The notes beneath the pieces were generated by a model. It did no database searches, was not told where the DNA came from, and saw nothing but the letters and a program-made list of their open reading frames with translations. This document shows, in pieces, positions 1 to 45,386 of a stretch of DNA of 45,386 bases; position 1 is the first letter of the stretch, and each line of letters begins with the position of its first letter. Source of the DNA: Methanomicrobiales archaeon (GTDB taxonomy: Archaea; Halobacteriota; Methanomicrobia; Methanomicrobiales; Methanospirillaceae); the NCBI GenBank assembly GCA_013415565.1, contig JAAEET010000007.1:1-45386 (forward strand), in the 5' to 3' direction. The position numbers and the translations under genes were made by a program.

Positions 1-117
1 CCCGGGGAGTATCCCCCGAAGTCGAAGGGGTCGATGGAACCCGGGGAGTATCCGCGGAACTCGAAGGGGTCGATGGTTCCCGATGCAGAGCCGCCGTTGT
101 CAAAAGGGTTGATGGAA
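1..117. repeat. 39-bp tandem repeat (three units visible: 1-39, 40-78, 79-117), coding for about 13-aa repeats on the minus strand
   Basis: Direct alignment: CCCGGGGAGTATCC.CCGAA.TCGAAGGGGTCGATGG.. repeated; third unit diverged. Confidence 0.85.
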
Positions 118-230
118 CCGGTTTTCCCGCCGCCAGTGTCGAAGAGGTCCACCGCCGACGCAGCGGATACCATGAAGAAAAGTACCACAAATGCTCTGGC
201 GAAGAACCATGCATCCGGTATGACTGTCAT
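1..230 (-). CDS. Exported repeat protein, 3' end truncated by window edge (MTVIPDAWFFARAFVVLFFMVSAASAVDLFDTGGGKTGSINPFDNGGSASGTIDPFEFRGYSPGSIDPFDFGGYSPG...)
   Basis: Manual reverse-complement translation from ATG at 230 with GGTG upstream; hydrophobic signal sequence with AxA-type site (SAASA|VD), then 13-aa repeats; open to the left edge. Confidence 0.7.
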   Translation of the reverse strand, partial: MTVIPDAWFFARAFVVLFFMVSAASAVDLFDTGGGKTGSINPFDNGGSASGTIDPFEFRGYSPGSIDPFDFGGYSP

Positions 231-402
231 ACGTTCACCTCGGCGGACCGTCAATCATGCACATTATAAAAATTTTTTGATGAATCAGGTTGGAAGAACA
301 GAGCTGGTGTGTATAGGGAAAACCCAGGATTACTATTAAAAATTCAGAGATTGAGTTAACCGTTTGCTGCATCTAATTCTCCCATGACCGAAAGGATAAA
401 TC

Positions 403-636
403 ATGAAAGACGGGAGTGTACACCTGATACCAGGGGTCCCGACCGTCCCGGCCTGGATCGGGTTATGCCTATTGATCTTGTGGTATCTCCTGGTGAAGTG
501 GCCCGGGGCATGGGGACAGCCCTTGCCGCTGCTCGGGTACATGTTCTGCGGGATGGCCGCCCCGCTCCTGGTTGGTCTTCTCTCCACCATCCTGAACGCG
601 GTGTTCCGGTCCTCACTCCGGAAGATCGGAGGATGA
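403..636 (+). CDS. Small membrane protein, hypothetical (77 aa)
   Basis: ORF with two hydrophobic segments; no family recognised. Confidence 0.45.
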   Translation: MKDGSVHLIPGVPTVPAWIGLCLLILWYLLVKWPGAWGQPLPLLGYMFCGMAAPLLVGLLSTILNAVFRSSLRKIGG

Positions 637-777
637 ATCATACCGCCCCGCCGGTCCATCGCCGTTAGAGCGTGAATATGAAATGCGAAAAAAGAAAAAA
701 AGTAATGATTAACGGCAACGGGATTTTTTCAGTAACCCCTCCTCAATTTTTTCCGGAGATTCATCGTCCATTCTCTC

Positions 778-1731
778 GTGCTCATCTTCTCCAGGGCGGT
801 TATCTCCACCGTGATCAGAGAACATTTTTGTCAGTTGAATAAGTATGATAGCCTGAAAGGAGGAGATTGGACGAGCATCACGGCGTTCATCAGGAAGTAC
901 CCGGTGCTGACCTACGTCGCCCTCGCCTTCATCATCTCATGGGGCGCCCTCATCATCCTGGCCGGGCCCGGCGGATTCCCCGGCACCCCGGAGAGCACCG
1001 TGGGACTGCTGCCGTTCGCGGTCCTCTCGATCGTCGCCGGACCCAGCATCGCAGGTATCCTGGTGACCGGCGTCGTCCATGGGCGGGCCGGCCTGCGTGG
1101 GATGCGATCACGGCTGGAGAGGTGGCGGGTGAGCGCCCGCTGGTACGCCCTTGCACTCCTGACCGCCCCGATCCTGATGACGATCATCCTCCTTGCACTC
1201 TCGCTCGTCTCCCCTGCTTTCCTTCCCGGAATTGTCACGTCCGCAGATACGGCGTCCTTGGTAATGCTCGGTATCTTCATCGCGGTGGCAGCAGGCATCT
1301 TCGAGGAGCTCGGCTGGACCGGGTTTGCCACTCCCGAACTCCGGAAAAAGTACGGTGTCTTTACCACCGGGATCATCGTCGGCGTGGTATGGGCGGCGTG
1401 GCACTTGCTCTTTGCCTACTGGTTCAGCGGAACGGTCTCCGGTCCGCTCTCCCTGGCAAGCTACCTGCTCGATCCGTTCCTTTTCCTGCTGCCGTTCAGG
1501 GTGATTATGGTGTGGGTGTATGATCGCACCGGAAGCCTGCTCGTGGCGGCGCTCATGCATGGAAGTCTCACCGCCAGCGCGAGGATCCTCACTCCCCAGG
1601 CATTCGCCGGGGTACCCCTCATGACCTTCGACCTTGCCTGGACCGCGGTTTTGTGGGTCACCATCGCCATGATCGCCATGGCCGGCCGCGGGCGGTTCCT
1701 GCGACCTGAGCTCCGGGAGTTGAAGACGTGA
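778..1731 (+). CDS. CPBP/CAAX-type intramembrane metalloprotease family protein (start uncertain)
   Basis: Multiple TM segments, EELGWTGFATPELR (EExxxR-like) and WAAWHLLF motifs typical of CPBP family. Confidence 0.85.
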   Translation: MLIFSRAVISTVIREHFCQLNKYDSLKGGDWTSITAFIRKYPVLTYVALAFIISWGALIILAGPGGFPGTPESTVGLLPFAVLSIVAGPSIAGILVTGVVHGRAGLRGMRSRLERWRVSARWYALALLTAPILMTIILLALSLVSPAFLPGIVTSADTASLVMLGIFIAVAAGIFEELGWTGFATPELRKKYGVFTTGIIVGVVWAAWHLLFAYWFSGTVSGPLSLASYLLDPFLFLLPFRVIMVWVYDRTGSLLVAALMHGSLTASARILTPQAFAGVPLMTFDLAWTAVLWVTIAMIAMAGRGRFLRPELRELKT

Positions 1732-1747
1732 CGACGGGAGCACGCGC

Positions 1748-2740
1748 ATGAAGCATCCCGGAACGACCCCGCCCTTCCGGGGACCGCAGGGTGAGCCCGT
1801 GCCGGGCAGCATCGCCGAGATCGCCTACCTCCGTCTCGGCGGATTCGATCAGTGGGTGATGATGCGTGGCGAGAGCCTCGCCAATCCGCCACTGATACAC
1901 CTGCACGGCGGGCCCGGCTTTACCGAGATGCGCCTCTTCCGCCACTCCAATGCGCCGCTCGAGAAGATCTTCACCGTCGTCTCCTGGGACCAGCGCGGCA
2001 CCGCCAAGTCATTCGATCCCACGATCCCCCGGTCCACCATGACGGTCGAGCAGTTCATCACCGATCTCGACGAGCTGGTCGATATCGTATGCAACCGCGT
2101 CGGGCAGGAGAAGGTGGCGATCTTCGGCCACTCCTGGGGTTCTGCGCTCGGCGTGCTGTACGCCGCACGCTTCCCGGAGAAGGTCGCCGCCTATGTCGGC
2201 AGCGGACAGATTGGCGACTGGCAGGCGGGCGAGTCGTTGTCGTATTCCTATGCAATCGCCGAAGCGGAGCGCCAGAATAACCGGAAGGCTCTCGATGAGC
2301 TTCGTGCCATCGGTCCGCCGCCATACAGTGCCGAAAGCCTGTGGACGGAGCGCACCTGGGTTCAGCGCCTCGACGGCCAGTTGAGTATCCGGTCGCTGTG
2401 GGAATTCGGCCGGATCTTTCTCGGCGGGCCGGAATCTTCGGTCTTCGATCTGCCCAACATCGTTCGGGGCTTCAGGTTCTCCCTCGATGCCATGTGGGAT
2501 GAAGTATCGAGACTGAACCTCATCGAGCTCGTCCCCGGGCTGCAGATGCCGGTGTTCTTCTTCCTCGGGCGCAACGATCACTGGGTCCCCGCGGAGGCCA
2601 GCCTGGCCTACTTCGGCGCTTTGGCCGCGCCATCGAAGAGACTCGTCTGGTTCGAGGAATCCGGACACCAGCCGTTCGTGGATGAGCCGGAAAAGTTCAA
2701 TGCAGCGATGGCGGACCTGGTGCGGCCTGCCATGGGGTAG
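1748..2740 (+). CDS. Alpha/beta hydrolase, proline iminopeptidase-like
   Basis: HGGPG oxyanion motif, SWDQRGTAKS, GHSWGSALG nucleophile elbow, C-terminal ESGHQPF. Confidence 0.85.
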   Translation: MKHPGTTPPFRGPQGEPVPGSIAEIAYLRLGGFDQWVMMRGESLANPPLIHLHGGPGFTEMRLFRHSNAPLEKIFTVVSWDQRGTAKSFDPTIPRSTMTVEQFITDLDELVDIVCNRVGQEKVAIFGHSWGSALGVLYAARFPEKVAAYVGSGQIGDWQAGESLSYSYAIAEAERQNNRKALDELRAIGPPPYSAESLWTERTWVQRLDGQLSIRSLWEFGRIFLGGPESSVFDLPNIVRGFRFSLDAMWDEVSRLNLIELVPGLQMPVFFFLGRNDHWVPAEASLAYFGALAAPSKRLVWFEESGHQPFVDEPEKFNAAMADLVRPAMG

Positions 2741-3019
2741 TGACGGCCGGACGCCGGATGGAACTCGATACAATGAGCATCAAAACCCCCTGATTCTTTT
2801 CTTATCAATTCCTCCGTTATCCCGGAAAAGGGGGGGCAAAACCTCCCTCTATGTAGCAGATCCAACATTTTCGTGCATCGGGTATCCGGACGTGGAGAGC
2901 CGTATTCACGATGAATGCCGGAAATAAACAGTGCTTTCAAAACGGAAGAAGAGGTAACGGGAGTGTTCCCGTCATGAGTGGTCGTGCGGCGGAAGGTGTG
3001 AGGTGAGGGAACGACAGGG

Positions 3020-3358
3020 TTACCTCCCGCACGCGAACTCGATGCCGCGGTTGATACAGGCGATCGCCTCGTTCTCCCGTCCCAGTCTCTTCAGGGTCAG
3101 CCCTTTGTTGAACCAGGCCTCTGATGATTCGGGATCGATCTTCAGCGCTGCGTCATAGCACTGGAGTGCCTCCTCGCACTTTCCGAGGTAGTCAAGGAAG
3201 TTGGCCTTCTCGTTCCAGGCCCCGGCATGCTCCGGGTGGGCTGCAATAGCCCGGTCGAAGTACTCGATGATCTTCTCCGGGTGTTCCTTGTGCTGCGAGT
3301 CTACCGCAAGGCGGTAGTAGTAATCTGCTTCATGGGGGATTTTTCCTACTTTCTTCAT
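3020..3358 (-). CDS. Small TPR protein (paralog 1)
   Basis: TPR consensus (AWNEKANFLDYLGKCEEALQCYDAALKIDPESSEAWFNKG); GGAGGAAT SD upstream of ATG. Confidence 0.85.
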   Translation of the reverse strand: MKKVGKIPHEADYYYRLAVDSQHKEHPEKIIEYFDRAIAAHPEHAGAWNEKANFLDYLGKCEEALQCYDAALKIDPESSEAWFNKGLTLKRLGRENEAIACINRGIEFACGR

Positions 3359-3379
3359 ACTCGATTCCTCCTTTCCAGA

Positions 3380-3718
3380 TTATCCGATTGCAAGTTCGAT
3401 ACCGCGGTTGATACAGGAAACCGCATCCTCATCCCTGCCCATCTTTTTGAGGGTCAGTCCCTTGTTGAACCAGGCTTCGGCGGCATTCGGATCGATCGTG
3501 AGCGCCCGGTCATAGCATACCAGCGCCATATCCAGCTCGCCCATCTGGTCCAGGAAATTCGCCTTCTCGTTCCAGGCACTTGCATATGCCGGTTCCATGG
3601 CAATGGCCCGGTCAAAGTATTCAAGTACGCTCTGTGGATTCTCCCCGGCTTCCGCATCCAGCGCGAGCCGGAAGAAATACTGGGCATCCGGTGAGATGCT
3701 CATGATTTTTTTCTGCAT
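3380..3718 (-). CDS. Small TPR protein (paralog 2)
   Basis: TPR repeats; closely similar to 3020..3358, including C-terminal CINRGIE motif. Confidence 0.85.
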   Translation of the reverse strand: MQKKIMSISPDAQYFFRLALDAEAGENPQSVLEYFDRAIAMEPAYASAWNEKANFLDQMGELDMALVCYDRALTIDPNAAEAWFNKGLTLKKMGRDEDAVSCINRGIELAIG

Positions 3719-3826
3719 ATTCTGATTCTCCCCTGCCAGGGTGTCCGTTCCGGTTTTTCCCCGACAAAATGAAATAATTGATGTCTTTAAATATATTTTT
3801 GCAATATATTAGCGCGGATATAAATT

Positions 3827-3880
3827 GCATGGCGCTGATGCAGGTAGCATCGATTCCCCAAGTGCATGGCACTGATGCAG
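3827..3880. repeat. Two 17-bp direct repeats GCATGGC(G/A)CTGATGCAG (3827-3843 and 3864-3880), candidate operator
   Basis: 16/17 identical copies, 37 bp apart, upstream of TPR paralog 2; related elements near 8269-8285 and 4385-4392. Confidence 0.6.
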
Positions 3881-4445
3881 TGCAGGATAGAAAAAAAAGC
3901 ACGATTTAATAATGAGAATACATGAACAATAGACAAATGTCAAACACCGTCCCCATCAAGATAGTCTGCAGGAGAAACCGGGAAGGGGAGTGAAACAAGG
4001 AATCCGCGAATTGCCCGGCAGTTATGGTAGCATCTGGCGACCCTCCCGTGGCGAACCGGACCCGGGAATTTTCCGGACGCCCCGCAGCCCGGAATGCAGC
4101 TGACAGGAAAACCGGGCTTGAGCAGCAGTCAGGAGAAGTGTTTGGTGGCGGCGTGGCGGAACCCCACCACGAAGTTACATTGCAGAGGCTTCGGCCAGAA
4201 ATCCGGACATTAGCAGAACCATGCTCGGGGCGCATCGGGCTCTCCGGCGGGAAAAGGAAAAAAGGAGGAGAACATCCGAGAAACGAGAGAGCGTTTCCAG
4301 CCGCCGTCCAGACGGAGATTTCCTGATATGAAGGAGTAATCCTTCGACGGTCTTCCGACGTATCGATCGAATACCTTCACTGTCGCATGGCAAAAACATA
4401 AAAAGCCTGAAAATAGAGTCAACTTAACCTGAAAAGGTGTGAATT

Positions 4446-6515
4446 ATGCAGATGAAATACGTTCAGACAACATGTCCCTACTGCGGAACAGGTTGTACGT
4501 TCAACCTTGTTGTTGAAAACAACAAGGTAACGGGCGTCGCCCCCTACCAGCGTTCCCCGGTAAACCAGGGAAAGGTCTGCCCGAAAGGGACCTATGCCCA
4601 TGAGTTTATCAATCACCCGGATCGCCTGACGAAGCCCCTCATCAAGAAGGACGGCAAGTTTGTTGAAGCAAGCTGGGACGAGGCCTACGATCTGATCGCC
4701 AAGAAGTTCAAGCAATACAAGCCCGACGAGTGCGCCTGTCTCTCTTCTGCCAGAGTCTCCAACGAGGAGAACTACGCCATGATGAAGTTCGCCCGCGGCG
4801 TTCTCAAAACCCGGCATATCGACCACTGCGCACGGCTCTGCCACGCGTCCACGGTCGCCGGGCTCGCGTCAACCTTCGGCTCGGGTGCCATGACCAACTC
4901 CATCCTGGACATCGCGGAGTCGAAGTGCTGTTTCATCATCGGGAGCAACACCTTCGAGCAGCACCCGCTGATCGGCCGAAAAGTGATGCAGGCCAAGGCA
5001 AAAGGCGCGAAGATCATCTACGCCGACCCGCGGTTCACCCCCACGGGGAAGCAGGCCGACCTGTACATGCAATTCCGGTCAGGATCGGATGTCGCCATCT
5101 TCAACGGCCTGATGCAGGAAATCCTTAAGAACGGCTGGGAGGACAAGGAGTTCATCCAGAAGCGGTGTAAGGACTTCGACAAGCTGAAAGAAGAGGTCAT
5201 GAAGCCGGATTACGCGCTTGACAATGTCTCGAAGATCTCCGGAATACCGGCTGCCCAGCTCAAGACCGCTGCCGAGTGGATTGCAAAGGCCGACTCAGCC
5301 TGCATCCTCTACTCGATGGGAATCACCCAGCACACCACCGGTGTGGACAACGTCAGGTCCGTGGCCAACATCCAGATGCTGACCGGGAATCTCGGTAAGC
5401 CGGGCGCCGGTGTGAATGCACTGCGTGGCCAGAACAACGTGCAGGGCGCCTGCGACATGGGTGCGCTGCCGGTGGTCTTCACGGGATACCAGAAGGTCAT
5501 CGACGAGGCGGCCCACAAGAAATTCGCCGACGCCTGGGGATTCCCTGACGGCATCTGCGCCCCCCAGAACGGGTACGAAGTCACGGTCATGATGGATGTC
5601 CTCGCCGACAAGCCCGGCGAGCTCAAGTGCATGTACATCATGGGCGAGAACCCGATGATCTCGGACCCGGACCTCAACCACGTCGCGAAGGCCATGAAGA
5701 ACCTCGAGTTCCTGGTGGTTCAGGATATCTTCCTGACCGAGACCGCCGAGCTGGCTGACGTAGTGCTCCCCGCATGCTGCTATGCCGAGAAAGTCGGTAC
5801 CCAGACCAGCACCGAGCGCCGTGTCCAGATGTGGAGAAAGGCCCAGGAGGCCCCCGGACAGGCAAAGCTCGACTGGGTGATCATGAAGGAGATCGCCACG
5901 AAGATGGGCTACGGGAAGCAGTTCGCCTGGAACAGCGCCGAAGATATCTTCAGCGAGATTGCCAAAGTGACCCCGTCCTATGCCGGGATGAACTACCAGC
6001 GGCTGAACAAGCCCGAGGCGCTGCACTGGCCCTGCCCGGCTGCGGACCACCCGGGAACTCCGATCCTGCACCGGGAGAAGTTCGCCCACCCCGACGGCAT
6101 GGGTGTCATGTTTGCCGTTCCCTACAAGCCCCCGGCAGAAGTTCCTGACGCGGAATACCCGTTCGTCCTGACCACCGGCCGCTGCCTCTGGCACTGGCAC
6201 ACCGGCACCATGACCCGCAGGTCCAAGGATCTTGCCGCGGAAGAACCGACCGGGTGGATCGAGATCAATCCCGACGATGCGAAACAGCTCGGCATTAAGG
6301 ACAAGGAAATGGTCCGGGCAATTACCCGGCGCGGGCAGGTGGATGTTCCGGCACGGGTAACTCCGGACATCATGAAGGGAGTCATGTTCATGCCGTTCCA
6401 CTTCAAGGAATGTGCGGCCAACGTGCTCACCAACAATGCCCTCGATCCCATCGCCAAGATCCCGGAGTACAAGGCCTGTGCTGTGAAAGTGCAGAAGATT
6501 GCGGAGGGGAAGTAA
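4446..6515 (+). CDS. fdhA: Formate dehydrogenase alpha subunit (molybdopterin oxidoreductase, F420-dependent type)
   Basis: CPYCGTGC 4Fe-4S motif; molybdopterin signatures; DHCARLCHAS active-site region with Cys rather than Sec; followed by fdhB. Confidence 0.95.
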   Translation: MQMKYVQTTCPYCGTGCTFNLVVENNKVTGVAPYQRSPVNQGKVCPKGTYAHEFINHPDRLTKPLIKKDGKFVEASWDEAYDLIAKKFKQYKPDECACLSSARVSNEENYAMMKFARGVLKTRHIDHCARLCHASTVAGLASTFGSGAMTNSILDIAESKCCFIIGSNTFEQHPLIGRKVMQAKAKGAKIIYADPRFTPTGKQADLYMQFRSGSDVAIFNGLMQEILKNGWEDKEFIQKRCKDFDKLKEEVMKPDYALDNVSKISGIPAAQLKTAAEWIAKADSACILYSMGITQHTTGVDNVRSVANIQMLTGNLGKPGAGVNALRGQNNVQGACDMGALPVVFTGYQKVIDEAAHKKFADAWGFPDGICAPQNGYEVTVMMDVLADKPGELKCMYIMGENPMISDPDLNHVAKAMKNLEFLVVQDIFLTETAELADVVLPACCYAEKVGTQTSTERRVQMWRKAQEAPGQAKLDWVIMKEIATKMGYGKQFAWNSAEDIFSEIAKVTPSYAGMNYQRLNKPEALHWPCPAADHPGTPILHREKFAHPDGMGVMFAVPYKPPAEVPDAEYPFVLTTGRCLWHWHTGTMTRRSKDLAAEEPTGWIEINPDDAKQLGIKDKEMVRAITRRGQVDVPARVTPDIMKGVMFMPFHFKECAANVLTNNALDPIAKIPEYKACAVKVQKIAEGK

Positions 6516-6516
6516 T

Positions 6517-7689
6517 ATGGGACTCTTTTCATCCAAACCGGAGATGAAGAAAGGCGATATGGTCTACGCATGGACAAACGACCAGGATATCGCCAAGAAA
6601 GCTGAATGCGGCGGTGCGGTCACCACGCTCCTCAAGTATGCTCTCGAGAACAAGATGGTGGATGCCGTACTCGTCATAAAGAGGGGACAGGACATCTACG
6701 ATGCAGTCCCCACACTGGTGACCGATCCGAAGGACCTCAAGGATACGGCAGGATCCCTCCACTGTGGAACCGTGCTTCTCGCCAACGTGGTGAAGAAGCG
6801 GTTCAACGGTGCAAAGACCATGAAGATCGGAATGACCGTCAAGGGCTGCGATCTCATGGCGCTCCAGGAGCTCGCCAAGCGAAAGGAAGTCAATCTGGAC
6901 AATCTCCTCCTCATCGGTGTCAACTGCGGTGGGACGGTCAGCCCCATCATGGCCCGGTACATGATCACCGAGAAGTACGGCGTGAATCCCGATTCCGTCC
7001 ACAAAGAGGAGATCGACAAGGGACAGTTCATCATCGAGTACGAAGGCGGCCACAAGGGCATCTCCATCGATGAACTCGAAGAGGAAGGATTCGGGCGGAG
7101 AACCAACTGCCGCCGCTGCCTCTACAAGGTTCCCCGGCAGGCTGACCTGGCCTGTGGAAACTGGGGCGTCATCGGTGAGAAAGCCGGCAAGGCGACCTTT
7201 GTTGAAGTCTGCAGCGACAAGGGGGCAGACCTCCTGTCGAAAGCGGTAAAGGGTGGAGCACTCGCCACCGAGGCACCGATTCCGAAGGGAATTGAGATCC
7301 GCGGGAAGGTCGAGGGCGCCATGCTGAAGCTCGGCGAGAAGTGGCGGAAGAAGGATTTCGCACGGCTGGGCAAAGACCCCTGGACCATGATCAACAAAGA
7401 GACTTCGCGGTGCATCAAGTGCTACTCATGCATCGAGAACTGCCCGGTCTGCTTCCCGGTTGCGGAATCACTCAAGAAGTCCTATATGATCGAACCTGGC
7501 CAGGTGCCGCCGAACCCGATGTTCCACCTCCGCAGGTTTGCCCACATCTCTGACTCCTGTGTCAACTGCGGTCAGTGTGAGGAGCTGTGCGCGATGGACA
7601 TCCCGCTCGCCTTGTTCTCTCATGCGATCAGGGCCGAATCCGATGTATCATTCGAGCCGAAGCTGGGCAAGCCTGCCTACTCAAACTAA
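6517..7689 (+). CDS. fdhB: Formate dehydrogenase beta subunit (F420-dependent, FrhB-like)
   Basis: Coenzyme F420 hydrogenase/dehydrogenase beta signature, two 4Fe-4S motifs (CIKCYSCIENCP, CVNCGQCEELCAMDIP); ATG 1 nt after the fdhA stop. Confidence 0.95.
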   Translation: MGLFSSKPEMKKGDMVYAWTNDQDIAKKAECGGAVTTLLKYALENKMVDAVLVIKRGQDIYDAVPTLVTDPKDLKDTAGSLHCGTVLLANVVKKRFNGAKTMKIGMTVKGCDLMALQELAKRKEVNLDNLLLIGVNCGGTVSPIMARYMITEKYGVNPDSVHKEEIDKGQFIIEYEGGHKGISIDELEEEGFGRRTNCRRCLYKVPRQADLACGNWGVIGEKAGKATFVEVCSDKGADLLSKAVKGGALATEAPIPKGIEIRGKVEGAMLKLGEKWRKKDFARLGKDPWTMINKETSRCIKCYSCIENCPVCFPVAESLKKSYMIEPGQVPPNPMFHLRRFAHISDSCVNCGQCEELCAMDIPLALFSHAIRAESDVSFEPKLGKPAYSN

Positions 7690-7690
7690 C

Positions 7691-7697
7691 TTTTTTT
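7691..7697 (+). terminator. Oligo-T candidate terminator after fdhB
   Basis: T7 just after the fdhB stop; archaeal oligo-T termination. Confidence 0.4.
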
Positions 7698-7776
7698 CCA
7701 GGGTTCCTGAAACGCGGAGAGGACGTGCCGTACGGAAAACATTGTGACATAAGGCCCGGCCCGGTACCCTGCAGCG

Positions 7777-8214
7777 CTATCTGCCCAGTGCAAGATCGAT
7801 CCCGTGGTTGATGCAGGCATAGGCCTCGGATTCGCGGCCGATGCGTCTCAAAACAAGTCCCTTGTTATACCAGCTTTCTGCATCGTAGGGGTCGAGCTTC
7901 AACGCCTCGTCATAGCAGGCAAGCGCATCGGCATACCTTCCGAGTTCATCGAGGCAGTTTCCTTTCTCATGCCAGGCACCCGCGAAATGAGGATCGGTTG
8001 AGAGTGCCCGGTCAATACAGTCAAGGGCATGCAGGTGATCACCTGCATGCATCGCTTGATGCGCCATCCGGAAAAAATAGTCAGCGTTGTGTGAGATTGT
8101 AACGACCGTTTTTTTTTTCCCGTATTGGCTATAATATTCGTAAGATTTCCCCCGTTCAGTGCCATGGGGTTTCTCCCACGGCAGAGAAACGTGATAGGTG
8201 CATTTAAATAACAT
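7777..8214 (-). CDS. Small TPR protein (paralog 3); 5' end ambiguous (possible frameshift at A10 tract)
   Basis: ADYFFRMA...AWHEKGNCLDELGRYADALACYDEALKLDPYDAESWYNKG...CINHGIDLALGR aligns with the two other TPR genes; no start codon at the homologous position in frame. Confidence 0.7.
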   Translation of the reverse strand: MLFKCTYHVSLPWEKPHGTERGKSYEYYSQYGKKKTVVTISHNADYFFRMAHQAMHAGDHLHALDCIDRALSTDPHFAGAWHEKGNCLDELGRYADALACYDEALKLDPYDAESWYNKGLVLRRIGRESEAYACINHGIDLALGR

Positions 8215-8268
8215 TTTGCAATATAATTCTGTTAACATACATTGACGGGCAACGAGTATGCCAGCATT

Positions 8269-8285
8269 GCATGGCACAAATGCAC
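8269..8285. promoter_or_regulatory. Candidate operator GCATGGCACAAATGCAC between divergent TPR paralog 3 and PAS regulator, followed by inverted CCATGC at 8288-8293
   Basis: Matches the 3827/3864 repeats at GCATGGCAC..ATGCA. Confidence 0.45.
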
Positions 8286-8375
8286 GACCATGCCTAAACG
8301 GCCCGATTGCAGCCCGATTCTGGCGCATCAACCTGACTGCAAAAGTTTTTAGGTCTCCATCCAGAGTTTATTCCA

Positions 8376-11006
8376 ATGGAAAATCATGTCGACCAGCGGA
8401 TCAGCATGATACGGGATCTCCTGAAATCCCACCCACGAGGTCTCTCGATCTCGGAGATAGCTGACCAGCTCGGTTTAAGGAGACATGTCGTGTCAAAGGA
8501 TCTCGGATATCTTCACCGGATGGGTCAGGTGGAACTGCAGACCATCGGAACCAGTAAAGTCTACACCTATACCACCAAGATCCCCATCACCGGTATTCTT
8601 GACTACTTCTCAGACATGATCCTCGTCCTCGATGAGAATCATGCCATTCTTGAAGTCAATGATCCCCTCCTCCGCACGGTACACCTCACACGTGACGACC
8701 TGATCGGGAAACGGATCGACATCCAACCCTGGCCGCTCATTTCCGACCTGAAACCGGGAGCCTTTGAAGAGGAAGGGTTCGAAGACCTGAACATCTGTCT
8801 TCCTTCCCTCGATGATCCGGAGGCAATCCATCATTTCAGGGTCAGATACGTTCCCATGGTGTTCGAGGACACTTCCCGGGGAATGATCATTTTTATCGAG
8901 GATACTACCGAGCAGACCCGCTACCGTGAGGCCTTCCTGCTCTCTGAAGCTCACTATAAGGCGATCGTAGAGTACCAGACCGAGCTCATATTCCGTTTTC
9001 TCCCTGACGGGACTATCACCTACACGAACTGGAGATGTGCGAAAACGTTCGGGGCGACCGAATCCGGTATCCGGGGAATGGCCATCTTCTCATACTTTCC
9101 GGAACAGGAGGCAGGTCGGTTCAGAGACGCCATCGCGGGCCTTTCTGCGAAATATCCCTTCATCCGGATTACCTCTCTTCTGGAAACGGTCGAGGGAAGG
9201 CGACCCTTCTCCATGACGATACAGGCAATCTGGAACGAAGCAGGCCGGTTGCTCGGATACCATGGCATTGCCCGGGATATCACGGCGGAATTAAAAATTG
9301 AGGAGGAGAGGAAAACCCATGCCGGCCACATGGAATTCCTCTGCCGGAAATCTTCCGAATTCCTGACGACATCCCGTGAAGAAGACTTGATCGAGGACCT
9401 CTCATCCGGGCTTTCCGAACTGGTCTCATCGGCCGTGCAGTTCATATTCACCTACGACGAGAAGGAAGGTGAAATGGAGGCCCGGACCGTCAGGGACGAG
9501 GATGGCAGAGAGCTTCTTGAGACCGTTTTTTCTGGCGGGTCGATCAGGTTCCATGTACCGCCTTCCCTCCTCCGTGGTGAGCATGAATTTGAAGCGGCGA
9601 TTCGCGGAGAACTCGCCGAGATCTCTCATGACCTGGTAGTATCCATACTCGGTGATGCTGTTCATCAGCATATCGAAGATGCAATCGGAAAGAGGACGAC
9701 GTATGTCACGTTGATGAACTGGGAAGGCAAAATTGTCGGAGCGGTGGCAATCTGTGTTCCGCCCGGCACGACCCTTGAAAACCGGAGCCTTCTCGAGACG
9801 TTCATCAGGATGGGGGCACTCTCCCTGCAACGGATTATGACAGGGGCGTCCCTTGCACAGAGTAACGACCGGTTCCGGATCATCGCTGAAACGGCACCAC
9901 TCCCCGTCGCGATTATCAGCCCGGATGGCAGGTACCTCTTCATCAACGACAAATTCATTGAAACCTTCGGGTATACCCTCGAGGATATCCCGGACGGGAG
10001 CAAGTGGTTCCTGCATGCATTCCCGAATGGCGATACCATGCGGAATGCCCGTAACCTCTGGATCAGCGACCTGAAAAAATCATCCGTCGGAGAGATTCGA
10101 CCCCGGCAGTTCACCGTCCGGTGCAGGGATGGTTCATTTAAGGCGATTATTTTCCGACCTGTCACCCTGAGGGACGGATGCCAGCTGGTTCTCTACGAGG
10201 ACATTTCAGAGCGGGAGGAGGCGGAGAAGGACAGGAATCTCCTGGCCGAAATCGTCCGGTCCTCGCACGATGCCATTATCGGGATGACGGTGACCGGAAA
10301 GATCCAGACCTGGAACCCGGGGGCCCAGCGCATCTATGGATATTCACCAGGGGAAGCTGTCGGGAAGGATATCGATCTCATCTTCCCTGAGTCGCGGCTG
10401 CAGGAAAAAGACAGACTCCTCGAGAAGGTCTCGCAGGGTGAATTCATATCCGATTTCGAGACCCAGCGGGTACGGAAGGACGGGAGAATTATCGATGTTT
10501 CGGTCACCATTTCGCCCATTTTCGACCGGAACAATAATATCATCGGGACATCGACCATCGTCAAGGATATTTCGGCAAGGAAGGCGGAAGAGCGGCTGCA
10601 GGAGCTTGAATCCCAGTACCGGGACATGGTTGATTCCATCAATGTCGGAGTCTACCGCAGTACCGGCGATCCTGAAGGGCGTTTCCTCTGGGGAAATACC
10701 TCACTGGTCCGGATCCTGGGGTACCCCTCTATCCAGTCGGTGCGGGAAGTGCCGGTATCGGATCTCTTTCTCAGGGCTCATGGAAGAGACAACCTGCTGA
10801 AAGAACTGAGGGAAGAGGGGTTCGTCCGGAACAGGGAGATCCTCCTGAAACGGCGGGACGGCACGGTCGCCTATGTCCTGGTGACCGCCCTTGCAACCTT
10901 CGACAACACCGGAGAGATATCTTACATCAACGGGATTGTCGAAGACGTGACCGAACAGCGGATCCTCGCCCGGAAACTTGCCTCCCTGACGGGTCCGGGT
11001 TCCTGA
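8376..11006 (+). CDS. HTH-PAS multidomain one-component sensor/regulator (several PAS domains, GAF-like middle, no histidine kinase domain)
   Basis: N-terminal winged-HTH (RGLSISEIADQLGLRRHVVSKDLGYLHRMGQVEL), then repeated PAS signatures (VLDENHAILEVND, SPDGRYLFINDKFIETFGYTLEDI, TWNPGAQRIYGYSPGEAVGKDI); ends soon after the last PAC. Confidence 0.85.
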   Translation: MENHVDQRISMIRDLLKSHPRGLSISEIADQLGLRRHVVSKDLGYLHRMGQVELQTIGTSKVYTYTTKIPITGILDYFSDMILVLDENHAILEVNDPLLRTVHLTRDDLIGKRIDIQPWPLISDLKPGAFEEEGFEDLNICLPSLDDPEAIHHFRVRYVPMVFEDTSRGMIIFIEDTTEQTRYREAFLLSEAHYKAIVEYQTELIFRFLPDGTITYTNWRCAKTFGATESGIRGMAIFSYFPEQEAGRFRDAIAGLSAKYPFIRITSLLETVEGRRPFSMTIQAIWNEAGRLLGYHGIARDITAELKIEEERKTHAGHMEFLCRKSSEFLTTSREEDLIEDLSSGLSELVSSAVQFIFTYDEKEGEMEARTVRDEDGRELLETVFSGGSIRFHVPPSLLRGEHEFEAAIRGELAEISHDLVVSILGDAVHQHIEDAIGKRTTYVTLMNWEGKIVGAVAICVPPGTTLENRSLLETFIRMGALSLQRIMTGASLAQSNDRFRIIAETAPLPVAIISPDGRYLFINDKFIETFGYTLEDIPDGSKWFLHAFPNGDTMRNARNLWISDLKKSSVGEIRPRQFTVRCRDGSFKAIIFRPVTLRDGCQLVLYEDISEREEAEKDRNLLAEIVRSSHDAIIGMTVTGKIQTWNPGAQRIYGYSPGEAVGKDIDLIFPESRLQEKDRLLEKVSQGEFISDFETQRVRKDGRIIDVSVTISPIFDRNNNIIGTSTIVKDISARKAEERLQELESQYRDMVDSINVGVYRSTGDPEGRFLWGNTSLVRILGYPSIQSVREVPVSDLFLRAHGRDNLLKELREEGFVRNREILLKRRDGTVAYVLVTALATFDNTGEISYINGIVEDVTEQRILARKLASLTGPGS

Positions 11007-11221
11007 CGGGCGATTTTCTTTATTCCGACAGAATCGAAAGAGAGGCTGAAGTATCTCCCAAGACCCCTTCATTTCTACGGGAGCTTTCGTCCCGCATCCC
11101 ATCTGTCCGTCACTGGCGACCGGTGCAGCATCCTGCATTCCGGATACGACCGTGCCATCTATGGCTGAATGGTCCGGGTGCCCCTATCCGTTCCAATCCC
11201 CGCATCACGAGGAGATTGGGA

Positions 11222-12103
11222 TCATTCCGGTGCGGGCAGGATGAGACGGGTATAAAAGGGGGGATAGTAGATAATCCGATCACTCCTGAGAGGGTCGGAA
11301 AAAACAACATGATCGCCATCCCGGGTGGCGGTAATGATGTAGGAATAGAACCGGAGCCGCTGATACTCCGGGTTCCGGGTCAGGTCCTGAATGTCGCGGG
11401 GGGTGGTGTTCGTATACTTGGGAAAGATCTTCTCCGGGCCCGGCCCCGAGAAGAGATTGAAGGAAGAAAGGATATACTGCTGCTCATCTTCCTTGAGAAC
11501 GAACCACCGGGCCGGGTTGAGCGTGGGAATGGCCATTCCATGGTTCCTGCCCTGGACGATGACCGCGATTGCGATGCTGGCGAGAACGAACAGGAGAGCG
11601 AAGGCGGCATATGCAAGGTTCAGGGCAGCCCCTCCATACCCCGGGAGGGTGATCAATGCGAAGATGAGGCTGGCTGCAAAGAGGACGAGGCTCGGGCCCG
11701 GGAATACCCCTGCCGTGTATTTCCGGGGAGAGAACGGGTAGAAGAGGGGGATTCCCGGGTAGGCGAGTGCGTCGAGGATGAGGTGGGTGAAAGTTCCGAT
11801 GATGAAACATATTCCCGGCACTACCAGGGAAAAACCCTGTCCGGCAGACGGGAATGCCCCGGCTGAACCGGCAAGATAAATCCCGGTGAGCGCCAGGGGG
11901 GCCATGGCGACAGCCCCGGTAATACTGTGGGTTATTCCCCCGTGGGTAAACATGTAGAGTTCCGGATACCGGTCAGAGAGCGGCTTGAAGAAAATATCGA
12001 TATCGGGAATGACGGCCCCCAGCACCAGCGTAAAAAGTGATATCCCGGATAACGTTTCCGGAGATGCAAGCATGACCACGAAGGCATGGGTCAGGGAGTC
12101 CAC
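11222..12103 (-). CDS. Membrane-bound metal-dependent hydrolase, YdjM/DUF457-like
   Basis: MDSLTHAFVV...GAVIPDIDIFF...THGGITHSITGAV...HLILDALAYPG motifs. Confidence 0.8.
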   Translation of the reverse strand: MDSLTHAFVVMLASPETLSGISLFTLVLGAVIPDIDIFFKPLSDRYPELYMFTHGGITHSITGAVAMAPLALTGIYLAGSAGAFPSAGQGFSLVVPGICFIIGTFTHLILDALAYPGIPLFYPFSPRKYTAGVFPGPSLVLFAASLIFALITLPGYGGAALNLAYAAFALLFVLASIAIAVIVQGRNHGMAIPTLNPARWFVLKEDEQQYILSSFNLFSGPGPEKIFPKYTNTTPRDIQDLTRNPEYQRLRFYSYIITATRDGDHVVFSDPLRSDRIIYYPPFYTRLILPAPE

Positions 12104-12305
12104 ACAGAAATTATGAGCGCTTTATCGGGAAAAAGGATGGTCCGGTGAATCCTCGATAAAGCGGGGGATCCACGGAGATGCAGTACGGATGACGACCGGT
12201 AATCGTGCGGGATTCTGTTCCAGCCGGTGTTCCTTCACCGCCCCGCAGCCAACACCCGGTGCCGGTAACCTCCCGTAATCTGTCGTGCACGATGAATACA
12301 AGGTA

Positions 12306-12326
12306 CATCGGGCCGGCGGCCCGATG
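12306..12326. other. Perfect hairpin CATCGGGCC-GGC-GGCCCGATG
   Basis: 9-bp stem, 3-nt loop, 40 bp beyond the 3' end of the 12366..12692 minus-strand gene. Confidence 0.6.
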
Positions 12327-12365
12327 TTCGACAAAAGAGAGGCTCCCGGGATCGCAGGATGCGGT

Positions 12366-12692
12366 TCAGCCCGGGCAGTATTCCTTTACCGGGACCGTCC
12401 TGGTATCTCCACTGAGGACGCGGGAGAGGTCCCGGTAGCCCACGACATAGACCTGCCGGCGGATGAGTGCCGTCAGGTCCTGTTTCCGGGCATCGAGGAT
12501 TGGAGAGAGCCAGGCGGTTCCTTCCCGCTCTCCGCTCTGATCGACCACCTCGACCATGCGGCTCACCATCAGGGCAGGGATATTCTCAGGTGTGATAAAA
12601 TATCTGGCTCCGGAAATATCCATGGAGATTCCCCGGCCCGAGCGACGTGCGGTGCCCGCACGGGTGTATGAGACGGATGCCACCTTTCCCAT
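12366..12692 (-). CDS. Hypothetical protein (108 aa)
   Basis: ORF MGKVASVSYTRAGTARRSGRGISMDISGARYFITPENIPALMVSRM...; coherent coding composition. Confidence 0.6.
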   Translation of the reverse strand: MGKVASVSYTRAGTARRSGRGISMDISGARYFITPENIPALMVSRMVEVVDQSGEREGTAWLSPILDARKQDLTALIRRQVYVVGYRDLSRVLSGDTRTVPVKEYCPG

Positions 12693-12912
12693 GTCACTTC
12701 ACCACATATGATGTTGGGCAGGAGACTATGTAAAGGTGGCGTCTGACGATTAATTTCGCTCCATTTCCCGAAAGAAGCCGGATACGGGGTTTTATTCACC
12801 GACGAAATTCTCCGGACGCTGCTGGTGCTTTCCGCGTCCTTCTCCATACAAGTGCCCGAAATGGCCGCGATATGCAAAAATAAGGATTCTCTGGCCGCCC
12901 TTAATAGAAAGA

Positions 12913-12920
12913 TTTATAAA
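12913..12920 (+). promoter_or_regulatory. Strong TATA box (TTTATAAA) in a gap with no assigned gene
   Basis: GAAAGATTTATAAATC resembles archaeal BRE/TATA. Confidence 0.45.
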
Positions 12921-13232
12921 TCAATCAGTGCAAAAGATGAATGAAGCCAACATGGTCTGGTCTGGATAAAGCAGTAATGCTGATACTCTAATTGATCGAT
13001 GGCTGATACTCTCACGCATCAATTATGTATCCAGGCACGGGCCATGATGGTCTGTTGTTGAACGATCGCTCTGGTGAGCTGGTGCTCCGCCACCATATGG
13101 TTGCGGTTCATGGTTATTCATCGTCATCCAGAATCGTGAGCAGGTTGCCGCAGGTTCTCCCGCCCGGTGAGGAAGGTGGGAAATCGACCTCGATACCTCT
13201 AACTGGTCATCTCCGTGCAGATCCCGCCGCTC

Positions 13233-14945
13233 TTACCCGATAATGAGATAGATGAGAATGGAGAGGAGGAATGCCAGCAGGAGCATACCGATGGAGAGCG
13301 GGGGAATGAAGAGCACCATGGCATTGACCGTGCTTGCCATCTGGGCGATACGCTGGGAGCCAAAGACCACTACCCGCTCACAGAGGGCGGTATCGCCGCC
13401 GGCACGGGCACGGGAGAGATCATCGAGCGCCTCCCGGATCGACTGTTCAAGGTAGGGAACGATCTGATCTGCGGCCACGTTATACCCGACCGGGTTCTTG
13501 CCGCTGACGGTATTGACCACGTGCGAATCCGTGGTCATGATCTCCGCTTCATCGACCATGGTGAGTGCATGGTTCCGCAGCACCTCCCTGACCCCGGCGA
13601 GGACATTATTGCCGTCGATCAGGATATAGGCGGTGGTCTGTCCACCGGCCCGGATGATCATGGTCTCGATCCCCTGGTCACCGAATCCCTGGACACGGGT
13701 GAAGGGCGGGATGACCTGGGATGATCCCACCTCCATCGGGTACTGCTCACGGCCCGGTGCCTCTCCGATGGCATGCAACGCTGCCTGCTGGTACTCCAGC
13801 GCAGCCAGCGACCCCGGTGAGACGTTCGAGATATCCCCTGTGAAACAATTATGGGCATCGACAAAAGCAACATGGGGAAAGGCACGGTGTCCTTCAGCCA
13901 TGATGGTCATGCCGATCCCAAAATCTATATCCTCAGTCTTTTCCGGAGAACGGGTAGTGACCATCAGGAGCGTGGTGCCAAAAACCTGGTAGAGGAGCGA
14001 GACCGTTCCCGCCTGACAGCGATATGCCCTGCTCGCACCGGGCAGGTACTCAGTCCGGTCTATTCCGGCACGGATTGCCGCGGCGATCTTCTCGCTCTCT
14101 TCCTCGGCAACGAGATTGAAATCATGCGTGGCCGTTCCGTGTGACACCATGACCAGCTCGGGAAAAGCCTTCTGGAGGGATTTCGGGAGGATTCCACCCC
14201 CGATCTCCCCCATCGGCCCGGGATGGACATTGGGCACCGTGAAAATGATCCCCCGTCCTTTCTCCTTCCCAAAGAAGATCGACACCTGCGGTATGTACAC
14301 CTCTTCCCCGATCTCGCGGAAGAAGTCCTCCATGGTCTTTGATCCGTCGGTCAGGTGGGCGATGAAGGTGTTGAGGAACGAGAGTATGTGGATATGGAAC
14401 GCCCGGTAGAGCGGCCGATCGATCGCCCAGATCAGGAGAATGAATCCTGCCCCGAAGACCAGGTGGAGGAGCAATGCCAGCACGAGGAACGGCGGATCGA
14501 AGAAGACCATGCCGACGAGCAGGCCGGCCCCGCTCTGGATAAAGGCCGGCACAACCATCCGGGTCACGCGGTAATCGACAATTGCAGCGAGGGCGACCAG
14601 CCGGGAACCGAAGATAAACCCGGTCGCAATGGCATAGGAGAGAGGAAGAAGCGCGACGCTCACCACCATCCCGGTCAGGGTGATGATGATGCCGATAACC
14701 GTACAGGAAAGGGCGAGCAGGGCTGAACGGTTCCAGGTCAGCCGTCTCTTCGAGAGGGAGGCCAGGGGGCCGGTCAGGAGAACGCCGGCAATGGCAGGGA
14801 GGGTGAATGCCAGCGTCCCGAAGAAACGGATGCTCTCTCCGAACCGCAGGGTAGCGCCATCAATGAGAAATCCGAGCACCACGATGATGGCAAGCGATGT
14901 CGGCCACGAGGGAGCTGAAAAAATGAACTTTGAGAGCCCCTCCAT
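13233..14945 (-). CDS. DUF2070 family membrane protein (start at MEGLSKF chosen; upstream GTG possible)
   Basis: Multi-TM N-terminus plus long soluble domain (VPNVHPGPMGEIGGGILPKSL...) characteristic of archaeal DUF2070. Confidence 0.8.
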   Translation of the reverse strand: MEGLSKFIFSAPSWPTSLAIIVVLGFLIDGATLRFGESIRFFGTLAFTLPAIAGVLLTGPLASLSKRRLTWNRSALLALSCTVIGIIITLTGMVVSVALLPLSYAIATGFIFGSRLVALAAIVDYRVTRMVVPAFIQSGAGLLVGMVFFDPPFLVLALLLHLVFGAGFILLIWAIDRPLYRAFHIHILSFLNTFIAHLTDGSKTMEDFFREIGEEVYIPQVSIFFGKEKGRGIIFTVPNVHPGPMGEIGGGILPKSLQKAFPELVMVSHGTATHDFNLVAEEESEKIAAAIRAGIDRTEYLPGASRAYRCQAGTVSLLYQVFGTTLLMVTTRSPEKTEDIDFGIGMTIMAEGHRAFPHVAFVDAHNCFTGDISNVSPGSLAALEYQQAALHAIGEAPGREQYPMEVGSSQVIPPFTRVQGFGDQGIETMIIRAGGQTTAYILIDGNNVLAGVREVLRNHALTMVDEAEIMTTDSHVVNTVSGKNPVGYNVAADQIVPYLEQSIREALDDLSRARAGGDTALCERVVVFGSQRIAQMASTVNAMVLFIPPLSIGMLLLAFLLSILIYLIIG

Positions 14946-14988
14946 CTTGACATCGCCGTTGATGATGCTCACCGATACCTCTCCCGGA

Positions 14989-15900
14989 TCAATGCTGCCC
15001 GGTTCCGGACAGGTCCTCCTTATTCCCGAATACCCGGCCGTACCGTTCGGCCATCCTCCCCCAGTCCGGAAGATTCGTCTGGCATCCGGCGACTTCGACC
15101 ACGAACGATGCACAGACCGTTCCTGCCCTGCAGCAGGTAAGGGGACTGAGTCCTCTCGTAAAAGCGGTCAGAAAACCTGCCCGGTAGGCATCGCCAGCCC
15201 CGGTCGGATCGATCATGCTGACCGGGATCGCGGGAATGTGCCATTCATCGCTCCCGATATGGAGCGTACTGCCCCGGGACCCGCTGGTAAATACCGCCAT
15301 GGGTACCTCGCCGATGATGTCTTCCGGCGACAAGCCGGTCATCCGGCACATCCCTTCCACTTCATGATTGTTCGCAAACAGAAGAGAGATGTGCGAGAGG
15401 ATCTCCCGGAGCTGGCCTGCGGTATACCGGTGGAGATCCTGGCCGGGATCGAAGGATGAGAACTCCGCCCGTGAGGCGACCTTCACATTGAACACCGGAT
15501 CCGCGGTTGCCATGTGGACGAACGGGAAAGACGGGGGTTCCGATTCATGGAAAATACCTGACGCTCCCCATTCAAAGAACGTGACCTGGTCTCCCGCCTC
15601 ATCGGTAAACATGAAAGCGGTCGGGGTGTGGGTCCCGGGGACGACATAGAACTGTTTTCGTATCCCGAGGGTATCCATCCAGGCGTCGTAATCGCTGCCG
15701 GCAAAATCGCTGCCGACCGCACTCACCAGGGTCACGGCGCCGCCGAGACAGGCTATCCCGGCAGCAATGTTTGCGGCTCCGCCCCCATAGAAGATCTTCC
15801 GGTCGGTGATGGTCGCCGAGCTGTTTGGGTGCGGAAGTGTGCCGACCCGGGAGATATGATCGATCGCCGTATGACCGGCCACATGGATCATAGTTCGCAT
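14989..15900 (-). CDS. PfkB/ribokinase-family carbohydrate or nucleoside kinase
   Basis: [16 protein letters not shown] and [13 protein letters not shown] PfkB signatures. Confidence 0.9.
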
Positions 15901-16226
15901 ACATCCCTGACCTGGAGCGGGATGTCCCTGAGTGCCTTTCCTATGACGGATCGGGCGATTTTGGCCGCATGATCCGGGTTGTCGGCCCGATAAACTTTCA
16001 TTTCCAGCTGGAGACCGACAAGTGCCGTGTTGGCGACGACCAGGGCACTGTTCAGTTCCCCCTCACAGAAGGGACAGGCAAGCATCCCTGCCTCGATCTC
16101 GACATACTTCGCCGTAGGGTTGAGCCGTTTTCCCGCTTCGCTGATGGCAATGCCGACGGCATCGTCCAGGGATTTCACATCCTTGATGATCCAGGCTGAT
16201 TCCAGCACCACAAGATAGTCGGGCAT
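15888..16226 (-). CDS. DUF555 (UPF0212) family protein
   Basis: [37 protein letters not shown]...[15 protein letters not shown]. Confidence 0.85.
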
Positions 16227-16239
16227 TCCTGATCGCTCC

Positions 16240-16767
16240 TTACCATTCCTCGGTGTGAAGGTGTTCGGCTACCGGCATCCGTCCGGTCAGTTCTGCGGGA
16301 GGTTTCCCTTTCCCGATACAGATGATGGCGATCGGCCGGACATGGGGCGGAAGGCCGAGGATGCTCTTTGTCTCCTCTTCATCGAACGCGCCCACCCAGC
16401 ACGAGGAGAGCTGCAGTGCATGGGCCGCAAGCAGGAGGTAGGTGCCGGCAATGGTTGCATCCTGGACCGCATACAGGATTCCCCGTTCTCCGTATCGGGA
16501 CATCGAACGGACATAGTTTGCACATACGACAAAGAGAACGGGTGCAGTCCGGATATGCGACTGGCCGAGTGCGGCTCCCGAGAGAGCCTCCCTCCGCTCA
16601 GGATCGCGGACCAGCACCACATCCCAGGCCTCAAGATTGCCGGCACTGGGGGCTGTGCTGGCGCAATCGAGCAGGTATACCAGGTCACGTTCGCTGATCC
16701 CTGCGGAGTCGTATTCCCTGACCGAACTCCGGCCCGCGAGGAATGCGAGGAATTCAGATGAGTCCAT
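16240..16767 (-). CDS. Nitroreductase family protein
   Basis: [44 protein letters not shown]-terminal [17 protein letters not shown]. Confidence 0.9.
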
Positions 16768-17110
16768 GCTCTCCGAGCGTCTGCCAGGCTCCCTGGGCGG
16801 CCGTGGTTACCATGCTGATCGCCTCCGAAAGTCTGAGGGATGCGGCACCGTACTGTTCACTCTCGGTGAGGCTGATCGCCTCGCCCATCAGGTCGATGGC
16901 CCTCCGGAACTCGCCCTGCTCCGTTCCGCGAAATGCGAACTGAAGTTCCGCCCTGACCGAATCCATCACCATGATCAGCATCCGGCGTGCTCCCGTCCTC
17001 TCGGTATCGGGATACCCGGCAAGGGCCGTCACCAGCTGGGAGCAGATGATCAGTTCGGACTTTGCCCGTTCGGCAAACTGATAGGTCTTAACGGCGGTCT
17101 TGAGATCCAT
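16754..17110 (-). CDS. Hypothetical protein (118 aa, helical)
   Basis: ORF overlaps the nitroreductase start by 14 nt; coherent composition. Confidence 0.6.
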   Translation of the reverse strand: MDLKTAVKTYQFAERAKSELIICSQLVTALAGYPDTERTGARRMLIMVMDSVRAELQFAFRGTEQGEFRRAIDLMGEAISLTESEQYGAASLRLSEAISMVTTAAQGAWQTLGEHGLI

Positions 17111-17206
17111 GTTTCCTTTATCAGCTCACCCGATGATGATAGTTCCGGAATTTATATATCCGGGTTTTTCCGGCAGAAAAAGTGGTATTGTCAGGAAACG
17201 GCCCGA

Positions 17207-17524
17207 TCAGCGGCCTGATTTCTGTTTCGCGCCCATCATCGATGCTTTCGACCGGCGCATCGACTTCCGGACCATGGGGTTTGCGTTCGGCCCCGAATCG
17301 CCGCGTCCTCCGCGTCCTCCGCGTCCCCGGCCTCCCCGCCGTCCGCCCCGGGGACCGCCGCGGCCGTCACCGGACTCCTGTTCAAGCTTCTTGAGTGATG
17401 CTCCGGCCTTGAACCGCTGGTTCGGTCCGGGCCTCTTTACTTCGCCTTCGGATTTGGGCACAAGCCTGATCTGGCCTTTGACTCCCTTGACCTGGACCCA
17501 CTGGACTGTTCCTGTCTTTCCCAT
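17207..17524 (-). CDS. DUF5350-like small basic protein with an RGG-rich segment
   Basis: MGKTGTVQWVQVKGVKGQIRLVPKSEGEVKRPGPNQRFKAG followed by RGGPRGGRRGGRGRGGRGGRG. Confidence 0.7.
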   Translation of the reverse strand: MGKTGTVQWVQVKGVKGQIRLVPKSEGEVKRPGPNQRFKAGASLKKLEQESGDGRGGPRGGRRGGRGRGGRGGRGDSGPNANPMVRKSMRRSKASMMGAKQKSGR

Positions 17525-17560
17525 ATCTGAAACTCCTGAATTTATACGTCGTGACGTTTC

Positions 17561-19423
17561 TTAAACCTTCTTACCGTTCCGGTTCCCGTTTTCCTGTACC
17601 TGTGCGGCGATCTCCTGTTTGAGCACCTCACTCACCAGTTTGCCGTCAACAGAACCGCGCACTTCGGCCATGACCACTCCCATGAGCGGTCCCAGGGCAC
17701 CAATTCCGCGTTCGGCGATAAAATCGCGCCGGTCTTCGACGATCCTCCTGACAATTTCCCGGAGTTCATCGCGTGACAGAGCCGGGGCGCATTTCCGGAG
17801 TGCTTCAGCGACCGTAGTGCCGGAGGCGACCATGCCGAGGATGGCAGGTATGGCCTCCTTTGCAGCTTCCCCGCCCTCAACCGCTGACAGAACCTCCATG
17901 ATCGCCTCATCCGAAAGATACCGGACATCGGTGCCCGACCGTGAGAGCTCTTTGAGTGTCGAGAGCAGGGTCCTCGCGGCAAGAGAGGGGGAGATCCCGG
18001 CGTCGACCATCTTTTCAAAGAGCCCCACCTGTTCGGATGAAACCAGCTGGGCGGCAAGGGCCGGATCCAGCCGGAGCTCGCGCACAAACCGGTCCCGTTT
18101 TGTGGTCAGGAGTTCCGGGAGCGGCAGGGAGCTGTACCAGTCTGCGGTGATAGTGACCGGAAAAACATCTGTCTCGGGATACATCCGTGCAGCGCCGGGA
18201 AGGGGACGCATGTAGGCGGTACTCCCCTCCTCGAGCATCTTCCTGGTCTCTTCCGGGATGCCCCGGAGTGCCCACCCTGCCCGGATAACCACCTGCTGTG
18301 CCGCACAGCGGGCTTTCTTTTCGTCTGCGGCAACCAGGACGATGCATTCATCCCCGCCGGCCCGGAGCATCGCCCGCAGCTGCCCGACTTCTTCTGCCGT
18401 GATGCCGTAGGCTGGAAGCTCGTCGGTATGGAAGATCCCTCCCACGCCGCATTTCCGGGCGTAATCGGCAAATTCACTGCCAAGCCTCCTCCCCGGCTGG
18501 ATCTCCCTGCCCGCCAGTCCGGCAAAACCCGGAAGCCGGACGGCGAGAACCGAATGGGCTTTCTTCAGGATTGAGGACTTTGTATCCCGGAAGATCCCGG
18601 TGACATCCTCCGGCTCTTCCATCACGGATGCTCCGCGATCTCTCAGCTGGTCCCGGATGGAGAGCAGGTTCTGCTGGCGGAGCACCTCGCGCCTGACCAC
18701 TTCGGCGATGAGGTCGAGTTCCTGCACCCCCTTGATCTCCACGCGGGCGCCATCCCGGATGGAGATATTCACATCCTGCCGGATGGTTCCAAGGCCCCGT
18801 TTGACCCTCCCGGTAGACCTGAGCACCATCCCCAGGTACGCGGCGATCTCCCTGACCTCCTCCGGTGTTTTCATGCAGGGGGAGGTGGTGATCTCCACCA
18901 GCGGTATTCCCAGCCGGTCGAGCGAGAACGTGTCCCCCTCAACCCGCTGCGCCGCCTCTTCCTCGAGACAGATGGTCTCGATGCTCCCCCCGTTCGGGAG
19001 CACCCCGTCCAGCGCCACCAGGGCCGTCCTCTGGAATCCGCTGGTGTTGGATCCGTCGATCACCAGCTTCCGCATGGTATGGACCTGTCCGATCGGGGTC
19101 ATCGACAGGGTCCGGGCGATTGTACAGCAGATCTCAAGGGCTTCCGGGTTGAGCGGCGCCGGAGGTTCCTCATCGTACTCGACCAGGCAGGTGGTAACGT
19201 ACGCATAGTAGCAGAACCTGCGTTCCTGCTTCATCTCTTCTTTTGCCGCCTCGTCGATCTCGCCGAGCTCGCTCTCGGTTGCGCGGAGGAAGCGAAAGAA
19301 CTCTCCGCTCCGTTCATCAAAAGTACGGAGCACGGTTGGACAGTGACAGAAGAGTTTCTCCCGGGTATTCAGCTGCTGGTGGATCTCGATCCCTGCCTTG
19401 AGCCCGAGGCGTTCATAGTCCAT
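17561..19423 (-). CDS. gatE: Glutamyl-tRNA(Gln) amidotransferase subunit E
   Basis: MDYERLGLKAGIEIHQQLNTREKLFCHCP; adjacent to gatD. Confidence 0.95.
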   Translation of the reverse strand: MDYERLGLKAGIEIHQQLNTREKLFCHCPTVLRTFDERSGEFFRFLRATESELGEIDEAAKEEMKQERRFCYYAYVTTCLVEYDEEPPAPLNPEALEICCTIARTLSMTPIGQVHTMRKLVIDGSNTSGFQRTALVALDGVLPNGGSIETICLEEEAAQRVEGDTFSLDRLGIPLVEITTSPCMKTPEEVREIAAYLGMVLRSTGRVKRGLGTIRQDVNISIRDGARVEIKGVQELDLIAEVVRREVLRQQNLLSIRDQLRDRGASVMEEPEDVTGIFRDTKSSILKKAHSVLAVRLPGFAGLAGREIQPGRRLGSEFADYARKCGVGGIFHTDELPAYGITAEEVGQLRAMLRAGGDECIVLVAADEKKARCAAQQVVIRAGWALRGIPEETRKMLEEGSTAYMRPLPGAARMYPETDVFPVTITADWYSSLPLPELLTTKRDRFVRELRLDPALAAQLVSSEQVGLFEKMVDAGISPSLAARTLLSTLKELSRSGTDVRYLSDEAIMEVLSAVEGGEAAKEAIPAILGMVASGTTVAEALRKCAPALSRDELREIVRRIVEDRRDFIAERGIGALGPLMGVVMAEVRGSVDGKLVSEVLKQEIAAQVQENGNRNGKKV

Positions 19424-20651
19424 TGGTCGACCTCCCGGAAAACTCTCCCTTGAGGTCCGACCTCATCAGGGTCTCGGCATGGGCAGGGTCTTTCTCGTTC
19501 CCGAGCACCCACATCATCTTTGCCAGTGCCGTCTCGGGGAGCATATCTTCACCCTCGATGACTCCTGCCCTGAGCAGGTCGCGGCCGGTATCATAGACCC
19601 GGTCACAGACCCGGCCGTGCAGGCATTGGGAGGTCATCACCACCATGGTCCCCTGCTCGATCAGCGTCCGGAGGGGTGGGATCAGGAGGGTGCTCACATG
19701 GCCAAGCCCGGTTCCGGATAGTATTAGTCCGGCATAACCGGAGAAAGTCTCGATGACCGCGGGGGACATTCCGGGATAAAAGGTCAGAATTGCACACCGC
19801 TCCTCAAGGTTCTTTCTCAGGGCGGGTTCGACCGAACCCCGCCGCACGGCGCAGGGTTCGAGGCGGACCGTAAGCGAGGGGTACTCAACGATGCCGATGG
19901 GGAGCCCCCCGATGCTCCGGAACGCATCGCGCCGCGATGTGTGCATCTTCCGGACCCTGGTGCCGCGGTGGATGGCGCAGATGTCATCGTTCGTGCTGGC
20001 ATGCATCACTACCGCGACCTCCCCGAGATCCGCTGCCGCTGCACTGGCGCTGCAGAGAGCATTCATGGTATTGTCGCTGCTCGGCCGGTCTGCCGACCGC
20101 TGGGACCCGACAAAGATGACCGGCACCGGCGTATCGAGCATGAAGCTCAAAGCAGCAGCGCTGTAGGCCATGGTATCGGTTCCGTGCGTGACAATGACGC
20201 CGGCAGCTCCGTCCTCGATCTCTTCGTACACCGCTCCGGCCAGCTCCTGCCAGATGGCAGGGGTCATGTTCTCGGAGAGGATGGTGGTAAGCTTCCGCGC
20301 CCGGTACCGGCCGACCGTCTGGAGGCGCGGTATCGCCCGCATGATATCGGCGGCATCAAACTGGCTGGTCACCGCCCCGGTCCGATAATCGATGCGGCTG
20401 GCAATCGTTCCTCCCGTTGATACGATCGAGAGACGGGGCAGTGTTTCATCCTGCACGACCGTTACTTCCGGCGGCTGTACGGCCTCCGGGCGGGAGATCA
20501 GCGAGAGGGAGGTGACCGGGACGCCGACATTGTACCCGCTCTCCAGTTTCACCACGGCATGGCCGTCCCTGCTGGTGATATACGTCCCCTTCCGGAGAGT
20601 GCGGCCATAGGTGCAGGCTACGATATCACCGGAACTGTATTCACCGCTCAC
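19413..20651 (-). CDS. gatD: Glutamyl-tRNA(Gln) amidotransferase subunit D (asparaginase-like)
   Basis: STGGTIASRIDYRTGAV and THGTDTMAYSAAAL signatures; GatD N-terminal domain. Confidence 0.95.
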   Translation of the reverse strand: MSGEYSSGDIVACTYGRTLRKGTYITSRDGHAVVKLESGYNVGVPVTSLSLISRPEAVQPPEVTVVQDETLPRLSIVSTGGTIASRIDYRTGAVTSQFDAADIMRAIPRLQTVGRYRARKLTTILSENMTPAIWQELAGAVYEEIEDGAAGVIVTHGTDTMAYSAAALSFMLDTPVPVIFVGSQRSADRPSSDNTMNALCSASAAAADLGEVAVVMHASTNDDICAIHRGTRVRKMHTSRRDAFRSIGGLPIGIVEYPSLTVRLEPCAVRRGSVEPALRKNLEERCAILTFYPGMSPAVIETFSGYAGLILSGTGLGHVSTLLIPPLRTLIEQGTMVVMTSQCLHGRVCDRVYDTGRDLLRAGVIEGEDMLPETALAKMMWVLGNEKDPAHAETLMRSDLKGEFSGRSTNGL

Positions 20652-22126
20652 GATGCAATCCTCCGTGCTTCCCGGATAAGTGCCGTGATCGATGCTGAAA
20701 TCTGCTCCTTCCTCTTCTCCAGGAGATCCCGGTCGAGCGCCAGCTGCTTCTTCCGGTCCTCGAGGGCTGCAGCGACCGCGACCTTTGCAGGACCGCCGGT
20801 CGCACGCTTCTCCTGGAGACTTGTATCCACATCGAGCGAGGCTGCGATATCGGGAGCGGAAAGGCCCCGTGAAGAGAGTGATGATCCGGTGATCTCAATG
20901 GCAGCTTCATCGAGGTTTGCGAGGATGAGGTCGCCTTTCTGGACTGCACGGCCGACAATGCTGTGTGCGGTTCTGAACGGGAAGCCGAACCGCCGGACCA
21001 GCATATCGGCAAGGTCGGTAGCCGTGGCATTGCCGCGTCCGGCTTCCTCCCGCATTCTCCCGGTATCAAAACTCGCGGAAGCCAGCATATCGGCGAGCAG
21101 GCCGGTGGTATGCTTGGCATCCTGCACGCCCCGGATGAGGCTCGGGGTCAGTTCCTGCAGATCCCGGTTGTAGCTCATCGGGAGTGCCTTGACGATGGCA
21201 GCCGAGGTCATGAATGCCCCGAGGACCGATCCGGTCTTGGCCCGCATGATCTCTGCGCTGTCGGGATTCTTTTTCTGGGGCATGATCGAACTCGTGGAGC
21301 AGAATGCATCGTCGAGGCTGACGAACCGGATAAAGGCCGAGCTCCAGAGGATGAGATCCTCGCAGAGCCTGCTCACCGTGACCATGAGAAGACTCAGGTC
21401 TGCCAGCACCTCCAGGGCAAAGTCACGTGAGGCCACGGCATCCATGGTGTTCCCGATGACTCCGTCAAAACCGAGCAGGTCCGCGGTATATTCACGGTTG
21501 ACGGGAAAGCCGGTTGAAGCAAAGGCTGCAGCACCGAGCGGAGACCGGTTCACTCTCGGGAATGCTTCCATCAGACGTTCGAAATCACGCGAGAATGCCT
21601 GCTCGTAGGAGAGGAGGTAGTGGGCGAGCGTTGTTGGCTGGGCATGCTGGAAGTGGGTGAACCCGGGCATGACCGTGCCCTGGTGGTCCGCCGCAAGCGA
21701 GAGGAGGACTCCGCGCAGCCTGCAGAGGATCGAGAGCTGACGGAGGATATCCTCACGGATGCGTATCCGCAGGCATGCGGCAACCTCGTCGTTCCGGGAT
21801 CTCCCGGAATGCAGCCTTCCGCCGGTCTCTTCCCCGCTGCCCTCGATGAGAAACGATTCGATCCCGGCATGGATATCCTCGAACTGCTCCCCGAAGACCG
21901 ACTCGGGGATGCCATCGTCATAGAGCCTGAGAAGTGTGGAGAGCAGATCCTTTGTTGTCCCGGGTTCGATGATCCGCTGTTTGTGCAGCATCATGACATG
22001 TGCAATATCGACCAGAACATCCGCGTCGGCCAGGTGCCGGTCTGCTTCCATCGAGGAGAGAAAGTGCATCATCTCGCCGGACCGCTCGCCCGTCAGACGG
22101 CCCCGCCGCACCACATCATTGCGCAT
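20648..22126 (-). CDS. argH: Argininosuccinate lyase
   Basis: SSIMPQKKNPDSAEIMRAK signature; start MRNDVVRRGRLTGERSG at 22126 (the longer ORF is out-of-frame extension). Confidence 0.95.
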   Translation of the reverse strand: MRNDVVRRGRLTGERSGEMMHFLSSMEADRHLADADVLVDIAHVMMLHKQRIIEPGTTKDLLSTLLRLYDDGIPESVFGEQFEDIHAGIESFLIEGSGEETGGRLHSGRSRNDEVAACLRIRIREDILRQLSILCRLRGVLLSLAADHQGTVMPGFTHFQHAQPTTLAHYLLSYEQAFSRDFERLMEAFPRVNRSPLGAAAFASTGFPVNREYTADLLGFDGVIGNTMDAVASRDFALEVLADLSLLMVTVSRLCEDLILWSSAFIRFVSLDDAFCSTSSIMPQKKNPDSAEIMRAKTGSVLGAFMTSAAIVKALPMSYNRDLQELTPSLIRGVQDAKHTTGLLADMLASASFDTGRMREEAGRGNATATDLADMLVRRFGFPFRTAHSIVGRAVQKGDLILANLDEAAIEITGSSLSSRGLSAPDIAASLDVDTSLQEKRATGGPAKVAVAAALEDRKKQLALDRDLLEKRKEQISASITALIREARRIAS

Positions 22127-22169
22127 CGGTGAAACAACCTCTGATCCTATTGAAGGACGGGAAAAATGA

Positions 22170-22703
22170 TTAAAGCCATGCCTTCCGGGCGGCAAGCTCG
22201 ATGGCACGCTGCACCGATCCCCGGGGTACGATGGTGGCAACCGGGATATGGACCAGCTGCTCGATGATGCTGGAGACGATGGGTGCACAGACAATCGCGG
22301 TCGCCCCCTCGCGTTCGGCGCGGACCGCGGCGACGATGGCATCTTCCATGGTATAGACGGGATATTCCCTGACCCGGATCCGCTTGCCGTCCACCTCGGC
22401 ATGCCGCTCCTGGACGGTATCGAGCACCGGCCGGGCTGCGATGAGGCCGATGAATTCCCCTTCCCCGCTCCCTTCAAAGAGACGCAGGGCATGGACGATC
22501 GAACGGAGCGTTGAGAGATTCGGCGACCGCTGTCCATGGAGGATTTTATAGAGCGAACTCTGTGCGATACCGCTCTTCTCGGAAAGCTCACGGACACTGA
22601 TCCTGAGGTCGCTCTTCATGATCTGGTGGAGTGCCCGGACAAACTCCTGGTCAGACACCAGGGCTGCGCGCATGAGCCGGTCGATAGGGTCACTGAGTAC
22701 CAT
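22170..22703 (-). CDS. HTH (XRE-like) transcriptional regulator, COG1709-like
   Basis: RISVRELSEKSGIAQSSLYKILHGQRSPNLSTLRSIVHAL helix-turn-helix; start MVLSDPIDRL. Confidence 0.8.
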   Translation of the reverse strand: MVLSDPIDRLMRAALVSDQEFVRALHQIMKSDLRISVRELSEKSGIAQSSLYKILHGQRSPNLSTLRSIVHALRLFEGSGEGEFIGLIAARPVLDTVQERHAEVDGKRIRVREYPVYTMEDAIVAAVRAEREGATAIVCAPIVSSIIEQLVHIPVATIVPRGSVQRAIELAARKAWL

Positions 22704-22810
22704 AAATAGATACAGAAAGGATAATCTGATGCGGATATATATTACTTCTGTCCACAATACCTAGCATTATGAGAAGAAAAATGGACGTATAACTATAATA
22801 AATAGTTTTA

Positions 22811-22848
22811 TTGTATAATAAATTGTATAAATCATTACAATTGTATAA
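22811..22848. repeat. Three TTGTATAA direct repeats (22811, 22823, 22841) in the divergent intergenic region
   Basis: Read directly; third overlaps palindrome TACAATTGTA (22836-22845). Confidence 0.6.
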
Positions 22849-22870
22849 TTCTTTTGACTCAATAATAGAA

Positions 22871-22894
22871 TTTATAGGTTTTGAGCAAAACCTA
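22871..22894 (+). promoter_or_regulatory. TATA box (TTTATA) overlapping perfect inverted repeat TAGGTTTTG-AG-CAAAACCTA, about 7 bp before the ABC SBP start
   Basis: 9-bp perfect arms, 2-bp spacer (22875-22894); TATA about 27 bp before ATG suggests leaderless transcription. Confidence 0.65.
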
Positions 22895-22900
22895 GTACCT

Positions 22901-23887
22901 ATGAAACATCCTCTCTGGGTTGTGCTTGCCGCAACCGTGGTTCTGGCTCTTTTATTAGCCGGCTGCACCAGCCAGCCGGGCGGCGAACCTGCCAAAATCC
23001 GGATTGGGTACCAGCCGAGTACCCATCAGGTAGCCCATATGATTGCCATGGAAAAAGGATGGTGGCAGCAGGATCTGGCTCCCTACGGAGTAAAAAACGT
23101 CACTGATTACGTTTTCCCCACGGGAGCCCCCGAGATGCAGGCCATGCTCGCCGGCGATCTTGATGTTGCGTACGTTGGGGCGGCGCCCGTTCTTTCGGCG
23201 GTGAGCACAGGTCTCGATGCCAAGATCGTTGCCGGTGTCAATACGCAGGGATCGGATTTGGTTCTCCGGACCGGGCTTGAGTACACCGGACCTGAATCAT
23301 TAAAAGGGCTTAAAATCGCTACGTTCCAGGCAGGAACTATCCAGGATACTGTTCTGCGTGACTGGTTGAAAGCCAATAATGTCGATCCGGACAATGATGT
23401 CGATATCATCGGGATGGGACCGGGCGATGCGGTAACGGCAATTACTGCCGGCAAAGTGGACGCCGTGTTCCTGCCGCACCCCTCGCCCGCGGTTATTGAA
23501 GCCAGCGGGAGTGGGAAAACCATAGTAAAATCTGGCGAGATGTATCCCGGTCATACCTGCTGCGTCCTTGTGGCAAGTGGCAGCCTGATCCGGGAACACC
23601 CGGAGATCGTGGAGCAGATTATCAGGACGCATATCAAGGCAACCGAATTCGCCGTGGAGAATCCCGATGAGGCTGCAGCAATCTACGCAGCAAAGACCGG
23701 TGCTGATGTGGAAGTCGTCAGGGAATCATTAAGAACCTGGGACGGCGAGTTTGTTACCGATCCGGCAGCCATTGTCGACCCGGTCATGGATTATGCAAAA
23801 ATCCAGTACGAGTTGGGCTATATCAAACAACCCCTGACACAGGATCAACTCTTCGATCTGACGCTGTATCAGAAGGCGACGAGTTGA
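22901..23887 (+). CDS. ABC transporter substrate-binding lipoprotein (nitrate/sulfonate/taurine-like)
   Basis: Lipobox LLAGC; IRIGYQPSTHQVAHMIAMEKGWW; followed by permease and ATPase. Confidence 0.9.
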   Translation: MKHPLWVVLAATVVLALLLAGCTSQPGGEPAKIRIGYQPSTHQVAHMIAMEKGWWQQDLAPYGVKNVTDYVFPTGAPEMQAMLAGDLDVAYVGAAPVLSAVSTGLDAKIVAGVNTQGSDLVLRTGLEYTGPESLKGLKIATFQAGTIQDTVLRDWLKANNVDPDNDVDIIGMGPGDAVTAITAGKVDAVFLPHPSPAVIEASGSGKTIVKSGEMYPGHTCCVLVASGSLIREHPEIVEQIIRTHIKATEFAVENPDEAAAIYAAKTGADVEVVRESLRTWDGEFVTDPAAIVDPVMDYAKIQYELGYIKQPLTQDQLFDLTLYQKATS

Positions 23888-24019
23888 ATCTTCTCCGGTT
23901 CTTTTTTTACCGACTGGACTGGATAATGATGAGGGTTCATGAACGAAACGATAGCCAGGTCGTATGAAACACCCTGAAGATACTATCAGCGCGAATGAGC
24001 GCTCCGGGGCTGCATTTCT

Positions 24020-24805
24020 TTGAAGCTTTTTGGTAAAAAGATCTCCGACAGGTGGCTTGGTGTACTCGCCATTCTCCTCTCCCTGCTCCTCTGGCAGGCT
24101 CTCGCATCGCTGGTCGTAAAAAATCCGTTTATTCTTCCTTCCCCCATCGACGTCGCCACCGCGTTCCTCGCCCTTATCGGGTCTGGCACCATCCTGAAGG
24201 ATATCTGGGTAAGTCTGATCCATTTCGGCATCGGTCTTGGCACAGCACTGCTCATCGGTATTCCCATAGGGATAGCAATGGGCTGGTTCCGGGGAATCGA
24301 TTCTTTTCTCGACCCCGTTATCGAGATTATACGTCCGATACCCCCTCTCGCCTGGATACCCTTTGCAATCGTATGGTTCGGACTGACGAATGCATCGGCA
24401 GGGTTCGTCATCTTTATCGGTGCGGTATTCCCGATCCTTATAAACACGTATTCGGGATTCCGGGGTATACCACGGATTTTTGTCGAGGCAGGAAAAATGC
24501 TCGGCTGTACCAGTAACGGGGCACTTATCCGGTATATTGCTTTTCCGTCGGCACTCCCCCAGATCGCTGCCGGAATACGGATTGCTTCCGGTGTTGGATG
24601 GATGTGTCTGGTTGCTGCAGAACTGTTCGGAGTCTCCAAGTACGGGCTCGGCCAGAAGCTGTGGTTCTTCTATAACCTACACCAGATGGACAGTGTTGTC
24701 GTCTATATGCTTCTCCTGGGAATGATCGGTCTTTTCTTTGACTGGCTTTTCCGGTACTACATAGACCGCCATTTCCTCAGATGGCGGAGTGGCGAGGTGG
24801 CATGA
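24020..24805 (+). CDS. ABC transporter permease (SsuC/TauC-like), TTG start
   Basis: BPD-transporter motifs (SLIHFGIGLGTALLIGIPIGIAMG...EAGKMLGCTSNGALIRYIAFPSALPQIAAGIRIASGVGWM). Confidence 0.9.
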   Translation: MKLFGKKISDRWLGVLAILLSLLLWQALASLVVKNPFILPSPIDVATAFLALIGSGTILKDIWVSLIHFGIGLGTALLIGIPIGIAMGWFRGIDSFLDPVIEIIRPIPPLAWIPFAIVWFGLTNASAGFVIFIGAVFPILINTYSGFRGIPRIFVEAGKMLGCTSNGALIRYIAFPSALPQIAAGIRIASGVGWMCLVAAELFGVSKYGLGQKLWFFYNLHQMDSVVVYMLLLGMIGLFFDWLFRYYIDRHFLRWRSGEVA

Positions 24806-24806
24806 T

Positions 24807-25571
24807 ATGGGAGACCTTGTAATAAGAAACCTGACCAGGAGTTTTGTCCGCGATGACGGAGAACTTCTGACGGCAGTTGAAAATATTAATCTTACCATTC
24901 GCCAGGAAGAGTTTATCTGCGTCCTGGGGCCATCGGGTTGCGGAAAAACAACGTTTCTGCGCATGGTCGCGGGCCTCGATCAGGCGACTTCGGGAGAGAT
25001 CATCCTTGACGGAGAGGAGATCCGGGGTCCGAATCCGAAGATCGGGATCGTGTTCCAGGAATATTCGCTCTTTCCATGGCGGAATGTGATAGATAATGTC
25101 GCCTTCGGGCTCGAAATGCAGGGAATCGAGCGGGAAGAGCGGTACCGTATTGCAGATCAGTACCTCGATCTCGTCGGGTTATCCCAGTTCAGGGCAAGCT
25201 ACCCCTCGGAGTTGTCAGGGGGGATGAAACAGAGGGTAGCGGTCGCACGGGCCCTGGCCCTTGACCCGGTCGTCCTCCTGATGGACGAACCGTTCGGTGC
25301 TCTCGATGCCCAGACCCGGAATCTGCTCCAGAAAGAGCTGCTCGAGATCTGGGAGAAAACAAAAAAGACAATCATATTCGTTACCCACAGCGTCGACGAA
25401 GCTGTGTTCCTCGGTGACCGGCTGATCGTTCTGACATCCCGGCCGGGCAGTATCTGTGAGATTGTCACCATCGACCTCGACCGCCCCCGCAATCGAACAA
25501 GCATCGAATTTGCAAAGGTCCGGCGCCAGGTTCTCGATCTCATCGCCCAGCCGAAGTGCTCCCTTCAATAA
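24807..25571 (+). CDS. ABC transporter ATP-binding protein (SsuB/TauB-like)
   Basis: Walker A GPSGCGKTT, signature ELSGGMKQRVAVARAL, Walker B VVLLMDEPFGALD. Confidence 0.95.
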   Translation: MGDLVIRNLTRSFVRDDGELLTAVENINLTIRQEEFICVLGPSGCGKTTFLRMVAGLDQATSGEIILDGEEIRGPNPKIGIVFQEYSLFPWRNVIDNVAFGLEMQGIEREERYRIADQYLDLVGLSQFRASYPSELSGGMKQRVAVARALALDPVVLLMDEPFGALDAQTRNLLQKELLEIWEKTKKTIIFVTHSVDEAVFLGDRLIVLTSRPGSICEIVTIDLDRPRNRTSIEFAKVRRQVLDLIAQPKCSLQ

Positions 25572-25645
25572 AATTTAATAGATACCATCTCCATTTTATA
25601 AAAGCAGTCGTGACTTGCTCCAGGGCTCCAGGGGATTTCCCGGGG

Positions 25646-25670
25646 TCTCGAGCCGGGTCCGTTTTCGAGA
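25646..25670 (+). other. Leader hairpin TCTCGA-13nt-TCGAGA upstream of rpl10e
   Basis: Perfect 6-bp stem, ends 10 nt before the ATG at 25681. Confidence 0.35.
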
Positions 25671-25680
25671 GTGAGATACC

Positions 25681-26223
25681 ATGGTACGAAAACCAGGCAA
25701 AATGTATAGGAATGTTTCAAAGCGGGCCTATACAAGACGGGAATATATGGGCGGTATCCCGGGGAGCAAGATCGTCCAGTTTGACATGGGAAACCTTTCT
25801 CAGGAATTCCCCGTTGAGGTGAACCTTATTGTCGAAGAGACCTGCCAGATACGCCATACGGCACTGGAAGCAGCCCGTATCAGCATCAACCGGAAGCTGC
25901 TGAAGGAGATCGGCAGGATGAACTTCCACCTGAAGCTCCGTGTCTTCCCCCACCACGTCCTCCGGGAGAACAAGCAGGCAACCGGTGCGGGTGCGGACCG
26001 TGTGTCCGAGGGGATGCGGCTCGCTTTCGGCAAAGCCGTCGGAACAGCGGCACGGGTCGGGAGCGACCAGATCATCTTCACGACCTATACCACCTCCCAG
26101 TACGTGGACAAGGCAAAAACGGCCATGAAGGCCGGTGGCCATAAACTCCCCTCCCCCTCCTATATCACCATCGTGGAGAAGGCAGTCGCACCGGCTCCCG
26201 TTACCGAGCCTTCACCGAATTAA
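25681..26223 (+). CDS. rpl10e: 50S ribosomal protein L16/L10e
   Basis: [38 protein letters not shown], archaeal L10e. Confidence 0.95.
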
Positions 26224-26256
26224 CCCCCGATCTTTTTTTCCGGCGGACAACCCCGG

Positions 26257-27132
26257 ATGGAAATAATTATAGAGTTCATTTCCTCACTCCTAATGATGCT
26301 TCTACCGTCAGGAGAGAGATTATTCACCGCGGTATCCGAAGCCACCTGCCAGGCATTCCGGGACGCAGAGGTCCGGCTCCCTCCCGATGTCGTGGCTGCC
26401 ATCAGGCATGCCGCCGAAAACGAGACCAGTCCGATCGCCCGGGAGGAACTCGGGCGGATCCTCGAGAATATCTCCCTTGCCGGTCGCCTGGGAGTGCCGA
26501 TCTGCCAGGATACGGGTGTACCCGTCGTCTACCTCACCGTTCCTCCGACCGTCCCGCTCACCGCAGCCCTCATGGATGCGGTCGCCGACGGTGTCAGGAA
26601 GGCGACCCGCGAGATCCCGCTCCGACCCAATGTCGTTTCCCCGCTGGACCGGAGGAATTCGGGAGACAATACCGGACCGGGTATGCCCGCGATACATATC
26701 CGAGCCGGAGAACGGCTGGAGATCACCGTTCTTCCCAAGGGTGCAGGGGCGGAGAACATGTCGCGCCTCGCCATGTTCCTGCCAACCGAACATGACCGGA
26801 TTCCCCGTTTCGTTGCAGAAACCATGCTGGTTGCCGGCGGCAGGCCCTGCCCTCCGGTCGTGCTCGGCGTCGGTATCGGGGGAACATTCGACGGCGTGGC
26901 CGCCCTGGCAAAGGAGGCACTCCTTGAACCCGTCGATCACATGGATCCGTTCGAACAGGATCTCTGCGATGCGGTGAACGCCCTCGGCATCGGCCCGATG
27001 GGGCTCGGCGGGAAGACCACCGCCCTTGCGGTGAAGGTAAAGACGGCCTCATGCCATACCGCCTCGCTACCGGTGGCCGTGAATGTCCAGTGCTGGGCGG
27101 CCCGGAGGGCGACACGGGAGGTTGTCTGGTGA
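26257..27132 (+). CDS. Class I fumarate hydratase, alpha subunit
   Basis: CQDTGVPVVYLTVPP and GIGIGGTFDGVAALAKEALL; paired with beta subunit (start may be internal). Confidence 0.9.
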   Translation: MEIIIEFISSLLMMLLPSGERLFTAVSEATCQAFRDAEVRLPPDVVAAIRHAAENETSPIAREELGRILENISLAGRLGVPICQDTGVPVVYLTVPPTVPLTAALMDAVADGVRKATREIPLRPNVVSPLDRRNSGDNTGPGMPAIHIRAGERLEITVLPKGAGAENMSRLAMFLPTEHDRIPRFVAETMLVAGGRPCPPVVLGVGIGGTFDGVAALAKEALLEPVDHMDPFEQDLCDAVNALGIGPMGLGGKTTALAVKVKTASCHTASLPVAVNVQCWAARRATREVVW

Positions 27133-27677
27133 CCCCGGTTCACCTGGCGACCCCGCTCTCCCGGGAGGTACTCGATCTCCGTGCAGGAGACCAGGTGACC
27201 CTCTCGGGCACCATCTATACCGCCAGGGATGAGGCCCACCTGCGGATGATGCGGGACGGCATTCCCTTTGATCCCGAAGGTGCCGCGGTATACCACTGCG
27301 GACCGGTGATCAGCGGGTCCCGCATTCTCGCTGCAGGACCGACGACCTCTGCCCGGCTGAACCGCCTGACCGGATTTCTCCTCGATGCCGGGGTCCGTGC
27401 CCTGATCGGGAAAGGGGGGATGGGAAGCGGGGTTGTCGACCAGCTGAAAGGACGGGGTGTGTACCTTGCCCTGACCGGCGGATGTGCCGTGCTCGCCGCA
27501 TCCCGGATGACGCTCCGCGGGGTCTACTATGAAGACCTCGGGATGGCCGAGGCGATCTGGATCATCGAGGCAGATCACCTGCCCCTCGTGGTGGGAATCG
27601 ATTCCCGGGGAGGGGATCTCTTCGGAGCCGTGGAACGGGAAGCAAAATTACAATTCGACAGACGATTCACCATATAG
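27129..27677 (+). CDS. Class I fumarate hydratase, beta subunit (GTG start)
   Basis: VTLSGTIYTARDEAHLRM, YHCGPVISG, IGKGGMG motifs. Confidence 0.9.
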   Translation: MTPVHLATPLSREVLDLRAGDQVTLSGTIYTARDEAHLRMMRDGIPFDPEGAAVYHCGPVISGSRILAAGPTTSARLNRLTGFLLDAGVRALIGKGGMGSGVVDQLKGRGVYLALTGGCAVLAASRMTLRGVYYEDLGMAEAIWIIEADHLPLVVGIDSRGGDLFGAVEREAKLQFDRRFTI

Positions 27678-27692
27678 GTACAGGACCATCCC

Positions 27693-27965
27693 ATGAGACT
27701 GGTAATCGATGAGAGCCGGTGCAAAGGCTGCAACCTCTGCACCCTGGTCTGCCCCTACCGGATCTTCAAGCCCGGTACCACAGCAAACCGGCGGGGAGTT
27801 ATCGTCCCGGAGCTTGACCGTCCCGAGCGGTGTGCAAACTGCCGGCTGCAGCACCTGTACGGACGGACGCTCTGCGGGGTGTGCCAGATGATCTGCCCTG
27901 ACCAGGCGATATCCTGGGAAGAGGAGGGGGCCTGTGAGCCCGTGAAGGTGGCGATTGAATATTGA
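27693..27965 (+). CDS. korD: 2-oxoacid:ferredoxin oxidoreductase delta (ferredoxin) subunit
   Basis: CKGCNLCTLVCP 4Fe-4S motif and second Cys-rich region; adjacent kor genes. Confidence 0.85.
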   Translation: MRLVIDESRCKGCNLCTLVCPYRIFKPGTTANRRGVIVPELDRPERCANCRLQHLYGRTLCGVCQMICPDQAISWEEEGACEPVKVAIEY

Positions 27966-29062
27966 GCCGCATTGAATTCATGCAGGGGAACACCGCCTGT
28001 GCGGAAGGGGCGCTTGCCGCCGGCTGCCGGTTCTTCGGGGGATACCCGATCACTCCCTCCACCGAGATTGCCGAGCACATGGCCCTCAAGCTCCCGAAGA
28101 CGGGAGGGGTCTTTATCCAGATGGAGGACGAGATCGCCGGAATCGCGGCGGTCATCGGCGCATCATGGACCGGGGCACGGGCAATGACCGCCACGAGCGG
28201 GCCCGGGTTTTCGCTGATGATGGAGAACCTCGGGTTTGCGGTCATGACCGAGACCCCGTGCGTGGTGGTGAATATCCAGCGGGGAGGTCCTTCCACCGGG
28301 CAGCCGACCATGGCAGCCCAGGGCGACATGCTCCAGTGCCGGTTCGGTTCCCACGGCGATTACAGCGTGATTGCCCTCTCACCGGCCAGCGTGCAGGAGA
28401 TGTACGACCTCACGGCAGAGGCCTTCAACCTTGCCGATCGCTTCAGGATCCCGGTCTTCGTGATGGCAGACGAGATCATCGGGCACATGCGGGAGAAACT
28501 GGTGGTCCCTGACACGGTCACCCGCGATGACCGAATACCCCTGCAGAAAGGGAATCTCCCGTTCCGGGCCGGCGACAGCCTGGTGCCCGGCTTCCCGGCA
28601 TTCGGGAAAGGCTACGGCGTGCACGTGACCGGCCTCACCCACGATGAGCGCGGATATCCCTGTGCAACGAGCCCGTCTGTCCACGAAGATCTGGTGACGC
28701 GCCTGGTGAACAAGGTGGAATCCGCCAGGAACACCATCGCTTCCTGTGATGTCATCAACCCGGATGCGCAGGTCGTGTTCATTTCATACGGAGCGCCGTC
28801 CCGGGCAGTCGAACAGGTTCTCCATGACATCCGCCGCGACGATGTCGGCCACCTCCGGCTGAAAGTAGTCTGGCCGTTTGCAGAGTCGCTGCTCTCCCGG
28901 TTCGCAAATGCGGAGACGTTCATCGTGCCCGAGCTGAACATGGGGCAGATTGCCCGGGAGATAGAACGGCACACTGACCGGACCGTCATCCCGGTTCCGA
29001 AACTCGGAGGGGAACTCCACAACCCGTCCGACCTGGCCCGCCTCCTGGAGGAGCTCGCATGA
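27962..29062 (+). CDS. korA: 2-oxoglutarate:ferredoxin oxidoreductase alpha subunit (TTG start)
   Basis: GNTACAEGALAAGCRFFGGYPITPSTEIAEHMA; QRGGPSTGQPT. Confidence 0.93.
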   Translation: MSRIEFMQGNTACAEGALAAGCRFFGGYPITPSTEIAEHMALKLPKTGGVFIQMEDEIAGIAAVIGASWTGARAMTATSGPGFSLMMENLGFAVMTETPCVVVNIQRGGPSTGQPTMAAQGDMLQCRFGSHGDYSVIALSPASVQEMYDLTAEAFNLADRFRIPVFVMADEIIGHMREKLVVPDTVTRDDRIPLQKGNLPFRAGDSLVPGFPAFGKGYGVHVTGLTHDERGYPCATSPSVHEDLVTRLVNKVESARNTIASCDVINPDAQVVFISYGAPSRAVEQVLHDIRRDDVGHLRLKVVWPFAESLLSRFANAETFIVPELNMGQIAREIERHTDRTVIPVPKLGGELHNPSDLARLLEELA

Positions 29063-29847
29063 GCTACGATGAATGGTTCAGGGACGACCGTCTTCCCCAC
29101 ATTTACTGTGCCGGATGCGGCAACGGGACCGTGATCAACTGCACGCTGTCGGCGGTCGACCAGATGGGATGGACAAAGGACGAGACCGTTTTCGTCTCAG
29201 GAATCGGCTGTTCCTCCCGTGCACCGGGATACATCGTCGCCGACTCCCTGCATACCACCCATGGTAGGGCAATTGCCTTTGCAACCGGGATCAAGATGGC
29301 CAATCCCGATCTCCGGGTGATCGTCTTTACCGGGGACGGAGATCTCGCCGCAATCGGCGGGAACCACTTTATCCATGCCTGCCGGAGGAATATCGATCTT
29401 ACGGTTGTGTGTATGAACAACATGATCTACGGGATGACCGGCGGGCAGGGAAGTCCCACCACGCCGCAGGGCGCCCTCTCCACCACCACCCCGTACGGTT
29501 CGGCCGAGGCGGCCTTCGACCTCTGCGGACTGGCGGCAGCCGCGGGTGCGAACTACGTTGCACGGTATACCTCCTATCATGTCAAGGAGCTCATCCGTGC
29601 CGTCAGAACCGGTCTCGAGACCCCCGGCTTCTCATTCATCGAAGCCCTGGTCCAGTGCCCAACGAACTTCGGCCGGAGAAACAAATTCCGGCAGGTCATG
29701 GACCAGATCGAGTTCTTCAAATCACATGCTCTCCTGGTCCAGAAAGCAGACCGGATGCGTGAGGAAGGGAAGAAGATCCCGGACGATATGATTGTCATCG
29801 GGGAACTTGCCCGGCGAAACCGACCGCCGCTGGGGGTGCGGAAATGA
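29059..29847 (+). CDS. korB: 2-oxoglutarate:ferredoxin oxidoreductase beta subunit (TPP-binding)
   Basis: YCAGCGNGTV, GDGDLAAIGGNHFIHACRRN TPP motif. Confidence 0.93.
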   Translation: MSYDEWFRDDRLPHIYCAGCGNGTVINCTLSAVDQMGWTKDETVFVSGIGCSSRAPGYIVADSLHTTHGRAIAFATGIKMANPDLRVIVFTGDGDLAAIGGNHFIHACRRNIDLTVVCMNNMIYGMTGGQGSPTTPQGALSTTTPYGSAEAAFDLCGLAAAAGANYVARYTSYHVKELIRAVRTGLETPGFSFIEALVQCPTNFGRRNKFRQVMDQIEFFKSHALLVQKADRMREEGKKIPDDMIVIGELARRNRPPLGVRK

Positions 29848-30383
29848 GGACCGAGATCAGGTTCTCCGGCTTTGGCGGGCAGGGAATCATCCTTGCCGCG
29901 GTAATCGTCGGCAGGGCGGCAGTGATGTACGATAACAAGTACGCCGTACAGACCCAGGTGTACGGACCGGAAGCACGGGGCGGGGCATCGATGAGCGCGG
30001 TGATCATCGATGACGAACCGGTACTTTTCCCGAAAGTCACCTCGCCGGACATCTACGTGATTATGTCCCAGGAGGGATTTGAGAAGTACGGCGTATCGGT
30101 GAGTGGGGGGGCGATCATGCTGGTCGATTCAAGCCTGGTTCATTCCCGGCCTTCCTGCCGCTGCATCGAGATTCCGGCCACGAAAGAGGCCCGCGAGTCC
30201 CTGGGCAGGGATATCGTGGCCAATATCATCATGCTCGGGGCGCTGGTTGCGGCAACCGGCGTGGTGAGCCGCGAGGCAATCGAAAAGGCAATCCTCGACT
30301 CGGTGCCACGGGGAACGGAAGAACTGAACCTCAAGGCGATGAAGAAAGGCTTTGAACTGGCCGAAAAGGTGATGCATGGATGA
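29844..30383 (+). CDS. korC: 2-oxoglutarate:ferredoxin oxidoreductase gamma subunit
   Basis: RFSGFGGQGIILAAVIVGRAA, YGPEARGGASMSAV. Confidence 0.93.
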   Translation: MRTEIRFSGFGGQGIILAAVIVGRAAVMYDNKYAVQTQVYGPEARGGASMSAVIIDDEPVLFPKVTSPDIYVIMSQEGFEKYGVSVSGGAIMLVDSSLVHSRPSCRCIEIPATKEARESLGRDIVANIIMLGALVAATGVVSREAIEKAILDSVPRGTEELNLKAMKKGFELAEKVMHG

Positions 30384-31465
30384 AACTGCTGGAATATGAA
30401 GCAAAAGCAATCTTAGCCGAGCATGGTATCCCGGTCCCCCGGGGCAGCGTGATCAGGTCGCCGGAAGAACTCGCAGGCCGCATCGGGGATCTCCCTCCCG
30501 GATTTGTCCTGAAGGCCCAGGTCGATGTCGGCGGGCGCGGGAAAGCCGGCGGCATCCTGATGGCCGACCGGACAAACGGGGAGAAGATCGCGGGAGAACT
30601 CTTCAAAACGACGATCAAGGGAATCCCGGTCAGGGAGATCCTCGTCGAGGAACGGCTGGCCATCACCCATGAGTACTATGCAAGCATCGCCGTCGATCGC
30701 TCCTCAAAGCAGGCGCTCATCCTCTTCACCGAATCCGGGGGCGTGGATATCGAGACCCTGGCACGGGAAAAGCCTGACGCCATCAGGAAAGCCTCTCTTC
30801 CGCTCCTGCTGAACCGGATTCCCCCGTTCATGCTGAGGAACCTCCTGGGCTCTGCGCCGAAAGAACTCGGGCCGGTTATCCAGAACCTGTACGCGGTGTT
30901 CCTTGCCCGGGATGCGCTCCTCGCGGAGATCAATCCCCTGGTCACCACCCCCGGAGGACCCTTTGCTGCGGATGCCAAACTGATCATCGATGACAATGCC
31001 CTGAACCGCCAGGGTATCACCCAGAACCGGGATCTGACCGAGCGGGAGCGGGCGGCAGAGCAGCACGGGTTCTCCTATGTCGAACTGGCCGGAACGATCG
31101 GCGTCATCGGGAATGGTGCAGGTCTGACCATGGCCACCCTCGACCTGATCGAGTATTACCACGGGAAAGCAGCGAATTTCCTCGATGTCGGTGGTGGAGC
31201 GGACCAGGAGCGGGTGATGCATGCGGTCCGGCTGGTGGCATCCGATCCCACGGTGAAGGTGATCGTGGTCAATCTCCTCGGGGGCATCACGCGGTGTGAC
31301 GATGTTGCACGAGGCATCATCAGCGCCGGCATCGCCCAGCCGGTTATCGTCCGGCTCGCGGGGACAAACGAAGAGGAAGGGCGGAAAATCCTGGATGGAC
31401 GCGGGTACCGTATGCTGGACAGCATGGAAGAGGCGGTCCGGGCTGCCGTGGAGGCGGTGCAATGA
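30380..31465 (+). CDS. sucC: Succinyl-CoA synthetase beta subunit (ADP/GDP-forming)
   Basis: MKLLEYEAKAILAEHGIPVPRG; FLDVGGGADQERV; NLLGGITRCDDVARGI. Confidence 0.95.
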   Translation: MKLLEYEAKAILAEHGIPVPRGSVIRSPEELAGRIGDLPPGFVLKAQVDVGGRGKAGGILMADRTNGEKIAGELFKTTIKGIPVREILVEERLAITHEYYASIAVDRSSKQALILFTESGGVDIETLAREKPDAIRKASLPLLLNRIPPFMLRNLLGSAPKELGPVIQNLYAVFLARDALLAEINPLVTTPGGPFAADAKLIIDDNALNRQGITQNRDLTERERAAEQHGFSYVELAGTIGVIGNGAGLTMATLDLIEYYHGKAANFLDVGGGADQERVMHAVRLVASDPTVKVIVVNLLGGITRCDDVARGIISAGIAQPVIVRLAGTNEEEGRKILDGRGYRMLDSMEEAVRAAVEAVQ

Positions 31466-32328
31466 TTTACGGGGACAAGAATACCGGGATCGTGGTAACC
31501 GGCGCGACCGGGAAGCAGGGGGCCTTCCATATCTCCCTCATCAATGAATATGCCCGGCAGGTCGGCGGCCGTGGCGTAGTTGCCGGAGTCTCCCCCGGAA
31601 AGGGAGGGCAGGAAGTATCCGGCGTCCCGGTCTATAACAGCATCCGGGACGCCCTGAAAGAACAGGACGCGTCGGCAGCGATTGTTTTTGTTCCCGCATT
31701 CGCAGCCGGAGACTCGATCATGGAAGCAGCTGCAGCCGGGCTTTCCCTCGTGGTGGCCATCACCGAGCATATCCCGGTTCATGACAGCATGCAGGCAATC
31801 TCGTACGCGAAGCTGAACGACTGCGCCGTGATCGGGCCGAACTGCCCAGGTCTCCTTTCACCCGGCGAGGTCAAGATGGGGATCATGCCGGTCCACCTAT
31901 CCTCCCGGGGTCATATCGGGGTTATCTCACGGAGCGGGACCCTCACCTACGAGATTGTCGATCAGCTCACCAGGGCGGGACTCGGGCAGAGCACTATCGT
32001 GGGAATCGGTGGGGATCCGGTCATCGGTCAGACCTTTACCGACGTGCTCCGAAGATTTGAAGAGGACGACCAGACACGTGCCGTGGTCCTTATCGGAGAG
32101 GTTGGCGGCGCACTCGAAGAAGAAGGCGCCCGTTCGACGGATCTGCCGATCGCGGCATATATCGCCGGGGTTTCAGCCCCGCCAGAAAAACGGATGGGAC
32201 ATGCCGGTGCCATCATTGAAGGTGGAGAAGGTGATGCCCGGTCCAAGATCGAGCGGCTGAAGGCCATGGAGGTCCCCGTTGCCTCCCGGCCGTCAGATAT
32301 CCCTGCCCTCATCAGGAAACTGATCTGA
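31462..32328 (+). CDS. sucD: Succinyl-CoA synthetase alpha subunit
   Basis: GATGKQGAFH, GPNCPGLLSPGEVKMGIMP, SRSGTLTYEIVDQLT, GHAGAIIEGGEGDARSK. Confidence 0.95.
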   Translation: MIYGDKNTGIVVTGATGKQGAFHISLINEYARQVGGRGVVAGVSPGKGGQEVSGVPVYNSIRDALKEQDASAAIVFVPAFAAGDSIMEAAAAGLSLVVAITEHIPVHDSMQAISYAKLNDCAVIGPNCPGLLSPGEVKMGIMPVHLSSRGHIGVISRSGTLTYEIVDQLTRAGLGQSTIVGIGGDPVIGQTFTDVLRRFEEDDQTRAVVLIGEVGGALEEEGARSTDLPIAAYIAGVSAPPEKRMGHAGAIIEGGEGDARSKIERLKAMEVPVASRPSDIPALIRKLI

Positions 32329-32422
32329 ATTCCTGCAGAGAACGCCGCGATGGAGCGATTTCCCCTCCCCTGAAACAATTTAAGGCAGAAGACCAAAAAG
32401 AAAGTACGTTCGGGAACATAGT

Positions 32423-33232
32423 ATGAATACCAGTCAGTTTGATGCACAGGATCCGGTCCCTGCCGGTGAGCCCGCGGGTGCGGAGCGGTATCTCATGCCG
32501 GGAGAAGAACTCCGGATCTGCTCCTCAGACATCCAGATCAAGAAATTCAGGTTTGAGGCCTACCTCACCAACCGGCGGTTCTTTCTCATCGACCAGAACG
32601 ACCCGAAACCGGGTGTTACGGCAAAAGAGATACCGGTAGACGCGATCCTCTCCTCGTACCTGGAAGAGAGCCCGGCACGGGAGCCGGTGATCGTGCTCTC
32701 GGTCCGGACAGCGGAAGACGACATCCGTACCATGAAGATGACCTTCGCCCATGCGGGCGAGGACCGGGCATCGGAAGCAGAAGAATGGGTGCACCTGATC
32801 GCCCATGCCACCCCGGGGACGATCGGGGCTCCGGCACAGGAACGGACCGGGGAGGCCCGGGAGAGAGCGGCTATCTCCCAGGAAGCCCGTGCACTCTCCG
32901 ATACCATTGTTTTTCCGACCCCAAAAGAAGTCCCCCCCAGGGAGCGATCTCCATCCGGTGCCGCCGCATTGCAACCGGAAAAGCAGGCCCCCCTCGCAGC
33001 GGCACCGCAGGTAAAGGGCCCTGCGGCACCGGCCCAGATCATGTTCTGTTTCCACTGCGGAAAGAAGCTCCCCCCCCTGGCGAACTTCTGCCCGTTCTGT
33101 GGCACGAAGGTGCACCAGACCCACGAGGAGGCTTCGGTGAGCCACCTCCACCTTCCGCTTCACCAGTACCAGGAGGCCGAACCGGAAGAAGCCTCCAGGA
33201 AAGGCGGATGGCGACGGCTGTTTGGAAGATAG
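32423..33232 (+). CDS. PH-like N-terminal domain plus C-terminal zinc-ribbon protein, hypothetical
   Basis: CFHCGKKLPPLANFCPFCGTKV zinc ribbon; N-terminal PH-like pattern (LTNRRFFLID). Confidence 0.65.
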   Translation: MNTSQFDAQDPVPAGEPAGAERYLMPGEELRICSSDIQIKKFRFEAYLTNRRFFLIDQNDPKPGVTAKEIPVDAILSSYLEESPAREPVIVLSVRTAEDDIRTMKMTFAHAGEDRASEAEEWVHLIAHATPGTIGAPAQERTGEARERAAISQEARALSDTIVFPTPKEVPPRERSPSGAAALQPEKQAPLAAAPQVKGPAAPAQIMFCFHCGKKLPPLANFCPFCGTKVHQTHEEASVSHLHLPLHQYQEAEPEEASRKGGWRRLFGR

Positions 33233-33284
33233 AACGACCCGGAGAATCCGGCAACCTTTTTTTCCTGCCCGGCTGCTGAGTGTA

Positions 33285-34364
33285 TCACCCTGCACCGGAC
33301 ATTCCTGATCCCACCTGTTTTCGGGCTACCATCATCCGGACACTGGTATCGGCATGGTAATCGTCAATGATGGGGAGCTCCCGCAGCAGGGAGAGCCCTG
33401 CTGCATCAAGGGCACGGCGATATTCATCGGTGAGAAACGGCTGTTCCCGGGTATACGCACCCTTCCCCTTCTCGGCCGTTCCGATACTCCAGAGTTCCCA
33501 CTCGAGCGCCCGGTACACATCCCGTTCATCGTGGCCGTCGGACTGCACGTTCACGAAGAGACCCCCGGGGTTGAGCGCAGCGGCAATACCCGGGATGAGT
33601 CCGGTTGCCTTTCCGCTGGGGTTCGACGATGAGAAGACGAGGTCGTAGCCGGTTCCGAAACTGTCGGAGAAGAAATTCCCTCCCATGGTCGAGACCCGTT
33701 CAGCGCCGTACTTCCTGATGTACAGGTCGGCAAGCGGCACGATGTGGGGGAGATCGAAGACCGTGGCATGCAGGAGGGGATGTATGAAGGTGAAGGCAAT
33801 GGCATAGAGACCGTGCCCACCGCCAAGGTCAACCATCTTTCTGCAGGATCGGAACCCGGGAAGCGATGCAACCTCCCTCACGGTCCGCTGCAGCCGCCCG
33901 CAGAGCGCGGTATCGGCCATGGCCGGAAGGCTGAGACCGCGGAAGAACCGATCCTGGTCGAATATGAGCGGGCCTGCGATGAGCCGATTCGCGAGGTCTG
34001 CCCAGATCTCCTCCAGGTATACCATGTTCTTGCGGAGGTAGTGCACCTGAGCGTAGGGTGAGGTGGAAACCAGGTAGGTGGATGCGAGAGGAGTGTTCCG
34101 GTACTCCCGGCCTGACCGGGAGAGCAGCCCGGTCTGGCAGAGGAGATCGAGCAGGCGGGCGAGTATGGATTCAGGAATGGCAAGAGAATCCGACAACGCT
34201 GCCGCGGTCCCCGGTTTTTCTTCGAGCGCATCAAAGAGCCCCGCCCCGGATGCAGCACCGATCGATGCGATCCGGATCAGTCCCTGCATGCCGTCATCGA
34301 CAATGGTAAAGAACGCGGATGGCGGAACATCCGGCGTTTCCAAAAATTCCCTGCCCCGATCCAT
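33285..34364 (-). CDS. SAM-dependent O-methyltransferase-like protein (HTH/dimerisation domain plus methyltransferase)
   Basis: VDLGGGHGLYAIAF, ATVFDLPHIV, LNPGGLFVNVQ; start MDRGREFLE with GGGAGAAGG upstream. Confidence 0.8.
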   Translation of the reverse strand: MDRGREFLETPDVPPSAFFTIVDDGMQGLIRIASIGAASGAGLFDALEEKPGTAAALSDSLAIPESILARLLDLLCQTGLLSRSGREYRNTPLASTYLVSTSPYAQVHYLRKNMVYLEEIWADLANRLIAGPLIFDQDRFFRGLSLPAMADTALCGRLQRTVREVASLPGFRSCRKMVDLGGGHGLYAIAFTFIHPLLHATVFDLPHIVPLADLYIRKYGAERVSTMGGNFFSDSFGTGYDLVFSSSNPSGKATGLIPGIAAALNPGGLFVNVQSDGHDERDVYRALEWELWSIGTAEKGKGAYTREQPFLTDEYRRALDAAGLSLLRELPIIDDYHADTSVRMMVARKQVGSGMSGAG

Positions 34365-34554
34365 ACCTTCTCCCGCCTGCAGGATATCGAGCGCGACCTC
34401 CAAATATCTTTGGCCTTCCGGAGCGGCACCTGTCCCGCTCCCCGGCCATTTCACCCTGGCGACAGCATTCTGCCTGCCGGGCGCCAAAAGGAATGATTAA
34501 ATGATTTCCCAGCGTCTGTATAATGATTAACAGCAGCGGGAGACTTGAGACCTG

Positions 34555-35757
34555 ATGAAGAGGAATATCAAAGTGGAGGCACTGCAGCAGATACCGCTCG
34601 AACAGCAGGAGATCGAGCTCGTCGAGCGAAAATGTATCGGCCATCCCGACAGCCTTGCCGATGGCGTTGCAGAATCGATCAGCCGTGCACTATCCCGGGC
34701 ATACCTTGAAGAATGCGGCGCCGTGCTCCACCACAATACCGACCAGGGAGAGATCGTCGCCGGGGAATCCCGTCCGAGATACGGCGGGGGAAAAGTAATC
34801 CGCCCGATCTACATGCTCCTCGATGGTCGTGCCACAAAGCAGTTCGACGGAATCAACATCCCTACCGATGCCATCGCCCTCGAAGCCGCCCGGAGCTACC
34901 TCAGGACCACGCTCACCAACCTTAACCTTGAGCGGGACATCATCATCGACTGCCGCCTGGGAACGGGTTCCACCGACCTTCGGGACGTCTTCAAACCCTG
35001 CCAGGAGTCAACCCCGCGGGCGAATGACACCTCATTTGGTGTCGGGCACGCACCATTCTCCGAGACCGAGACCATTGTCCGTGAAGTGAGCGATTTCATC
35101 GACTACACCCTCCGTCCGAAATATCCGGCCATCGGACAGGACATCAAGATCATGGGGCTCCGCGACGGCAATACCATCACCCTGACCCTCGCGTGCGCCA
35201 TGGTCGACCGGTACTGTTCGGGCCTGCACGAGTATATCGAGAACAAGGAGGTGCTGAAGGAGCAGGTCGGGATCGTGGCAAGGAACTTCACCAACCGGAT
35301 GGTGGTGGTGGATGTCAACACCGCGGACGATATCGACACCGGTAGCGTCTTCCTGACCGTCACCGGAACCTCTGCCGAGATGGGCGATGACGGATCGGTC
35401 GGACGGGGCAACCGCTGTAATGGCCTGATCACCCCCAACCGGCCCATGAGCATGGAAGCCACAAGCGGGAAAAATCCCATCAATCACATCGGAAAGATCT
35501 ACAATATACTCTCGACGGAGCTGGCCCAGCAGTGCGCCCGTGAGGTCGAGGGCATCGAAGAGATCTATATCAGGCTCCTCTCCCAGATAGGAAAACCCAT
35601 CGATCAGCCGCTGGTCGCAAGCATCCAGATCCTGATGCAGCCCGATTTCCGGCTCCAGGATATCAGTGACGATATCGAGGCGATCATAGATTCGGGGCTT
35701 GCAGACATCACCTGCATGACAGAGAAGATCATCCGTGGCGAAGTACGAACCTTCTGA
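34555..35757 (+). CDS. mat: S-adenosylmethionine synthetase (archaeal type)
   Basis: ERKCIGHPDSLADGVAESISRALSRAYLEECG; DDGSVGRGNRCNGLITPNRPMSMEATSGKNPINHIGKIYN. Confidence 0.95.
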   Translation: MKRNIKVEALQQIPLEQQEIELVERKCIGHPDSLADGVAESISRALSRAYLEECGAVLHHNTDQGEIVAGESRPRYGGGKVIRPIYMLLDGRATKQFDGINIPTDAIALEAARSYLRTTLTNLNLERDIIIDCRLGTGSTDLRDVFKPCQESTPRANDTSFGVGHAPFSETETIVREVSDFIDYTLRPKYPAIGQDIKIMGLRDGNTITLTLACAMVDRYCSGLHEYIENKEVLKEQVGIVARNFTNRMVVVDVNTADDIDTGSVFLTVTGTSAEMGDDGSVGRGNRCNGLITPNRPMSMEATSGKNPINHIGKIYNILSTELAQQCAREVEGIEEIYIRLLSQIGKPIDQPLVASIQILMQPDFRLQDISDDIEAIIDSGLADITCMTEKIIRGEVRTF

Positions 35758-36652
35758 AAAGGGCAGGCTCCCGGGGCAGGGTCCTTCAGAGCCGCTGGTA
35801 CGGCTCGCCATCCCGAACAAGGGGAGGATTGCCGGTCCTGTCATGGAGCTGATGGAGAAGAGCGGCCTCCATCTTCTCGACAAGGGCGACCGCCGCCTGA
35901 TATCACGGACCCCCGATCCGCACATCGAGGTCCTGTTCGCCCGTCCCATCGATATCCCCGAGTACGTGGCAAACGGAGCTGCCGATCTCGGGATCACCGG
36001 CAGGGACATGGTGAGCGAACGCGAGGTTGATGTTGAAGAGCTGCTGGATCTCCGCTTCGGGAAAGCGAACCTCGTACTCGCGGTCAGGGATGAAGCCCCG
36101 GTCGAGACCCCCGGCGATCTCTCCGGTGCCAGGATTGCCACGGAATTTCCCCGGATCGCCACGCAGTATTTCTCGGGCCTCGGCATTCCGGTCACCATCG
36201 TCCCGGTCGGTGGTGCCTGCGAGGTTACCCCCCACCTCGGTATTGCCGATGCCATCCTCGATCTCTCGAGCTCGGGGGAGACCCTCCGGTCGAACCGGCT
36301 CAGGGTGATCGCTGAAGTTCTCACCACGAGCACCATCCTGATTGCACATCGCGAGGCGCACCTGGCCAAAAGGGAGAAGATCGAGGAGATTGTTCTCGCC
36401 CTGGAGAGCGTGCTCCGTGCCCGGGGCCAGTGCTACCTGATGATGAACGCCCAGCGTTCCTGCCTCGACGAGATCAGGAACGTACTCCCCGGGCTCTCAG
36501 GCCCGACCGTCATGGAGGTCGCCTCACGGGAAGACCTGGTGGCCGTCCATGCGGTGGTGAGTGAAGAACGGGTCTATGGCCTCATCAACCGGCTGAAACG
36601 GGCCGGAGCCCGCGACATCCTGGTGATGCCCATAGAACGGATGATCCGCTGA
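35735..36652 (+). CDS. hisG: ATP phosphoribosyltransferase (long form)
   Basis: [25 protein letters not shown]-terminal regulatory domain present ([31 protein letters not shown]). Confidence 0.95.
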
Positions 36653-36653
36653 T

Positions 36654-37373
36654 ATGATCGTCTTTCCTGCTGTCGATATCCTCGGCGGACGATGCGTCCA
36701 GCTGGTCCAGGGCCGGCGCGAAACGGCAACCGATTTCGGAACCCCGGGTGACTGTGCACGCCGGTGGATGCAGGAAGGTGCCCGGCATCTCCACATCATT
36801 AACCTCGACGGAGCATTCGGTGACTCCCGGCGGAATGCTGCCGTACTCCGGGAGATGATCAACGAGATTGGTATACCGGTCCAGCTGGGCGGGGGTATCC
36901 GGTCCTTTGAGGATGCCGCAGGGTGGCTTGATCTCGGTGTCGAGCGGGTTATTCTCGGCACGAGCGCGGTACGGGAACCGGACCTGATATCGAGACTTGC
37001 CGACCGGTTCGGCAGCAGGAGGGTGATGGCCGGTGTCGATGCCCGCCAGGGGAAGATTGCCGTTGAGGGATGGGAGAAGACCGCCGGCGACTACATCGAC
37101 TGGGGCCGCACGTTTGCGGACCTGGGGGCAGGATCGCTCCTCTATACCAATGTCGATGTCGAGGGGCTGCAACGGGGAATCTCTCCTGACCCCGTTGCCC
37201 GGTTGATCGAATCGGTCTCCATTCCCGTGGTCGTTGCCGGAGGAGTCTCCTCCCCCGCTGACATCACAGTATTAAAAGCGATTGGCGCCCATGGGATAGT
37301 ACTGGGTTCTGCGCTGTACTCGGGAAAACTCTCCCTGCGCGAAGCCCTGGAGGCAGCAGATGAGGACCGCTGA
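36654..37373 (+). CDS. hisA: 1-(5-phosphoribosyl)-5-[(5-phosphoribosylamino)methylideneamino]imidazole-4-carboxamide isomerase
   Basis: [37 protein letters not shown]-like VAGGVSS. Confidence 0.95.
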
Positions 37374-37941
37374 AATCTCGCGAACAACCCGGGAGACCGA
37401 TATCTCTGTCCGGCTTGTCCTTGAAGGAACCGGGTCGGCAACCATCAGCACAGGGATTGCCTTCCTCGACCACATGCTCGAGGCCATGACCCGCCATGGA
37501 CGCTTCGATCTCACCTGCCGGGCAACGGGTGATCTCCATGTCGATGCACATCATACCGTTGAGGATATTGGAATCGTTCTCGGGGAGGCCATCCGGACAG
37601 CTGTGGGAGACGGGAGGGGCATTCGCCGGTTTGCCCATGCCATCGTCCCTATGGACGAATCGCTCGCGACTGTTGCCCTCGACTGCGGAGGCCGGAGTTA
37701 CCTTGTCTACCAGGGCTGTTTCTCGGCAAAGACAATCGGAGGCATCGACCATGACGTCTTTGAGCATTTCTTCCACAGCCTCTGCACCAAGGCCGGCCTG
37801 AACGTTCACATCCTCTTCCATGGCCGGAATGATCACCACCAGTGTGAAGCGGTCTTCAAAGCATTTGGCATTGCGCTTTCCGGGGCGGTTGCACTCGTCG
37901 AAGGGATGAGTGATATCCCGAGCACCAAGGGTGTCCTCTAG
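37360..37941 (+). CDS. hisB: Imidazoleglycerol-phosphate dehydratase
   Basis: [47 protein letters not shown]. Confidence 0.95.
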
Positions 37942-37962
37942 ACGGTTCCTTTCACCCCGGTA

Positions 37963-37970
37963 TTTTTTTT
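37963..37970 (+). terminator. Oligo-T (T8) terminator candidate after hisB
   Basis: T8 between convergent hisB and HEAT-repeat gene. Confidence 0.4.
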
Positions 37971-37971
37971 G

Positions 37972-38352
37972 CTAGCGGGATTTCCGGGCAATTGCCGCCA
38001 GGGCTTCACGGGCCGCCTGTTTCACACGGTCGTCCTCGTCCATGCAGGCCCGGAAGAGAGGCTCTACCGCCTTCCTATCGCCGAGTTTCCCGAGAGCGGT
38101 GATCGCCGCAATCAGGTTATCCCGATCGGCAGACATGAGAAAAGAATTAAGTTCCGGAGAAAAGACCGTTGCATCAGGCGTGCCTGATCCTTTGACCGGA
38201 AGAACGGAGCCGACAGGCTCAACGGCTCGCGTATAATACTGTTGTGAGTTTTCCTCTGGTTGCATCCGGGTATCGGGAACGGGATGTGTCAGGTCTGGTT
38301 TTTCCAGCATCTCCGGCCCCATCCTGTTCATCAAACCCCCCTGTTCCCTCAT
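37972..38352 (-). CDS. HEAT-repeat protein, small
   Basis: NLIAAITALGKLGDRKAVEPLFRACMDEDDRVKQAAREALAAIA. Confidence 0.7.
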   Translation of the reverse strand: MREQGGLMNRMGPEMLEKPDLTHPVPDTRMQPEENSQQYYTRAVEPVGSVLPVKGSGTPDATVFSPELNSFLMSADRDNLIAAITALGKLGDRKAVEPLFRACMDEDDRVKQAAREALAAIARKSR

Positions 38353-38559
38353 CCGAGGGCAAACTGATAGTCGATTTTTGGGTTAAAATGTTTGCGCCAC
38401 GCATCTTTGCACGGCACTTCCGGCCTATGATCGGCCAAGGATCGTCACGGCGTGCCGGAACCTGTCAGCTGCATCCGCTACCAGGGCGTCCGGAGAAAAG
38501 ATGTTGATGCCACCTTGATTTTTGCTGCGGTTGATTGGATTTGAAGGGAAAGAGTGATG

Positions 38560-38766
38560 TTATGCGGACTTTGCCGCAAGTTCTACGTCCTCTTCCTTGA
38601 TCGTCTTCCTGCCCGCATGGAGCGCGAGCCGGTTCGCTTCTTTGGTCAGGTTCGCGATGTAATCCTCCGCCTTTGCCACAAGGGCGGCGGCTGCATCGGA
38701 ACCAACTCTTTCAGCACCATTCTTCTTGGCAATTCTCACAACTGCAGCAATAGGTAAATCTGCCAT
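38560..38766 (-). CDS. Archaeal histone
   Basis: 68 aa: MADLPIAAVVRIAKKNGAERVGSDAAAALVAKAEDYIANLTKEANRLALHAGRKTIKEEDVELAAKSA. Confidence 0.97.
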   Translation of the reverse strand: MADLPIAAVVRIAKKNGAERVGSDAAAALVAKAEDYIANLTKEANRLALHAGRKTIKEEDVELAAKSA

Positions 38767-38963
38767 AATATTACCTCAAAACAAAAGTATATCAGGAAAT
38801 ATTTAAACATTTCGCGAATTATGACCTATATTCCCTGCAATAGCCTATCGGGAACCACTGTGAACAAATCTCTGGAAACCTCCCTGATACCTCATTGTTC
38901 ATCCGGCAAAAAACGTCATATCAAAGCCTAAAATAAAAATAATCAATGGAATCCTTAGATTTC

Positions 38964-39719
38964 TTATTTTAAAAGAGAATCTGCCATTCTTATCGCATTT
39001 CCATAATCAGGTGTGGCGCGCGAGGTATCCACAAAAATTCTGTCGATATTTAGGACCGGTGCGCCATGTCCGCGACCCGATCCCAGAAAGATGAGCGTAC
39101 GGAAGATCAAATTTCCCGATATCCCGTCAGGTGCAATGATGACGCCGCACTCCCTGACCGCATCCTCGATGAGGATCTGGTAGTGGACTCCGCCGGTCAT
39201 GCGGGCGATGAGCTCTGCATCGGCAAGGCTCCTGTCGACTGCAGGATGCCTTCCGATATCCCCTGTCCGGCCTCCGGACAGGACCCCGACCCGGTCCGGA
39301 AGACCGAACCGCACCGCCATCGCCCGGGCTTTCCTGGCGAGTTCGATCCGCTCACCGATCTCCCAACCCTCGTCGACACCGACAGGGGCCAGAAAAAACT
39401 TTACTCCCCGGGCAGTTTCGAGGAGGGCGGCCCGTTCCAGGCGTTGCACCCCTGACGCTTCTTTCAGCGCGGAGAGCGTTGTATTCGCCGGGAGGGTGCC
39501 CCGGACAGCGGCATCGATGCGGCCGTCCATGAGGTCCGCAACGAGGGACTGGGCCGGGTCCTCGCATACGGTGAGCGTGAGCCCGGCCTGCGGCGGAACG
39601 GGAATGGTGCTGTCCCGGGTATACAGGACAAGGGATGATCTGGTCGTGGATCCGGCAATACTCCGGATGACCTTTTCCGCATCCCCGGCAATCCCGATCC
39701 CGATAGTCCTCACAGGCAT
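38964..39719 (-). CDS. mtxX: MtxX-like / methanogenesis marker protein 4 family
   Basis: GIGIAGDAEKVIRSI...DAAVRGTLPAN...LSGGRTGDIGRHPAVDRSLADAELIA; phosphotransacetylase-like; next to marker 2 gene. Confidence 0.8.
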   Translation of the reverse strand: MPVRTIGIGIAGDAEKVIRSIAGSTTRSSLVLYTRDSTIPVPPQAGLTLTVCEDPAQSLVADLMDGRIDAAVRGTLPANTTLSALKEASGVQRLERAALLETARGVKFFLAPVGVDEGWEIGERIELARKARAMAVRFGLPDRVGVLSGGRTGDIGRHPAVDRSLADAELIARMTGGVHYQILIEDAVRECGVIIAPDGISGNLIFRTLIFLGSGRGHGAPVLNIDRIFVDTSRATPDYGNAIRMADSLLK

Positions 39720-40720
39720 GATCCATCATCGGAGAAGAGCCGCATGACCCCGTTCCGGGAGAAATCAAAAACCGGTGAGCCCTCTCCGCCGTATACGATC
39801 TCCAGTTTCCTGGTGGAATCGACCGAACCAATAACCGTCGCGGTCATTCCGACCTTGTCGAACCGCTTCCTGATCTCACCGGTGTTCTCCTCCGGTGCGG
39901 TGAGCACGAATCCCATCCCGGGATAGATCCGGATCCACTGTTCGAACGTCATGTAATTCACGGCGAGATCGGGTTTCGGAAGACGTTCCAGTTCGATCAG
40001 TGCCCCTTTCCCGCTCACTTCGAGCAGCATGCCGAGTGTGCCGATCACGCCGGGGTTGCTGATGTCCTTCCCGGCAGAGACGAGGCCGTCCTTCCCGAGT
40101 TCCTGCATGAGGCGGATCTGTGCCCGCACCTGGTCGGCGGATTTCATGGTGACCGAGTCCCAGTTGAGGGCACACGAGGGATGGACCCGTCCTTCAAGAT
40201 CGACGGCGACGATAACCGCATCTCCCACCCGGGCGGTGTGGCTGTAGATGACCGCGTCCTTCGGGGCAATCCCGAGGATTGCCACATCGATCACGCTGTA
40301 CGGAGTGTCGGGGTGGAGGTGCCCCCCGACAATCGGGACGCCGAACTGGAGCGAGGCATCGTGCATCCCGGCCAGCACTTCTTTCTGGATGCGGTTGTCG
40401 GAGATGGAGAAGACATCAACCATGGCAAGGGGTTTTCCCCCCATCGCCGCTATATCGTGGATATTGACGAGAACAGAGCAGTAGCCTGCCCAGTAGGGAT
40501 CGGCCTCCATGAGACGGCTCCAGATACCGTCAGCAGCCAGGAGGAGGACTTCGTCCCCGTGCTCGATGACCGCTGCATCCTCGCCGAAAGACGCAATGAT
40601 TTCCGGAGCCTCGATCCTTATCGCCCGGACCATCGCCCCGATGGCGTGCTTCCTCCTGACACCTTCATATTCCCTGACTACGGCGGCAATCTTCGCGGTG
40701 GAGCAGTCATGTACCATCAT
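39710..40720 (-). CDS. AIR synthase-related protein, methanogenesis marker 2-like
   Basis: SFGEDAAVIEHGDEVLLLAADGIW; NIHDIAAMGGKPLAMVDVFS; GGHLHPDTPY. Confidence 0.85.
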   Translation of the reverse strand: MMVHDCSTAKIAAVVREYEGVRRKHAIGAMVRAIRIEAPEIIASFGEDAAVIEHGDEVLLLAADGIWSRLMEADPYWAGYCSVLVNIHDIAAMGGKPLAMVDVFSISDNRIQKEVLAGMHDASLQFGVPIVGGHLHPDTPYSVIDVAILGIAPKDAVIYSHTARVGDAVIVAVDLEGRVHPSCALNWDSVTMKSADQVRAQIRLMQELGKDGLVSAGKDISNPGVIGTLGMLLEVSGKGALIELERLPKPDLAVNYMTFEQWIRIYPGMGFVLTAPEENTGEIRKRFDKVGMTATVIGSVDSTRKLEIVYGGEGSPVFDFSRNGVMRLFSDDGSCL

Positions 40721-40803
40721 GGAATCCTCGAATAATCCGGTTCTTACTATCCATTCGGCATCATCAGAGATAATTTATTTGATACACCGTTGAAGAGATA
40801 GGC

Positions 40804-42246
40804 ATGGATTGGGCCTCGAAATACCGCCCGAAGCACATGGACGAGGTGGTCGGAAACAGCACCGCCCTCCGTCAGATGGTGGAATGGGGCCGGACCTGGA
40901 CCCGGGAGAGCCGTCCGCTGATCCTCTACGGCAAGCCGGGCACCGGCAAGACTTCGAGCGTGTATGCCCTCGCCGCCGATCTGAACTGGGAGGTCATCGA
41001 GCTGAACGCCAGCGACCAGCGGACAAAGGATGTCATCCTCCGGATCGCAGGGACCAGCAGCCAGACCGGGAGCCTCACCGGTGCCGAGCGCAAGGTCATT
41101 TTACTCGATGAAGCCGACAATCTCCATGGTACGGCAGACCGGGGAGGCGCCCGTGCAATCCTGGAGGTGATCAGGACCGCCCGCCAGCCGGTGATCCTCA
41201 TAGCAAACGATCTCTACCAGATTCCGGCAGAGATCAGGTCGCGGAGTGACCCGGTCCAGTTTCGCGCCCTCCCGGCCCGATCGATCGTTCCCCGCCTCCG
41301 GTTCATCTGCAGCAGCGAACACCTCTCCTGCGGCGACGAGGCCCTGAAGGACATTGCCGAGGCGGCGCACGGGGATATGCGTGCCGCCATCACCATGCTG
41401 GAAGCCGCCGCCATCGGCCGGGAAGCCCTCGTCGAGGCGGACATCTCCACTTCGCGGAAGGATGAGCGATCGACAATCTTCGACCTGGTGGCCGCCGTGT
41501 TCGGGAAACCGGGGGGAGAGGATCTCATGAAGATCTCCTACGAGGTCGATGAAACGCCGGATACCCTCGCCCAGTGGATCGAGGCGAATCTCGGCCATAT
41601 AAACGATGCGGATCGCTATTCCCGGGCATACCAGTGTCTCGCGCGTTCCGACGAGTATATCGGGCTCACCTTCCGCCACCAGTACTACACGCTCTGGCGG
41701 TATGCCTCGCTTCTGATGATTCTCGGCGTCTCTGATGCCGCCGGCGGAGCGGGCATCCACGCCCGCATCCAGTCCCCGGAGCGGTGGAGAAAAATGGGGA
41801 GTTACCGGAAACAGAAGGCGGTCCGCACCGGGATGCTCGACAAGGTCTCGTCCGGCCTCCACATGTCCCAGCACTCCCTCCGCGATACGTACCTCTCCCT
41901 TGTCTCCGCCCTTGCGGACCGCGATCCGACGACCTTCGCACGTGATTTTTCGCTCGATTCCGATGAGCTGAACCTCCTCATCCACGACAAGGCCCGGGCC
42001 CAGAAGGTGGTGAAAACTCTTGCCGATGAGGAGAAGAAACGTGAGAAGGAACGGGAAGCGGCCGAGAAACGTGAGCAGAAACGAGCGGCCGCAGCGACAC
42101 CGGGAGCAGAGGACGCAGACAGGCGTATGTCTTCCCCGGATTCAAAGAACCGGCAGGCCGCCGGCGCTCCCGAGCAGGCAGGGCCATCCCAGGAAGAACC
42201 GGAAAAGGATAAAAAATCTCAAAAGACACTCTTCGACGGTTTCTGA
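40804..42246 (+). CDS. rfcL: Replication factor C large subunit
   Basis: [22 protein letters not shown] Walker [10 protein letters not shown]-terminal QKTLFDGF. Confidence 0.95.
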
Positions 42247-42641
42247 CCCCGGTGATATTGGTGGAGTGTCACCCCGCAGTCGATGATCTCGCCCCCGTTT
42301 CCGTATCCCTCGAATCCAAGATGATACACGATGAGATCGCAATCGAGGCGCCGGGCGAGGGCGATCAGGGCCGGCATCATCTCTTCCGCCGGCCGGATGG
42401 CATAGATCACCTCGATGCCGTCATACAGGGTCATATCCGGGGAGAAAATATCATCGATGACGATCGGAACGCCCGAACTCCCCCCGGGTTGCCTTATGTC
42501 GGTACAGATGACGTTCCCCCCGGCAGCGGCAATCACCCCGGCTGCCGTAGTATTGCTCCCGACCCCGATCTCTGCCGCTGACCGGTAACGGGAGGCGATC
42601 CAGGCGCCGATAGTCCGTTCAATATGTTTATGAGCGCCCAT
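42219..42641 (-). CDS. UPF0146 family protein
   Basis: [35 protein letters not shown]...[26 protein letters not shown]. Confidence 0.85.
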
Positions 42642-42650
42642 TGTGAGTAC

Positions 42651-43202
42651 ATGGTAATGGATCTCCTTATTTTTTGGGATTCCGGCGCGCCCGGCGGGCT
42701 CGGCCTCCCCGTCTCGCGGTTCATCGGGGATCTCTTCTCCCTGCCCGTTCAGATCTGTCCGAACCCGCTGATCCTGAACGGCTACGTTGGATCGCGGCGC
42801 CAGACCGATGCCCGCTCCGTTCTCGATACCCTCGCAATCTTCAGGCAGCGGCAGGAGATCCCGGACCCGATTCTCCTCGTGTGCGGGACCGACCTCTTCA
42901 CCGAGGGCACGGCGTCCCTCTTCGGGCTTGCCCGCCCTTACTCCCGGGTTGCCGTGGTCTCGACGGTCCGCCTGGAAAATACCTTCTACGGTCTTTTGGA
43001 GAACGAGGATGATCTCATCGACCGCCTGGTGAAGGAAAGCGCTCATGAGATCGGTCATCTCTTCTCCCTTGAGCACTGTACCGATCCGGAATGCATCATG
43101 TATGCACCCCTGACTCTCGATGATCTTGACCGGAAAAAACGACGCTTTTGCCCGGAATGCCGGAACCTGCTGGACCGGGCTGTTCCGCGGGCCGGCATCT
43201 GA
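42651..43202 (+). CDS. amzA: Archaemetzincin (peptidase family M54)
   Basis: HEIGHLFSLEHCTDPECIMY zinc protease motif and CPEC; upstream ATG at 42624 also possible. Confidence 0.92.
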   Translation: MVMDLLIFWDSGAPGGLGLPVSRFIGDLFSLPVQICPNPLILNGYVGSRRQTDARSVLDTLAIFRQRQEIPDPILLVCGTDLFTEGTASLFGLARPYSRVAVVSTVRLENTFYGLLENEDDLIDRLVKESAHEIGHLFSLEHCTDPECIMYAPLTLDDLDRKKRRFCPECRNLLDRAVPRAGI

Positions 43203-43255
43203 TTATGCGGGAAATAGTAATAACACTCAAATTATCCCTGTTCTCTCAATTCGGA

Positions 43256-43458
43256 TGAGAGGATCTGTAGACGTGGACGCTCCCGGGGCTCCGTCCCGCC
43301 GCTGGGGCGCCCCGGATGCGATAGTGGTCATGGAAGGGCTGCCAAACGGCAGGGAACCACAAGAGGGTTGATGTACCCATGAAGTGGAGACGCCCTGATC
43401 GTAACCAGGGAAATATGGAAAATTCCTTCAGACATCACCGAAGATGACATCACACAAC
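43256..43458 (+). mobile_element. Possible IS200/IS605-type TnpB 3'-end relic plus right-end/omegaRNA-like region
   Basis: Frame of ORF 43120..43371 ends in ...VDAPGAPSRRWGAPDAIVVMEGLPNGREPQEG*, reminiscent of archaeal TnpB C-terminal tails; followed by a CCCTG-8nt-CAGGG hairpin; recognition from memory, not searched. Confidence 0.3.
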
Positions 43459-43486
43459 GGGGAATCCCCAACAATAACCGGATAAT

Positions 43487-43522
43487 AAAAAAATTACCGA
43501 CAATAATCAATCAGGAAAAAAA
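43487..43522 (-). terminator. Oligo-T terminators (minus strand) after rpl12
   Basis: Two A7 tracts on + strand (43487-43493, 43516-43522) just past the rpl12 stop. Confidence 0.5.
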
Positions 43523-43529
43523 GAGGATT

Positions 43530-43847
43530 TCAGCCGAACAGGGCACCGAGCCCTGCCATACCGCTCTCTTCCTCTTCCTTCTTCTCTTCGGGTGCCGCTT
43601 CCTCTGCAGCTGCGGCAGCGGGTGCGGCAGCAACGGCTGCGGCGGGTGCGGCAGCAACGGCCACCGGGGCTGCTGCGGCCTTGCTGATGGCCTCCTCGAT
43701 ATTGATGCCTTCAAGGGCGGCAACCAGTGCCTTGACACGGGCTTCGTCGACAGCGATACCGGCAGCGGTAAGAACCGCCTTTACACTCTCTTCCTTGATC
43801 TCCTTTCCTGCCTTGTGGAGGAGGAGGGCTGCATAGATGTACTCCAT
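43530..43847 (-). CDS. rpl12: 50S ribosomal protein L12 (P1/P2 type)
   Basis: [31 protein letters not shown]...[19 protein letters not shown]. Confidence 0.97.
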
Positions 43848-43875
43848 TTTTTTTCACCTACTCTTTTTTTCGAAT

Positions 43876-44730
43876 TCAGGATCCCCCGACCATATTCTGG
43901 AGGGCTGCACTTTCGCGTTGTGCTTTTCCGATGATTCCATCAATCACGTCTTTCTCATAGATGCTGGCCTCGATGGCAAGACCCCTGGCCTCTCTCACCG
44001 CCCGGGCGATGATCGGCGCTGCCGTCTCAACGGTCGGGATGATCGCATTGACCGACAGGTTGAATGCCTGGCTTGCGGCGAGAGTGATCTGGCCGGCGAT
44101 CATATCTTCATCGATGGCGAGGACGGACGGTTCATACAGGCTGCCTTCAAAGTACGCGGCCTGGAGGATGAGTCCGACATCCATGGGTTTGATGCCGAGC
44201 TTTGCCAGCACGTCGGCCTGCTTGGGGGTGATGGCGTCCCCTTTCTTCACCACGGTCTTGGTCTCGCGGATCTTCACCTTCCCGGCCTCGATGGCTGCGG
44301 GAATTCCGGCCTGCTGCAGTTCGCCGACAATCGGGCCTGGTTTGAAACTGGTCGGCCCTTTCTCGACCACGATGTCCTCGGGCGCTTTCTCTCCGGGCTT
44401 TGCCGCCATCTTGGTCTTTGTCTTCTCGAGCTGCTTGAACAGTCTGAACGGGTTGTCGTTGGTGAAGATGAGCGCCGAATGCCCCGACAGGCGACCGGCG
44501 AGCGCCGCGATCTCTCCGCCGAGCTCGGCGAACGCATGCTCGATCAGCGTGTTCCTCGTCATCTTGAGTTTCGCTGATCCCCTCAGGTTCCGCCGGATCT
44601 GCTGGAGCTGGGCGGCAGGGATGCCGTACATGTCGACGAGACCGATCAATGCATACCTGCCGACGTCAGCCTTGATCTCCTCGACCTCTCTCCTCTTCCA
44701 TGCCGGAAGGTGATGCGTATACAGCGCCAT
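43876..44730 (-). CDS. rpl10: 50S ribosomal protein L10 (P0)
   Basis: WKRREVEEIKADVGRYALIGLVDMYGIPAAQLQQIRRNLRGSAKLKMTRNTLIEHA. Confidence 0.95.
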   Translation of the reverse strand: MALYTHHLPAWKRREVEEIKADVGRYALIGLVDMYGIPAAQLQQIRRNLRGSAKLKMTRNTLIEHAFAELGGEIAALAGRLSGHSALIFTNDNPFRLFKQLEKTKTKMAAKPGEKAPEDIVVEKGPTSFKPGPIVGELQQAGIPAAIEAGKVKIRETKTVVKKGDAITPKQADVLAKLGIKPMDVGLILQAAYFEGSLYEPSVLAIDEDMIAGQITLAASQAFNLSVNAIIPTVETAAPIIARAVREARGLAIEASIYEKDVIDGIIGKAQRESAALQNMVGGS

Positions 44731-44732
44731 GG

Positions 44733-45377
44733 CTACACCAGCCTCTCCGCGGGGCCCATGGTGGTCTTGACATAGACCGACCTTATGTTCATGGCTCCCT
44801 GCTCGAGCGCACCCTCGATCTTCTTGAGTACCGCATCGATGTTCTCTGCGATCTGCTCGGGCGGCATCTGGGTGGACCCGACCTTCACGTGGAATGTCTT
44901 TTTATCCTTGGTCCGTACCTTCACCGAGTTCCTGAGACGCTCGACGATCGGTCTGATATCGGTCCCGCCCGGGATCGGGGTCGGCATCCTTCCCCGGGGT
45001 CCCAGTCGCGGACCGAGGAACCGGCCGACCTGGGGCATCACGCTGGTCTCGGCGAGGAAGAAGCGGTACGAGCTTGCAACCTGCCGGGCTTCGCGTGGCT
45101 CTCCACCGAGCCGTTCGATCTCTTCAGGACTGATGATCAGGTCGACGCCCGCCTCACGAGCCTGGGTGGTGATGTCGCCTTTGCCGAGGACCGCAATACC
45201 CACGTTCCTGCCGGTGCCGTGGGGAAGAAGAATCGTTTCGTCGATACGGTTCTTCGGCTGCGCCATGTCGATATTCTTGAGATTGATGGTGAGATCCACG
45301 CTCTCAGAGAACTTCCGTTCCGGCGCTTTTTCAATGGCCGCTTTCACGGCCTCCAGAATCCTGGCCCTTTCTACCAT
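44733..45377 (-). CDS. rpl1: 50S ribosomal protein L1
   Basis: MVERARILEAVKAAIEKAPERKFSESVDLTINLKNIDM...GPRLGPRGRMPTPIP. Confidence 0.95.
   Translation of the reverse strand: MVERARILEAVKAAIEKAPERKFSESVDLTINLKNIDMAQPKNRIDETILLPHGTGRNVGIAVLGKGDITTQAREAGVDLIISPEEIERLGGEPREARQVASSYRFFLAETSVMPQVGRFLGPRLGPRGRMPTPIPGGTDIRPIVERLRNSVKVRTKDKKTFHVKVGSTQMPPEQIAENIDAVLKKIEGALEQGAMNIRSVYVKTTMGPAERLV
45336..45351 (-). promoter_or_regulatory. Candidate autoregulatory L1-binding hairpin inside rpl1 (GGCCG-UGAAAG-CGGCC on mRNA)
   Basis: Perfect 5-bp stem at nt 27-42 of the CDS; position matches known Methanococcus L1 mRNA site about 30 nt inside the gene. Confidence 0.35.
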
Positions 45378-45386
45378 GCCATTCCT

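Follow-up and report, generated by a model that had tools for sequence, protein, structure and literature searches.

Genes at the locus

The window, by which we mean the whole stretch of 45,386 nucleotides analysed here from a Methanomicrobiales archaeon, carries three genes for 112-aa TPR proteins, a formate dehydrogenase pair and a large HTH-PAS gene in the order TPR1-TPR2 (minus strand), fdhA-fdhB (plus), TPR3 (minus) and HTH-PAS (plus). TPR2 (3383..3718; Pfam TPR_1 and others) has TPR1 (3023..3358; Pfam TPR) downstream of it, an order maintained in 7 genomes, and TPR3 (7780..8115; Pfam TPR), which is divergent from the HTH-PAS gene, lies next to the PAS gene in relatives too. The alpha subunit of formate dehydrogenase is encoded by fdhA (4446..6515; above the cutoff of NCBIfam TIGR01591), and the F420-reducing beta subunit by fdhB (6526..7689; Pfam FrhB_FdhB N and C domains). 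In other genera, fdhB-fdhA-TPR stands divergent from HTH-PAS, so the association of these genes is old.

The HTH-PAS gene (8376..11006, plus strand) encodes 876 aa and, from Pfam matches and a structure model, is predicted to specify a one-component regulator. HTH_IclR and HTH_11 match its N terminus at residues 13-53, below their curated cutoffs, and PAS_9 and PAS match several stretches. The predicted structure comprises a wHTH-like fold (residues 1-65) followed by PAS, PAS, a GAF-like domain and three further PAS domains; the GAF-like label follows from secondary structure, with no family match. The PAS part of PpsR was one of the top matches in a structure search, and a sequence search for solved relatives of the HTH gave weak matches (best E 0.023). 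The Pfam scan detected no HisKA, HATPase or other kinase family, no REC, and neither a BAT nor an HTH_10 domain. As in a one-component regulator, HTH and PAS are thus joined in one chain that is free of kinase and receiver domains, and palindromic candidate operators, recognized by sequence only, lie at its own promoter and at those of its putative targets. Close relatives occur in Methanolinea, Methanoregulaceae and other Methanomicrobiales MAGs.

The repeated element is a 21-bp dyad

The original prediction described four copies of a repeat, upstream of TPR2, upstream of fdhA and between TPR3 and HTH-PAS, and proposed that the neighbouring HTH-PAS protein might bind it as its operator. All four sequences are present where they had been placed; three copies (3826-3842, 3863-3879 and 8268-8284) are strong, whereas the fourth, at 4385, is weak and did not hold up (see below). 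The window matches the extended pattern TGCATGGCRCNNATGCA three times, whereas 100 dinucleotide-preserving shuffles gave no match. Genome-wide, the motif is rare: in a search of the 1.69-Mb genome allowing up to 2 mismatches, the exact matches to the repeat were the three window copies only. A 3-mismatch version was not enriched (11 matches versus 8.1 expected), so that no weight is given to weak look-alikes and the three strong copies alone count. Searching the genome with a degenerate IUPAC consensus at 2 mismatches yielded 406 matches, not much more than the 316 of a reversed control, and this consensus was replaced by a profile. The profile scan covered 37 genomes; among the matches listed, those in this genome number three, all in the window (3822, 3859 and 8262), and weaker sites, such as that at 38402, fell outside the matches listed.

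Comparison with relatives (31 unique sites) identifies the conserved unit as the 21-bp dyad CAnnAnTGCAYGGCAnTnnTG, in which TGC-N3-GCA forms the inner arms. The repeat noticed earlier is therefore real, but its register was slightly off and its exact form is superseded by this unit. The dyad centre is the T of TGCA-T-GGCA, which places the three strong window sites, all given on the plus strand, at 3820..3840 (ATAAATTGCATGGCGCTGATG, 22.4 bits), 3857..3877 (CCCAAGTGCATGGCACTGATG, 27.1 bits) and 8262..8282 (CAGCATTGCATGGCACAAATG, 26.6 bits), that is, at 22-27 bits on the site matrix. Conservation is symmetric outside the core, at positions that played no part in site selection: C1 (26/31) pairs with G21 (23/31), and A5 (28/31) with T17 (24/31). 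The right-hand ATGCA of the earlier pattern is poorly conserved and reflects positions T20-G21 plus chance. When each promoter class was left out in turn, sites of at least 12 bits were recovered in 7/7 TPR2, 15/17 TPR3 and 7/11 fdhA regions, compared with at most 0.7% when column-permuted matrices were used.

The element might also be read as a sigma-54-like promoter, TGGCAC-N-TGCA, in that TGGCACTGATGCA superficially resembles the -24/-12 consensus. However, one base is missing from the GG-GC spacing, the host, an archaeon, has BRE/TATA promoters, and the centre of the conserved dyad lies elsewhere; archaea are not known to have sigma-54. The resemblance was rejected on spacing and taxonomy, and we regard this reading as having practically no likelihood.

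Dyads at TPR and HEAT-repeat promoters

Conservation upstream of orthologues bears out the original prediction at both TPR promoters, where the core TGC-M-Y-GGC keeps a fixed position in the 7 TPR2 and 11 TPR3/PAS regions compared. The proximal dyad of the TPR2-TPR1 promoter (3820..3840) can be aligned in 7/7 TPR2 promoters of the genus, some of which have the degraded form TGCATTGCA. The presumptive BRE (GCAAAA before TATATTTAA, minus strand) follows ~17 bp downstream of this dyad. The distal dyad (3857..3877), which is a top profile match of the genome, lies 37 bp from the proximal one, with identical spacing in relatives (7 TPR2 promoters). Between the divergent TPR3 and HTH-PAS genes, TGC[A/C][T/C]GGCA is found at about a fixed place in 11/11 aligned intergenic regions, three of them from other genera. 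With further loci included, the core is present in 13/17, being absent from its usual place in four Methanolinea-like regions (L137, L144, L146 and L148) of the 17 loci compared.

The TPR2 and TPR3 promoters have a longer stretch, TTTGCAATATA, in common and may therefore be paralogous, which leaves room for the view that the similarity of their dyads is a functionless remnant of duplication of a TPR gene together with its promoter. By contrast, genes unrelated to these (fdhA, HEAT and HTH-PAS without TPR) are preceded by the dyad as well, and the dyad core is preserved where the flanking DNA has diverged. A mere remnant is very improbable.

Separately, a conserved block, TTTGCAATATAAT (minus strand ATTATATTGCAAA), is common to the TPR2 and TPR3 promoters at the BRE (3797-3810 and 8213-8226), and the AT-rich part upstream of this BRE may be a second conserved element. 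Another genome (L125, G024:C1) has a tandem array of three small TPR genes that is divergent from an HTH-PAS gene, and TCAATGCCCGGCAT lies ~163 bp upstream of each of the three.

Two further window sites were absent from the original prediction, one of 13.5 bits at 4006-4026 (discussed with fdhA below) and one of 19.2 bits at 38402..38422 (plus strand, CATCTTTGCACGGCACTTCCG), which was held out of training. The latter lies upstream of a gene for a small HEAT-repeat protein (37972..38352, minus strand; Pfam HEAT_2). This dyad is kept upstream of the relatives of the gene in six genomes (G002, G003, G004, G007, G011 and G018) and takes the form TGCCTTGCA in G001, and its conservation makes the HEAT-repeat gene a probable member of the regulon.

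Dyads were also seen beside other genes. In three genomes, a dyad, CTACAGTGCGTGGCAATGATG (19.4 bits in G000), lies ~100 bp past the stop of another HTH-PAS paralogue (G000:C53:2952 (L180), G002:C149:1468 (L225) and G007:C7:12436 (L237)); in G000 it precedes a small putative membrane-protein ORF. Strong dyads occur near the start of an AIRS-family gene at L227, L228 and L236 (G006, G010 and G005, respectively); this gene is related to ThiL/SelD/HypE, below all family cutoffs, and on the position of its dyads is a possible extra target in a subclade. At L233 (G038:C2:156637-156656), a dyad separates an HTH-PAS gene from an archaeal type IV pilin gene, the latter ~115 bp downstream of the dyad, and the same 7 kb also contains a relative of FdhB.

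The formate dehydrogenase promoter

The copy that had been claimed for fdhA (4385..4399, plus strand, GCATGGCAAAAACAT) is not counted here as an operator; the site matrix gives it 4.6 bits and the profile model 4.2 bits (E 5.4). It overlaps GCAAAAACATAAAAA, the likely BRE/TATA of fdhA, and is common to the closest relative, G007, only; in G007 the entire fdhA core promoter is conserved along with it, and in G001 the copy is broken. A better operator candidate in the TPR2-fdhA intergenic region, and potentially a third operator, is the site at 4006..4026 (plus strand, GCGAATTGCCCGGCAGTTATG), which has an aligned 13.2-bit copy in G007 inside an otherwise diverged stretch and is absent from G001. 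As fdhA of the window has no good proximal site, fdhA or fdhAB is an uncertain target in this genome.

Elsewhere, the sites are stronger candidates. In eight related loci, fdhA is preceded by TGCATGGCA at -135 to -138, in several cases with an inverted partner at -162, and a 20.8-bit site whose sequence is outside the training set is found at -145 of fdhA in G003; these positions mark the fdhA promoter in other lineages as a good predicted target. Paralogues of fdhA at other loci in the genus mostly have no dyad site, so fdhA is not a general target. A second type of fdhA (L299, L301, L302, L303, L304, L310, L316 and L317) has its own conserved promoter, TGTTAATCATTACTGTTAAATAAGG, from which the dyad is absent, and this suggests that the two formate dehydrogenases may be under separate control.

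Association of the dyad with HTH-PAS genes

In other families of the order, profile matches lie ~80-100 bp upstream of HTH-PAS paralogues, at several of which neither TPR nor fdh genes are nearby. The association was quantified for 72 other HTH-PAS genes of the order, defined by protein matches reaching the HTH and omitting direct orthologues of the window protein except that of G013, the site of which is outside the training set. In 38/72 of these, the 400 bp upstream contain a site scoring 8 bits or more, compared with a mean of 3.7 and a maximum of 11 for 30 permuted matrices on the same genes, and with 13/220 control genes (p ~4e-17), the top four controls being from loci that had been chosen for a match, so that the controls are enriched for such loci. 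About half of the 72 paralogues have no such site within that distance. With no motif supplied, TGC-N3-GCA ranks first among 1088 gapped palindromes in the 72 upstream regions (37 regions versus 4.8 expected; z 14.7). The upstream sites cluster near -90/-73 and -43.

The form of the site varies with the recognition helix. The variant TGCACTGCA stands at -31 to -41 of the genes for all four proteins with an H-R-N helix (4/4); three of the genomes concerned also encode N-R-N paralogues, and these have TGCAYGGCA or TGCAAGGCA. Proteins with an N-K-N/H helix have no matrix match (0/6; Fisher p 0.009, kinship ignored). Because the H-R-N proteins look orthologous, their contrast with the N-R-N paralogues may represent a single evolutionary event. 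Outside Methanomicrobiales, TGCATTGCA or TGCCTTGCA occurs well upstream, at -189 to -270, in three genomes that belong to a single family, and one of these genomes has a perfect palindrome, CAGCTTTGCAAGGCAAAGCTG; as sequence matches, they are suggestive only of an operator that reaches beyond the order.

These observations also bear on whether a different, global regulator binds the dyads and controls HTH-PAS, TPR genes and fdhA alike, as might be supposed from the several types of gene that dyads precede (HTH-PAS, TPR, fdhA, HEAT and AIRS-family). Against such a regulator, dyads within one and the same genome differ according to the recognition helix of the neighbouring protein, N-K-N/H members have no dyad, and at some loci HTH-PAS is the sole downstream gene start near the site. 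Control of all dyad genes by a global regulator is the less likely explanation, and we consider it unlikely in itself. The rarity of the motif, its footprint upstream of orthologues, the sites upstream of paralogues and the helix-linked variants instead give strong support to the operator hypothesis for the adjacent HTH-PAS protein, as far as sequence can speak to it.

Predicted mode of action

Taken together, it is highly probable that the HTH-PAS protein encoded at 8376-11006 binds the dyads, autoregulates, and controls TPR and HEAT genes as well as fdhA of relatives, with activation the likelier direction. The protein would probably dimerise through its PAS domains and coiled segments, such that the two winged helices of the dimer are set on the 21-bp dyad CAnnAnTGC-N3-GCAnTnnTG. 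Site 8262 would serve in autoregulation and also act on the divergent TPR3, TPR2-TPR1 would be controlled via the two tandem dyads, the HEAT-repeat gene via 38402, and fdhA of relatives via the dyad at about -136/-145. The PAS and GAF-like domains may sense a redox, formate or H2 signal.

Archaeal activators usually bind upstream of BRE, and the location of the dyads upstream of BRE/TATA, rather than on it, makes activation the likelier direction. The HTH-PAS protein might instead bind the same dyads and repress its target promoters. Regulators often repress their own genes, and many sites upstream of HTH-PAS genes lie at approximately -40 to -49, where they would adjoin or cover the BRE expected for a leaderless promoter; by their position, the sites at about -43 in other family members could act in repression. 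However, at TPR2, TPR3, fdhA and HEAT the site precedes the BRE and so occupies the usual place of archaeal activators. Repression of the target promoters is possible, albeit somewhat doubtful.

Beyond activation by the window protein, a wider reading is plausible but tentative: a large family of archaeal wHTH-PAS one-component regulators, other orders included, might possess an ancestral autoregulatory TGC-N3-GCA operator, the centre of which co-evolves with the recognition helix, and one member of this family might tie formate dehydrogenase expression to TPR/HEAT scaffolds. If so, these small scaffold proteins might serve to arrange complexes for formate-dependent electron transfer.

Comparison with known systems

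Hydrogenotrophic Methanomicrobiales use H2 and formate in syntrophic communities, and in these methane-producing archaea a large HTH-PAS family appears, from its upstream sites, to control its own genes, those for small TPR and HEAT proteins and the formate dehydrogenase of relatives. The analysis yields a concrete predicted operator with mutable bases, a candidate regulator and a short list of targets, together with a candidate recognition code for a family that has several members in many Methanomicrobiales genomes, and provides a functional context for the small TPR and HEAT proteins. In open-licence literature we found no description of the dyad motif, of the HTH-PAS regulator or its family operator, or of any regulator of Methanomicrobiales formate dehydrogenase genes. 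The kind of system is known, and the operator of this family and its targets appear undescribed in that literature.

The closest bacterial parallel considered is PpsR/CrtJ, in which several PAS domains and a DNA-binding HTH likewise share one protein that has a palindromic operator. The window protein differs in being archaeal, with an N-terminal, winged HTH that is weakly HTH_11/IclR-like, and its predicted dyad is TGC-N3-GCA, whereas the PpsR operator is TGT-N12-ACA. Sensory regulators have also been described in archaea (PMC5847659). Haloarchaeal Bat-type and HTH-REC regulators resemble the HTH-PAS protein in joining archaeal sensory PAS/GAF or REC domains to an HTH (PMC5847659), but the latter has no BAT, HTH_10 or receiver domain in the Pfam scan. 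FilI/FilR and LtrK/LtrR of methanogens are characterised sensory two-component systems (PMC5847659); by contrast, the HTH-PAS protein, in which no kinase domain was found, would combine sensing and DNA binding in one chain.
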